The translations under genes were made by a program, and so were the position numbers. DNA of 64,000 nt from Powellomyces hirtus (lineage: Eukaryota > Chytridiomycota > Chytridiomycetes > Spizellomycetales > Powellomycetaceae): assembly GCA_025526995.1 (NCBI GenBank), contig JAHLKG010000029.1, positions 62,001-126,000 of the forward strand. The letters run 5' to 3'. The notes below the pieces were generated by a model. That model ran no database searches. It worked only from the letters and a program-made list of their open reading frames with translations, and had not been told where the DNA came from. Positions 1 to 64,000 of this stretch are shown in pieces. The stretch's first letter is position 1. Each line of letters starts with the position of its first letter.

Positions 1-7
1 CACAGAC

Positions 8-1751
8 ATGTCAGAGGGAGAGGAGAACTTGAGGGAACGGACCCTTGAGCTGCAGAGCCTTCTCCAACCCCCAAAAGACTCAGGAAGCCGCCAGGAGAAT
101 GGTGGAAGGCTTCAAGCAAGGCTGCAAACGTTGCTGCAGTTGCCTATGCTGTCTCCTTCATCACAAACGAGCCCACAAGCTACAAGGAGAGCCAGACCAT
201 GCCAGATGCTTCACAATGGCATCAGGCTGCTCAGGAAGAGATGGATGCTCTTGCCAAGAATGGGACATGGCAACTTGTGGATCTGCCAAAGGGCAGAAAA
301 GCTATTGGATGCAAGTGGGTCTTCAAACGAAAGCTGAAGGACACAGGAGAGCTTGACAGATACAAGGCACGACTTGTTGCCAAAGGATTCTCACAGAGAG
401 AGAGATTGGACTATCTGGAGACATTTGCTCCCGTTGCCAAGTTTCATCCCATGAGACTGCTGTTCTCCATCATTGCCACAGACGACTTGGAGGTACATCA
501 GATGGATGTGAAGACAGCATTCTTGCAAGGGGATCTGGATTATGTGATCTACATGCACCAACCGGAGGGCTTTGAGGATTCAAGCATCCAGGATGGGTCT
601 GCAAGCTTGGGAGACCCCTCTACGGCTTTTAGCAATCAGCAAGGCATTTCAACCACAAGATTGACCACAAACTGAAATCTATGGGATTTGTGCAGTCGAC
701 TGCAGAGCCTTGCATGTACTACAGGAGCCAGAATGGGACTCGAGAGTACATTCTGATCTATGTGGATGACCTCATTGTGGCCTCATCAAGCAAGCAACAG
801 CTGGGGGATGTCAAGAAGGAGCTGAGGCGAGCTTTTGAGATGACAGATCTTGGAGAGCTGAATTACTTCCTTGCTATTCACATCAGACGGAGCAGAAGCA
901 CCCGCACCATCTGGTTGTCTCAGAAGAAGTATGTTGAAGAGGTTGTTTTGAAATTCAACATGGGAGATGCCAAGGTTCATGCCACGCCTATAGAACATGG
1001 ATTGCACCTCAGAAACAACATGGCACCTCAGAACGAGACGGACGAGCTGGAGATGAGCTCTGTGCCATACAGGAATGCAGTGGGCAGTTTGATCTATGCC
1101 ATGCTAGGAACACGCCCTGACATTGCTGCTGCAGTTGGAATTGTGTCCAAGTACCTTGCAAAGCCTGGAAAGGAGCATTGGAGTGCTGCCAAGCGGATCA
1201 TCAGATACCTGAAGGGCACAAGCCAACTTGGAATCCTTCTGGGAGGGAAAGAGAATGCCTCTGAGCCTAGGAAGCTGGTTGGATACTCGGATTCCGACTA
1301 TGCTGGATGTTTGGACACAAGGAGATCAACCACTGGATTCATCTTCATGTTCAATGGGCCTATCACCTGGCAATCCAAGCGGCAGACCACTGTAGCTCTT
1401 TCAAGCACGGAAGCAGAGTACATGGCACTAGCCCAGTGCACCAAGGAAGCTGTTTGGCTTTGTCTGCTTGCAGGGGAGCTCGGATTCAAGCAGGAGGGAC
1501 CCACAATGCTCTTTGAGGGCAACCAGGGTGCCATTGCTCTTGCTCTTGCTAAGAACCCGACACTGCATGCCAGCACCAAACACATTGAAGTGAGGTACCA
1601 CTTTATCAGAGAAGCACTAGGACGCTTGGAGATTGCATTAGAGTATCTCTCGACTCAGGACATGGTTGCAGACATCTTGACAAAACCACTGGCTAGGGAT
1701 CAGTTCTTGAAACTCAGGGATGCCTGTGGGATCACAAAACATGTTTCGTGA
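8..1751 (+). pseudogene. Copia-1.A pol (RT and RNase H), broken
   Basis: Sequence of the Ty1/copia pol type: the RT opening (LDRYKARLVAKGFSQR), HQMDVKTAFLQGDL, the catalytic IYVDDLIVASS, then RNase H (SDSDYAGCLDTRRSTTGF, SSTEAEYMAL, KHIEVRYHFIREALG). Compared with the copy at 3617-7669 it has a deletion near position 50, a one-base loss near 577 that shifts frame within RT, and a stop just after. The RNase H DNQGA motif reads GNQGA, so an acidic residue is lost, and a two-residue LA duplication follows. The last open part runs 681-1751 and stops just before the LTR, with no 3' untranslated gene. It is certainly non-functional. Confidence 0.88.
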
Positions 1752-1835
1752 GTGGGAGTGTTGGAATCTACCTGTGGGCACCTCTGGGAGGACTTAGAGC
1801 ACACAGGACATGTGGGAGGACATCCACTTGTGTCT

Positions 1836-1880
1836 AGAATGGTCTGGAATTATCCAGAATGGTCTAGAACAATCCAGAAT
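1836..1880 (+). promoter_or_regulatory. Step-type heat-shock-element-like array in Copia-1 U3
   Basis: Five nGAAn pentamers (AGAAT, GGAAT, AGAAT, AGAAC, AGAAT) begin at 1836, 1846, 1856, 1866 and 1876, exactly 10 bp apart. This is the layout of a step-type HSF1 site. It lies about 50 bp upstream of a TATA-like box. The same array is present in both LTRs of Copia-1.B and is eroded in the old solo LTR at 8841-9330. Binding is inferred, not shown. Confidence 0.5.
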
Positions 1881-1926
1881 AGCTGGAGAGGGCCTGGGAA
1901 GGCCTAAAACACGTCTGGAGCACTGA

Positions 1927-1932
1927 TATAAG
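1927..1932 (+). promoter_or_regulatory. TATA-like box in the Copia-1 LTR
   Basis: TATAAG in the context CTGATATAAGCGCC, downstream of the GAA array. It is the likely U3/R promoter element. Confidence 0.45.
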
Positions 1933-2339
1933 CGCCAAGAAAGGGCAAAAAGACACCTTGTGATTCGGAACAATACTAGGCCAGGCCAGGGCCGTCTTGG
2001 CCAAGCTAGGGCACAGTTAGATTGTCACTACACCTGTATTACGATCCAAATTGTTATAAAAGGATGCCCTCAGGGCATCCCCAACCAATACAATATCAGT
2101 CCAACACACTCTACTTGTCCAGTACACTCTGCCAAACACTACAGGTGACCTTCCCTACCTTGGGAAGCACCTTCAGACCCTCTGCAAGTCTTGACAACAA
2201 CCTAGCAACCTATCTGGTATGCTGAGTTCCTGTTTGTAGATGTCAACACGTCTCAACACGCTCAGGGCAAGCAAATCATTGCATGACAATCTACTGGCCA
2301 GACACCTAGAAAGAGACAGAAACCTCCACAAGGTACAAG

Positions 2340-3109
2340 AGTCCTACTGATGGCCAGGATGGCACTCAGACATTGTCAACCATGTCAAATTGTGTGCGGA
2401 ATGCTTGGAACACAAACCATTGGCAAAGAATTGTATTGGAGCATTAGCACCGATTGAAGTGAACAATCCATGGGAGAAGATCGGCATCCATACCGTACGC
2501 AAGTTACCAACAACAGCAAGAGGTAACAATTACATCATTGTGCTGATGGAATACATGACAAGATGGGTTGAAGCTTTTGCTGTCCCCAACATCACTGTGT
2601 AATCATCTCTTGAGAGGCTTAGTCAAAGATGTTCTCTGCCAGTTTGGCATACCCAGAAGGATTGTTACGGACAGAGGACATCCCCTTATTAGCAACCTGC
2701 AATGCCCCATCTTGAGTCTGCTCGGCACCCATTCAGTACTCACGTCTCCATACCACCCGGGGCAGACAGACTGACAGAAAGGTTCAATGGCACGCTGGGA
2801 AGAATGCTGCAAGCGTATGTCAATCAATTCTCACACCATGACTGGGGCATGTAATTGCTGTACAACCTGCTTACATACCGCACAGCAAGGCACCAATCGA
2901 CACACAAGTCCCCTTTCATCCTCATGTTCGGACAAGACCCACAACAGCCAAAGGACTTGCTGAAGCAGACAAACACTCCAGAAGACAGTCAGGACAAACC
3001 ATCAATGGACATCAACATGCGTGACTACCAGGCAGAAAGCCAAGAGCACCCAGAGGATGCAAAAGACCAGGTATGACAGAGTCTCTCATACGAACAACTA
3101 TGGTTTCTG
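2340..3109 (+). pseudogene. Old Ty3/gypsy (G-0) integrase remnant, part 1
   Basis: Degenerate gypsy integrase. It reads a zinc-binding HHCC end (WPGWHSDIVNHVKLC, AECLEHKP), the start of the catalytic core (NPWEKIGIHTV, NNYIIVLMEYMTRWVEAF), then in other frames a FGIPRRIVTDRG segment, PYHPGQTD, RFNGTLGRMLQAYV and SPFILMFGQDP. Stops and frame changes occur every 100-250 bp, so the copy is old. It is cut at 3109 by Copia-1.B. Joining across that insertion and removing one TTCTG copy restores the next conserved motif (GDKVWL), which shows the insertion point was inside this gene. Confidence 0.8.
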
Positions 3110-3609
3110 TGTTGAGACGTCTTGACATCTACAAACAGGAACTCAGCATACCAGATAGGTTGCTAGGTTGTTGTCAAGACTTGCAGAGGGTCTGAAGGTG
3201 CTTCCCAAGGTAGGGAAGGTCGCCTGTAGTGTTTGGCAGAGTGTACTAGACAAGTAGAGTGTGTTGGACTGTTATTATATTGGTTGGGGATGCCCAGAGG
3301 GCGTCCTTTAATAACAATTTGGATCATAGTACATGTGTAGTGACAATCTAACTGTGCCCTAGCTTGGCCAAGACGGCCCTGGCCTGGCCTAGTATTGTTC
3401 CCAATCACAGGGTGTCTTTTTGCCTTTTCTTGGCGCTTCTATCAGCGCTCCAGACGTGTTCTAGGCCTTCCCAGGCCCTCTCCAGCTATTCTGGATCGTT
3501 CTAGACCATTCTGGACCATTCCAGACCATTCTAGACACAAGTGGATGTCCTCCCACATGTCCCGTGTGCTCTAAGTCCTCCCAGAGGCGCCCACAGGTAG
3601 ATTCCAACA
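3110..3609 (-). repeat. Copia-1.B 3' LTR
   Basis: 500 bp with TG...CA ends when read on the minus strand. No difference from the LTR at 7949-8448 was seen. It contains the five-step GAA array and the TATA-like box in minus orientation. Confidence 0.96.
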
Positions 3610-3616
3610 CTCCCAC

Positions 3617-6600
3617 TCACGAAACATGTTTTGTGATCCCACAGGCGTCCCTCAGTTTCAAGAACTGATCCCTAGCCAGTGGTTTTGTCAAGATGTCTGC
3701 AACCATGTCCTGAGTCGAGAGATACTCTAATGCAATCTCCAAGCGTCCTAGTGCTTCTCTGATAAAGTGGTACCTCACTTCAATGTGTTTGATGCTGGCA
3801 TGCAATGTCGGGTTCTTAGCAAGAGCAATGGCACCCTGGTTGTCCTCAAAGAGCATTGTGGGTCCATCCTGCTTGAATCCAAGCTCCCCTGCAAGCAGAC
3901 GAAGCCAAACAGCTTCCTTGGTGCACTGGGCTAGTGCCATGTACTCTGCTTCCGTGCTTGAAAGAGCTACAGCGGTCTGCCGCTTGGATTGCCAGGTGAT
4001 AGGCCCATTGAACATGAAGATGAATCCAGTGGTTGATCTCCTTGTGTCCAAACATCCAGCATAGTCGGAATCCGAGTATCCAACCAGCTTCCTAGGCTCA
4101 GAGACATTCTCTTTGCCTCCCAGAAGGATTCCAAGTTCGCTTGTGCCCTTCAGGTATCTGATGATCCGCTTGGCAGCACTCCAATGCTCCTTTCCAGGCT
4201 TTGCAAGGTACTTGGACACAATTCCAACTGCAGTAGCAATGTCAGGGCGTGTTCCTAGCATGGCATAGATCAAACTGCCCACTGCATTCCTGTATGGCAC
4301 AGAGCTCATCTCCAGCTCCTCCGTCTCATTCTGAGGTGCCATGTTGTTTCTGAGGTGCAGTCCATGTTCCATAGGCGTGGCATGAACCTTGGCATCTCCC
4401 ATGTTGAATTTCGAAACGACCTCTTCAACATACTTCTTCTGAGACAACCAGATGGTGCGGGTGCTTCTGCTCCGTCTGATGTGAATCCCAAGGAAGTAAT
4501 TCAGCTCTCCAAGGTCTGTCATCTCAAAAGCTCGCCTCAGCTCCTTCTTGACATCCCCCAGCTGTTCCTTGCTTGATGAGGCCACAATGAGGTCGTCCAC
4601 ATAGATCAGAATGTACTCTGTTGTCCCATTCTGACTCCTGTAGTACATGCAAGGCTCTGCAGTCGACTACACAAAGCCCATAGACTTCAGTTTGTGGTCT
4701 ATCTTGTGGTTGAAGCGCCTTGCTGATTGCTTGAGGCCGTAGAGGGGTCTCCCAAGCTTGCAGACCCGTCCTGGATGCTTGGAATCCTCAAAGCCCTCCG
4801 GTTGGCGCATGTAGATCACATAGTCCAGATCCCCTTGCAAGAATGCTGTCTTCACGTCCATCTGATGTGCCTCCAAGTCATCTGTGGCAATGATGGAGAA
4901 CAGCAGTCTCATGGGACCAAACTTGGCAACAGGAGCAAACGTCTCCTGATAGTCCAATCCCTCTCTCTGAGAGAATCCCTTGGCAACAAGTCTTGCCTTG
5001 TATCTGTCAAGCTCTCCTGTGTCCTTCAGCTTTCGTTTGAAGACCCACTTGCATCCAATAGCTTTTCTGCCCGTTGGCAGATCCACAAGTTGCCATGTCC
5101 CATTCTTGGCAAGAGCATCCATCTCTTCCTGAGCAGCCTGACGCCATTGTGAAGCATCTGGCATGGTCTGGCTCTCCTTGTAGCTTGTGGGCTCGTTTGA
5201 GACAAAGGAGACAGCATAGGCAACTGCAGCAACGTTTGCAGCGTTGCTTGAAGCCTTCCACCACTCTCCTGGCGGCTTCCTGAGTCTTTTGGGGGTTGGA
5301 GAAGGCTCTGCAGCACTCTCATAGTCAGAGGACGGCTCAGGGGTCCGTTCCCTCATGTTCTCCTCTCCCTCTGACATGTCTGTGTCCTCAGAGTCGTTAC
5401 TGACATCCTGCAGCTCGTCACTGACATCCTGCAGCTCGTCACTGACATCCTGCAGCTTCATTTCGGGCCCAATTCCCACTTCCAGGCTCTCAGCAGGCAC
5501 TTGGGGCGTCTGAGCAGACTGGAGGGATGGAATGAAGCTCTTCTCATCGAATTTGACACTTCTGGAGAACAGGATCTTCTTAGTCTGTATGTCCATAAGC
5601 CGGTGATCCTTGCTGTGGGAGCTATACCCCAGCATGATGCACTTGACAGCAGCATCATCCAGCTTCTGGCGCTTGTTGGGTTGAATGTAGGCATAGGCAA
5701 TGCACCCAAACGTCCTCAAATGTCCCAGAGATGGTGGGATACCATGGAACATCTCATAAGGCGTCTTGGGGCATGCAACAGTGGGAGATCTGTTCCTCAG
5801 ATAGACTGCTGTCATGATTGCTTCTCCCCAGAAACGCTTGTCCAAGCCTGACTGCTTCAACAAACATCTCCCCATCTCCACAAGGGTACGGTTGGCTCGT
5901 TCAGCAACACCATTTTGCTGTGGAGTATTTACTGAACTCCTCTGATGCTGTGTGCCCTTCTCCTTGAAGTGGTCCCTTAGCAAGTTGCTCATGTACTCGC
6001 CTCCTGGGTCGGATCTGACAGCTTTGATCTGCTTTCCATGTAGGGGGACGAGTGCTGCTTCCAGCTCCTGATAGTGCCTAGCAACTTCTCCCTTGGTCTT
6101 CATAAGGCAAACATGGAAATATCTCGTCTTGTCATCAATGAATGTGACGAAATAGCGATATCCAGTGATTGTGGGTGGTTCAACTGGTCCCCAGACATCT
6201 GTGTGGATCAATCCCAGCTTCTCTGATGCTCTGGAGGCCTGTGCCTTGGGGAATGGCGCTCTGCTTGCTTTGCTGAGTGCACAAGTGTCACAAATGCTCA
6301 AGCTCCCACTGGTTTGAACGCCCTTGGCAAGCTTGGTGAGCCTTCCAATGTCTGCAACGTTCAAATGGCCGAGTCTCTGATGCCATAGGGACAAGTCCTG
6401 ACTTGTTGTGTCCCTTCCAACATTGTGGGCAATCCCAGCATTTGCCTGCCCATGTGTTGTCTCGAATGTGTAGACAAATTGGTTCTCTTTGGCAAGGAAA
6501 GCCGTCCCATCCTTTGCAATGATCCGAGCAGCCTGTGGTCCCACTTCAAAACAAGCTCCAGCTTTGGCAAGGCGAGCCAGTGATAGGAGGTTCTTGGTCA

Positions 6601-7669
6601 TCTTGGGGACGTGCCAGCAGTTCTGGATTTGCAGGGGCACTGTCTTCCCCTCTGTGTTGATCACCCATGTGTGAAGCGTTCCATGCCCCACAGCTTCCAA
6701 TGTGTGATTGTCTGCCATCTCAATGGCGACAGGAGACATCTTCTCATAGTCCTCAAACAGCTCTCTGCGGCCAGTCATGTGCTGAGAGGCTCCTGAGTCC
6801 AAAATCCAAGTGTTGGATGTCAGGGATGGCATCTGAGTTCCAATGGTGGTGAAAGCAAAGCCTCCAGGCGTCTGTTGAGTCGAGTTGGCCTGGTTTAGGC
6901 CCTTCTTCTCGTCTGCTGCCCTCTTGTGGCATTCCTTCTTGATGTGGCCCTTCTTGTTGCAGTAGTGACAGACTGCCTCCTTCTTCCAATCTGGCTTTCC
7001 CCCAGCCTTGTTGGTCTTCTGAGCATTCCCTTTGGTGTCAGCTTGTGTGAAGAAGGCTTTTGCTGCCTTTCCAGAGTTCTTCTTTCCATCTGCACACCTC
7101 ATTTCCTCCTGCAACAGCCTGGATGTCACAAAAGCCAAGTCCAGCTTCTCACTGGTCGACTCCAGAGTCATCACAAGGGTGTCAAAGGCTTCTGGAAGGG
7201 AAGAGAGCAAGGAGAACACATGGTCCTCCTCAGAAACGGGAGCTCCGATGGCTGCAAGTTCCTGGGTCATCCTCTTGATCTTGTTGATGTGGATGGTCAT
7301 GGAATCAGTTGGGTCCATTGTCACAGTGAGGAACCGACGTCTCAGGAAGTGTCTGTTGGCAACCCCCTTCTTCTCATGCACCTCCCTCAGCTTTTCCCAT
7401 GCTTCAAGGGCGGATTCAGCCTCATGAACATGCATCAATTGCTCATCATTCAAAGACATGATCAGCAGAGCCAGAGCTCTCTCATCTCGACGTATCCAGT
7501 CGTCTGATGCTGTGTTGGTGGCCTTGGCAGTTCCTGAGCCGTCCTTGATGTCAATGGCATCCCAAAGTCCCTTCTCAATCAACAGCATCTTCATTTTCAA
7601 CTTCCAAAGGTGAAAGTTCTCCCCAGTGAACCTCTCAATGGACACTCGGATGTCAGAGTCGCCAGCCAT
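3617..7669 (-). pseudogene. Copia-1.B gag-pol polyprotein with one amber codon
   Basis: A single frame of about 1350 codons. I chose the ATG at 7669 (MAGDSD); the frame is open a little further upstream without an ATG. Order: copia gag (WKLKMKMLLIEKGLWDA), zinc knuckle CHYCNKKGHIKKEC, protease LDSGASQHMTG, GAG-pre-integrase (WHQRLGHL, CDTC), integrase core (HTDVWGP, SDPGGEY, NGVAERANRTL), RT, RNase H (DSDYAGC, LFEDNQGA, ADILTKPLA). One in-frame TAG at 4667-4669 lies in RT where the sister copy at 681 has CAG (Gln); everything on both sides is in frame. A three-fold acidic repeat (LQDVSDE) sits between integrase and RT. Read-through in the middle of RT is not a known strategy, so this is most simply a nonsense mutation. 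Confidence 0.92.
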
Positions 7670-7933
7670 CTTGTGCAAAGAGTGTGGCAAAATGGGATAG
7701 TCCCGGTGTTCAACCGCAAGTGGTCAGAACCTGCTCCAGAAAATCCACTCCAGTCCAGTCCAGTCCAGACAATAGCTCGTTTGATGGTCAGACGCAGGTG
7801 TCCTATGCCTGCTATCTAGGCTTCTCGAGTGCTCAAACAGTTCTCCAAGTCCTCAGCAGCACCAGTGATAGGCACAGTGACGTGTTTCCCAGATAGGGAT
7901 AGAGGTGGAGTCAGTAATGTTCAGACAGCTGTG

Positions 7934-7948
7934 TCAGGGCTCATAACC
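7934..7948 (-). other. Copia-1.B primer-binding site, initiator tRNA anticodon arm type
   Basis: GGTTATGAGCCCTGA on the minus strand, directly after the 5' LTR. It is complementary to the anticodon arm (CAGGGCTCATAACC) of fungal initiator tRNA-Met, not to its 3' end. This is the half-tRNA priming known from Drosophila copia. The same 15-mer follows the LTRs at 19125, 31612 and 63227. Confidence 0.8.
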
Positions 7949-8448
7949 TGTTGAGACGTCTTGACATCTACAAACAGGAACTCAGCATACCAGATAGGTT
8001 GCTAGGTTGTTGTCAAGACTTGCAGAGGGTCTGAAGGTGCTTCCCAAGGTAGGGAAGGTCGCCTGTAGTGTTTGGCAGAGTGTACTAGACAAGTAGAGTG
8101 TGTTGGACTGTTATTATATTGGTTGGGGATGCCCAGAGGGCGTCCTTTAATAACAATTTGGATCATAGTACATGTGTAGTGACAATCTAACTGTGCCCTA
8201 GCTTGGCCAAGACGGCCCTGGCCTGGCCTAGTATTGTTCCCAATCACAGGGTGTCTTTTTGCCTTTTCTTGGCGCTTCTATCAGCGCTCCAGACGTGTTC
8301 TAGGCCTTCCCAGGCCCTCTCCAGCTATTCTGGATCGTTCTAGACCATTCTGGACCATTCCAGACCATTCTAGACACAAGTGGATGTCCTCCCACATGTC
8401 CCGTGTGCTCTAAGTCCTCCCAGAGGCGCCCACAGGTAGATTCCAACA
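7949..8448 (-). repeat. Copia-1.B 5' LTR
   Basis: 500-bp partner of the LTR at 3110-3609, followed on the minus strand by the PBS. Its outer edge carries the TTCTG duplication. The leader between the PBS and the start codon (7670-7933) shows no ORF worth calling. Confidence 0.96.
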
Positions 8449-8840
8449 TTCTGCACAGGTGACAAAGTCTGGCTTGCTGTGCTGCAATTCACCAAATAAG
8501 CGCGGAAGGAGAAAGAGACAGCCGTACAGAAGAGGGCAGTCATGTGGACTGGGCTGCACTGCATAATATCATGCAACGGATCAACGTTCAAGCTGCTAGA
8601 GACTTTCAGCCAAACCAAAGTAACTGTATGCCAAGCTCATGTGGGCGGACTACGGTAATGGAATGAACGGTGACCTGTCAACTCCAACAGAAACCCCTTG
8701 TTAATCCAGCAAGAGATGCCCGAGGAGGAGCTCAAGCCTGTAGAGACAGCAAACAAGCTGACCTGCAAATCATTTGGGCCCAAAGCCTATGGTACATCAC
8801 AGGAACTGACCCACCATGGAATTAACCCAGACAAAGACTC
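8449..8840 (+). pseudogene. G-0 integrase remnant, part 2
   Basis: Continues the gypsy integrase interrupted at 3109. The first codons read FCTGDKVWLAVLQFT, the post-core motif that precedes the chromodomain in chromoviruses. After that the reading decays, with stops in all frames, until the solo LTR at 8841. Confidence 0.6.
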
Positions 8841-9330
8841 TGTTGAGACATCTTGACATCTACAAACACGAACTCAGCATACCAGATAGTGTGCCAGGTT
8901 GTTGTCAAGGTTTGCTGAAGGCCTGATGGTGCTTCCCACAAAAGGAAAGGTCACCAGTGTGTTTGAACAGGGTGTTGTAAACAAGTAGAGTGTGTTGGAC
9001 TGTTATGGTATTGGTTTGATATGCCCAGATGGTGTCCTTTTACAACAATTTGGAACATAATACATGTGTAGTGACAATTTAACTGTGCCCTAGTTTGGCC
9101 AAAATGGCCCTAGCCTTTTTAAGTCAGCCCTGGCCTGGCTTAGTATTGTTTCCCAATCGCAGAGTGTCCTTTGCCATTCCTTAGTGCTTATCTCAGCGCT
9201 CCAGACATGCGCCAGACCTTTCATTGCCATTCTGGATGGTTCCTGATCATTTTAAACACAAGTGGATATCCTCCCACATGTCCTGTGTGCTCTCAGTCCT
9301 CCCAGAGGCATCCACTGGTAGACTCCAACA
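8841..9330 (-). repeat. Old solo LTR of the Copia-1 family
   Basis: 490 bp running TGTTGAGACA...GACTCCAACA, clearly diverged from the 500-bp Copia-1 LTRs, with many substitutions and small indels. The flanks GACTC (8836-8840) and GATTC (9331-9335) are a 5-bp target duplication with one mismatch. So this is a complete insertion reduced to a solo LTR, much older than Copia-1.B. Confidence 0.88.
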
Positions 9331-9549
9331 GATTCCATTCACAAAATCAAAGGAATTGAAGGCAAAGATGCATATGAAGTCGAGAAGATTGTCAACCACT
9401 GTGACACCATGGGCAGCGGAGAGTTTCTTGTGAAGTGGAAGTATTGGCTAGCAAAGCACAACACCTGGGAGAGCTGGGAGAACTTGCAGCGAACCCTCAA
9501 TGCTGTACATGTCTACAAAATCATGGTAGCACAGCCCGCTGCTGGCTGA
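9331..9549 (+). pseudogene. G-0 chromodomain and pol C-terminus
   Basis: Reads YEVEKIVNHCDTMG, then GEFLVKWKYW and NTWESWENLQ, which is the chromodomain signature (three aromatic-cage/strand motifs in order), and then stops at 9547-9549. This marks G-0 as a chromovirus and gives the end of its pol. It is one of the better preserved parts of G-0. Confidence 0.75.
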
Positions 9550-10235
9550 AGGCCACACGGATAGCGGCCTTCCTTTCCCAAAAAGGGGAGAGGGAGAAAA
9601 GCACAAAATGTGGCAGAGAACCAGAAAATGCAGCGAGGAAAAAAGAAGTCACACAGAAAATGAACATTCACGCTGGATTCTGGATGTTGGTCCACATTAG
9701 CTAAAGAAGAAGAAAGGATAATCAAAGGAAACGGACAAAACGTATAGTCCTGGTGCCGACTGGCACACACAAAATGGAAGTAACAGACACAAAAGTCCAA
9801 AAACAAGGTGTTGGTGATTGTAGCAGCCAGAAGATCAAGGGAGAAGCGCAACAATGATCCAGCCCATGCAACATATCTTTCAGCACAACAACGATTTGCT
9901 TACAGCTCATGAATAGCAACCTTGACAATTGCAACATCACGACCCCAACCTAGTAACAACCAATGGCACCACAAACCGGAGCCCATGGAGGCACAGACAG
10001 TTGTGCAGCTGCCCGGAGCACACAAGCTGTCCAATCCACAGGAAAAAGCCTCAGGTTGGCACCTGACAGAGCCAGAGCATCTCTCAGTTCTGTATTCCCC
10101 AGGCTAGTGGAAACCACACTGCCAGCAGGCCCCTCCATGTGACTTCTTTAACAAGCCAAAACCGTGACAGCCACTGATACATCCCAGCTGAAACAGGACA
10201 TTATCAACATGACAGGACCAGCCTTTTCACACAAT
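9550..10235. other. Degenerate sequence downstream of G-0 pol
   Basis: About 690 bp between the G-0 pol stop and the PHD-finger relic. It contains a purine-rich stretch near 9575-9625. I see no gene, no LTR and no recognisable repeat. Confidence 0.5.
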
Positions 10236-10410
10236 GACAAGCTCTGCTTCTGCAGTAGGATAGAAGATCCGGATTTGTACAGACTGAAGATTGAATGCAA
10301 CAACCCAAATTGTGGAAATGGTTCCACATAATTTGCGTTGACATGGACATCAATGAAGAGGTCCCAGAGTACATACAATGGTATTGCCCTGTGTGTGACT
10401 GCCTTAGAGA
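10236..10410 (+). pseudogene. PHD-finger relic (C4HC3), one frameshift
   Basis: One frame gives LCFCSRIEDPDLYRLKIEC then NNPNC; after a one-base frame change it continues WFHIICVDMDINEE and WYCPVCDC. Together this is CxC-x17-Cx4C-x4-H-x2-C-x16-CxxC with the diagnostic WFH and WYCPVC motifs of a PHD finger, a reader of histone H3 tails. It sits about 700 bp after the G-0 chromodomain on the same strand, so it may be a captured extra gene of that element. It may instead be a scrap of a host gene. It is broken and short. Confidence 0.65.
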
Positions 10411-10687
10411 TCTTGGCGTTCAAGTAATGTGTGCAGCTGGCGGAGTAGGCTCTGTAACCATCTTATTGCCACCACCACTTCTGTGGTCTGCCCTGACAGC
10501 CATTTTCACCAGTTGAGGAGACACCCCTTGGATGTCAATGCTCCGTTAGAACTGGTCAACTGTGTTTGCAACCTGGTTTGACACTGTCACTGCACCCAAC
10601 GGCATACAATTCAAGGCCTGCTGCTTGGTAATGAATGGCGCCAATCTCAGAAATAGAAGATTGCACCCTCTGAATGCCGCAAGTACC
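10411..10687. other. Unassigned sequence left of G-II.a
   Basis: No gene or repeat recognised. It is the left flank of the G-II.a LTR, ending in GTACC. Confidence 0.4.
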
Positions 10688-10962
10688 TGTAATAATACTA
10701 GGTCTGTTGCCAGAGTCTAGTCTTCTATTCAGGAATTCCCCATGTCTAATTCTACTGTAAGATCTCTAAGTCTTGAATATGCCCTTGTTGCAGTATTCCT
10801 ACTCTTCTTCTGGACCGCGGGGCAGTCCCGGTCACGTGATGTCCATCCGTGGCCATCCCTAAAGTATAGTACCCTTTGGGGTGCTGATGCTAGCATCCAT
10901 CTCGCGCGGGTCCCTTCCCGGTGCATGTCTACGCTCAGGCTGGCGAGCCATGCCTCATTACA
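10688..10962 (-). repeat. G-II.a 3' LTR (275 bp)
   Basis: Runs TGTAATAATACTAGG...GCCTCATTACA on the plus strand, so the element is on the minus strand. A C-run follows at 10963 (the purine tract on the sense strand). It contains GTCACGTGAT at 10831-10840. Region 10963-11305 has no gene. Confidence 0.9.
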
Positions 10963-11305
10963 CCCCCCTTAGATTCGTGAGTATCTTGAGGCTTGAATCT
11001 CTTCAGCGGAGCGAGACTTGCCTAAGCCAAACGGCTGCAGGGTAACGGATGTTGACGTGGTTGTGGGAATAGAGGGCCAGTAAAGCGACCATGGTGCAAG
11101 TCACGCCACGGCAGCCTCCAGCGAGGAGTCTCCGCCCTTCATAGGGAGCGAATTCATTGGAAAGTCTATTTCTCTCTTTGCAGCGGCTTTAAATGAACCA
11201 CAGATGAATTCCTCCCTGCAAATTTCAATAAGTAATGTCTGCTGCGCTCTGTAGGGAATGAAACACTAACACCTGAATTCCGAGTGTTCCCAGCCAGGAC
11301 AAGCC

Positions 11306-11314
11306 TTCAAAAGG
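11306..11314 (+). promoter_or_regulatory. Conserved TATA-like box of the G-II antisense gene (copy R1)
   Basis: TTCAAAAGG, 62 bp upstream of the ATG at 11376. The same box (TTCAAAAGG or TTTAAAAGG, followed by a GCTGCCC-like stretch) lies upstream of the other two copies at 57359-57368 and 47272-47283. Confidence 0.45.
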
Positions 11315-11375
11315 TGCTGCCCGCTAGATTCCCCCCTCTTCCTTCTTTCCTCTGTAACTGACAACAACAACAACA

Positions 11376-12107
11376 ATGAACGTCGACCGCAACTACTCCC
11401 CTTCCCCAGACACCACCACTACCACCACTACGGCCAAGCACCGTACCTATCAACAGCTGCAGAAGGCAGCAGCAAAGCAGGTCCAGCTCGCCGGGGTGAG
11501 TGAAATCTGATCGTACCCGTTGGTTGTGGTAATCCTCTGACACCGTCTCGCAGGAGCCGACTGTCCACTACAATCTGACCCAGGAGGTCGAGGTCGCCAC
11601 CAGCACCTGCTGGAAGTGCGACCTGTTCAAGGGTGGCAAGATGTTCCTCAGGGAATGCCACCATATGATCTGTCGGCCATGTATCGTGGTCTTGGCCAAT
11701 GCCACAGTGCATGTCTCATTGTTATGGGGCTTTCCGATGTCGTTTGGTACTCACTGTCTCTTTCCCCTCCACTTTTTGTAGGACACTGGCCCTCTGGGCC
11801 AGTTTGTGTGTGGCGCCAGGCAGTGTGGGAGGATGCTGCACTTCGGTGCAATCTCCATCTGCTGCGTCCATGACGCCTGCCCCTCCACCGTGGCGGACCT
11901 CCGTTGGCTCCCCTGCGTGCACGTCAACTGCATGGCGCACATTTGTGCATAGGTCATCATCTCCCTTCAATTGTACGCTTACCTTACCGGCTGATCCATT
12001 TCTTCTGTAGCAAAATGAACATTGCCAATTTTACGCCGCTCCAATGCGGCATGGGGGAGCGCTGCCACGGGGCCAAATGCCTCTTCTCCTTCACCTGCAT
12101 CAACTAG
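11376..12107 (+). CDS. G-II antisense RING-like/CCCH-like zinc-finger gene, copy R1 (splice site damaged)
   Basis: Four exons: 11376-11495, 11554-11706, 11782-11948 and 12011-12107, with introns of 58, 75 and 62 nt. The product has a short Thr-rich N-terminus (TTTTTTTAKH), then CWKC-x11-CHHMICRPC, a second cluster (FVCGARQC, ICCVHDAC, LPCVHVNCMAH), and a C-terminal CGMGERCHGAKCLFSF resembling a CCCH finger with Phe in place of His. The C-x2-C-x11-C-x-H-x2-C-x2-C spacing fits a RING-like fold; I cannot say whether it is a ligase. In this copy the donor of intron 3 reads AT where the others have GT, so translation would stop at 11950-11952 and lose the last exon. The gene opposes the element's own strand. 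Confidence 0.7.
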
Positions 12108-12224
12108 TTAGCTCCCCCCCTTTTCTCCCCATTCTTGTACATAATTTCGTCCTTTGCTGCCTTTGAGCCTGGCCTTCGGGCCGTACCAATGAATTCACTA
12201 CCAAAATCTCATTGCTGTGCTTCT

Positions 12225-12925
12225 TCGAGTCCTGTGACATCGCCTATGTAACCGCTGTGTTCAGCACCACTCAGCTTCCGTCCGGCTATGGTGCTCCTGG
12301 TCAATGCCCTGCATCACCCTTCCCCTCTGGGGAAGACCGCCCGGTGGTCCCCCTGCCATCGTCCAACAATGCCGGCTCCCACCTGATGAGGTCTACTGTC
12401 TTGCAGTCTTCGGCTCATTGCCCGGCAATCCCGGCATCTCACCTAGTGAGGTATACTGCCTTGCAGTCTTTGGCCCGTTGTCCAACGATGCCAGATCTTG
12501 ACCTTAGCCCTTCTCCTCCCCTTCGCAGGGGTAGGTACCGCGGCCATCGTCCCCATGGTCTTGAGGTATGCGGCCACACAAATTGGTACCGGTCAACTTG
12601 CCATGGTCAGCCAGTCGATGTCCGGCATCACCGTTCTCAACCAGTGAAGTATGCTGCCCAGCAGCCTTCGGCCCATCGTCCAACAATGCCGGATCTTGAC
12701 CAAAGCCCTTCTCTTCCCCTTTGCGTGGGTATGTACTATGGCCATGGTCCCTGCGGGTCTCAAGGTAGGCTGCCATGCAAATCTTGTTGCCGGTCACCTC
12801 GCCATGGTCAGCCTTTGGTCCATTGTCCAACGATGCCGACATCTCGCCCAGTGAGGTCTGCTGCCCTGCAGCCTTTGGCGATCATCCAACGATGCCGGTA
12901 TCTCACACTATAATGTCCTCTACCC
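12225..12925 (-). repeat. Palindrome array of G-II.a
   Basis: Tandem imperfect palindromes about 20 bp apart. On the element's sense strand each has a stem of about five pairs and a TGG loop (CCA on the plus strand). The order of stems matches the arrays at 45405-46195 and 55312-56335. Long ORFs on both strands here come from the low stop content of the repeat. It lies between the convergent ends of pol and the zinc-finger gene. Confidence 0.8.
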
Positions 12926-12969
12926 CAGGTAGCATATCTCTTGTTGATTTACAGTACAGCCTGCTATCT

Positions 12970-13863
12970 AGGTTCTACTACGTTGTCTGGCCGCTAGCCT
13001 TTTGCCGCGGTCCCCTCCGGGGTGCTCCCGGAGCCATTCTTCCAGTGCGGTCGTCCCCTTCATGTGTGCATAAGGCTCCCAAGTGTTCTGGGTGTTGCCG
13101 TAGCCTGTCCACTTGACTAAGAACTGCTTGGTGTTTCTGTGCTATCTGGCATTTAGGATCTTGTCCACTCAGTAGGTTTCCTGACCGTCCTTGTCCTTCT
13201 TGGGCTCAGGCAGGGTGATGACCTGTCTGTATGGTGTACCGCCGGGGTCATGGTAACGCCTCAGAATGCTAATGTGGAAGACTGGGTGCAACCCGGTGAA
13301 CTCCTTGGGTAGTTTGCGCTTGTAGGTGTCAGGATACGGGCCCTTGCCGCATACTGTGAATGGCCCAATCCCTTTCTCAGCCAGCTTTTTGTTCCTTGTG
13401 GTGACGCTGGTGATCACGATACCGTCCCAATGGAGTAAGACCTTGTCACCCTCTCGGTTTGCTTCCGTGTGCTTCTTGCGATTGTAGTACTTTGCCTGCT
13501 GGTCCTGTGCGTCTCGGAGCCGTTGCTGCACGATGCGACTCACGTCGGCGAATTCCTTAATCAGTCTTTCTATGGCGGTTCGTGCCGATTGCCTTATCAT
13601 CTCTCCGGGGTTAGGTGCTACCCATTGGTTCGGTACCCGGGGAATGCGGCCTAGGTCAATCTCGAAAGGGGATAGTCCCGTCGACGTCTGCGGCGTTCGG
13701 TTGTAGTTGTACTTGAGTGTGGGGAGTAACCTCTTCCAGTTGGAGCCGGCATAGTCAAGAAAGGGGCCCATGATTCCCTTGATCGTCTTGATGGCGTTCT
13801 CCGCCTTGCTGTCGGTCTGTTGGTGTCGTGCCGACGAGAGTTCTTGCTTGACGTCGAGTGCCC
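12970..13863 (-). pseudogene. G-II.a integrase C-terminus and chromodomain, broken
   Basis: Begins within the integrase core (ALDVKQELSSARHQQTDSKA region, including the catalytic Glu helix) and continues through the GPFxDYAGSNWK, RIVQQRLRDAQDQQAKYY and HPVFHISILRRYHDPG motifs. Near 13169 a stop replaces the Gln codon of ETYQVDK (CAA to TGA), before the chromodomain. The rest of the chromodomain is present but cut off from the frame. The upstream integrase is absent: a G-I LTR starts at 13864. Confidence 0.82.
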
Positions 13864-14216
13864 TGTAATATGAGTGGTTTTCAGTGTCTTAGGTCGAATA
13901 GAACAAGGAATAGAACAGAAGTGTGGGTTCAGAAGACCATATATTTCTTTAGAAGGGAGCGGGAAGTCCTCTACTATTTATACTTCGCGCCCATTTCCGC
14001 TTATCGCGACAACTATTAAGCCGCTTTTCTTATCGCGGATACAGCGGTGAGTTCACCGTGTACAAAGACACGCATTATCCTTATTTCAGGATGCATGTGA
14101 TGATGAGGTGGGATGAGGCTTGTTTCAGCCATTCCTTAGCTAACTTCGATCCGCGTCCTTCGGAAATCGAACCAGTGGCTTGGAAAATAGTATCTTTGGA
14201 CGCAGGGCGTATGACA
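13864..14216 (-). repeat. G-I.1 3' LTR (353 bp)
   Basis: TGTAATATGAG...GGCGTATGACA on the plus strand, that is TGTCATAC...ATTACA on the sense strand. The sense-strand purine tract CAACGGGGAC abuts it at 14217. The left side joins G-II integrase. Confidence 0.92.
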
Positions 14217-14650
14217 GTCCCCGTTGACTCGAGCCTATGTATTTTTATGGCATCGAGTCACAACCCTTATAGGATCTTCAGTACTTCGTCAAGTACTGGA
14301 AATCATCGCTACTCCGTCGAGTGCGGTATGAAGCAGGACATTCGTCACTATACTTCGTCTTGCGATATACGCAGTATGGAGCATAGAAGAGCTCAAGCAG
14401 GAAGATTCATCTGCCTCTTTGCGATGTATACGCGGAAGTTTACAAAATATAGCTATAGAAGTAGGTGCTACCATTCTCTAGGTTTTTCTATGAAGGGTCG
14501 ATAGCGACGCAAAATGAATTTTTCGACCCAAGATGGGTCAATAAATAGTGAGCGTCCAAAACTGGCGCTGCGCTTCCTTGTGGTTTATTAGTGCTGCGCT
14601 TGCCACAATGGCGTTGCGCTTCCTTGTAGCATCTTACGATTCGGTGGTTA
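14217..14650 (-). other. G-I 3' untranslated region
   Basis: About 430 bp without a gene. It contains short near-repeats of GCGCTTCCTTGTAG spaced by some 60 bp (14570-14640). The homologous stretch at 37948-38427 has one extra unit. The same UTR recurs at 26541-26973 and 43262-43672. Confidence 0.6.
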
Positions 14651-15067
14651 TAATGGACGATGATCAGCACGCCAAATCTTAAAGGCCTCAGTGTTGCATA
14701 ATGCCGCTTCAGGTTCCCAAGTGGGATCTGAGTACCCAACCCACTTGACAAGAAATTCACGTTTATTTCTTCGTCGTCGCTCGCTGAGGATCTTTTCAAT
14801 AGCGTATTCCGGTTGTCCACGGATAATGACGGGTTCTTTAGGAGAGGGTGTGTGTTTGCGTAATGGATGTTCATATGCAATGTGTGGTCATAAGACATTG
14901 ACATGGAAGTATGGTCAAATATTGCCAATAGCGGTGCCTTCAAGATCCAAGCGATAAGTATCGGGATGTGGTCCCTTTTCCGTAATATGGAATGGGCCTA
15001 TCCATTTCGGAAGTAGTTTGTCCGGTTTGATGTTATCGAATTCCACAATTAAATCGGTCCTGTTAAG

Positions 15068-15420
15068 TGTCATACTCCCCGCGTCCAAAGATACTATTTT
15101 CCAAGCCACTGGTTTGATTTCCGAAGGACGCGGATCGAAGTTAGCTAAGGAATGGCTGAAACAAGCCTCATCCCACCTCATCATCACATGCATCCTGAAA
15201 TAAGGATAATGCATGTCTTTGTACACGGTGAACTCACCGCTGTATCCGCGATAAGAAAAGCAGTTAATAGTTGTCGCGATAAGCGGAAATGGGCGCGAAG
15301 TATAAATAGTAGAGTACTTGTCGCTCCCTTCTAAAGAAATATATGGTCTTCTGAACCCACACTTGTGTTCTACTCCTTGTTCTATTTCGACCTAAGACAC
15401 TGAAAACCACTCGTATTACA
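15068..15420 (+). repeat. Solo G-I LTR inside G-I.1 pol
   Basis: A 353-bp LTR in the plus orientation, opposite to its host, between the codons for QVDL and RTDL. It is flanked by a perfect TTAAG duplication (15063-15067 and 15421-15425). It shares a private variant (AACTGC for AAGCCGC) with the LTR at 25771-26123. It carries a strong TATA box, TATAAATAG, at 15301-15309. Confidence 0.92.
15301..15309 (+). promoter_or_regulatory. TATA box of the G-I LTR
   Basis: TATAAATAG on the sense strand of the LTR, also present in the other G-I LTRs. It is the likely core promoter of the element. Confidence 0.55.
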
Positions 15421-18400
15421 TTAAGGTCGACCTGGTCTCCAATGGAAAAGACAATGGGATTTCGACCGGCATTGGACCGTAACTCATATCGATCCTGCGC
15501 ATCGCGTAGCAACTGTTGGACAATTCGAGTGATTTCAGTAGCCGCAGTTCGCATTCGAATAATATCTTTGTGTTTAGGTGCGGTCATAGCATCGAGAAGA
15601 TGAGGCGGAAGAGTCCATCCAGGTGCTTGCGGTGTTCGACCAAGTTCGACTTCATAGGGTGTCAAACCATTAAGAAGTCGGCAAGGGGTTGAATTAATGG
15701 CAAATTCAACTAATGGGAGCCAATCCTTCCAATTTTCGCCGGAGTAATCCATATATTTTCGCATAATGGACTTGGTGGTTTGGATGGCTCGTTCACAACG
15801 TCCATCTGTTTGTTGATGTCGAGCCGTTGAAAACTCATGTTTTGTTCCCAATAGAGCAACGAACGCTTCGAAGAATTCAGCTAAGGCACGCGTCTCTCGA
15901 TCTGAGATGAATAGTGCAGGTGTCCCCGTATGCTTCCATATTCTGCTCAGATATAGGTGAGCTAGTCGTTTCGAAGATAGAGGACCCTCAACTTCGACCA
16001 GATGCACACGTTGGCTAACATAATCGATAACGCAAAGACACTGCAGAGTGCTCAATGATGCCTTCGAATCCGGTGAGGAGAACAGATCAAATCCTTGCGT
16101 ATGGTGAATGGAATTTGGAATCGGCAGTGGTTGAAGAAAGCCGTTCTTGCGAGGGGCTGCGAAAGCTCGACACTTCTGACAAGTTCGAATAAAACTCCGG
16201 ACGTCATGTTGCATTTTGGGCCAAAAGAAACGAAGGAGTAGTTTCGCATAGGTTGCATCTTCTCCCATATGGCCTCCATTTGGTAGAGCATCATGGTATT
16301 CCAATAAGATACGAGGTCGTAATGTCTCAGGGACATATAGTCGATCCCCTCCGTACATGAGGATATCAAAATTGTTCGGTGATCGTGAAAATCGTCTGTA
16401 GCGATTTGGTTGCGCATGTTCTGGTGATTCATTGAGCATCATGAACACTATCTGAGCATAGCTATCGTTGCGTACGTGGGTGGCCCAATCCATCTCCGAG
16501 GTATGAGCCGGCCATGGGAGAGAAACAGCATTGATAAACAAAGAAACAAGGAATCGTTTGTTGCAATTCACACATCGTGGAGCATAGGCGGGTGTTCATG
16601 ATAGTATGTCGGCAACGGTATTCCATCGTCCTGGTAGATATTCCACTTTAAAGTCAAACTCTTGAAGTAGTTCGACCCATCCAGCCTGACGTTTACTGAG
16701 GTAAGGTTGTTCTTGCAGATGGATGAGGGACTTGTGATCGATAAAGGCAGTAAAAGGACGATTGATAAGGTAGAATCGGTTGCCGCGTAAGAATTTGACT
16801 AAAGCTAAAAGCTCTTGTTCATGGACGGGGTACCGAGTTTCAGCTGGTAGCATCTTGCGTGAGAAGAAAAGAACAGGCTTAAGAGCAGGAAGGGTTTTCA
16901 TTTCTGTGATCAGCTTTGGTAGTGGCGACGGAAGAGGTTGTCGATTGTGAGGTTGACCCAGCCATCCGGATGTAGCATAACCGGATGGGTCTGTATAGAC
17001 GTAGATATGGTTGTCGGGATCGAATGTCGCTAAAACCGGTGCGGAAGTAATTGCCTTCTTCAAAGCCTCAAATGCAACTTGATGTTCCATTGTCCAAACG
17101 AAAGTAGCTTTGACACTTTGGAGAGCCGAGAGTGGAGCCGCTATTTCAGCATAATGTTCGATATAATCGATAAAATAGTTGCAGAGACCAAGAAACTGGC
17201 AAATATGGCAAGTCGTTGCAGGTAACGGCCAATCACAAACAATTTCCGTTTTCTCTGGGGAAATTCGCATGCCTTCGGCACTAAACATATGGCCGCAAAA
17301 CTCAACTTCCGGCTTGCCCCAATGACATTTGTCAATGTTGACGTAAAGGTCATGTTCTCGTAACCGAGTAAAGACTTCCAAGAGGTGATCCGCATGTTGC
17401 TCAGGAGTATCGGAAAAGATGAGAATATTGTCAAGATAACAAATGACAGTAACGTCGTATAAGTCACCAAGAACTCGATTCATCAATCGTTGAAAGGCTC
17501 CCGGAGCATTGCATAATCCGAAAGGCATAACCACATACTCGAAAAGGCCAAAATGCGTTCGAATAGCTGTCTTTTCACAATCCTCAGGTGCAATTAAAAG
17601 GCGGTGGTACGCGTCTTTAAGATCAATGAGCGAAAAGACTCGCTTCCCCAAGATGCGATCGCGCATTTCTTGTAGATTTGGTAAAGGAGTGCGATCACGT
17701 TTCGTAACGGAATTAAGGCCTCGATAGTCCCAACAAACTCGAAGACCTCCGTTCTTCTTAACGGCGAAAATAACAGAGGCGCCCCAAGGTGATTTGGAAT
17801 GTTGGATCCATCCTTTCTTCAATAAGTGGTCGAGTTGAGCGCGTAGTTCTCTTAGATGATCTTGGGATAGAGGACGTAATTGTTGAAACACAGGTTGTGT
17901 GTTCGGCAAGAGGTCGATATGAAAATTGTCATTGCCTCGATCGGGTGGTAAGTGCTCAGGTTCGGTGAACAATGTATCTTGAAATTTCAGCATAACTTCA
18001 TCAAGGAATGTTGGCCACGAGGTAGAAGTAGAATTGTTATTAACGGAAGAAGACGGGCGGACATGAATCGCAAAGGCCTCAACGTATTTATTCCCGGCGA
18101 GTTCGTTATTGAATCTTCTGGTCGTAACCGAGGGGAGGCCCTTATATGGTTGTTGACGGGGGCGATCCTGTTCGGGACTTATGTGTTTCAATCGATAAGC
18201 TGAGACACGTTGAACAAAGGAGTCCGGCTCTTCGTCGTAATGAAAGTCTCGAAGGGTGATAATTTTAAAGTCTCGTCCATTCATCTTGAATTCTATACGA
18301 TGAGGGCGAATAGATGTCATAACGTAATGATTGCCAATCGCTTCGAAAAAGGGGAGACCCAGAATACAAGTAAGGCCAATAGGAGCAATCTTGAACTTGA

Positions 18401-18758
18401 AAGTGGCAATCTGTTCAAAAGCGTCGGTATTCGCATTGAATGCATCCACAGGCTGCTCCGTCCTTGTGTCAATCGTTAGCACATGCTCTTCGGCGGCAGT
18501 GTGGACTTGATAGGGTTTAGGTAGTGGAGTGATTAAAAGTTTCATATCATAGGCAAAACGAGGTTGCATCACCATAGTGTTGCAGCCGGTATCAAGTAGA
18601 GCAGGAATGATTTTGCCAGCGATCTTCACAGTGATCATCCATGATGGAGCTGAAGAATTCGAAGTTCGACTTGGACACTGTTGATTGATAGCAGATAGGA
18701 GACGTGGGCGAAATGGAAGATCAGAAACCGGGGATACTTGATGTGGTTGGGATACAGA

Positions 18759-19124
18759 TATTGGAATGTTGAGACTTGCGTACTCAACGTTTGGTCCTTA
18801 CATTAGATCCTTACTTGGATTCTCCGACTAGAACGCGTGACCATCATACCGGTAACGCTAAGAGCTGAATTGGATCACGTGTGATCACGTGATTGGAGAA
18901 AAAGTAGATTAGAACGCTTGAAGCGAGACATTACCGATAAGACTTCAAGACATAAAATACATTCACATACATTACATCTCCGTGCATCTGACAACGCTAC
19001 ATCGTCAACTGCATCTCAGAGGAGCTCTGTAACCCCCCTTTACGAAGTATACTGGAGGCCACATCGAATTCGGCCAATCCTCTGCAATTCCGATAAAGTA
19101 CTGGAAGTGCCGATATCTCCAATA
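18759..19124 (+). repeat. Copia-2 5' LTR
   Basis: 366 bp with 7-bp inverted ends TATTGGA/TCCAATA. It contains an overlapping double site (GATCACGTG then TGATCACGTGAT) at 18873-18894. Confidence 0.93.
18873..18894 (+). promoter_or_regulatory. Double CACGTG palindrome in the Copia-2 LTR
   Basis: Two copies of ATCACGTG in tandem give a palindromic block. CACGTG flanked by T and A is a typical bHLH (Cbf1/USF-like) site. Related sites occur in the LTRs of Copia-3 and G-II. Confidence 0.4.
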
Positions 19125-19139
19125 GGTTATGAGCCCTGA
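19125..19139 (+). other. Copia-2 primer-binding site
   Basis: GGTTATGAGCCCTGA immediately after the LTR, identical to the Copia-1 and Copia-3 sites and complementary to the initiator tRNA-Met anticodon arm. Confidence 0.8.
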
Positions 19140-19238
19140 GACCGGTCGAATTTGAATCATTCTCCCTTCGTAAAACCTGTAAACTACAAGTCTTCCGTCA
19201 AATTCAAGTGCCAAGAAAGTACCGAGCACACCATCAAG

Positions 19239-22200
19239 ATGCCTACTGCAAGATCTCCCATTCTAGGAGTGCAGAGCCGCCAACAAGCCCGTCAAGCCAC
19301 ACAAGAAGCCCAACGGGGTCCTGACGCTGAAGAAGACGTTAATATCGATGCCTTGATCTATCATGATTCCCACGACGCAGATGCCGATGTGGATGAGATG
19401 AATCATGGAGAAATTCATGCAGACTCGGCGATAGTACCGTCCGAAGTACCGACTGACATTGTCATGGAAATTCTGCAGAGGTTCAAGATGGAAATCGACG
19501 AAAAGCTCGACCATTGGATGGAGAGGTTAGAGAGGACTTTATTGACTAGTTCAAACCCTCTCGCTACATCAACTTCCCATCAACAACCCGAGAAGTACGA
19601 AAAGCCTCATATCGGTGGTCATCCTATGGCCGTTTCACCGATGAGAAGCCCAAAAGCGGGCCTTGAGTACCCTTTTCTACATCAACACATTACTCACGGC
19701 GAAGTTGAAGCCCCAGTTGCCCCTCACTTTCGTCCGTCTTCCCCAACGGAGAGCACAACAACTACGAGCAGCAGAAAGAGCGATGATCGAGACGCACAAC
19801 GTACATCATTTGCATACTTCAAATCTGCGATCGATGCAGTATCTACATTCGACGGGACGGGAAATCTCTCAAAACTCGCCGACTTCATCGATCAACTTAC
19901 TCTAGTCTTTCGCCTAAAACCTGTATCTGAAGAAGAACAACTCTCATTCATCTTCACGAAGCTCTCTGGCGAAGCAAAACAATGGTATCGTAATCACCAG
20001 AAAGATGCCGAACAAGGGATGGTGGAGCCCATCACGGATTGGGAATCCTTCAAGCCTCCCTTCCTCTCGCGTTACCAACCAAGCGATCACGAAGAAACTT
20101 TGCTCACTCAACTTGAAAGACTCTGACAAGGAAGTCATTCCATCTCGCAGTACAATACCTCATTCACGAAGATTACAAGGCAAATCCCCTTGAAGGTGCC
20201 GTTCGAAATCTACAAGTGGTTCTATCTTCGCGGAATGAATGAACATCATGCAGAGCTTGTCAGAACTCAAAGTTTCAAGGATCTCCATGGCCTCATGGCA
20301 GCTGCCAAGCGTCTGGATAACGGTAGTAACAAGAGTAACCAAAACAACCGTTTCGCCAAGAAGAGCAAAAACATCGCGCTCGAAGCCCAACCTTCAAAGA
20401 AAGACGGCTCAAGTCACAAGAAGACCGACGCAAAGAAGACCACAGACTTGAAGAAGAGACAGAACTTCCCCTGTTGGTTATGCAATCCGAATGAACATAC
20501 CCCATTCAATTGTCCCCTCAAAGCCAAGGCAGTCAAAGCCTTAAAACCCGTTGCTAATGCCAACATTGCAGAAGCACATAACGCCACTACATTGGCATAC
20601 CTGGATTCGGGCTGCTCACAGCACATGACGAATGACATTTCCATTCTCGAATCCTACGAAGAGCACTCAACGCGCATCAGATTTGGAAACAACGCCTTTC
20701 TCGATGCTGAAGCGAAAGGGAACGCTATCTTGAAGCTTCCAGATGGAGATGTACCCCTCACAGATGTTCTCTACGTTCCGAAGCTCGCCAAGACTCTCAT
20801 CTCGGTCTCCGCACTCACCAAAGATGGAAAGAGAGTCACCTTTGAAGATGAGAGCGCCATCATTCAAGACTGCAATGGCACTACGAACGACATCACCATA
20901 CCTCTCGTTCGAGGAATGTATCACATCTCGCCAACTCCGATGGCTTTCGTTACTCAAACTCGCTCAAGGACACACGCGTCCAATGTACCGACACACGCGT
21001 CGAAAAATACATCTACCGAATTGACAAAATGGACAAACGCGTCCAATGTACCGACACACGCGTCCGATACATCGATTCAAGCACTCAACCTGTCGACAGA
21101 TGCTACCGGTATGGCGGTCACGCGTTCTACCCCGCTCCAAGCCACGTCGGGAGGGCCGGCTGCCCCGAATGGGGGGCCAGCCGGCCCCATACTCTCCAGT
21201 GAGGGGGCTGGCCGCCCCAATTTGGGGCTGGCCAGCCCCCCACTGGAGAGTGAGAGTTGTGGGTGCTGTGGTGGGGGGCCGGCCGCCCCAAAAGCATCGG
21301 ATGATGCTGAGGATGGCGCCGCCGCCGCCGCCGCTGCTTCGGCGGCTTCTTCTGGGGCTTGTTCTGGTCCCTTCTCTCCTGTCAACGAAGGAACCCTCTG
21401 GCATCACCGATTGGGCCATCCAGGCACTCACATCATGAAGCAACTCAAGCTCCCAATGACCAACGAAGTCTGCAAAGGCTGCGAGTTTGGTAAGCACAAG
21501 CGCTCACCATTCAACGGTACGATGACACGGTCCAAGACGCCACTCGATCGCCTACATTTCGACCTAAACGGTCCGCACATACCCGCGGTTGGCGATGAGA
21601 AATATGCCCTCGTTGTGATCGATGACTATTCACGCTTCACCTGGATCTTCTTCTTGAAGACGAAGAGCGAATCTACTGCAAAATTGATTGAATTCATCAA
21701 TTTCATCGAAAAACAGACCAACAAAAGGGTCAGACGACTTCATTCCGATCGAGGGGGGGAGTTTGTCAATCACGATCTGAAAGAATTCATTTCGAAAAAG
21801 GGCATTCTGCACGAACTCACCGCTGCAGATTCCCCACAGTCTAACAGTGTAGCTGAAAGGTTCAACCTCACCCTGTTCGACACCATTCGTTCATTGGAAC
21901 ACTCATACGGCATCCCGAAACAACTCTGGACCGAGTTAGCGGCTACATCAGTCTACTTACGGAATCGCCTACCCCACAAGTCCAATAACAACATCTCGCC
22001 GTACGAACGGCTCAACGGCGAAGAGCCCTCACTTTCTCACCTTCGTGTGATTTGGGCCGATGCCTTCGTGCATCTCGTCAAGAGAAAACAAGTCTCAAAG
22101 TTGGCACCGCGCGCCACACGTCTCAAACTCATCGGTTACGAATTTGACGGCGCTTACCGCTGTTGGGATGACAACCGTCAAGAAATAGTCATTTCTCGCG

Positions 22201-24083
22201 ATGTAACGTTCGACGAAAACTCAGCACTCGAACTCGCAAAAGACTACATTCCGCCCGAAGAACTCTACGAAGTCGAAGAGATTCTCGACTCACATGATGG
22301 CCCGGAAGGCCCCGAATTCCTCTGCAAATGGCTAGGATTCGAAGACGAAGATAATACATGGGAACCGCTCGAAAATGTCAATCATTTGACAGTCTTTGCT
22401 GACTACATCAACGAGAAGACGGCGATTGCTCTTTCGGCTGCAAGTACCGAAGAACCCCAAACTTACAAACAAGCGCTCTCATCAGACGACGGGCCGAAGT
22501 GGACCAAGGCCATAAATGCCAAATTGAAGTCCCTTCATACCAATGAAACATGGGAAGTCATTAACCCCAAATCCTTACCGCACAATCAACGGCCCATCCG
22601 CACTAAATGGGTATTCAAGATTAAGCGAGACCTGAATGGTCAACCCCAACGATACAAGGCCCGGCTTGTAGTGAAAGGCTTCGAACAACGCTACGGCATT
22701 GACTACAACGAAACCTACGCTCCGGTTGCCAAGATTGCTACCCAACGCGTCCTTCTCGCTCTCGCCGCCAGTCTAGGCTTGAAATGCCATCAAATGGATG
22801 TAGTAACCGCATTCCTGAATGGGATTGTTACCGAGACCATCCTAATCTATGCCCCTGAAGGCTCTGGCTTTCCGCCCGGGACCATCCTTCGACTCCGAAA
22901 GGCCCTATACGGTCTGAAACAAGCCCCGCGCGAATGGTACTCCCTACTTCACAAAGAACTGACTTCTTTGGGATTCAAGCGCCTGGCAAATGACAATGCT
23001 GTTTACATCAGAACTCTACCTGAAAGTGACTCATTGCAGTACATCTCTGTCTACGTTGACGATCTTCTCATTTTCGCAAAGACCGAATCGGAAATCTCGT
23101 CAATCAAGACATCCCTGCACAACGAGTTCAACATGACAGACCTAGGCGAAGTCAACCACTACCTGGGAATGAGAGTTCGACGCGACTACTCAAGGCACGT
23201 CATCTACCTCGATCAAGAGTCATATGTAAATGACATCCTCGAGCGCTTTGGTATGCAAGATTGCAAGCCCGTCAACACTCCGATGGAGCAGACCAAGCTC
23301 GAACACTACGAAGTCGAAAATACAAAGACTTCACCTAACCCGCAAGAAGGAGAATATCGCGAAATCGTTGGTTCTCTCATGTACCTGATGATATGCACGC
23401 GTCCTGACATCGCTGTCGCAGTCAGTATGCTTTCTCGCTTCGCAAGCAATCCTTCACCTCAACATCTGCAAGCTGCAAAGCGCGTTCTTCGCTATCTACG
23501 GGGAACATCAGATTACAGCCTCTGCATCGGCGGAAATAACGTCACCCTTCACGGCTACAGCGATGCCGATTGGGGAAACAACATCATTGATCGACGGTCA
23601 ATCACTGGCTACCTTTTCTACATTGGAAATGCGGGCCCTGTTACTTGGGCTTCGAAGCGCCAACCCACCATTGCTCTCTCATCTACCGAAGCTGAATACA
23701 TGGCACTTTCATTTGCCACTCAAGAGACAATCTGGCTTCGCTCACTCCTGCAAGAACTCCAAATCCCCGAATATCTCAATGAGAATGCTCGACCTACAAC
23801 GATCTACAAAGACAATCAGTCATGCATCTCGTTGGCAATGAATCCCGTGCATCACGCCCGTACCAAGCACATCGACATTCGACATCACTTCATTCGTGAT
23901 CACATCGACAAGGAGATTCACCTGGAGTACTTACCCACCGCTGAAATGGTAGCCGACTCACTTACGAAGCCTTTACCGGCCCCGGCATTCAAATACCATT
24001 GCGAAAACATGTGCATCAAGCACTACGACAACAACATCACGCCAATGACGAAAGCGTCCATGACGGAGCTCCCGAATGAGTAA
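19239..24083 (+). pseudogene. Copia-2 gag-pol with chromodomain, one TGA in gag
   Basis: One continuous frame of about 1600 codons from the ATG at 19239 (MPTARS), broken only by TGA at 20124-20126 in gag; the reading before and after is in phase. Order: gag capsid (FTKLSGEAKQWY), zinc knuckle CWLCNPNEHTPFNC, protease YLDSGCSQHMT, a low-complexity insert, GAG-pre-integrase (WHHRLGHPG, CKGCEFGKH), integrase (HFDLNGPH, HSDRGGEF, NSVAERFNLTL), a chromodomain at 22264-22410 (YEVEEILDSHDG, FLCKWLGF, NTWEPLENV), RT (VYVDDLLIFAK) and RNase H (YSDADWGN, KDNQSCI, ADSLTKPL). Apart from the stop it looks functional. The chromodomain is unusual for a copia element. Confidence 0.92.
20960..21400 (+). repeat. 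In-frame low-complexity insert in Copia-2 pol
   Basis: Lies between protease and GAG-pre-integrase. First comes a direct repeat with ACGCGT boxes (units near 20976 and 21037). Then comes a GC-rich block in which GGCCGGC/GGCTGGCC cores are flanked by G4-6 and C4-6 runs. The part 21190-21250 folds into a hairpin with arms of about 29 bp. A GCC-repeat (poly-Ala) follows. The frame stays open throughout, giving Gly/Pro/Ala-rich protein. Confidence 0.7.
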
Positions 24084-24122
24084 AATTCCATCATCGCGGA
24101 TCGATTGCTCGGACAGGGGGTG

Positions 24123-24488
24123 TATTGGAATGTTGAGACTTGCGTACTCAACGTTTGGTCCTTACATTAGATCCTTACTTGGATTCTCCGACTAGAACGC
24201 GTGACCATCATACCGGTAACGCTAAGAGCTGAATTGGATCACGTGTGATCACGTGATTGGAGAAAAAGTAGATTAGAATGCTCGAAGCGAGACATTACCG
24301 ATAAGACTTCAAGACATAAAATACATTCACATACATTACATCTCCGTGCATCTGACAACGCTACATCGTCAACTGCATCTCAGAGGAGCTCTGTAACCCC
24401 CCTTTACGAAGTATACTGGAGGCCACATCGAATTCGGCCAATCCTCTGCAATTCCGATAAAGTACTGGAAGTGCCGATATCTCCAATA
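24123..24488 (+). repeat. Copia-2 3' LTR
   Basis: 366 bp, nearly identical to 18759-19124. The ACAGA target duplication follows at 24489-24493. Confidence 0.93.
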
Positions 24489-24498
24489 ACAGAATCCC

Positions 24499-25710
24499 CT
24501 ATTGGTCCCAACCGGTCAGAAAATCTGTTATAGATTCTGTTTTCACACGTCGGCCCAAAGATGCGGCGGTATCATCAAGAGGCGTTCCATCAGCATGTCG
24601 TCTGGCAAAACATTCTTCGGCTCGATGATTCGTGCGACCACATCGAGTGCAAAACATGCGATTGGAACCGGAAGACCTCCCTTGATTACCCTGACATTGT
24701 TGTGATTGTTGCCCCGATCTTTGCGGGTGCGGCATCTGAGGGGTCTGAGGATCGGCGGCTATATTTGATTGCCTTCGAGTTGGGGTGCGAGATGGTCCTT
24801 GTTGATGATTAGGAGTCGTCGGAGGAGTATTACGGCCTCGTCGTGAGTAAGGCGTAGACCGATTACCAGGCAAACTCGTTGGGGAAGACCATGTCCGTTG
24901 CATAGCCATTAGATCATGGTTGGTTAAACCTTTGGCGTTGAACGCGTTGCGGGCGACCGTAACTGCGGTCGGGAAATCGATCTGCGTTGGATCACTAGTA
25001 AGCATGTTCGTGGCATATTGTTCGATCGAGTGTACCAGGTATTGGCCATATCGAGGGTGACGAGATAAACCCGACTTGAACAGGTCAACGAGTTCATGAT
25101 TCGTCATCAGACGTTCCATATAGGCGCCATTGGCACGGATGGCTAATGCTTCCAAATGGAGTCGACGTTTGATATAGCAAATACAATCTTCAAGCGATGT
25201 TTTCAAAGAAGCAGCACGAATCTCCGCATGTAATCGAACTGTAACGTTCTTTGGTGCCCATTGATAGAGGAATCCAGTAACCCACGATTCCAACGGGCCT
25301 TCCGTCGGAGCAGCTGGCAAAGCCACCATCAATAGCATATATTGGGCATGCCAGACATCGACTTCGGCTGACAACGTAGTTGGTACATGTCGAGTAACGT
25401 AAGTGAGTTCGTCGATCCCATTGTGAATACGATTCAGGATAGGGTAAGTGTTTCGATGATAGGTAACGAATCGATCAATCACTTCTAAATCCTGCTGGCC
25501 TTTATAACGCAAGGTATCGTCACGAGCTGCCTCCATAGCGGTACGAGCCGCTTGAGTTTTGCTAGCAGCTGGCCAGCTGCCGGCTGGAGCTGGCACTGGT
25601 GCAATCCATAACGGAGGCGGAGGTGCCGTTCCGGCTGGCAAGGCAGCGGCAGCAGCCGTGGCCGCCGCCACTAATGCAGTGATAGATGCTTCGATCCGTG
25701 CGGTCGACAT
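24499..25710 (-). CDS. G-I.1 Gag
   Basis: 403-residue open frame from an ATG at 25710 to a stop at 24499. The N-terminus is Ala/Pro-rich and low in complexity (residues 10-50), followed by a capsid-like region with WVTGFLYQWAPKNV, a basic Pro/Ser/Gln-rich linker, and a zinc knuckle CTRCGRTNHRAEEC near residue 365. In the uninterrupted copy at 42186 the pol frame overlaps the end of gag in the -1 frame. Here Copia-2 lies just downstream (its right LTR ends at 24488), so this gag is separated from its pol. It assembles virus-like particles and packages RNA by family analogy. Confidence 0.85.
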   Translation of the reverse strand: MSTARIEASITALVAAATAAAAALPAGTAPPPPLWIAPVPAPAGSWPAASKTQAARTAMEAARDDTLRYKGQQDLEVIDRFVTYHRNTYPILNRIHNGIDELTYVTRHVPTTLSAEVDVWHAQYMLLMVALPAAPTEGPLESWVTGFLYQWAPKNVTVRLHAEIRAASLKTSLEDCICYIKRRLHLEALAIRANGAYMERLMTNHELVDLFKSGLSRHPRYGQYLVHSIEQYATNMLTSDPTQIDFPTAVTVARNAFNAKGLTNHDLMAMQRTWSSPTSLPGNRSTPYSRRGRNTPPTTPNHQQGPSRTPTRRQSNIAADPQTPQMPHPQRSGQQSQQCQGNQGRSSGSNRMFCTRCGRTNHRAEECFARRHADGTPLDDTAASLGRRVKTESITDFLTGWDQ

Positions 25711-25755
25711 GAGATGGTGTAAAGAATAACGATAGTGAGGATAACCGAGATCAAT

Positions 25756-25770
25756 GTAGTGGTGCTACCA
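25756..25770 (-). other. G-I primer-binding site, tRNA 3'-end type
   Basis: TGGTAGCACCACTAC on the minus strand, directly after the 5' LTR. The first nine or so bases would pair with a tRNA ending GGTGCTACCA. An A1:U72 acceptor stem of this kind (AGCACC...GGTGCT) fits initiator tRNA-Met. The G-II (50523-50537) and G-III (58376-58390) sites start with the same ten bases. Confidence 0.7.
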
Positions 25771-26123
25771 TGTAATACGAGTGGTTTTCAGTGTCTTAGG
25801 TCGCAATAGAACAAGGAGTAGAACACAAGTGTGGGTTCAGAAGACCATATATTTCTTTAGAAGGGAGCGAGAAGTACTCTACTATTTATACTTCGCACCC
25901 ATTTCCGCTTATTGCGACAACTATTAACTGCTTTTCTTATCGCGGATACAGCGGTGAGTTCACCGTGTACAAAGACATGCATTATCCTTATTTCAGGATG
26001 CATGTGATGATGAGGTGGGATGAGGCTTGTTTCAGCCATTCCTTAGCTAACTTCGATCCGCGTCCTTCGGAAATCGAACCAGTGGCTTGGAAAATAGTAT
26101 CTTTGGACGCGGGGCGTATGACA
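25771..26123 (-). repeat. G-I.1 5' LTR
   Basis: 353 bp. The left side is followed (on the minus strand) by the PBS and gag; the right side is followed by CTTAA and a plus-strand G-I chromodomain. It shares the AACTGC variant with the solo LTR at 15068-15420. Confidence 0.92.
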
Positions 26124-26540
26124 CTTAACAGGACCGATTTAATTGTGGAATTCGATAACATCAAACCGGACAAACTACTTCCAAAATGGATAGGCCCATT
26201 CCATATTACGGAAAAGGGACCACATCCCGATACTTATCGCTTGGATCTTGAAGGCACCGCTATTGGCAATATTTGACCATACTTCCATGTCAATGTCTTA
26301 CGACCACACATCGCATATGAACATCCATTACGCAAACACACACCCTCTCCTAAAGAACCCGTCATTATCCGTGGACAACCGGAATACGCTATTGAGAAGA
26401 TCCTCAGCGAGCGACGACAAAGAAATAAACGTGAATTTCTTGTCAAGTGGGTTGGGTACTCAGATCCCACTTGGGAACCTGAAGCGGCATTATGCAACAC
26501 TGAGGCCTTTAAGATTTGGCGTGCTGATCATCGTCCATTA
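26124..26540 (+). pseudogene. G-I chromodomain fragment, plus strand
   Basis: Starts with CTTAA and the RTDLIVEFDNIKPDKLLPKW segment, has the same TGA before PYFHVNVL as the copy near 14915, and goes on to EYAIEKILSER, REFLVKWVGY and DPTWEPEAA. With the UTR (26541-26973) and the following LTR it is the inverted counterpart of 13864-15067. Confidence 0.85.
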
Positions 26541-26973
26541 TAACCACCGAATCGTAAGATGCTACAAGGAAGCGCAACGCCATTGTGGCAAGCGCAGCAC
26601 TAATAAACCACAAGGAAGCGCAGCGCCAGTTTTGGACGCTCACTATTTATTGACCCATCTTGGGTCGAAAAATTCATTTTGCGTCGCTATCGACCCTTTG
26701 TAGAAAAACCTAGAGAATGGTAGCACCTACTTCTATAGCTATATTTTGTAAACTTCCGCATATACATCGCAAAGAGGCAGATGAATCTTCCTGCTTAAGC
26801 TCTTCTATGCTCCACACTGCGTATATCGCAAGACGAAGTATAGTGACGAATGTCCAGCTTCATACCGCACTCGACAGAGTAGCGATGATTTCCAGTACTT
26901 GACGAAGTATTGAAGATCCTATAAGGGTTGTGACTCGATGCCATAAAATACATAGGCTCAAGTCAACGGGGAC

Positions 26974-27326
26974 TGTCATATGCCCCACGTCCAAAGATAC
27001 TATTTTCCAAGCCACTGGTTCGATTTCCGAAGGACGCGGATCGAAGTTAGCTAAGGAATGGCTGAAACAAGCCTCATCCCACCTCATCATCACATGCATC
27101 CTGAAATAAGGATAATGCGTGTCTTTGTACACGGTGAACTCACCGCTGTATCCGCGATAAGAAAAGCGGCTTAATAGTTGTCGCGATAAGCGGAAATGGG
27201 CGCAAAGTATAAATAGTAGAGTACTTCCCGCTCCCTTCTAAAGAAATATATGGTCTTCTGAACCCACACTTCTGTTCTATTCCTTGTTCTATTCGACCTA
27301 AGACACTGAAAACCACTCATATTACA
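26974..27326 (+). repeat. G-I LTR joined to G-II integrase
   Basis: 353-bp LTR in plus orientation, preceded by the purine tract CAACGGGGAC and followed at 27327 by GGGCACTTGACGTC of G-II integrase. Confidence 0.9.
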
Positions 27327-28222
27327 GGGCACTTGACGTCAAGCAAGAACTCTCGTCGGCACGACACCAACAGACCGACAGCAAGGCGGAGAACGCCATC
27401 AAGACGATCAAGGGAATCATGGGCCCCTTTCTCGACTATGCCGGCTCCAACTGGAAGAGTTTACTCCCCACACTCGAGTACAACTACAACCGAACGCCGC
27501 AGACGTCAACGGGACTATCCCCTTTCGAGATTGACCTAGGCCGCGTTCCCCGGGTACCGAACCAATGGGTAGCACCTAACCCCAGAGAGATGATAAGGCA
27601 ATCGGCACGAACCGCCGTGGAGAGACGGGTTAAGGAATTTGCCGACGTGAGTCGCATCGTGCAGCAACGGCTCCGAGACGCACAGGACCAGCAGGCAAAG
27701 TACTACGACCGCAAGAAGCACACGGAAGCATACCGAGAGGATGACAAGGTCTTACTCCATCGTGAGGGTATTGCGATTACCAGCGTCACCACAAGGAACA
27801 AAAAGCTGGCTGAGCAATGGATTGGGCCATTCACAGTACGCGGCAAGGGGCCGCATCCTGACACCTACAAGCTCGAACTACCCAAGGAGTTCACCGGGTT
27901 GCACCCAGTCTTTCATGTCAGCATTCTGAGACGTTACCATGACCCGGGCGGTACCCCGTACAGACAGGTCACCGCTCCGCCTGAGCCCGAGAAGGACGAA
28001 GACAGTCAGGAGACCTACCAAGTGGACAAGATCCTAAATGCCAGATGGCACAGGAACACCGAGCAGTTCTTAGTCAAGTGGACAGGTTACGACAGCACCC
28101 AGAACACGTGGGAGCCGTATGCACACATGAAGGGGACGACCGCACTGGAAGAATGGCTCCGGGAGCACCCCGGAGAGGACCGCGGCCAAAGGCTAGCAGC
28201 CAGGCGACGTAAGAGAACCTAG
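27327..28222 (+). pseudogene. G-II.c integrase C-terminus and chromodomain (5'-truncated)
   Basis: Open frame from the junction to the natural stop: SARHQQTDSKAENA (catalytic Glu region), RVPNQWVAPNP, RIVQQRLRDAQDQQ, then the chromodomain (YQVDKILNARW, QFLVKWTGYD, NTWEPYAHM) and a basic tail. Nothing upstream of the G-I LTR belongs to it, so it cannot be expressed as an integrase. Confidence 0.85.
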
Positions 28223-28284
28223 ATAGCGAGCTGTACCGTAAATTAACAAGAGAGATGCTACTTGAGGTAGAGGACATTATAGTG

Positions 28285-28455
28285 CGAGATTCCGGCATCG
28301 TTGGACGATGGCCAAAGGCTGCTGGGCAGCATACCTCGCTGGGCGAGATGCCGGCATCGTTGGACAATGGCCAAAGGCTGCTGGGCAGCATACCTCACTG
28401 GGTGAGATGCCGGGATTGCTGGGCGATGAGCCAACGGCTTGCCGATGCAAGGTGA
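28285..28455 (+). repeat. Palindrome array of G-II.c (truncated)
   Basis: The first two to three 59-bp units of the array (CATCG-TTGGA-CGATG, GCTGC-TGG-GCAGC, CTCGC-TGG-GCGAG and variants). It is cut at about 28455, where G-I protease sequence begins after a shared CCG. Confidence 0.8.
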
Positions 28456-31372
28456 CCGAAGAGCATGTGCTAACGATTGACACAACGACGGAGCAGCGTG
28501 TGGATGCATTCAATGCGAATACCGACGCTTTTGAACAGATTGCCACTTTCAAGTTCGAGATTGCTCCTATTGGCCTTACTTGTATTCTGGGTCTCCCCTT
28601 TTTCGAAGCGATCGGCAATCATTACGTTATGACATCTATTCGCCCTCATCGTATAGAATTCAAGATGAATGGACGAGACTTTAAAATTATCACCCTTCGA
28701 GACTTTCATTACGACGAAGAGCCGGACTCCTTTGTTCAACGTGTCTCAGCTTATCGATTGAAACACATAAGTCCCGAACAGGATCGCCCCCGTCAACAAC
28801 CATATAAGGGCCTCCCCTCGGTTACGACCAGAAGATTCAATAACGAACTCGCCGGGAATAAATACGTTGAGGCCTTTGCGATTCATGTCCGCCCGTCTTC
28901 TTCCGTTAATAACAATTCTACTTCTACCTTGTGGCCAACATTCCTTGATGAAGTTATGCTGAAATTTCAAGATACATTGTTCACCGAACCTGAGCACTTA
29001 CCACCCGATCGAGGCAATGACAATTTTCATATCGACCTCTTGCCGAACACACAACCTGTGTTTCAACAATTACGTCCTCTATCCCAAGATCATCTAAGAG
29101 AACTACGCGCTCAACTCGACCACTTATTGAAGAAAGGATGGATTCAACATTCCAAATCACCTTGGGGCGCCTCTGTCGTTTTCGCTGTCAAGAAGAACGG
29201 AGGTCTTCGAGTTTGTTGGGATTATCAAGGCCTTAATTCCGTTACGAAACGTGATCGAACTCCCTTACCAAATCTACGAGAAATGCACGATCGCATCTTG
29301 GGGAAGCGGGTCTTTTCGCTCATTGATCTTAACGACGCGTACCACCGCCTTTTAATTGCACCTGAGGATCGTGAAAAGACAGCTATTCGAACGCGTTTTG
29401 GCCTTTTCGAGTATGTGGTTATGCCTTTCGGATTATGCAATGCTCCGGGAGCCTTTCAACGATTGATGAATCGAGTTCTTGGTGACTTATACGACGTCAC
29501 TGTCATTTGTTATCTTGACGATATTCTCATCTTTTCCGATACTCCCGAGCAACATGCGGATCACCTCTTGGAAGTCTTTACTCGGTTACAAGAACATGAC
29601 CTTTATGTCAACATTGACAAATGTCATTGGGGCAAGCCGGAAGTTGAGTTTTGCGGCCATATGTTTAGTGCCAAAGGCATGCGAATTTCCCCAGAGAAAA
29701 CGGAAATTGTTTGCGATTGGCCGTTACCTGCAACGACTTGACATATTCGCCAGTTTCTTGGTCTCTGCAACTATTTTATTGATTATATCGAACATTACGC
29801 TGAAATAGCGGCTCCACTCTCGACTCTCCAAAGTGTCAAAGCTACTTTCGTTTGGACAATGGAACATCAAGTTGCGTTTGAGGCTTTAAAGAAGGCAATT
29901 ACTTCCGCACCGGTTTTAGCGACATTTGATCCCGACAACTACATCTACGTCTATACAGATGCATCCGGTTATGCTACATCCGGATGGTTGGGTCAACCTC
30001 ACAATCGACAACCTCTTCCGTCGCCACTACCAAAGCTAATCACGGAAATGAAAACCCTTCCTGCTCTTAAGCCTGTTCTTTTCTTCTCACGCAAGATGCT
30101 ACCAGCTGAAACTCGGGACCCTGTCCATGAACAAGAGCTTTTAGCTTTAGTCAAATTCTTACGCGGCAACCGATTCTACCTTATCAATCGTCCTTTTACT
30201 GCCTTTATCGATCACAAGTCCCTCATCCATCTGCAAGAACAATCTTACCTCAGTAAACGTCAGGCTGGATGGGTCGAACTACTTCAAGAGTTTGACTTTA
30301 GAGTGGAATATCTACCAGGACGATGGAATACCGTTGCCGACATACTATCACGAACACCCGCCTACGCTCCACGATGTGTGGATTGCAACAAACGATTACT
30401 TGTTTCTTTGTTTATTAACGCTGTTTCTCTCCCATGGCCGGCTCATACCTCGGAGATGGATTGGGCCACTCACGTACGCAACGATAGCTATGCTCAGGAA
30501 GTGTTCATGATGCTCAATGAAACACCAGAACATGCGCAACCAAATCGTTACAGACGATTTTCACGATCACCGAACAATTCCGATATCCTCATGTATGAAG
30601 GGGATCGACTATATCTCCCTGAGACATTACGACCCTGTATCTTATTGGAATACCATGATGCTTTACCAAATGGAGGCCATATGAGAGAAGATGCAACCTA
30701 TGTGAAACTACTCCTTTGTTTCTTTTGGCCCAAAATGCAACATGATGTCCGGAGTTTTATTCGAACTTGTCAGAAGTGTCGAGCTTTCGCAACCCCTCGC
30801 AAGAACAGCTTTCTTTGACCACTGCCGATTCCAAATTCCATTCACCATACGCAAGGATTTGATCTATTCTCCTTACCGGATTCGAAGGCATCATCGAGCA
30901 CTCCGCAGTGTCTTTGCGTTATCGATTATGTTAGCCAACGTGTGCATCTGGTCGAAGTCGAGGGTCCTCTATCTTCGAAACGACTAGCTCACCTATATCT
31001 GTGCAGAATATGGAAGCATACGGGGACACCTGCACTATTCATCTCAGATCGAGAGACGCGTGCTTTAGCTGAATTCTTCGAAGCGTTCGTTGCTCTATTG
31101 GGAACAAACATGAGTTTTCAACGGCTCGACATCAACAAACAGATGGACGTTGTGAACGAGCCATCCAAACCACCAAGTCCATTATGCGAAAATATATGGA
31201 TTACTCTGGCGAAAATTGGAAGGATTGGCTCCCATTAGTTGAATTTGCCATTAATTCAACCCCTCGCCGACTTCTTAATGGTTTGACACCCTATGAAGTC
31301 GAACTTGGTCGAACACCGCAAGCACCTGGATGGACTGATCCGCCTCATCTTCTCAATGCTATGACCGCACCT
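28456..31372 (+). pseudogene. G-I.2 pol, part 1
   Basis: Begins inside protease (EEHVLTIDT) at a junction with the G-II array, then RT with an intact YLDDILIF, RNase H and integrase. It has a TGA at 29742 (Cys of ATTCHIRQF), a TGA near 30817 (Gln of FLQPLP) and a one-base loss near 31110 just before the ARHQQTDG motif. It is interrupted at 31373 by Copia-3.1 within NAMTAP and resumes at 37439. The protease catalytic Asp and the whole gag are missing. Confidence 0.88.
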
Positions 31373-31611
31373 TGTTAGCACGTACAGACTCTGTCATCGA
31401 GTCATAACTGCGCCATCGCAGGGCGTATCACGCGATCACGTGAGCCCACGTGATCAACTCCGATATAAGTAGTTTTCCTTCCATACTTAATATATCGGTG
31501 GGACTTTTCTCTTTTTCTCCAGTAGAGGGGGATTAAGATACTTCGTTGTTCTGCTCAGTCAACTACCCTAAAGCTTCCTCAACTATCTACTCAGATACTC
31601 TCAGACCAACA
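31373..31611 (+). repeat. Copia-3.1 5' LTR
   Basis: TGTTAGCACG...CAGACCAACA. It carries an inverted pair GATCACGTG/CACGTGATC at 31434-31455 and TATAAG at 31464-31469, with a second TATA-like run (TTAATATAT) about 20 bp further on. Confidence 0.93.
31434..31455 (+). promoter_or_regulatory. Inverted CACGTG pair in the Copia-3 LTR
   Basis: Two 9-bp arms separated by four bases, each an ATCACGTG-type site, just upstream of TATAAG. It is conserved in the solo LTR at 48395-48635 and in Copia-3.2. Confidence 0.45.
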
Positions 31612-31626
31612 GGTTATGAGCCCTGA
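31612..31626 (+). other. Copia-3.1 primer-binding site containing the first ATG
   Basis: GGTTATGAGCCCTGA right after the LTR. The ATG at 31616-31618, which is the complement of the tRNA CAU anticodon, opens the gag frame directly. Confidence 0.75.
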
Positions 31627-34600
31627 AATGGTAGGCAACGAAACGAGCCCCCGGTACACTCGTAGTATGTTAAGACGCCTAACGGGTCGGCAGACCCCAG
31701 GGTCCAATACGCTACAACGAGCCGTAGAACGTGCCGCTAAGAAGAGCGCACGAGTGCCTGGTGAATGGACATCACCCGACAACGGAGGGAAATCTGCCGG
31801 TAATGATACACCGGCAGAGCCAACGCCTTTGAGCGTCAACGCCAACGAGGGCGACGACGCATTGGAAGGGTGTACCCGAAACATCGACCGACGCAATGGC
31901 AAGGTCGATACCCGTCCCCTATCAAGCAGTACAGATGATCACAGAACGATCAACTACAGTACTCCAGCGGCATTCCCAAGTGGGGAATCAGCGAACACCG
32001 TGCATGTCCGCCCGCGTGAGGCGGACGTGGATAGGATAGATCGGCTTGAGAATTCTCTAGCCCAACTAACGGAAATGCTCCAAATGAAATGGCGCATGGA
32101 TCAGGATGTGAACATCCCGATCAACCCTCAGGTACGTACGGCGCAACGGCGCGTACGCACACCATCACCCACTCGCAACGACGGGTTTGCTGCACCGTGG
32201 ACAGAGTACAATCAGGAGATTGGAGCTCAACAGGAATACCAACGTTCTCCAATCGAACGCCGCCCTACATCACCGACATCGAGCATACACAGCGTGACGA
32301 CCAAAATTGTCGACAGTCGAGGTGCGAAGGCTTTCGTGGATGGAACGCTGAAAGATATTGGATCTTACAACGGGGAAGCCAATATGGTCAAACTTCAAAC
32401 GTTCATCGACAAGATTGAGACAGTTGTGAAGTACGAAATGGTTCCGCCCGAGTTTCTTGTGGATTTTGTGGCTACGAAACTCACAGGATGGGCATACACT
32501 TGGTGGCAGTCGCTCTCACCAAATAAAAGGAACACAATTACGACGTGGCATGACTTTGAAGACGTTGATTCAGGCAGAACCAACACCGGTCTTAGGTCCG
32601 CCCTTCTGGCGCGGTTTGCGCCACGAAACCACACTAGGGATTCGCTGCAGAAATTACGGGAATTGCGTCCCAAAGGCCGCATGGATGAGTACATCACTCA
32701 GTTCAATATGCTGGCATTTTCTCTGCCGAAAACACTGGATTACGTCCTTCAGGATTACTTCATCAACGCGCTAACACCAGACCTCGCGGCCTTGGTTCAG
32801 GCTAATGAAGAAAACATAACTGATTTGAGCAGTTTACAGGCCGCTGCATCCAGGATCGCCGCCAACATGGCTAAGAAACCTAGCGGGACCGCAACGGATA
32901 CGCGACCAGGTGCCGCACACACTGACGCCTCTAAGAAACAAAAGGGTGGCAAGAACCACGGGGAGAAGTCAACGAACGGCAAGAAGGACAAGGAATCTAC
33001 TCCATCAAACAAAGGTCAAACCCAAAAGTCGGGTTGTTGGGCCTGTGGAGACCCTAAACACCGAACACAGGAGTGCGAAGTGTTAAAGAAGTTCAAATCC
33101 GAGATGGAGAAGAACAAGACGAAGCAGTCGTCTGATGGTGCTGTTAGCACAAATGCTGTGGAAGCATTACACGTCTGGGTCCGCCAAGAACAACCGTATG
33201 AAGCCCTCATCGACTCTGGCGCTACGGACCACATGACACCTCACAAAGCGACCTTGGATCACTCAACCGTGTACAGTGATGTCAGAGCTGTTATGCTTGC
33301 CGGCAAAACATCACTACCCTCTACAGTTCGAGGTACGGTACGAGTAGAAGTTAGCGACTATCCGAATCCGCTCGAGTTGGGCAGAGTCCTGCATGTGCCA
33401 GGATTACGACGAGATCTCGTATCGGTAGCGAAATGCAACAATCAAGGCGTTGACGTGCTCTTCAAATCGAATGGAGACGTCATTTTCACGCAAGACGGCA
33501 AAGAAATCGCCAAAGGCGTACGCCGCAACAACGCGTATTACCTGCAAGGTACGCTGCTGTCTGAAAGTCTGTGGACAGATTCAGAAGCATGCACTGTCGA
33601 AGTCTCTCCTACACTCGCTCATGCTCGTCTTGGACACGTTGGCAAACACGTCCTGGAGAAGATGGCATCGGTTACGGACGGTTGGTCCGTAGTGGGGGAT
33701 CTAAATGACTTCAAAGATTGTGAAGCCTGCGTGTTAGGAAAAGCCGCTCGTCTTCCTTTCTCCCTTGGTAACGTTGAAACCAGGGAGATCTGTGAGCTGA
33801 TTCATTCAGACCTACAAGGACCATTTCGCATCCCTGGTTACGAAGGATCACGCTATTCGCTGGAGTTCATTGAACACACATCCAGATACGTGACTGTTTT
33901 CCCTATTCCTTCAAAGGACTCAGCAGTTATACTCGACAAGTTTCTCATTTACAAGGCTTGGATTGAGAAACAGACTGACCAACACATCAAGATTCTACGC
34001 ACGGATCGAGGCACCGAATACTTTGGCGAGGTTCTAGAGTACTTATTGAAGAATGGTATCACTCACCAAAAGTCCGCGGCCTATTCGAGTCAGCAAAACG
34101 GGATTGCCGAACGATGGCATCGCACGGCGCTGGACAGGGTCTGCGCCACCTTCGCGGATACGAAACTACCCCGAAGATTCTGGCCTGCTCTACTGGTAGC
34201 GGCTGGTTACATCTATTCCCTTACATACAACCGCATCAACAAGAAGACGCCGCATGAAATACTGTTTGGCTGGCGTCCTGATGTCGCCCATCTCCGGCGT
34301 ATCGGTTGCGTGGCGTATTCCGTTCTAACGAGCAAAGGATGAGATAAAATGGGGAATTGAGCAAAGAAGGCTTACTTGGTAGGCTATGCTCAACCCTCAG
34401 GTACCAAGGGGTATCTGGTTTGGGATCCTATCACTGACAAGGTCGAAGTGTCACGAGACGTGATCTTCAAAGAAGACTTGGGACTCGAACCCAAATATCA
34501 GCAGGATCCAGCACATGTTGACCTCCTAGATGAGGAGAGTCAGGAGGATGACGTCGAATACGCCGTGGAGGCGATTATCGACGAGCGCCGCAGTCAGGTG

Positions 34601-36340
34601 CACAAGAAAGAGTACTTGGTTAAGTGGGAGGGATATCAAGAACCTACCTGGGAGTCCCGACTCTCATTACTCGATACTACAGCATTGGATGACTGGGAGA
34701 ATCGAGTAGCCGCGTACGATGTTGGCACACGACGAAATGACCCCATTGCTGCATACGCCGCCCGCGCGCGGACTCAAGCAACGATCAACGAAGACGCCAT
34801 GACATGGAAGCAAGCGATAAAAACCCCTCAGAAGAAGGAATTTCTTAAGGCTGCACGCATCAAGTACCAATCCCTGGTCGACAACGGCACATGGGAGCTC
34901 ACCAAGCGTCCACGTAACAAGCGCGTGATCGGCACAACATGGGTCTTTCGAACGAAGGCCAATCCCGATGGCACCTTTAACAAGTTCAAAGCCAGAGCAG
35001 TGGCTCAAGGCTTCTCTCAACAACCCGGTCGCGACTTTGGTGATACATACTCACCGACGCTACCATTCACAGCGCTACGCCTCTTCTTGGCGTATTGTGT
35101 CCAGCACGGGCTGGACATCCACAGTATGGACGCTGTTACCGCCTTCCTTAACAGTGATATTGATAAGGATATCTATATCGAGCAGTTTGAGGGATTCGAA
35201 GATCCGGATCACCCCAAAGGCGATTGGGTCCTGAAGCTACTGAAAGCTCTCTACGGCCTGAAGCAATCACCTCTTCTTTGGTATGAGACCTTGAAGACTG
35301 CACTGTTGAAGCTCGGCTACGAAGCGGTTTCTGTATGCCCGTGTATCTTTTTCAAGTACGCGACAGATGACCGTACACCTCCGTCGAACGACAATTTGGT
35401 CCTTATTATGGTCTTCGTCGACGACCTGCTGATTGCAGCGAAGGATCAGGAGATTCTGGCGAACAGCAAAATGGAGCTACATTCGAAGTTCAAGTTTACG
35501 GAACAAGGCCGCGTAACCAGTCACCTTGGTCTCGTCTACAAATATGACTTCGACTCTCCTGTTCGTACCCTCGAAATCTCAAATGTCAAGTACATCAACG
35601 ACGCTCTTGCACAATTTGGCATGAGCGACTGCCATCCTGTCTCCACTCCGTACGCCGTGTCAGCGCGTAACCAACAATCGGAGGATTCGACCCCTTTCAC
35701 GAATCTGAAAATGTATCAGGAAGCAGTGGGGGTCCTCACTTGGGCCTCCATCACATGGCGATGGGATATCGCCACTGCAGTCGGTTATGTTGCGCGCCGC
35801 GTCGCCGCACCTACCAACTCCGACTGGAACAATGTTAAGCGCATTTTCCGCTATTTGAAGGGTACCCGCGATTATGCCCTCAAGTTTACATCCGAACGAA
35901 ATGATCCGCGTGGCCTACACGTATTCACGGATGCGGATTATGCAGGAGAACTCACCGACCGGACGTCCACTACAGGCATTTTGGCCCTTTACAATGGGTT
36001 ACCTGTTCTGTGGAAAAGCAGCAAGCAGAAGTGCACCGCCCAAAGTACAACCGAAGCGGAGTATATAGCTGCCAGTAGTGGCTTCAGGCTAAGGCTATCA
36101 ACCAACGCACCAAACACATCGACGTTCGGTACCACGCTATACGCGATTTGTTCGCGAAGCAAATTATCGAAATCATCGACACCAATACGGACGATCAACT
36201 GGCGGACATCTTTACGAAGCCGTTTCCCACTGTGAAACATAAGGACACTGTCCTGAGGATTACGAATGGGACTCATATATTTGATGAACGCATACGCAAT
36301 GAGGGCGCGTCTACGGAAGCACACCGAGCTCAAGTGTTAC
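31616..36340 (+). pseudogene. Copia-3.1 gag-pol with chromodomain; stops and RNase H deletion
   Basis: Frame opens at the PBS ATG (31616) or the next in-frame ATG (31628). Order: gag, zinc knuckle CWACGDPKHRTQEC, protease LIDSGATDHMT, GAG-pre-integrase, integrase (HSDLQGPF, RTDRGTEY, NGIAERWHRTAL), chromodomain at 34550-34720 (EYAVEAIIDERR, EYLVKWEGYQ, PTWESRLSLL), RT (VFVDDLLIAAKD), RNase H. Two in-frame TGA codons lie at 34340 and 34370, between integrase and chromodomain. In RNase H, AASSGF is followed almost at once by TKHIDVRYHAIRD, so roughly 35-40 residues including the DNQ motif are missing and the frame shifts near 36085. A sense frame stays open to 37032 but is low in complexity. 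Confidence 0.9.
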
Positions 36341-36388
36341 TCGCTGAATGTCAGGAGAATTACTCACAACACCGGCTTACCTCGGCTA

Positions 36389-36850
36389 CTACACCGCAAT
36401 TGCGGAACCCGAAGCAATGCCTCCCAAAGAGGATGGGCCTGCCCCTCCTCCATCATCCTCATCGCTTGAGGGTGAGCGTCGGCTTGAAGAACCCGATGGT
36501 CCCTCCAACTCCTCGGCTGCCCCCTCCTCCTCCTCCTCTTCCTCATCATTATATGGAGCTTCACCCTCCCGGATGTCCCACATCCTCTTCACCTCTGCTA
36601 CAGACTTCTTGTCTGCAGCCCTCTTCTTCGCCTGGGCAGTATCCTTGCCCTTCCCAACCGCCAGCTTCCGGCTCCGCCGGTCCTCTAGAATGGACCTCAG
36701 TCCATCAAGCGTCCCGGTCGCCCGTGCGCGACCCAGCGGCATACCAGACCTCGCCCGGTCTTTCACCCGGTCTTTCGCCTGCTCGATGTGACGTTCCAGG
36801 ACCCCTTGACGGTCCTTGCGGTGGAACTGTCGGGCGTGCGCTGCCGACAT
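36389..36850 (-). CDS. Antisense ORF in the Copia-3 3' region, unknown function
   Basis: 153 codons from a true ATG at 36850 on the strand opposite to the element, between the end of pol and the 3' LTR. The first 100 residues are rich in Arg, Lys, Glu and Ala and look helical (ERHIEQAKDRVKDRARSG, AQAKKRAADKKSVAEVKRM). They are followed by an acidic run (DEEEEEEEGAAEELEG) and a Ser/Gly/Asp-rich end. I do not recognise the family. The sense-strand frames here are Pro/Ser-rich and less protein-like. Downstream on the antisense strand GTAAGC near 36364 could be a splice donor. It might be a captured gene parallel to the G-II one, or chance. Confidence 0.45.
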   Translation of the reverse strand: MSAAHARQFHRKDRQGVLERHIEQAKDRVKDRARSGMPLGRARATGTLDGLRSILEDRRSRKLAVGKGKDTAQAKKRAADKKSVAEVKRMWDIREGEAPYNDEEEEEEEGAAEELEGPSGSSSRRSPSSDEDDGGGAGPSSLGGIASGSAIAV

Positions 36851-37194
36851 CGTTCAAATCTCCGCTCGGGACAACCCCGCAGCGGGTGCGCCTCCCTGTG
36901 GCGCAGAGGGCACCACTGACGACGGCACAGCAGGAGCTGTGGTCGTCGCAGGAGCGGTTATCAACGGTCCGGTCTTTCTCGCCGCCTGCTTCGCTTTGCC
37001 CGAACCTGACAACTACACCGGCACATAATTAGAAACGTACGCCTCATTGGCGCGGATTTCGTAGACCTACCCTGGCCATTCCTTGTATCTTTAAAATGAA
37101 ATAAATGGGGGTGTTTGGGGGTGTGCGCGGGGCTGTGTAGTAAAAATAGGTAGAGCAACTCTCTCACTGCCAGACTGACAGGTCTGAGTGGGGG
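36851..37194 (-). other. Region between antisense ORF and Copia-3.1 3' LTR
   Basis: No ORF of note. On the minus strand it has an A/T-rich run (TTATTTCATTTTAAAG near 37090) that could serve as a core promoter for the antisense ORF, and a G/T-rich tract at 37105-37130. The purine tract lies at its right edge. Confidence 0.35.
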
Positions 37195-37433
37195 TGCTAG
37201 CACGTACAGACTCTGTCATCGAGTCATAACTGCGCCATCGCAGGGCGTATCACGCGATCACGTGAGCCCACGTGATCAACTCCGATATAAGTAGTTTGCC
37301 TTCCATACTTAATATATCGGTGGGACTTTTCTCTTTTTCTCCAGTAGAGCGGGATTAAGATACTTTGTTGTTCTGCTCAGTCCACTACCCTAAAGCTTCC
37401 TCAACTATCTACTCAGATACTCTCAGACCAACA
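37195..37433 (+). repeat. Copia-3.1 3' LTR
   Basis: 239-bp partner of 31373-31611. The CACCT target duplication follows at 37434-37438. Confidence 0.93.
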
Positions 37434-37593
37434 CACCTAAACATGAAGATATTATTCGAATGCGAACTGCGGCTACTGAAATCACTCGAATTGTTCAACA
37501 GTTGCTACGCGATGCGCAGGATCGATATGAGTTACGGTTCAATGCCGGTCGAAATCCCATTGTCTTTTCCATTGGAGACCAGGTCGACCTTAA
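37434..37593 (+). pseudogene. G-I.2 pol, part 2
   Basis: Resumes the integrase after Copia-3.1 (HEDIIRMRTAATEITRIVQQ, RFNAGRNPIVFSIGDQVDL) and is cut at 37593 by the G-I.3 LTR. The last five bases, CTTAA (37589-37593), are the target site of that insertion. They match the CTTAA at 26124. Confidence 0.88.
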
Positions 37594-37947
37594 TGTAATA
37601 CAAGTGGTTTTCAGTGTCTTAGGTCGAAATAGAACAAGGAGTAGAACACAAGTGTGGGTTCAGAAGACCATATATTTCTTTAGAAGGGAGCGGGAAGTAC
37701 TCTACTATTTATACTTCGCGCCCATTTCCGCTTATCGCGACAACTATTAAGCCGCTTTTCTTATCGCGGATACAGCGGTGAGTTCACCGTGTACAAAGAC
37801 ATGCATTATCCTTATTTCAGGATGCATGTGATGATGAGGTGGGATGAGGCTTGTTTCAGCCATTCCTTAGCTAACTTCGATCCGCGTCCTTCGGAAATCG
37901 AACCAGTGGCTTGGAAAATAGTATCTTTGGACGCAGGGCGTATGACA
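37594..37947 (-). repeat. G-I.3 3' LTR
   Basis: 354 bp, TGTAATACAAG...GCGTATGACA on the plus strand, inserted at CTTAA of G-I.2. Confidence 0.92.
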
Positions 37948-38427
37948 GTCCCCGTTGACTCGAGCCTATGTATTTTTATGGCATCGAGTCACAACCCTTA
38001 TAGGATCTTCAGTACTTCGTCAAGTACTGGAAATCATCGCTACTCCGTCGAGTGCGGTATGAAGCAGGACATTTGTCACTATACTTCGTCTTGCGATATA
38101 CGCAGTATGGAGCATAGAAGAGCTCAAGCAGGAAGATTCATCTGCCTCTTTGCGATGTATACGCGGAAGTTTACAAAATATAGCTATAGAAGTAGGTGCT
38201 ACCATTCTCTAGGTTTTTCTACGAAGGGTCGATAGCGACGCAAAATGAATTTTTCGACCCAAGATGGGTCAGTAAGTAGTGAGCGTCCAAAACTGGCGCT
38301 GCACTTCCTTGTGGTTTATTAGTGCTGCGCTTGCCACAATGGCGTTGCGCTTCCTTGTAGGCGTTCATCAAGCGTTGTATTCCGACAGTGACGTTGCGCT
38401 TCCTTGTAGCGTCTTACGATTCGGTGG
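37948..38427 (-). other. G-I.3 3' untranslated region
   Basis: No gene. Like 14217-14650 but with one extra GTTGCGCTTCCTTGTAG repeat unit near 38345-38410. Confidence 0.6.
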
Positions 38428-41400
38428 TTATAATGGACGATGATCGGCACGCCAAATCTTAAAGGCTTCGGTGTTGCATAATGCCGCTTCAGGTTCCCAA
38501 GTGGGATCTGAGTACCCAACCCACTTAACAAGAAATTCACGTTTATTTCTTTGTCGTCGCTTGCTGAGGATCTTCTCAATAGCGTATTCCGGTTGTCCAC
38601 GGATAATGACGGGTTCTTCAGGAGAGGGTGTGTGTTTGTGTAATGGATGTTCAGATGCGATGTGCGGTCGTAGGACATTGACATGGAAGTATGGCCAAAT
38701 ATTGCCAATAGCGGTGCCTTCAAGATCCAAGCGATAAGTATTGGGATGCGGTCCCTTTTCCGTAATATGGAACGGGCCTATCCATTTCGGAAGTAGTTTG
38801 TCCGGTTTGATGTTATCGAATTCCACAGTTAAATCGGTCCTGTGAAGGTCGACCTGGTCTCCAATGGAAAAGACAATGGGATTTCGACCGACATTGAACC
38901 GTAACTCATATCGATCCTGCGCATTGCGTAGCAACTGTTGGACAATTCGAGTGATTTCAGTAGCCGCAGTTCGCATTCGAATAATATCTTTGTGTTTAGG
39001 TGCGGTCATAGCATCGAGAAGATGAGGCGGAAGAGTCCATCCAGGTGCTTGCGGTGTTCGACCAAGTTCGACTTCATAGGGTGTCAAACCATTAAGAAGT
39101 CGGCAAGGGGTTGAATTAATGGCAAATTCAACTAATGGGAGCCAATCCTTCCAATTTTCGCCGGAGTAATCCATATATTTTCGCATAATGGACTTGGTGG
39201 TTTGGATGGCTCGTTCACAACGTCCATCTGTTTGTTGATGTCGAGCCGTTGAAAACTCATGTTTTGTTCCCAATAGAGCAACGAACGCTTCGAAGAATTC
39301 AGCTAAGGCACGCGTCTCTCGATCTGAGATGAATAGTGCAGGTGTCCCCGTATGCTTCCATATTCTGCTCAGATATAGGTGAGCTAGTCTTTTCGAAGAT
39401 AGAGGACCCTCAACTTCGACCAGATGCACACGTTGGCTAACATAATCGATAACGCAAAGACACTGCAGAGTGCTCAATGATGCCTTCGAATCCGGTGAGG
39501 AGAACAGATCAAATCCTTGCGTATGGTGAATGGAATTTGGAATCGGCAGTGGTTGAAGAAAGCCGTTCTTGCGAGGGGCTGCAAAAGCTCGACACTTCTG
39601 ACAAGTTCGAATAAAACTCCGGACGTCATGTTGCATTTTGGGCCAAAAGAAACGAAGGAGTAGTTTCGCATAGGTTGCATCTTCTCCCATATGGCCTCCA
39701 TTTGGTAGAGCATCATGGTATTCCAATAAGATACGAGGTCGTAATGTCTCAGGGACATATAGTCGATCCCCTCCGTACATGAGGATATCAAAATTGTTCG
39801 GTGATCGTGAAAATCGTCTGTAGCGATTTGGTTGCGCATGTTCTGGTGATTCATTGAGCATCATGAACACTATCTGAGCATAGCTATCGTTGCGTACGTG
39901 GGTGGCCCAATCCATCTCCGAGGTATGAGCCGGCCATGGGAGAGAAACAGCATTGATAAACAAAGAAACAAGTAATCGTTTGTTGCAATTCACACATCGT
40001 GGAGCATAGGCGGGTGTTCGTGATAGTATGTCGGCAACGGTATTCCATCGTCCTGGTAGATATTCCACTTTAAAGTCAAACTCTTGAAGTAGTTCGACCC
40101 ATCCAGCCTGACGTTTACTGAGGTAAGGTTGTTCTTGCAGATGGATGAGGGACTTGTGATCGATAAAGGCAGTAAAAGGACGATTGATAAGGTAGAATCG
40201 GTTGCCGCGTAAGAATTTGACTAAAGCTAAAAGCTCTTGTTCATGGACGGGGTACCGAGTTTCGGCTGGTAGCATCTTGCGTGAGAAGAAAAGAACAGGC
40301 TTAAGAGCAGGAAGGGTTTTCATTTCCGTGATCAGCTTTGGTAGTGGCGACGGAAGAGGTTGTCGATTGTGAGGTTGACCCAGCCATCCGGATGTAGCAT
40401 AACCGGATGGGTCTGTATAGACGTAGATATGGTTGTCGGGATCAAATGTCGCTAAAACCGGTGCGGAAGTAATTGCCTTCTTCAAAGCCTCAAACACAAC
40501 TTGATGTTCCATTGTCCAAACGAAAGTAGCTTTGACACTTTGGAGAGCCAAGAGTGGAGCCGCTATTTCAGCGTAATGTTCGATATAATCGATAAAATAG
40601 TTGCAGAGACCAAGAAACTGGCGAATATGGCAAGTCGTTGCAGGTAACGGCCAATCACAAACAATTTCCGTTTTCTCTGGGGAAATTCGCATGCCTTCGG
40701 CACTAAACATATGGCCGCAAAACTCAACTTCCGGCTTGCCCCAATGACATTTGTCAATGTTGACATAAAGGTCATGTTCTCGTAACCGAGTAAAGACTTC
40801 CAAGAGGTGATCCGCATGTTGCTCAGGAGTATTGGAAAAGATGAGAATATCGTCAAGATAACAAATGACAGTAACGTCGTATAAGTCACCAAGAACTCGA
40901 TTCATCAATCGTTGAAAGGCTCCCGGAGCATTGCATAATCCGAAAGGCATAACCACATACTCGAAAAGGCCAAAATGCGTTCGAATAGCTGTCTTTTCAC
41001 GATCCTCAGGTGCAATTAAAAGGCGGTGGTACGCGTCTTTAAGATCAATGAGCGAAAAGACTCGCTTCCCCAAGATGCGATCGCGCATTTCTTGTAGATT
41101 TGGTAAAGGAGTTCGATCACATTTCGTAACGGAATTAAGGCCTCGATAGTCCCAACAAACTCGAAGACCTCTGTTCTTCTTAAAGGCGAAAACAACAGAG
41201 GCGCCCCAAGGTGATTTGGAATGTTGGATCCATCCTTTCTTCAATAAGTGGTCGAGTTGAGCGCGTAGTTCTCTTAGATGATCTTGGGATAGAGGATGTA
41301 ATTGTTGAAACACAGGTTGTGCGTTCGGCAAGAGGTCGATATGAAAATTATCATCGCCTCGATCGGGTGGTAAGTGCTCAGGTTCGGTGAACAATGTATC

Positions 41401-42198
41401 TTGAAATTTCAGCATAACTTCATCAAGGAATGTTGGCCACGAGGTAGAAGTAGAATTGTTATTAACGGAAGAACACGGGCGGACATGAATCGCGAAGGCC
41501 TCGACGTATTTATTCCCGGCAAGTTCGTTATTGAATCTTCTGGTCGTAACCGAGGAGAGGCCCTTATATGGTTGTTGACGGGGGCGATCCTGTTCGGGAC
41601 TTATGTGTTTCAATCGATAAGCTGAGACACTTCGAACAAAGGAGTCCGGCTCTTCGTCGTAATGAAAGTCTCGAAGGGTGATAATTTTAAAGTCTCGTCC
41701 ATTCATCTTGAATTCTATACAATGAGGGCGAATAGATGTCATAACGTAATGATTGCCGATCGCTTCGAAAAAGGGGAGACCCAGAATACAAGTAAGGCCA
41801 ATAGGAGCAATCTTGAACTTGAAAGTGGCAATCTGTTCAAAAGCGTCGGTATTCGCATTGAATGCATCCACAGGCTGCTCCGTCCTTGTGTCAATCGTTA
41901 GCACATGCTCTTCGGCGGCAGTGTGGACTTGATAGGGTTTAGGTAGTGGAGTGATTAAAAGTTTCATATCATAGGCAAAACGAGGTTGCATCACCATAGT
42001 GTTGCAGCCGGTATCAAGTAGAGCAGGAATGATTTTGCCAGCGATCTTCACAGTGATCATCCATGATGGAGCTGAAGAATTCGAAGTTCGACTTGGACAC
42101 TTTTGATTGATAGCAGATAGGAGACGTGGGCGAAATGGAAGATCAGAAACCGGGGATACTTGATGTGGTTGGGATACAGAATCCCCTATTGGTCCCAA
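38428..42198 (-). CDS. G-I.3 Pol (protease-RT-RNase H-integrase-chromodomain), uninterrupted
   Basis: 1256 codons without a stop, the best pol in the window. There is no good ATG at its start. The frame overlaps the end of gag by 13 bases or more in the -1 register, so it is probably made by frameshifting. Domains: protease ALLDTGCNTMV near residue 60, RT with FSLIDLKDAYHRLL and YLDDILIF (about 330-450), RNase H YVYTDPSGYATSGW and FTAFIDHKSL, integrase zinc end (HDALPNGGHMG, CQKC), core CVIDYVSQR, SDRETRAL and ARHQQTDGRCERA, GDQVDL, and a C-terminal chromodomain (EYAIEKILSKRR, REFLVKWVGY, DPTWEPEAA) ending in RADHRPL. All catalytic residues I can locate are present. Confidence 0.9.
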   Translation of the reverse strand: MGPIGDSVSQPHQVSPVSDLPFRPRLLSAINQKCPSRTSNSSAPSWMITVKIAGKIIPALLDTGCNTMVMQPRFAYDMKLLITPLPKPYQVHTAAEEHVLTIDTRTEQPVDAFNANTDAFEQIATFKFKIAPIGLTCILGLPFFEAIGNHYVMTSIRPHCIEFKMNGRDFKIITLRDFHYDEEPDSFVRSVSAYRLKHISPEQDRPRQQPYKGLSSVTTRRFNNELAGNKYVEAFAIHVRPCSSVNNNSTSTSWPTFLDEVMLKFQDTLFTEPEHLPPDRGDDNFHIDLLPNAQPVFQQLHPLSQDHLRELRAQLDHLLKKGWIQHSKSPWGASVVFAFKKNRGLRVCWDYRGLNSVTKCDRTPLPNLQEMRDRILGKRVFSLIDLKDAYHRLLIAPEDREKTAIRTHFGLFEYVVMPFGLCNAPGAFQRLMNRVLGDLYDVTVICYLDDILIFSNTPEQHADHLLEVFTRLREHDLYVNIDKCHWGKPEVEFCGHMFSAEGMRISPEKTEIVCDWPLPATTCHIRQFLGLCNYFIDYIEHYAEIAAPLLALQSVKATFVWTMEHQVVFEALKKAITSAPVLATFDPDNHIYVYTDPSGYATSGWLGQPHNRQPLPSPLPKLITEMKTLPALKPVLFFSRKMLPAETRYPVHEQELLALVKFLRGNRFYLINRPFTAFIDHKSLIHLQEQPYLSKRQAGWVELLQEFDFKVEYLPGRWNTVADILSRTPAYAPRCVNCNKRLLVSLFINAVSLPWPAHTSEMDWATHVRNDSYAQIVFMMLNESPEHAQPNRYRRFSRSPNNFDILMYGGDRLYVPETLRPRILLEYHDALPNGGHMGEDATYAKLLLRFFWPKMQHDVRSFIRTCQKCRAFAAPRKNGFLQPLPIPNSIHHTQGFDLFSSPDSKASLSTLQCLCVIDYVSQRVHLVEVEGPLSSKRLAHLYLSRIWKHTGTPALFISDRETRALAEFFEAFVALLGTKHEFSTARHQQTDGRCERAIQTTKSIMRKYMDYSGENWKDWLPLVEFAINSTPCRLLNGLTPYEVELGRTPQAPGWTLPPHLLDAMTAPKHKDIIRMRTAATEITRIVQQLLRNAQDRYELRFNVGRNPIVFSIGDQVDLHRTDLTVEFDNIKPDKLLPKWIGPFHITEKGPHPNTYRLDLEGTAIGNIWPYFHVNVLRPHIASEHPLHKHTPSPEEPVIIRGQPEYAIEKILSKRRQRNKREFLVKWVGYSDPTWEPEAALCNTEAFKIWRADHRPL

Positions 42199-43252
42199 CC
42201 GTTCAGAAAATCCGTTATAGATTCTGTTTTCACACGTCGGCCCAAAGATGCGGCGGTATCATCAAGAGGCGTTCCATTAGCATGTCGTCTGGCAAAACAT
42301 TCTTCGGCTCGATGATTTGTGCGACCACATCGAGTGCAAAACATGCGATTGGAACCGGAAGACCTCCCTTGATTACCCTGACATCGTTGTGATTGTTGCC
42401 CCGATCTTTGCGGGTGCGGCGTCTGAGGGGTCTGAGGATCGGCGGCTATATTTGATTGCCTTCGAGTTGGGGTGCGAGATGGTCCTTGTTGACGATTAGG
42501 AGTCGTCGGAGGAGTATTACGGCCTCGTCGTGAGTAAGGCGTAGACCGATTACCAGGCGAACTCGTTGGGGAAGACCATGTCCGTTGCGTAGCCATTAGA
42601 TCATGGTTGGTTAAACCTTTGGCGTTGAACGCGTTGCGGGCGACCGTAACTGCGGTCGGGAAATCGATCTGCGTTGGATCACTAGTAAGCATGTTTGTGG
42701 CATATTGTTTGATCGAGTGTACCAGGTATTGGCCATATCGAGGGTGACGAGATAAACCCGACTTGAACAGGTCAACGAGTTCATGATTTGTCATCGGACG
42801 TTCCATATAGGCGCCATTGGCACGGATGGCTAATGCTTCCAAATGGAGTCGACGTTCAATATAGCAAATATAATCTTCAAGCGATGTTTTCAAAGAAGCA
42901 GCACGAATCTCCGCATGTAATCGAACTGTAACGTTCTTTGGTGCCCATTGATAGAGGAATCCAGTAACCCACGATTCCAACGGGCCTTCCGTCGGAGCAG
43001 CTGGCAAAGCCACCATCAATAGCATATATTGGGCATGCCAGACATCGACTTCGGCTGACAACGTAGTTGGTACATGTCGAGTAACGTAAGTGAGTTCGTC
43101 GATCCCATTGTGAATACGATTCAGGATAGGGTAAGTGTTTCGATGATAGGTAACGAATCGATCAATCACTTCTAAATCCTGCTGGCCTTTATAACGCAAG
43201 GTATCGTCACGAGCTGCCTCCATAGCGGTACGAGCCGCTTGAGTTTCGCTAG
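42186..43252 (-). pseudogene. G-I.3 gag, N-terminus missing
   Basis: About 350 codons matching the gag at 24499-25710 from TQAARTAMEAARDD onwards, including WVTGFLYQWAPKNV and the knuckle CTRCGRTNHRAEEC. The first 50 or so residues (the Ala/Pro-rich part), the start codon, leader and LTR are gone. The frame runs through the filler into foreign sequence without an ATG. Confidence 0.88.
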
Positions 43253-43263
43253 GGTTAGGGTTA
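43250..43263 (+). repeat. Telomere-like motif at a rearrangement junction
   Basis: TAGGGTTAGGGTTA. Nine bases (43253-43261) belong to neither partner: gag homology ends in GCTAG at 43252 and 3' UTR homology begins TATGTATTTT at 43262. With the edges it makes two and a third TTAGGG units. Confidence 0.7.
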
Positions 43264-43669
43264 TGTATTTTATGGCATCGAGTCACAACCCTTATAGGAT
43301 CTTCAATACTTCGTCAAGTACTGGAAATCATCGCTACTCTGTCGAGTGCGGTATGAAGCAGGACATTCGTCACTATACTTTGTCTTGCGATATACGCAGT
43401 ATGGAGCATAGAAGAGCTTAAGCAGGAAGATTCATCTGCCTCTTTGCGATGTATATGCGGAAGTTTACAAAATATAGCTATAGAAGTAGGTGCTACCATT
43501 CTCTAGGTTTTTCTACGAAGGGTCGATAGCAACGCAAAATGAATTTTTCGACCCAAGATGGGTCAATAAATAGTGAGCGTCCAAAACTGGCGCTGCGCTT
43601 CCTTGTGGTTTATTAGTGCTGCGCTTGCCACAATGGCGTTGCGCTTCCTTGTAGCATCTTACGATTCGG

Positions 43670-44092
43670 TGGTTATAATGGACGATGATCAGCACGCCAA
43701 ATCTTAAAGGCCTCAGTGTTGCATAATGCCGCTTCAGGTTCCCAAGTGGGATCTGAGTACCCAACCCACTTGACAAGAAATTCACGTTTATTTCTTTGTC
43801 GTCGCTCGCTGAGGATCTTCTCAATAGCGTATTCCGGTTGTCCACGGATAATGACGGGTTCTTCAGGAGAGGGTGTGTGTTTGCGTAATGGATGTTCAGA
43901 TGCGATGTGTGGTCGTAAGACATTGACATGGAAGTATGGCCAAATATTGCCAATAGCAGTGCCTTCAAGATCCAAGCGATAAGTATCGGGATGTGGTCCC
44001 TTTTCCGTAATATGGAATGGGCCTATCCATTTTGGAAGTAGTTTGTCCGGTTTGATGTTATCGAATTCCACAATTAAATCGGTCCTGTTAAG
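43670..44092 (-). pseudogene. G-I chromodomain fragment, minus strand
   Basis: RTDLIVEFDNIKPDKLLPKW to the natural end RADHRPL, here without the TGA seen in the copies at 14915 and 26270. It is followed to the left by the G-I 3' UTR (43262-43669) and to the right by TTAAG and a plus-strand G-I LTR. Confidence 0.85.
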
Positions 44093-44446
44093 TGTCATAC
44101 GCCCCGCGTCCAAAGATACTATTTTCCAAGCCACTGGTTCGATTTCCAAAGGACGCGGATCGAAGTTAGCTAAGGAATGGCTGAAACAAGCCTCATCCCA
44201 CCTCATCATCACATGCATCCTGAAATAAGGATAATGCGTGTCTTTGTACACGGTGAACTCACCGCTGTATCCGCGATAAGAAAAGCGGCTTAATAGTTGT
44301 CGCGATAAGCGGAAATGGGCGCGAAGTATAAATAGTAGAGTACTTGTCGCTCCCTTCTAAAGAAATATATGGTCTTCTGAACCCACACTTGTGTTCTACT
44401 CCTTGTTCTATTTCGACCTAAGACACTGAAAACCACTCGTATTACA
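44093..44446 (+). repeat. G-I LTR between TTAAG and G-II integrase
   Basis: 354 bp. The left flank TTAAG is that of the chromodomain insertion site; the right flank GGGCACTCGACG is that of the G-II integrase site. One LTR with flanks of two different insertions is the mark of LTR-LTR recombination. Confidence 0.9.
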
Positions 44447-45342
44447 GGGCACTCGACGTCAAGCAAGAACTCTCGTCGGCACGACACCAACAGACCGACA
44501 GCAAGGCGGAGAACGCCATCAAGACGATCAAGGGAATCATGGGCCCCTTTCTCGACTATGCCGGCTCCAACTGGAAGAGTTTACTCCCCACACTCGAGTA
44601 CAACTACAACCGAACGCCGCAGACGTCAACGGGACTATCCCCTTTCGAGATTGACCTAGGCCGCATTCCCCGGGTACCGAACCAATGGGTAGCACCTAAC
44701 CCCAGAGAGATGATAAGGCAATCGGCACAAACCGCCGTGGAGAGACGGGTTAAGGAATTCGCCGACGTGAGTCGCATTGTGCAGCAACGGCTCCGAGACG
44801 CACAGGACCAGCAGGCAAAGTACTACGACCGCAAGAAGCACACGGAAGCATACCGAGAGGGTGACAAGGTCTTACTCCATCGTGAGGGTATCGCGATTAC
44901 CAGCGTCACCACAAGGAACTAAAAACTGGCTGAGCAATGGATTGGGCCATTCACAGTACGCGGCAAGGGGCCGCATCCTGCCACCTACAAGCTCGAATTA
45001 CCCAAGGAGTTCACCGGGTTGCACCCAGTCTTTCATGTCAGCATTCTGAGACGTTACCATGACCCGGGCGGTACCCCGTACAGACAGGTGACCGCTCCGC
45101 CTGAGCCTGAGAAGGACGAAGACGGTCAGGAGACCTACCAAGTGGACAAGATCCTAAATGCCAGATGGCACAGGAACACCGAGCAGTTCTTAGTCAAGTG
45201 GACAGGTTACGACAGCACCCAGAACACGTGGGAGCCGTATGCACACATGAAGGGGACGACCGCACTGGAAGAATGGCTCCGGGAGCACCCCGGAGAGGAC
45301 CGCGGCCAAAGGCTAGCAGCCAGGCGACGTAAGAGAAGCTAG
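44447..45342 (+). pseudogene. G-II.d integrase C-terminus and chromodomain, one stop
   Basis: Matches G-II.c almost exactly, but TAA at 44920-44922 replaces the first Lys codon of RNKKLAEQW. After it the chromodomain (YQVDKILNARW, FLVKWTGYD, NTWEPYAHM) is open to the natural stop. Confidence 0.86.
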
Positions 45343-45404
45343 ATAGCGAGCTGTACCGTAAATTAACAAGAGAGATGCTACTTGAGGTAGAGGACATTAT
45401 AGTG

Positions 45405-46195
45405 CGAGATTCCGGCATTGTTGGACGATGGCCAAAGGCTGCTGGGCAGCATACCTTGCTGGGCAAGATGCCGGCATCGTTGGACGATGGCCAAAGGCTG
45501 CTGGGCAGCATACCTCACTGGGTGAGATGCCGGGATTGCTGGGCGATGAGCCAACGGCTTGCCGATGCAAGGTGACCGGCACCAGATTTGCATGGCGGCG
45601 TACCTTGAGACCCGCGGGGACCATGGCCGTAGTACATACCCACGCGAAGGGGAAGAGAAGGGCTTCGGCCAAGATACCGGCATCGTTTGACGATGGGCCG
45701 AAGGCCGCTGGGCGGCATACCTCACTGGGTGAGAAGGGTGATGCTGGGCATCGACCGGCTGCCGATGCAAGGTGACCGGCACCAGATTTGCATGGCAGCG
45801 TACCTCGAGACCCGCGGGGACCATGGCCGCAGTACATACCCACGCGAAGGGGAAGAGAAGGGCTTCGGCCAAGATACCGGCATCGTTTGACGATGGGCCG
45901 AAGGTCGCTCGCTGGGCGATGAGCCAAAGACTGCGAGGCAGTAGACCTCATGAGGTGAGATGCCGGGATCGCTGGGCGATGAGCCGAAGACTGCGAGGCA
46001 GTAGACCTCACGAGGTGAGATGCTGGCATTGTTGGACGATGGCCGAAGGCTGCTGGGCAGCATATCTCGCTGGACGAGATGCCGGGATTGCTGGGCGATG
46101 AGCCAAAGACTGCTAGGCAGTAGACCTCACTAGGTGAGATACCGGCATCGTTGGACGATGGCCGGGGGAACCGCTGGGCGGTCTCCCCAACGGGG
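45405..46195 (+). repeat. Palindrome array of G-II.d
   Basis: Tandem palindromes such as CTTGC-TGG-GCAAG, CTCAC-TGG-GTGAG, GATGC-TGG-GCATC, ACTGC-GAG-GCAGT and CATCG-TTTGA-CGATG, about 20 bp apart. They are grouped into units of about 59 bp and two longer units of nearly 200 bp. It ends with ACCGC-TGG-GCGGT framed by a G-run and a C-run near 46165-46190. Confidence 0.85.
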
Positions 46196-46432
46196 AAGTG
46201 TGATGCAGGGCATCTACCATGAGCACCATAGCCGGGAGGAAGCCGAGTGACATTGGATGCAGCGGATGCATACGAACTGCTACAAGGCTCAAGGGAGCAC
46301 AGCAATGAGAGGGCAAGTACAGCGATGAGGTTTGGGTACTGAATTTGATTATACGGCCCAAAGGCTAGGCCCCGAAGGAGCAACGGACAACAAGTGAAAG
46401 TATGTACAAGAAAAAAGGGGGGGAAGAACTAA

Positions 46433-47172
46433 TCAACCAAGCTTTGTGAAGGAGAATTGGCACCGATTGCCGTGGCACCGGTCGCCCAACCCGCACCGGA
46501 GGGGGGTGTAATTTGCCACGTTCATCTTGCTGCGAAGGGAGCTGAGTTAGTCAGGTAAGACAGCAGCAGGCCGAAGAGTACTACTTACGCACGGACGTGG
46601 CCCATGCAGTGGAGGTGGTTGCATGGGAACATGCGGAGGTCCGCTCCGACATGGTTGCAGCCAGCGAACTGGCACTTGGCGGGGATGGCCGCAAAGAAGA
46701 GGACCCGGTCGCAGTGGGGGGCGCCGCACGTCAACTGGCCCTGAGGGCCGTCGTTCTGGAAAGCAAAGGAACAAAGGAACCACACCGTTAGGGAGACATC
46801 AGGCCGCCTCTCAGCAAAGGGGGAACATACCGTGTCGTCGGCCGCCGCCACGATGCAGGGCCGGCACACCAGATGGTGGCATTCCGACATGAACATCTTG
46901 CTCTTGCGGAAACGGCGGCATTTCCAGCAAGAAGGCAAGTCAGCCGACCTCTCGGGGGTGGACTTTTCATGGACCGAAGGGTCCTGTAGGTAACAAAGGA
47001 AGACGGGCAACATGAGACGAGCTGCCACAACCGAGGATGAGTACCGACCCCTACTTACCCGGGCGGGCTGGGCCCGCTTGGTTGCGCCCTTTGCGAGTTG
47101 TTGGGCGGGCTGGCGCTTGCCCGCGGTGGTGGTGTCGGAGGGGAGAGGAGAGTTGTTGGCAATGTCGGCCAT
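46433..47172 (-). CDS. G-II antisense zinc-finger gene, copy R2 (intact, diverged)
   Basis: Exons 47172-47059, 46983-46831, 46755-46589 and 46529-46433 (114, 153, 167 and 97 nt), joined by introns of 75, 75 and 59 nt with GTAAGT, GTATGT and GTAAGT donors and AG acceptors; predicted 176 residues. Exons 2-4 have exactly the lengths found in R1 and R3. The protein keeps the metal ligands (CWKC-x11-CHHLVCRPC; TCGAPHC; CQFAGC; FPCNHLHCMGH; CGLGDRCHGNRCQFSF), but most other positions differ from R1 and R3. It runs antisense to G-II.d, converging on pol. Its role is unknown; a nucleic-acid-binding or ubiquitin-related zinc protein is possible. Confidence 0.8.
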
Positions 47173-47174
47173 GT

Positions 47175-47226
47175 TGTATGTAGGTATGTATGTATGTGTG
47201 TGTGTGTGATGTGTGTGTGTGTCGAG
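47175..47226. repeat. GT/GTAT microsatellite upstream of R2
   Basis: TGTATG and (GT)n runs just before the R2 start codon. It lengthens the 5' leader of R2 relative to R1 and R3. Confidence 0.8.
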
Positions 47227-47271
47227 CTACAAAGGAAAGAAGAGCAAGAGGGGGGAGATTCAACGGGCAGT

Positions 47272-47283
47272 ACCTTTTAAAGG
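47272..47283 (-). promoter_or_regulatory. Conserved TATA-like box of R2
   Basis: CCTTTAAAAGGT on the minus strand, at the same place as the boxes of R1 and R3 relative to the LTR, about 100 bp from the R2 ATG. The rest of 47284-47626 shows no gene; a G-run (purine tract) ends it. Confidence 0.45.
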
Positions 47284-47626
47284 CTCGACCTGCTTGGGAA
47301 CGCTCGGAAATTCAGGTGTTAGTGTTTCATCCCCTACGGAGCGCAGCAGATGTTACTTATAGAAATCCGCATGGAGGAAGCTACTCGTGATTCATCTAGG
47401 GCCCCTGCAAAGAGAGAAATAGACTTTCCGACGATTTTGTGCACCACGAAGGGCGGAGACTACCCGTCGGAGACTACTGCGACGCGACCTGCGCCAGGGC
47501 CGTCTCCCCAGCCTCATCTTCCCACAACCACTTCAGCATCTGTTAACCCGCCGCCGCCCGGCTTAGGCAAGCTTCGCCTCGCTGAAAAGATTCGAGCCTA
47601 AGAGATAGTCGCGAATCTAAGGGGGG

Positions 47627-47901
47627 TGTAATGAGGCATGGCTCACCAGCCTAAGCCTAAATACGCGTTGGGAAGGGCCCCACGCGAGATGGATGCTAGC
47701 GTCAGCATCCTGAAGGGTACTAGACCTCAGGGATGGCCACGGATGGCCATCACGTGACCAGGACTGCATCGCGGTCCAGAAGAAAAGTAGGAATACTCCG
47801 ACGAGGGCGTATTCAAGACTTAGGGATCTTACAGTAGAATTAGACATAGGGAATTCCCGAATAGAAGACTAGACTCTGGCAACGGACCTAGTATTATTAC
47901 A
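47627..47901 (+). repeat. G-II.d 3' LTR (275 bp)
   Basis: TGTAATGAGGC...GTATTATTACA, preceded by the purine tract AAGGGGGG. It has several substitutions relative to the LTR at 57713-57986. Confidence 0.92.
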
Positions 47902-49277
47902 GCATCCTTGTGGGTCATCTTGTTCAGTGCCCGGTAGTCCATGCAGCAGCGTAAGCCGCCGTCCTTCTTTGGGGCAAATAAGACGGGTGCGCCCCACGGG
48001 CTGCGAGAGTGTGAGATCCAACCCTTGTCCATAAAGCGCTGCATCTGTTGGCCGAGCTTGTCCAATTTGTCCCAGCTCAAATGTCGGAGTGGCTGCATCA
48101 CGGGCTTCGAGCCGGGTTTGAGCCAAATGGTGAAATTGTCCTCACCTCGATCCGGAGGCATGCCTGACTGCTCGGTGAATAATGTCGTGACATATTTCTC
48201 TAGGGTCGGTCGGAGTGGATGGTGGGCCGCCAGCGCCTCTAGCAGGTCCTCTTGATCTGCCGCCTTGGCTTCGGCGTTGGTGTAGCGTCGCTCCTCCAAG
48301 ATTGCCCTCTTCTTGGCGTCGACTGTCCGTACAAATTGAGCCTCTGCAACTGGAATTGCATCTACGATGTGTACCTCAAAGACTCCAGTGATCTTGTTGG
48401 TCTGAGAGTATCTGGGTAGATAGTTGAGGAAGCTTTCAGGGTAGTTGACTGAGCAAAACAACGAAGTAACTTAATCCTGCTCTGTTTGGAGAAAAAGAGA
48501 AAAGTCCCACCGATATATTAAGTATGTAAGGAAAACTACTTTTATCGGAGATGATCACGTGGGTTCACGTGATCGCGTGATACGCCCTGCAATGGCGCAG
48601 TTGTGACTCGATGACAGAGTCTGTACACGCTAACAGATCTCGCCCTTCTTCATCAAGCGTTTCCATTGCTTGGCTGTGTAGATTACCTCTGCATTGAGTG
48701 CTGGCTTCGCCGGCTGGAATCTGCAGGGCCGTATCTCTTGTGGGGAGAGCAGGTGGGCTGCGCATGCGGACGGTGCTTCCCAATGGCGATTAGTCGATTT
48801 GGCTCGAAGGCTGAGGGTCTGGCCGTCGTGGTAAAACGTCATCGTTGGGAAGCCTTCTTGATCGAAAAGCCCTCGGACGTCCAATCCCAATATGAACGGC
48901 AAGCCGAGTATGACATCAACCCTAATCGGCACGACCACGAACAGTACTGTATCCTCCCGGTAGATGATCTTCTCCTCGGTGAACACCGAGAGGTCCCCAC
49001 AGGTCATCTTTGTTGCCCCGTAGTTTCCCGCTCTGTCACCCCACCGGACCTCCAGCGGAGTTGGAGAGGTGTAGGTCCGGAGGCCGTGCTTGGCTGCCCA
49101 AGTGTCGCTGATGATCAGGGTGTTACACCCGGTATCGATTAGGATGCGGGCAAAGTGCCCTTGTATCTTTCCTTGAACCACAAATGTCTTCCTGTGGATG
49201 CGGGGTCCCGGCCTGTCCGTGGGGATCTTGTCTTGCATCCGGGGTTGGGGTACTGAGACGGTGCAAACGTTCAGCAC
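47902..49277 (-). pseudogene. G-II.b pol N-terminal half, interrupted and truncated
   Basis: Begins in the -1 frame overlapping the gag stop (VLNVCTVSVPQ; no ATG). It gives protease ARILIDTGCNTLII, a linker and RT up to [19 protein letters not shown], where a foreign LTR replaces the remainder. A Copia-3 solo LTR lies at 48395-48635. No stops within the two parts. Confidence 0.88.
48395..48635 (-). repeat. Copia-3 solo LTR in G-II.b
   Basis: 241 bp, TGTTGGTCTGAG...CACGCTAACA on the plus strand, with a perfect GATCT duplication (48390-48394 and 48636-48640). Confidence 0.93.
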
Positions 49278-50509
49278 CCGGGGCGAAAATCCAAGCTGTT
49301 GACGGAGCCCCCGTCGCTGACCGCGTCGTCCCCGGGCTCTTCGGTGATCTCTACAGGGGCGGCGAACGTTCTATGCTCACCGGTCTTACCTCTACCTGCT
49401 GAGCACCCACGGGCATAGTGCCCCTTGCCTCCGCAGTTGAAACATTCGTTGCGTTCACGATGTTCGTTATAGGTGATATGCTCACGGCGTTCGTCGTAGA
49501 TGGTGCGCTCACGGCGTGAAATCCCTTGGTAGTTGTCCATACCGCGTGTGGGACGACCTGAGCCATAGGGGGTGTGGCGTCCCCTTTCTCGTGCTTGATA
49601 GTTCCCTCGATGTACCTGAGCCGGCTGGACTGCAGCGTACTGACGTCTCCTCCCGTCGGGGGTTACCCGCGCAACATCATCCGCATAGCCTCGAATCCTG
49701 TAGCATAGTTGAGCTTTGTTCTGTAGCTCGGTGATCGGGATCTCGGCGCCATTATTCCTCATGATTGCGGCATAGCAGTGGTCCCGAATGCGCTGGCCGA
49801 CATGGTTGGTCGAGAATCCCGTCAAGAAATAGTCACGTTCTTGCCTTGGGGTAAGCCGCTCCTTGTCGTCGAGCGTCACGATCTGGGCCCGAAGGGTATT
49901 GAACTTGGCAATATACTCCGATATGCTATTGGTGAAAACCAACCGCTTCATCTTTGCTTCTGCGGTGTTTCGTAAGTTGGCGGGGTAGAAGCAGATGCGG
50001 AGGATCCTTGTGAATTCTTCCAATGTTGTGGGCTGGTCGCCGGCATCTCTGAGCATTTGCCACCATTCGTCGGCGGTTTCCTTGAGGTACCCCGAGATGT
50101 GGTCGACGTCCCGGTGGTCCGTCCTGAAGTCGGTTGCCTCAAGGTAGCGCGTGTGGACCTTCAGGAACTCATCAACCTTCGACACCATTTCTTCACTGTT
50201 CCCTTTTCCGTCGAAGTGTGTCAGCTGCTTGCGAAGGTTCTTGCGGCGTTCCTTCTCAGCTTGCATTCGTGCGCGGTTTTCTTCCGCCAGGATGATGTCG
50301 ACTTGCGGTGTTGCAACTGCTGGTTGGACTGGAGTCGGAATCCTTGAGAGAAGGGCTTCGACGCGGGCCTCTCCCATTGCAATCTGTTCCTGCAGTAGAC
50401 GTTGGGTCTCCGCCAATTGTGCAGCCAACATTGCGACGGGGTTGTTGGTCGGTGTGTCGACTTCGGGTTCTCCTACTGCCATTGGGCTGTTCCTGGTGCT
50501 ACGTGCCAT
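49271..50509 (-). CDS. G-II Gag, complete
   Basis: 412 codons from ATG 50509 to stop 49271. Short N-terminal coiled-coil-like stretch (MLAAQLAETQRLLQEQIAMG), Arg/Lys-rich helix near residue 85-95, capsid with DEWWQMLRDAG and RLVFTNSISEYIAKFNTLRAQ, basic Arg/Tyr/Gly-rich linker, zinc knuckle CFNCGGKGHYARGC near residue 365, acidic tail EITEEPGDDAVSDGG. Pol overlaps in the -1 frame at the stop. The gene is intact but its pol is broken. Confidence 0.9.
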   Translation of the reverse strand: MARSTRNSPMAVGEPEVDTPTNNPVAMLAAQLAETQRLLQEQIAMGEARVEALLSRIPTPVQPAVATPQVDIILAEENRARMQAEKERRKNLRKQLTHFDGKGNSEEMVSKVDEFLKVHTRYLEATDFRTDHRDVDHISGYLKETADEWWQMLRDAGDQPTTLEEFTRILRICFYPANLRNTAEAKMKRLVFTNSISEYIAKFNTLRAQIVTLDDKERLTPRQERDYFLTGFSTNHVGQRIRDHCYAAIMRNNGAEIPITELQNKAQLCYRIRGYADDVARVTPDGRRRQYAAVQPAQVHRGNYQARERGRHTPYGSGRPTRGMDNYQGISRRERTIYDERREHITYNEHRERNECFNCGGKGHYARGCSAGRGKTGEHRTFAAPVEITEEPGDDAVSDGGSVNSLDFRPGC

Positions 50510-50522
50510 TGTTGTCGTCTAC

Positions 50523-50537
50523 GGGGCGGTGCTACCA
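50523..50537 (-). other. G-II primer-binding site
   Basis: TGGTAGCACCGCCCC on the minus strand, next to the LTR. It shares its first ten bases with the G-I and G-III sites and would pair with a tRNA 3' end GGTGCTACCA. Confidence 0.7.
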
Positions 50538-51184
50538 TGTAATAATACTAGGTCCGTTGCCAGATTCTAGTCTTCTATTCGGGAATTCCCTATGTCTAAT
50601 TCTACTGTCAGATGTCTAAGTCTTGAATACGCCCTCGTCGGAGTATTCCTACTTTTCTTCTGGACCGCGGGGCGGTCCCGGTCACGTGATGGCCATCCAT
50701 GGCCATCCCTAAGGTCTAGTACCCTTTGGGATGCTGACGCTAGCATCCATCTTGCGCGGGGCCCTTCCCAATATTGGAGATATCGGCACTTCCAGTACTT
50801 TATCGGAATTGCAGAGGATTGGCCGAATTCGATGTGGCCTCCAGTATACTTCGTAAAGGGGGGTTTACAGAGCTCTTCTGTGATGCAGTTGACGATGTAG
50901 CGTTGTCAGATGCACGGAGATGTAATGTATGTGAATGTATTTCTTGTCTTAAAGTCTTATCGGTAATGTCTTGCTTCGAGCGTTCTAATCTGCTTTTTCT
51001 CCAATCACGTGATCACACGTGATCCAATTCAGCTCTTAGCGTTACCGGTATGGTGGTCACGCGTTCTAGTTGGAGAATCCAAGTAAGGATCTAATGTAAA
51101 GACCAAACGTTGAGTACGCAAGTCTCAACATTCCAATACCCGACGCGTATCTAGGCTTAGGTTGGCGAGCCATGCCTCATTACA
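50538..51184 (-). repeat. G-II.b 5' LTR, split by a solo LTR
   Basis: G-II LTR in minus orientation at 50538-50771 and 51139-51184, about 275 bp once the 367-bp insertion and one target copy are removed. The right edge ...CCTCATTACA is followed by GTGCT. Confidence 0.9.
50772..51138 (-). repeat. Copia-2 solo LTR
   Basis: 367 bp with TATTGGA...TCCAATA ends, in the G-II LTR. The flanks are CCCAA (50767-50771) and CCCGA (51139-51143), a target duplication with one mismatch. It confirms the non-standard LTR ends of this family. Confidence 0.92.
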
Positions 51185-54100
51185 GTGCTCAGCAGGTAAA
51201 GGTAAGACCGGTGAGCATAGAACGTTCGCCGCCCCTGTAGAGATCACCGAAGAGCCCGGGGACGATGCGGTCAGCGACGGGGGCTCAGTCAACAGCTCGG
51301 ATTTTCGCCCCGGGTGCTGAACGTTTACACCATCTCAGTACCCCAACCCTGGATGCAAGACAAGATCCCCACGGACAGGCCGGGACTCCGCATCCACAGG
51401 AAGACATTTGTGATTCACGGGAAGATACAAGGGCACTTTGCCTGCATCCTAATCGATACCGGGTGTAACACCCTGATCATCAGCAACACTTGGACAGCCA
51501 AGCACGGCCTCTGGACCTACACCTCTCCAACTCCGCTGAAAGTCCGATGGGGCGATAGAGCAGGAAACTACGGTGCAACGAAGATGACCTGTGGGGACCT
51601 CGCGGTGTTCACCGAGGAGAAGATTACCTACCGGGAAGACACCGTACCGTTCATGGTCGGACCGATCAGGGTCGATGTCATACTCGGTTTACCATTCATA
51701 TTGGGATTAGACGTCCGAGGGCTTTTTGACCAAGAGGGCTTCCCAACGATGACGTTCTACCACGACGGCCAGACCCTCAGCCTTCGAGCCAAATCGACTA
51801 ATCGCCATTGGGAAGCACCGTCCGCGTGCGTAGCCCGCCTGCTCTCCCCACGAGAGATACGGCCCCGCAGATTCCAGCCGGCAAAGCCAGCACTCAATGC
51901 AGAAGGAATCTACACGGCCAAGCAATGGAAACGTTTGATGAAGAAGGGCGAGATCACTGGAGTCTTCGAGGTACACATCGTAGATGCAATTCCAGTCGTA
52001 GAGGCTCAATTCGTACGGACGGTCGACGCCAAGAAAAGGGCCATCTTGGAGGAACGCCGCCACACCAACGCCGAAGCCAAGACGGCAGATCAAGAGGACC
52101 CGCTAGAGGCACTGCCGGCCGACCACTCACTCCGACCAACCCTAGAGAAATACGTCACGACGGTATTCACCAAACAGTCAGGCATGCCTCCGGACCGAGG
52201 CAAAGACAATTTCACCATTCGGCTCAAACCCGGCTCGAAACCCGTGATGCAGCCACTCCGGCACTTGAGCCCTGACGAATTGGACGAGCTCGGCCAGCAG
52301 ATGCAGCGTTTAATGGACAAGGGTTGGATCTCACACTCTCGCAGCCCGTGGGGCGCGCCCGTCCTATTTGCCCCAAAGAAGGACGGCGGCTTACGCTGCT
52401 GCATTGACTACCGGGCACTGAACAAGATGATCCAAAAGGATGCCACGCCGCTTTCAAAACTCTCGGAACTACGCGACAGGCTTGTCAACATGCGGGTATT
52501 TACCGCGATCGATATCCGCGACGCGTATCACTGCATCATGATTCGACCGGAAGATAGGGAGAAAACAGCGTTCCGAACACGTTTTGGGCATTTCAAATAC
52601 AATGTTCTACCTTTCGGCTTAACTAATGCACCTGCTACATTCCAGCGACTAACCAACAAACTCTTGGGCGACAAGTACGACGCTTATGTGATCTCATACC
52701 TCGACGATATTCTCATTTTCAGCACCGACATGAGTTCGCACATTCAGCACGTCGACAAGGTTCTCAAGACCCTGGCGGAACATCGCCTTCACGTCAAACC
52801 CAGCAAATGTCAATGGGCGGTTGACGAAGTCGAGTTCTGCGGCCACCGAGTCGGCAAGGATGGCCTGAGTATCGCCCCCTCCAAGGTGACCGCGGTCCGG
52901 GAACGACCTCGCCCAACCAACTCGCTGGAGCTCCTTAGCTTCATGGGCCTCGTCAACTATGTCAAGGAATACATCCCCGAGTATGCACAGATTGCCCTAC
53001 CATTAACGAATCTGCAATCCGGCAACCGCCCATGGCAGTGGGGTGACGAGGAAGATCAAGCGTTCAATCGCTTAAAGGAATTATGCTCCTCGGCACCCAC
53101 CCTAGCGTACTTTGACCCAGCGCTCGACACCTACTTGTTCACGGACGCATCGGGCTACGCCTACGGCGGATGGCTGGCACAGCCGGCCAAAGGGGATTTC
53201 CCTTACCCTCACCCACTATCAACCACCAAATCGGGCTTAGCCAACCTCCCGCAACTTCGCCCGGTGACATACTAGTCCCGCAAGATGCAACCCGCCGAGA
53301 CTCGATACCCCGTGCATGAACAAGAACTGCTGGGACTAGTCAAATCCATACGCGCCAACCGCCATTACCTCATCGGCCGCCCATTCCGCGCGTTTGTTGA
53401 CCACAAATCCCTGATCTACCTCCAGGAACAACCCCACCTGTCACGTCGCCAAGCAGGCTGGGTCGAGTTCCTCCAACAGTTCGATTTCTCAGTGGAATAC
53501 CTCCCCGGCACATGGAATTTGATCGCCGACTTCCTCAGTCGCGACCTGACTTACGCCCCCAAGTGCGCGACCTGCCAGGCCAAGATCGACGTGGTCACCG
53601 CCATTGTGTCGACGGAGAAGCCCGTCACGACGCACATGCCGACCGATGCGGACTGGACCCAAGCGCTCGCATCGGATGATTTCGGCCAACACATCTTACT
53701 AACCATCAACAGTCCACCGGAGAACCTATCCGGCCATGCACGTCGATTCCGGACAATGGACTTCCCTCCGCACCGATTCTTGATGTACCATGACCGTCGG
53801 TACGTCCCCGACAGCTTGCGGGGGCCACTCCTTCAGCTTCATCACGACTCCCTCGCAAACGGTGGTCACTCCGGTGTCCAACAAACGCTGGCCAAACTTC
53901 TGGAATTGTACTATTGGCCCCACATGGAACGTGATGTGTACCAATATGTCCGCACCTGCCCTACATGCCAACGCCACAAGCGCGCCACACCAATCGGCTT
54001 CCTCCGCAGCTTACTGATCCCCGACGCTCGTTGGCAACAAGTCGGCATGGATATATTCTTCCCCACATCAGGCTCTAAGGGGGGGGAACCTCGGGTAGAG

Positions 54101-55243
54101 GCCGACATGACAAAGAACCCTTCGCACCACACCGGCGAGAGACTGACCAAGACGGCGGATGCCGTACTCCTCATCGTTGACTACCTTTCATGCCGCGTGA
54201 TACTTCTACCTACTAACACACGCGCTACAGCTCAGGAGACGGCTCAACTCTTTCTGGAACAGGCATTCCGCCACACGGGGTTACCCCACACCATTGTGAG
54301 CGATCGGGACCCCAAGTGGCTATCGGAATTCTGGCGGTACCTTATGCGGGCACTCGACGTCAAGCAGGAACTCTCGTCGGCACGACACCAACAGACCGAC
54401 AGCAAGGCGGAGAACGCCATCAAGACGGTCAAGGGAATCATGGGCCCCTTTCTTGACTATGCCGGCTCCAACTGGAAGAGTTTACTCCCCACACTCGAGT
54501 ACAACTACAACCGAACGCCGCAGACGTCGACGGGACTATCCCCTTTCGAGATTGATCTAGGCAGCGTTCCCCGGGTACCGAACCAATGGGTAGCACCTAA
54601 CCCCGGAGAGATGATAAGGCAATCGGCACGAACCGCCATAGAAAGACTGATTAAGGAATTCGCCGACGTGAGTCGCATCGTGCAGCAACGGCTCCGAGAC
54701 GCACAGGACCAGCAGGCAAAGTACTATGACCGCAAGAAGCACACGGAAGCATACCGAGAGGGTGACAAGGTCTTACTCCATCGTGAGGGTATTGCGATTA
54801 CCAGCGTCACCACAAGGAACAAAAAGCTGGCTGAGCAATGGATTGGACCATTCACAGTACGCGGCAAGGGCCCGCATCCTGACACCTACGAGCTCGAACT
54901 ACCCAGGGAGTTCACCGGGTTGCACCCAGTCTTTCATGTCAGCATTCTGAGACGTTACCACGACCCGGGTGGTACCCCGTACAGACAGGTCACCGCCCCG
55001 CCTGAGCCCGAGAAGGACGAAGACGGTCAGGAGACCTACCAAGTGGACAAGATCCTAAATGCCAGATGGCACGGGAACACCGAGCAGTTCTTAGTCAAGT
55101 GGACAGGTTACGACAACACTCAGAACACGTGGGAGCCGTATGCACACGTGAAGGGATCGACCGCACTGGAAGAATGGCTCCGGGAGCACCCCGGAGAGGA
55201 CCGCGGCCAAAGGCTAGCAGCCAGGCGACGTAAGAGAACCTAG
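51185..55243 (+). pseudogene. G-II.e gag end and pol with one amber codon
   Basis: The gag tail (EITEEPGDDAVSDGG) ends in TGC TGA; pol overlaps in the -1 frame from about 51314. Pol: protease CILIDTGCNTLII, RT ([35 protein letters not shown]), RNase H (YLFTDASGYAYGGW), integrase (HHDSLANGGHSG, CPTC, IVDYLSCRV, SDRDPKWL, ARHQQTDSKAENA), chromodomain (YQVDKILNARW, FLVKWTGYD, NTWEPYAHV) and a basic tail RGQRLAARRRKR. One TAG at 53273-53275 replaces the Trp of VTYWSRKM in RNase H; the frame is otherwise open for about 1310 codons. Confidence 0.92.
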
Positions 55244-55311
55244 ATAGCGAGCTGTAACGTAAATTAACAAGAGACATGCTACTTGAGGTAGAGGACATTA
55301 TAGTGCGAGAT

Positions 55312-56335
55312 TTCGGCGTCGTTGGACGATGGCCGAAGGCTGCTGGGCAGCATACCTCGCTGGGCGAGATGCCGGCATTGTTGGACAATGGCCGAAGGCT
55401 GCTGGGCAGCATACCTCACTAGGTGAGATGCCGGGATCGCTGGGCGATGAGCCGACGGCTTGCCGATGCAAGGTGACCGGCACCAGATTTGCATGGCAGC
55501 GTACCTTGAGACCCGCGGGGACCATGGCCGTGGTACATACCTACGCGAAGGGGAAGAGAGGGCTTCGGCCAAGATACCGGCATCGTTTGACAATGGGCCG
55601 AAGTCCGCTGGGCGGCATACCTCACTGGGTGAGAAGGGTGATGCTGGGCATCGACCGGCTGCCGATGCAAGGTGACCGGCACCAGATTTGCATGGCAGCG
55701 TACCTCGAGACCCGCGGGGACCATGGCCGTGGTACATACCTACGCGAAGGGGAAGAGAAGGGCTTCGGCCAAGATACCGGCATCGTTTGACGATGGGCCG
55801 AAGTCCGCTGGGCGGCATACCTCACTGGGTGAGAAGGGTGATGCTGGGCATCGACCGGCTGCCGATGCAAGGTGACCGGCACCAGATTTGCATGGCAGCG
55901 TACCTCGAGACCCGCGGGGACCATGGCTGTAGTACATACCCATGCGAAGGGGAAGAGAAGGGCTTCGGCCAAGATACCGGCATCGTTTGACAATGGGCCG
56001 AAGGTCACTGGGCGACATACCTCGCTGGGCGAGATGCCGGGATCGCTGGGCGATGAGCCAAAGACTGCAAGGCAGTAGACCTCATGAGGTGAGATGCCGG
56101 CATTGTTGGACGATGGCCGAAGACTGCGAGGCAGTAGACCTCACGAGGTGAGATGCCGGCATCGTTGGACGATGGCTGAAGGCTGTTGGGCAGCATATCT
56201 CGCTGGGCGAGATGCCGGGATCGCTGGGCGATGAGCCGAAGACTGCAAGGCAGTAGACCTCACTAGGTGAGATACCGGCATCGTTGGACAATGGCCGGGG
56301 AACCGCCGGGCAGTCGTCCCAACGGGGAAGTGTGA
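55312..56335 (+). repeat. Palindrome array of G-II.e
   Basis: About 1 kb of tandem short palindromes. Examples: GCTGC-TGG-GCAGC at 55339, CTCGC-TGG-GCGAG at 55356, CATTG-TTGGA-CAATG at 55376, CTCAC-TAG-GTGAG at 55415, ATCGC-TGG-GCGAT at 55436, CTTGC-CGAT-GCAAG at 55459. Centres are 17-22 bp apart. Three form a unit of 59 bp. A larger unit of 199-200 bp (starting at 55472, 55671 and 55871) repeats three times. Confidence 0.88.
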
Positions 56336-56562
56336 TGCAGGGCATCTACCATGAGCACCATAGCCGGGAGGAGGCCGAGTGACATTGGACACAGCGGACG
56401 CATACGAAATGCTACAAGGCTCAAAGGAGCACAGCGATGAGAAGGCAAGTATAGCGATGAGATTTTGGTACTGAATTTGATTACGGCCCGAGGGCCAGGC
56501 CCCAAGGGAGCAACAGGACGAAATTATGTACATGAAAAAGGGAAAAAGGGGGGGAAGACCAA

Positions 56563-57296
56563 CTAGTTGATACGGGTGAATGAGAAGAGGCATTTTGCCC
56601 CGTGGCAGCGCTCCCCCCTGCCGCATCGGAGCGGAGTGAAATTCGCAATGTTCATTTCGCTATGGGAGAAATGGATCAGCCGGTAAGGTAAGCGTATAAT
56701 CGACGAGAAGAGATGACTTACGCGCGAATGTGCGCCATGCAGTTGACATGGGCGCAGGGGAGCCAGCGGAGGGCCGCCACGGCAGAGGGGCAGGCGTCAT
56801 GGACGCAACAGACCGGGATTGCACCGAAGTGCAGCGTCCTCCCGCACCGGTCGACACCACACACAAACTGGCCCAGAGGGCCAGTGTCCTACAGAAGGGA
56901 AGGAGAGAGAGAGGAAATGAGTACCAAACGACACCGGGAAGCCTCATAACCAGCGGGAACGTACTGTGGCGTCGGCCAAGGCCACGATACATGGCCGACA
57001 GATCATGTGGTGGCATTCCCCGAGGAACATCTTGCCACCCTTGTGCAGGCCGCATTTCCAGCAGGTGCTGGTTGCGACCACAACCTCCGGGGTCGAATTG
57101 TAGTCGACGGTCGGCTCCTGTGAGACGGCGTAAGGGAATTACCGCGACCGATGGGAACAGTCAAGACTTCACTCACCCCGGCGAGCTGGACCTTCTTCGC
57201 GGCTGCCTTCTGCAGCTGTTGGTTGCTACGGCGTTTAGCCGTGGTGGTGGTGGTGGTGGTGTCGGGGGACGGGGAGTTGTTGCGGTCGACGTCCAT
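56563..57296 (-). CDS. G-II antisense zinc-finger gene, copy R3 (intact)
   Basis: Exons 57296-57177, 57117-56965, 56888-56722 and 56659-56563 (120, 153, 167 and 97 nt); introns of 59, 76 and 62 nt with GTGAGT, GTACGT and GTAAGT donors and pyrimidine-rich acceptors ending AG. Predicted 178 residues. Thr-rich N-terminus; CWKC-x11-C-x-H-x2-C-x2-C; a second Cys/His cluster (FVCGVDRC, CCVHDAC, LPCAHVNCMAH); the last exon CGRGERCHGAKCLFSF looks like a CCCH finger lacking its His. It is close to R1 and distant from R2. It is transcribed towards pol, with the palindrome array between the two stops. Confidence 0.82.
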
Positions 57297-57358
57297 TGTT
57301 GTTTCTGTTGTCAGTTACAGGAGAAAGAAAGAAGCGAGGGGGAACTTAGCGGGCAGCG

Positions 57359-57368
57359 CCTTTTGAAG
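57359..57368 (-). promoter_or_regulatory. Conserved TATA-like box of R3
   Basis: CTTCAAAAGG on the minus strand, about 63 bp upstream of the R3 ATG, the same spacing as in R1. Between it and the LTR (57369-57704) I see no gene. Confidence 0.45.
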
Positions 57369-57704
57369 GCTCGTCCAGGCTGGGAACGCTCGGCAATTCA
57401 GGTGTCAGTGTTTCATTCCCTACGAAGCGCAGCAGATGTTACTTATCAGATTTTGCATGGAGAAAACTAGTCGTGAGTCATTTAGGGCCCCTGCGACGAG
57501 AAAATAGACTTTTCGACGAATTCGCGCCCTACGAAGGGCGGAGACTACCCACCGGAGGCTACCGCGACGCGACCCACACCAGGGCCGCCTCCCCAGCCTC
57601 ATCTTCCCACAACCACGTCAGCATCCGTTCAACCGCAGCTGTTCGGCTTAGGCAAGCTTCGCCTCGCTGAAGAGATTCGAGCCTAAGAGATAGTCGCGAA
57701 TCTA

Positions 57705-57712
57705 AGGGGGGT
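57705..57712 (+). other. G-II polypurine tract
   Basis: AAGGGGGG abutting the 3' LTR, present at the same place in G-II.d and, reversed, in G-II.a. It is the likely plus-strand primer. Confidence 0.65.
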
Positions 57713-57986
57713 GTAATGAGGCGTGGCTCGCCAACCTAAGCCTAGATACGCGTCGGGAAGGGCCCCGCGCGAGATGGATGCTAGCGTCAGCATCCCGAAG
57801 GGTACTAGACCTTAGGGATGGCCATGGATGGCCATCACGTGACCGGGACCGCCCCGCGGTCCAGAAGAAAAGTAGGAATACTCCGACAAGGGCGTATTCA
57901 AGACTTAGACATCTGACAGTAGAATTAGACATAGGGAATTCCCGAATAGAAGACTAGAATCTGGCAACGGACCTAGTATTATTACA
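57713..57986 (+). repeat. G-II.e 3' LTR (274 bp)
   Basis: TGTAATGAGGCGTGG...TATTATTACA, followed by AGCAC and inverted gag sequence. Near the centre it carries ATCACGTGAC, the reverse complement of the site in G-II.a. Confidence 0.92.
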
Positions 57987-58095
57987 AGCACCCACGGGCA
58001 TAGTGCCCCTTGCCTCCGCAGTTAAAACATTCGTTGCGTTCACGACGTTCGTTATAGATGATGTGCTCGCGGTCTGAGATCCCTTGGTGGTTGTC
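57987..58095 (-). pseudogene. G-II gag fragment (knuckle region), inverted
   Basis: About 110 bp of gag from the zinc knuckle region upstream on the minus strand (CFNCGGKGHYARG), starting exactly where the gag tail at 51185 leaves off and sharing GTGCT with it. It is cut at 58095 by the G-III LTR. Confidence 0.85.
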
Positions 58096-58375
58096 TGTGT
58101 CGGGGAAACCTCATATTCTTATATTTTTTCGTGACTTTCTGATTACGTTATACACGATCCTTTGTTTGGGCTGGCCACCCGTTCATCGGTGATACACATG
58201 ACCCCTGACTCATAGGCAATAAAGCGCCTCGCGGATAGATTACTTTGCGCCACCCTGACACGCATTATATAAAGCTGTCAGCTGCTGGTCACCCTTCTCC
58301 GCTCGTTACCTTACAACACACGATAATACACACTATTTATTACTACCAACTATCAAAGCTTCCTTTGACGTTACA
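58096..58375 (+). repeat. G-III 5' LTR (about 280 bp)
   Basis: TGTGTCGGGG...GACGTTACA, followed at once by TGGTAGCACC. It contains TATATAAAG at 58266-58274. There is no partner LTR in the window, so its ends rest on the TGT/ACA rule and the PBS. Confidence 0.8.
58266..58274 (+). promoter_or_regulatory. TATA box of the G-III LTR
   Basis: TATATAAAG about 110 bp before the LTR end, in the expected U3/R position. Confidence 0.5.
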
Positions 58376-58390
58376 TGGTAGCACCACCCC
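58376..58390 (+). other. G-III primer-binding site
   Basis: TGGTAGCACCACCCC directly after the LTR, of the same tRNA 3'-end type as in G-I and G-II. Confidence 0.7.
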
Positions 58391-58430
58391 ACACTAGCAC
58401 CATCAATCACAATCACTCCAATTGAACAAC

Positions 58431-61400
58431 ATGCCTCCTGCACTTACTCCCGCTGTACAAGCTGCTATCGTTACCGCCGTTACTGCCGGTGTTATCGCCG
58501 CTGCTCCTGTTGTTGCTGCTGCAGTTCCCGCTCGTCCTAACCGAGCTAAGACCCTCCTTGACGCACAAAAGGCTAAGCTCTCTGAATACGATGGCACCAA
58601 GTCCGCCAAAAAGATAGAGGAGTTTTTGACTTCTCACAGTAACTTTTATTGGGCTCTTGCTACTCCCGCCGTTCCTGCGGCTGTCGGTCCTCCTCCTGTT
58701 CCCGCAGTTCCTGCCGTACCATTGCCCATGGCCGACTACGTTGGCACTCTTCAATCTTACCTCAAGAGTACTGCTCTCGAATGGTACAACACTACTTCTG
58801 CCACAGGAGCACCTGCCAGTTGGGCAGCTTTTCAAACAGCCCTCATTACCGAATTCTTCCCTCGCAATCTTCGCAACGCGATCGAACTTAGATTGACCAA
58901 TCTCGCTCTCGGGAACTCACTTGAGGAATTCGTTACAAAGTTCCAAGATGAATGTCATGAACTTGATGCCGCTTTGCGTCTCGATCCTACACAAGCTACT
59001 ATTCCTGCTGCTGATATTGTTCGTATTTTTAAAGCAGATCTCCTTAAGAACCCTATCATCGGTCACTATTTATACAATGCGATCAATACTTTCGAAATCA
59101 ACCAAAACCTCGCCGCTGCAGCTGCTGCACCCATTACCATTCAGCAAGCCATAGAAACTGCTTGACAAGCTTTCGTTGTTCATGGATTTTCTGATAATAA
59201 TCCTCTCAATACATTCTCTCGTGGACGCGGCGGATCCGGTCGCGGTCGTGGAGGCGGTCGTGGCCGAGGCGGTCGAGGTGGACAATCACGATATAGTCCT
59301 TATTCCAATCCTCGACTAACTGGAATAGACGACACTGACAACCTCACAGACGACTTCAACAATCTTAACCTCATTCCATATCCACCTGGTGTGAGCCGCA
59401 ACCTCATTACCTATAGACCATCGTACAATTATCCTAGACAAGGTTACCAATCGAGAGGCCGCGGTCAACGACGTCAAGCACCAACAACTCCTTGCCCAAT
59501 TTGTAATCGTATGGGACATTGGTCCGCTGACTGCTGGTATAATACCGGAAATCAACAATGTGGTAATCGACGCGGTGGCTCCGGACAACGAGGCCGCGGA
59601 AATGGTCGCGGTCGAGGCGGTCGAGGCCAATCCAATCAGAACCAAAACCAAGCGCAAGGAATGGCGAATGACAATACGACGCAGAATCAGTTAAACCAAA
59701 TTGTAACGACAAGTGGGTTTTCTCAACGGTCGTTAGAGCCCATCGGTAGCTCTGTTCGGCCTTCATATCGACCTACCGTTCAAGATGCGTGGAAACCTTT
59801 GGCCACCGGATTATGGATTGCACATGGCCGTATTGGAAAGAAATTTGCCCGAATATTGTTCGATAGCGGAGCAACGGGAATGTTTCTCGACAAGACCTTC
59901 GTCAAAAAACATAAATTCGAAACTAGGCCTACCGAACCACAACAAATAACTCTGGCCGACAAAAAATCTCAAATTCTCCTAGACACCGTTGTCTCCGAAC
60001 CGTTAGAACTTTGGAACATTGAATCTCGTTCGCCTTTTATGGTTGGACAACTCCCATGGCTCGTCAGCGATCTTATATACGATGCGATCATCGGAACACC
60101 TTTCTGGAATCTCTTTACTTACACTGAACAATACTTACACAAAAAACAACCTATTCTTCGTTTTACTAATCACTCACAGATACCAATCGCATCACTCTCC
60201 GTCACTATCAAATGCGAACGAACATCACAAAAATGGCAACCCTTAGACTTTCTCCCTAAGAATTGTCTTTCTCATTTGGACACTACTCCATCTACGAAAC
60301 AATCTGTATTCACCAAAGCCGTTGCTCATTGCAATATCCAAATGATCGAAGTTACATCTAAGCGATTCAACAAAGCCTGGCGGCGAAATAAATTCGAAGA
60401 CAATACTGTCTGCCGATTGGCTCTCAACGAAATTTCGGAGGATCCTGAACGGTTTAAGGGAAATCCTGAACTCTTGAAAGATTCTCTGGAAAAGTATGTT
60501 GATACTCTGTTCAAGGAACCGCAAGGCTTACCACCTGATCGGGGAAAAGCTAATTTCCAAATCGAACTCGTCGAAGGCGCTGAACCTGTCTGGCAACCTC
60601 TCCGCCACATGAATAAGGAAGAATTAGCCGAATTGAAAAAGCAAATTCAACTGATGCTCGAGAAAGGATGGATACAGCACTCCTCAAGCCCATGGGGAGC
60701 TAGTGTCGTTTTCGCCAAGAAGAAAGATGGAGGATTACGTATTTGTTGGGACTATCGAGGTCTCAACTCCGTCACAAAGAAAGATCGAACACCTCTTCCG
60801 AACATCCGCGAAATGCGCAATCGAATTCAAGGATGTGAATACTTCAGTCTCATCGATATTAAGGAAGCCTACCATCGTTTACTCATCCGAAAACAAGATC
60901 GGGAAAAGACCGCCATACGTACAAGATTTGGTCATTTCGAATATCTCGTCATGCCTTTCGGCTTAACCAATGCTCCTGCCGCATTCCAACGATTAATGAA
61001 CAAAATTTTCCACAAAGACTATGATGACTTCGTTAATTCATACCTCGACGATATCCTCATCTTCTCAAAGACACGAGAGGAACATCAGAAACATGTAGAC
61101 TTAGTCCTCAAGAAGCTCGAAGAACATCAACTTTACATCAAACCGTCTAAATGTGTCTGGGCCGTGCCGGAAGTAGAATGGTGTGGACACGTCTTGGGCC
61201 AAAATGGAATTCGCATTGCCCCTTCGAAGATCCAAGTGATTAAGGACTGGCCTAGACCTACGACAACAAAAGGAGTTCAATCATTCCTTGGCCTCGCCAA
61301 CTATTTCCTCGACTTTGTCAAAGATTATTCGAATATTGCTCTTCCATTATCCAATATTCAATCGGCGAAAGTCAAGTTCCAATGGGAAGCCGATCAAGAG

Positions 61401-62986
61401 CAAGCATTCCAGAAACTGAAAGAAGCACTTATCAACGCGCCAGCTCTAGCAACTATCGATGAAAGTAAACCCATCTACGTCTACACAGATTCGTCTGGCT
61501 ACGCTATTGCTGGATGGATCGGACAACCATATGATGACGAGACCATACCAACAAATCTTCCTTGTCTCGTCGGCGAATGGAAACAATTACCTCGCCTCCG
61601 ACCTGTCGTTTTCTATTCTCGCAAGATGAAGGGCGCTGAGACTCGGTATCCAACACACGAACAAGAACTACTCGCATTAGTCAAGATGCTTGTAGCCAAT
61701 AGACCATACTTGGTTGGACAACCGTTTCGGTGCTTCAGCGATCACAAAGGCTTAGAATTTATTCAAACACAACCTCATCTTAGCCGAAGACAAGCTCGAT
61801 GGGTCGAAATTCTCCAAGAATACGACTTTACCATCCAATACATTCCAGGGAGGTGGAATCATATTGCGGACATTCTCTCCCAAAGTGCTATTTACGCTCC
61901 ACGTTGTGTCGGATGTCAAAGACGCATCGATATGCATACTCAAATCAACAACATGATAGATGGCATTCCCGCTATAGTCGGCACAACAGTAGATCTTCGC
62001 ACGACGCCAACATATTCTACCGAGGAATGGAAACAAGCTTTAGCTACAGATCCCTATTCTGAATATCTTGAAGAGATCTGTCGGAAACCTGATCACGAAA
62101 AGACCGCAAGAGAACGACGATATACTTTCCAAGATGGAATCGCTCGACATGAAGGACGTCTTTACGTACCTGAAAGCCTATGCCCAAAAGTCTTACGACA
62201 ATTTCACGATGATTTAGCCACTGGAGGTCATCTCGGCGTCAAGAAAACACTTGCCCGAATTCTCGTCGATTATTATTGGCCTAACGTTAGACAAGACGTC
62301 ATGAAGTAGGTCGGAACATGCAAATCCTGACGACAATTCAAACCTGGTCATCGCCGTTACGGATTTCTACGACCACTTCCTGTTCCACTGGGAAGGTGGC
62401 ATACTATTTTGTTTGATATCTTCTACATTGGAGATGAAGCATGTCGTGCCTGCGTCGATTATCTATCGGGACGTGCTATTCTTTCAGCTGTCGACAAAAA
62501 CATTGGTGGTAAAGAACTTGCTGCCGTTTTTCTGGATCGAGTATGGAAATATGTCGGGACCCCCAAAGTCTTTGTTACGGACCGCGAACCTCGAGCACTT
62601 TCAGATTTTTTCCTTGCTTTCGATATATTACTCGGTGTTAAGCATGAATTCGCCACAGCTCGACATCAACAAACGAACAGAAAAGTCGAACGAGCCATCC
62701 AAACACTGAAGAGAATTTTCAAACAGTATCTCAACTACGATAAAAGCAACTGGAAGAAGCTACTCCCGCTTGTCGAGTTCGCCTTCAACACTGCCCCTAG
62801 AAGCGAATATGAAGGCCTGACACCATTCGAAGTAGACCTTGGCCGTACAATCATCTTACCTGGATGGAATCCACTCCTAGAAGGACAAGAACTTCGTTTA
62901 CGCGGAGTCGACAAGGCCGAGCTCGAAAGACACCATAAGGGACAAGAAGAGATAGCCCGAATCGTACGCAAAAATCTACGTCGAGC
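58431..62986 (+). pseudogene. G-III gag-pol, single frame with three nonsense codons
   Basis: From ATG 58431 the frame runs through gag, pol and into integrase without a frame change, broken by TGA at 59163-59165 and by TAG (62307-62309) and TGA (about 62328) in the integrase zinc end. Gag is Ala/Pro-rich at its N-terminus, then has capsid-like sequence and two RGG-rich boxes (59218-59285 and 59570-59635) around a knuckle CPICNRMGHWSADC. Pol: protease ILFDSGATGMFLD, RT (CWDYRGLNSVTKKDRTPLPN, NSYLDDILIFS), RNase H (YVYTDSSGYAIAGW), integrase HDDLATGGHLG, TDREPRAL, ARHQQTNRKVERA. The catalytic residues are kept. Unlike G-I and G-II there is no gag/pol frame change. Confidence 0.9.
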
Positions 62987-63226
62987 TGTTAGCACGTACA
63001 GACTCTGTCATCGAGTCATAACTACGCCATCGCAGGGCGTATCACGCGATCACGTGAACCCACGTGATCAACTCCGGTATAAGTAGTTTTCCTTCCATAC
63101 TTAATATATCGGTGGGACTTTTCTCTTTTTCTCCAGTAGAGCGGGATTAAGTTACTTCGTTGTTCTGCTCAGTCAACTACCCTAAAAGCTTCCTCAACTA
63201 TCTACTCAGATACTCTCAGACCAACA
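62987..63226 (+). repeat. Copia-3.2 5' LTR
   Basis: TGTTAGCACG...AGACCAACA with the inverted CACGTG pair and TATAAG conserved. The PBS GGTTATGAGCCCTGA follows. Confidence 0.93.
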
Positions 63227-63230
63227 GGTT

Positions 63231-64000
63231 ATGAGCCCTGAAATGGTAGGCAACGGAACGAGCCCCCGGTACACTCGTAGTATGTTAAGACGCCTAACGG
63301 GTCGACAGACCCCAGGGTCCAATACGCTACAACGAGCCGTAGAACGTGCAGCAAAGAAAAGCACATGAGTGCCTGGTGAATGGACATCACCAGGCAATGG
63401 AGGGAAATCTGCCGGTGACGATACACTGACAGAGCCAACGCCTTAGAATGTCGACGCCAACGAGGGCGACGACGCATTGGAAGGGCGTACCCAAAACATC
63501 GACCGACACGATGGCAAGGTCAATACCCGTCCCCTATCAAGCAGTATGGATGATCACAGAACGATCAACTACAGTACTCCAGCGGCATTCCCAAGTAGGG
63601 AATCAGCGAACACCGTGCATGTCCGCCCGCGTGAGGCGGACGTGGATAGGATAGATCGGCTTGAGAATTCTCTAGCCCAACTAACGGAAATGCTCCAAAT
63701 GAAATGGCGCATGGATCAGGATGTGAACATCCCGATCAACCCTCAGGTACGTACGGCGCAACGGCGCGTACGCACACCATCACCCACTCGCAACGACGGG
63801 TTTGCTGCACCGTGGACAGAGTACAATCAGGAGATTGGAGCTCAACAGGAATACCAACGTTCTCCAATCGAACGCCGCCCTACATCACCGACATCGAGCA
63901 TACACAGCGTGACGACCAAAATCGTCGACAGTCAAGGTGCGAAGGCTTTCGTGGATGGAACGCTGAAAGATATTGGATCTTACAACGGGGAAGCCAATAT
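63231..64000 (+). pseudogene. Copia-3.2 gag, broken
   Basis: Opens at the ATG inside the PBS like Copia-3.1. TGA at 63366-63368 replaces the CGA of the sister copy and TAG near 63445 replaces TTG. After 63451 the frame is open to the window edge and matches the sister gag. Confidence 0.88.

Follow-up and report, generated by a model that had tools for sequence, protein, structure and literature searches.

We report that a Ty3/gypsy chromovirus of Powellomyces hirtus carries, on the strand opposite to pol, a conserved gene interrupted by three introns and subject to purifying selection. The gene was identified in three element copies, termed R1, R2 and R3, within the window (the whole stretch of DNA that was analysed, 64,000 nucleotides), and the family comprises at least 89 loci, combining a conserved three-intron gene on the opposite strand with putative signals of its own and selection at the protein level. 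Based on the data presented below, we consider it probable that this is an accessory gene of the chromovirus, which would form its own spliced transcription unit, encode a RING-like product acting in trans and have been exchanged as a cassette between element lineages.

The host element is a Ty3/gypsy chromovirus

The domain order as well as the LTR, PBS and PPT features identified the element carrying the antisense gene as a Ty3/gypsy chromovirus. Its pol is arranged in the order PR-RT-RNaseH-INT with a C-terminal chromodomain, and gag contains a CCHC motif. Matches to Retrotrans_gag, RVT_1, RT_RNaseH, Integrase_H2C2, SH3_Tf2-1 and Chromo exceeded the Pfam cut-off, and those to zf-CCHC, rve and Asp_protease_2 stayed below it. 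The gag domains were taken from an adjoining copy (49271-50509, minus strand), because R3 is devoid of the 5' part. Five copies with both LTRs had a length of 7.9-8.9 kb, the longest of which (L023) contains an extra LTR. The LTRs of ~275 bp exhibit TG..CA ends with an identity of 89.5-97.8% between the 5' and 3' LTR of the five full-length copies, four of which show a 5-bp target-site duplication, the fifth agreeing at 4 of 5 letters. The PBS reads TGGTAGCACCAC and the PPT is G-rich, AAGGGG(GG). In a protein search with the integrase half, the closest proteins were those of P. hirtus with up to 91% identity, the best unlabelled match reaching 45%.

R3 resembles a self-integration product (window positions 50538-51184 and 57712-58072): on one side, gag at 51185 directly follows the TG terminus of an inverted LTR; on the other, inverted gag begins at 57987 next to the CA terminus of the 3' LTR, with an overlap of 5 bp between both gag junctions.

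The antisense gene consists of four exons

In R1, R2 and R3 alike, the gene lies antisense to pol, just inside the 3' LTR (Table 1). Reading the three copies bore out the four exons and three GT-AG introns proposed by a first-pass annotation of this DNA, including the damaged splice site of R1, as well as the spliced product of 178 residues for R3. The same annotation had described one gene in one place, always opposite to the element; place and orientation stand, but not the single version, as R2 carries a second type (type B) with ~54% protein identity to the R3 gene (type A).

Table 1 Features of the antisense gene and its host element (window coordinates).
Feature	Position	Strand	Description
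R3 antisense gene, type A	56563..57296	-	ATG to stop; 178 aa product
R3 exon 1	57177..57296	-	120 nt; Thr-rich, then basic N-terminus
R3 intron 1	57118..57176	-	59 nt; GT-AG
R3 exon 2	56965..57117	-	153 nt; RING-like half C-x2-C-x12-C-x-H-x2-C-x2-C
R3 intron 2	56889..56964	-	76 nt; GT-AG
R3 exon 3	56722..56888	-	167 nt; C-x4-C, C-x4-C, C-x-H-x2-C-x2-H
R3 intron 3	56660..56721	-	62 nt; GT-AG
R3 exon 4	56563..56659	-	97 nt; C-x5-C-x4-C tail and stop
TATA-like box GCCTTCAAAA	57361..57370	-	74 bp before ATG; pattern in 53/55 copies with full upstream region
Conserved upstream block ATGAAACACTRACACC	57401..57416	-	putative upstream activating site; 49/55 copies
Putative 3' processing signal, TGTACATA-type	56525..56533	-	downstream of stop; 53/59 copies
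R2 antisense gene, type B	46433..47172	-	intact; exons 114/153/167/97 nt
R1 antisense gene, type A	11376..12107	+	R3-like layout; third donor GT -> AT, otherwise open
R3 pol, first part	51314..53275	+	protease-like and reverse transcriptase
R3 pol, second part	53285..55243	+	RNase H, integrase, Tf2-type SH3, chromodomain
R3 tandem repeats	55305..56297	+	59-bp and 200-bp units, between pol and antisense gene
R3 polypurine tract	57698..57711	+	GAATCTAAGGGGGG
R3 3' LTR	57712..57986	+	TGTAATGA...TATTATTACA

Two features of the introns vary between copies. The donor of intron 3 is changed from G to A in seven of 59 copies (R1, L012, L016, L023, L024, L044 and L048). In R3 and R2 this donor is preceded by C, forming a CpG, and the codon fits yielded a kappa of ~6-8, which suggests that dead copies lost the donor through CpG decay. 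In 12 of 39 type B copies, namely R2 (46588-47172, minus strand) and 11 others, the reading frame stays open through introns 1 and 2, so that an unspliced reading of 195-201 aa is also possible.

Copy number and placement in the genome

Surveying the assembly (29.26 Mb in 60 contigs), we detected 20 R1/R3-like loci by blastn and 69 R2-like loci by tblastn, their sum of 89 being a lower bound because only the best candidates were scored. Two of the R1/R3-like loci, L025 and L026, were assigned to a third type, C. Apparent segmental duplicates are found among the copies, e.g. on C2 at 1.61 and 1.62 Mb, and the number of independent insertions is therefore smaller than that of loci.

The placement was assessed by DNA searches with pol ends and spacers, scoring the best 40 of 97 and the best 40 of 92 candidates, those most similar to R3. 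At 34 of these 40 pol 3' ends the gene lies antisense within 4 kb, at a distance of 0.7-1.4 kb; one further end has a sense neighbour alone and five have none within 4 kb. The gene adjoins 38 of the 40 spacer segments and is antisense in all 38, whilst of the other two, one sits where a contig ends, next to an exon-1 match (C4:76-189), and one is ~2 kb from a gene. The first-pass annotation would have counted absence of the gene from most full-length elements, and hence an accident of one lineage, as a refutation; on the 40 best pol ends this was not the case.

The antisense gene is conserved and under purifying selection

Close reading covered the full set of 20 A/C loci and, among the 69 B loci, 39 that comprised the best-ranked hits and some divergent copies. 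The ATG, an uninterrupted frame and the six splice dinucleotides are all kept in 35 of the 59 copies, 10/20 for A/C and 25/39 for B, where the intact fraction may be biased upward since most of the B copies were picked for their high rank. The usual stop codon is retained in 33 of these 35, with L054 and L058 reading through; broken copies amount to 10/20 (A/C) and 14/39 (B). For the codon and splice tests the truncated copies L024, L026, L050 and L053 were left out, and L025 (type C) was omitted from the A-only tests.

The codon models yielded omega values of 0.436 for 17 A copies, 0.323 for 37 B copies and 0.341 for all 55 rows, alongside 0.406 for the pol 3' part (18 rows). Neutrality (omega = 1) was rejected in each case, with 2dlnL values of 39.3, 136.0, 224.7 and 100.3, respectively. 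Wrong frames of the exon letters resulted in omega values of 1.155, 2.054, 1.196 and 2.328, and the low value of reverse-complement frame 1 (0.413) is expected because this frame shares its third positions with the true one. Pairwise NG86 values were in the range of 0.23-0.49 for 14 pairs. Codon-position counts provided weaker evidence, with 52/59/78 between A and B (p = 0.057, a single test) and p = 0.028 and p = 0.007 for the variable columns of A and B, respectively.

Variation at the splice dinucleotides amounted to 4/204 in type A and 7/444 in type B, compared to 191/2882 and 313/6696 in the intron interiors. Type A intron interiors are more variable than exons (6.6% vs 4.0%), whereas in type B they vary about as much as exons (4.67% vs 4.54%) and fall short of the third codon positions (6.48%), the exon-intron contrast thus being valid for A and not for B. 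Both types share one exon architecture despite their ~54% protein identity. Furthermore, the GenBank P. hirtus model DFJ77DRAFT_512327 (P0002), which may be an ab initio prediction, equals the spliced product of L011 on C15 letter for letter; a second GenBank model (P0003) deviates in exon 3, where it leaves the four-exon structure beyond residue 105.

Short exons and the low-complexity Thr and Pro stretch of exon 1 are what a non-coding open stretch with chance splice-like motifs might also display. Such an accident is barely credible in view of the omega values, the conservation of the splice sites, the one exon architecture in two types ~54% identical and the independent GenBank model. As a separate candidate we considered a sense-strand reading frame over the gene span, which was not supported, the longest open stretch per frame having a median of 60-132 aa in A and 82-114 aa in B; the wrong frames were read on spliced letters, making them an indirect test of such a frame.

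Introns in sense genes of retroelements tend to be lost, because the element passes through a spliceable RNA. Among the 55 copies spanning all three introns, none has lost an intron, and the four shorter ones are truncated copies. This fits descent through sense RNA only and the earlier suggestion that antisense introns can survive reverse transcription.

Conserved signals flank the gene

Upstream of the gene, the TATA-like consensus GCCTT(C/T)A(A/C/G)AA is located 73-121 bp before the ATG in 53 of 55 copies, and beyond it the block ATGAAACACT(A/G)ACACC is conserved in 49 of 55. The TATA-like box resides in the internal region of the element, between the polypurine tract and the ATG and outside the LTR. 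Within the 64-kb window, each of the three signal patterns, including the one downstream of the stop, occurs once on the plus and twice on the minus strand, matching the expectation for three genes. With the conserved TATA-like box and the TGTACATA signal, the antisense gene looks, as judged from its sequence, like a complete transcription unit.

These features are consistent with a mechanism in which the element would be transcribed and reverse-transcribed from sense RNA, and an internal antisense promoter, with the TATA-like box between PPT and ATG, would drive a pre-mRNA. The host would splice the three short spliceosomal introns from this antisense pre-mRNA, which would end at its own 3' signal before reaching the pol-side repeats. 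With the splice signals being antisense, the sense genomic RNA would remain unspliced there, and every new copy would inherit the introns.

A (CA)n/(CATA)n run is situated between a pyrimidine-rich tract and the ATG in six aligned B copies (e.g. L028, and positions 47173-47220 of the window) and is absent from five aligned A copies and the C copy.

The gene and the element backbone have discordant histories

Type A and type B genes share ~63% of their exon and ~47% of their intron letters, with ~54% protein identity between the products (R3 as A reference), whereas the element around them is for the most part 82-96% identical. For R3 compared to the B copies, we obtained 61-69% in the exons, 46-54% in the introns, 66-72% in the 104 bp before the ATG and 77-79% over the 82 bp following the stop, as opposed to 91-96% for repeats and LTR and 82-95% for the greater part of the spacer. 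Save for two stretches adjoining the gene, the backbone segments were in the range of 82-96%, and the drop in identity spans approximately from the TATA-like box to the 3' signal. The pol 3' part of R3 and R2 is 95.9% identical. The reverse pattern was observed between R3 and R1, both type A, with 87-90% in the exons and 73-90% in the backbone segments.

Type C served as an outgroup. Its spacer and LTR are equally distant from both types (73.6-74.9% to A and B alike), whereas its gene shares 72% with A and 60-61% with B. Likewise, the introns share 63.5-64.9% between A and C and 45-48% between A and B, and NG86 dS values are 0.71-0.80 for A-C and 0.88-0.97 for A-B. Faster protein evolution alone as the origin of the A-B divergence was rejected, as the introns (45-48%) diverge beyond the exons and the outer flanks are kept at 82-96%. 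Since faster protein evolution would leave the introns untouched, the cassette was replaced as a unit. The identity profile thus indicates that a remote homologue has taken the place of the putative transcription unit, so that similar backbones now bear either type A or type B; the incoming cassette presumably originated from another element lineage.

In a quick spacer and LTR tree, 17 A and 36 B copies were parted by one branch, and one exchange suffices. Frequent shuffling between A and B is not supported by this split. Upon addition of C to the spacer and LTR tree, the B-type L049 was placed among the A rows, corresponding to 2 changes, with 26% of the bootstrap trees requiring 1. AU tests on the polarity and number of exchanges rejected nothing (p 0.35-0.38). 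The tree of a short downstream segment gave 3 changes, and holding A together was not rejected (AU p 0.508).

The A/B exchange constitutes a natural experiment, with similar backbones bearing two very different cassettes. Should the cassette interpretation be true, antisense spliceosomal introns would enable a retroelement to retain a gene of normal eukaryotic build. A further-reaching reading would see in the gene an interchangeable cassette for counter-defence or control that diverges fast, present in distant versions per lineage and replaceable as a whole in the manner of phage accessory genes; we regard this as possible but rather doubtful.

The predicted product is RING-like

Aligning four A/B products revealed 13 common Cys/His residues (C59, C62, C75, H77, C80, C83, C101, C106, C119, C124, C136, H138 and C141). 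C159 and C170 are also common to the four, and H144 and C165 are each absent from one. The first six ligands fit a RING half with the spacing C-x2-C-x12-C-x-H-x2-C-x2-C, and together with the ECHHMICRPCI core this resembles RING finger proteins such as PCGF5 and RING2. In contrast to these, the product stays below all Pfam cut-offs and its next pair is C-x4-C, where a RING exhibits C-x2-C. RING families were the main consistent profile matches, with a best Pfam E of 0.010, which is below the cut-off. A profile search of the PDB returned PCGF5 as the best match (E = 0.017), and a single-sequence search three matches with E of 0.25-6.2, none of them RING by name. AlphaFold yielded a mean pLDDT of 36.6 for P0002 alone and 32.3 for the unspliced B reading frame with 12 relatives, rendering the models unusable.

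Of the motifs initially assigned to the product, the RING-like one is hinted at by these sub-threshold profiles, with a spacer of x12 instead of x11, and the CCCH-like tail fell. A CCCH zinc finger has the form C-x-C-x-C-x3-H, with three Cys and a final His; R3 reads C159-x5-C165-x4-C170-x3-F, and none of the four A/B products has a His there. From the ligand pattern, we call the product RING-like and no more.

The ~178-residue RING-like product would probably bind zinc and most likely act in trans, perhaps in the nucleus, helping or tuning the element by controlling its promoter or by relieving it of silencing by the host. A nuclear or ubiquitin-linked role is a tentative guess of ours, drawn from the RING-like core and from the analogy to Grande and HBZ.

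The main rival to a helping function is self-limitation, in which repression by the protein or by the antisense RNA would hold the copy number of the element low, much as HTLV-1 HBZ down-regulates the 5' LTR. Passages of one source report that antisense retroviral proteins down-regulate the sense promoter (PMC10186651), and the position of the TATA-like box implies transcription toward pol. We nevertheless consider self-limitation unlikely, as selfish copies should lose a repressor easily, yet the omega of the gene is about that of pol.

Listed database matches carry Powellomyces labels

A search with an A/B profile against 5.8 billion proteins, for which matches must share exact words, resulted in three matches at E <= 10, all of them labelled Powellomyces. 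A profile search of the spliced product had been suggested by the first-pass annotation; this one and a second protein search gave Powellomyces-labelled matches alone. The three profile matches, drawn from exact-word candidates by database search, include no Botrytis, Grande, Retand or brtn protein. Searching viral contigs by tblastn gave no relatives, in a collection from which records near the P. hirtus genome may be absent.

The gene has the look of an ordinary fungal-type one, including an upstream box, introns and a 3' signal of its own, as would also be expected if an intron-bearing host gene had been captured by chance and were carried along as a passenger, its conservation inherited from its cellular past. 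This origin is very unlikely: the profile search among 5.8 billion proteins found no host homologue, although distant ones sharing no exact words could be missed, omega is low within A and within B, i.e. after the spread in the element, and the gene is present at 34/40 pol ends.

The sole match of one protein search was P0001, annotated as the 'oncoid' of Powellomyces chytrid fungus MELD virus 1, which raises the question whether a MELD (Polinton-like) DNA virus is the proper owner of the antisense gene, which would have moved between virus and retrotransposon. We judge this a remote prospect, since the oncoid corresponds to the unspliced exon 1-3 reading frame of a type B gene, introns included, and falls within type B diversity (95-96% to the best genome matches). 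Moreover, the Oncoid class is, in the statement of its authors, defined on short motifs alone (PMC11071296, in the passage concerned), and the simplest reading is an element copy, or a piece of one, inside or beside the viral contig. No protein of the MELD virus 1 record was among the matches listed in the pol search. The Polinton polymerase profile PF03175 gave 0 matches in the genome, but its controls gave none either, making this search uninformative. With the gene viewed as part of the chromovirus, these matches suggest that the GenBank 'viral oncoid' and two Powellomyces 'hypothetical proteins' are retrotransposon genes.

Comparison with known antisense genes of retroelements

Antisense genes located in the interval from pol to the 3' LTR are of an already known kind, according to passages of PMC7264820. 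These list antisense additional ORFs in this interval (aORF-3R) in maize Grande (gene23), rice RIRE2, Silene Retand and bean PvRetro13, and ascribe to Grande gene23 an upstream promoter of its own (PMC7264820). In about half of the recent Retand elements this interval likewise contains tandem repeats, as stated in parts of PMC7264820 and PMC11963269. The P. hirtus gene matches the aORF-3R, as these passages characterise them, in position, antisense orientation, occurrence in most copies and a conservation similar to other element proteins (PMC7264820, PMC11963269): its omega is 0.32-0.44 vs 0.406 for the pol 3' part, and it is found at 34/40 pol ends and 38/40 spacers. It differs in that the aORF-3R passages concern plant elements, Retand being a non-chromovirus, with TRP28 or SMC domains in place of a RING-like one. 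Moreover, the P. hirtus gene has three introns, and none is described in the aORF-3R passages of PMC7264820 and PMC11963269.

Among fungi, the Boty-like gypsy element of Botrytis carries the antisense gene brtn between pol and the 3' LTR (Zhao et al. 2011, as cited in passages of PMC7264820 and PMC8365987). As described there, both cases involve an antisense gene at this place in a fungal gypsy element; the host of Boty is an ascomycete. The hbz and APH genes, hbz being that of HTLV-1, are likewise antisense near the 3' LTR and expressed as spliced mRNA in the account given by passages of PMC10186651, to which the conserved splice sites of the P. hirtus gene would correspond. Unlike in P. hirtus, where the putative TATA-like box is in the internal region and an additional LTR promoter may exist, the hbz promoter lies inside the 3' LTR, and HBZ is a bZIP protein of a retrovirus, compared to a RING-like product of a chromovirus.

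The portions consulted of a fungal chromovirus survey mention additional ORFs and never the word antisense (PMC2864245), and a 2020 review calls, in one passage, for looking for antisense and spliced transcripts (PMC7264820). Among the matches listed for literature on Powellomyces retrotransposons and on spliced or intron-bearing antisense accessory genes, no title or abstract opening describes the gene. The first-pass annotation knew of no named gypsy family with such a gene; the antisense placement as such is known from Grande, Retand and brtn, and what is new is the combination of three introns, a RING-like product and cassette exchange. With this family, the role of antisense accessory genes of LTR elements becomes testable in a fungus.

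Elsewhere in the window, a 153-aa open frame (36389-36850, minus strand) overlaps open frames of the plus strand where a copia-like element has its 3' end.
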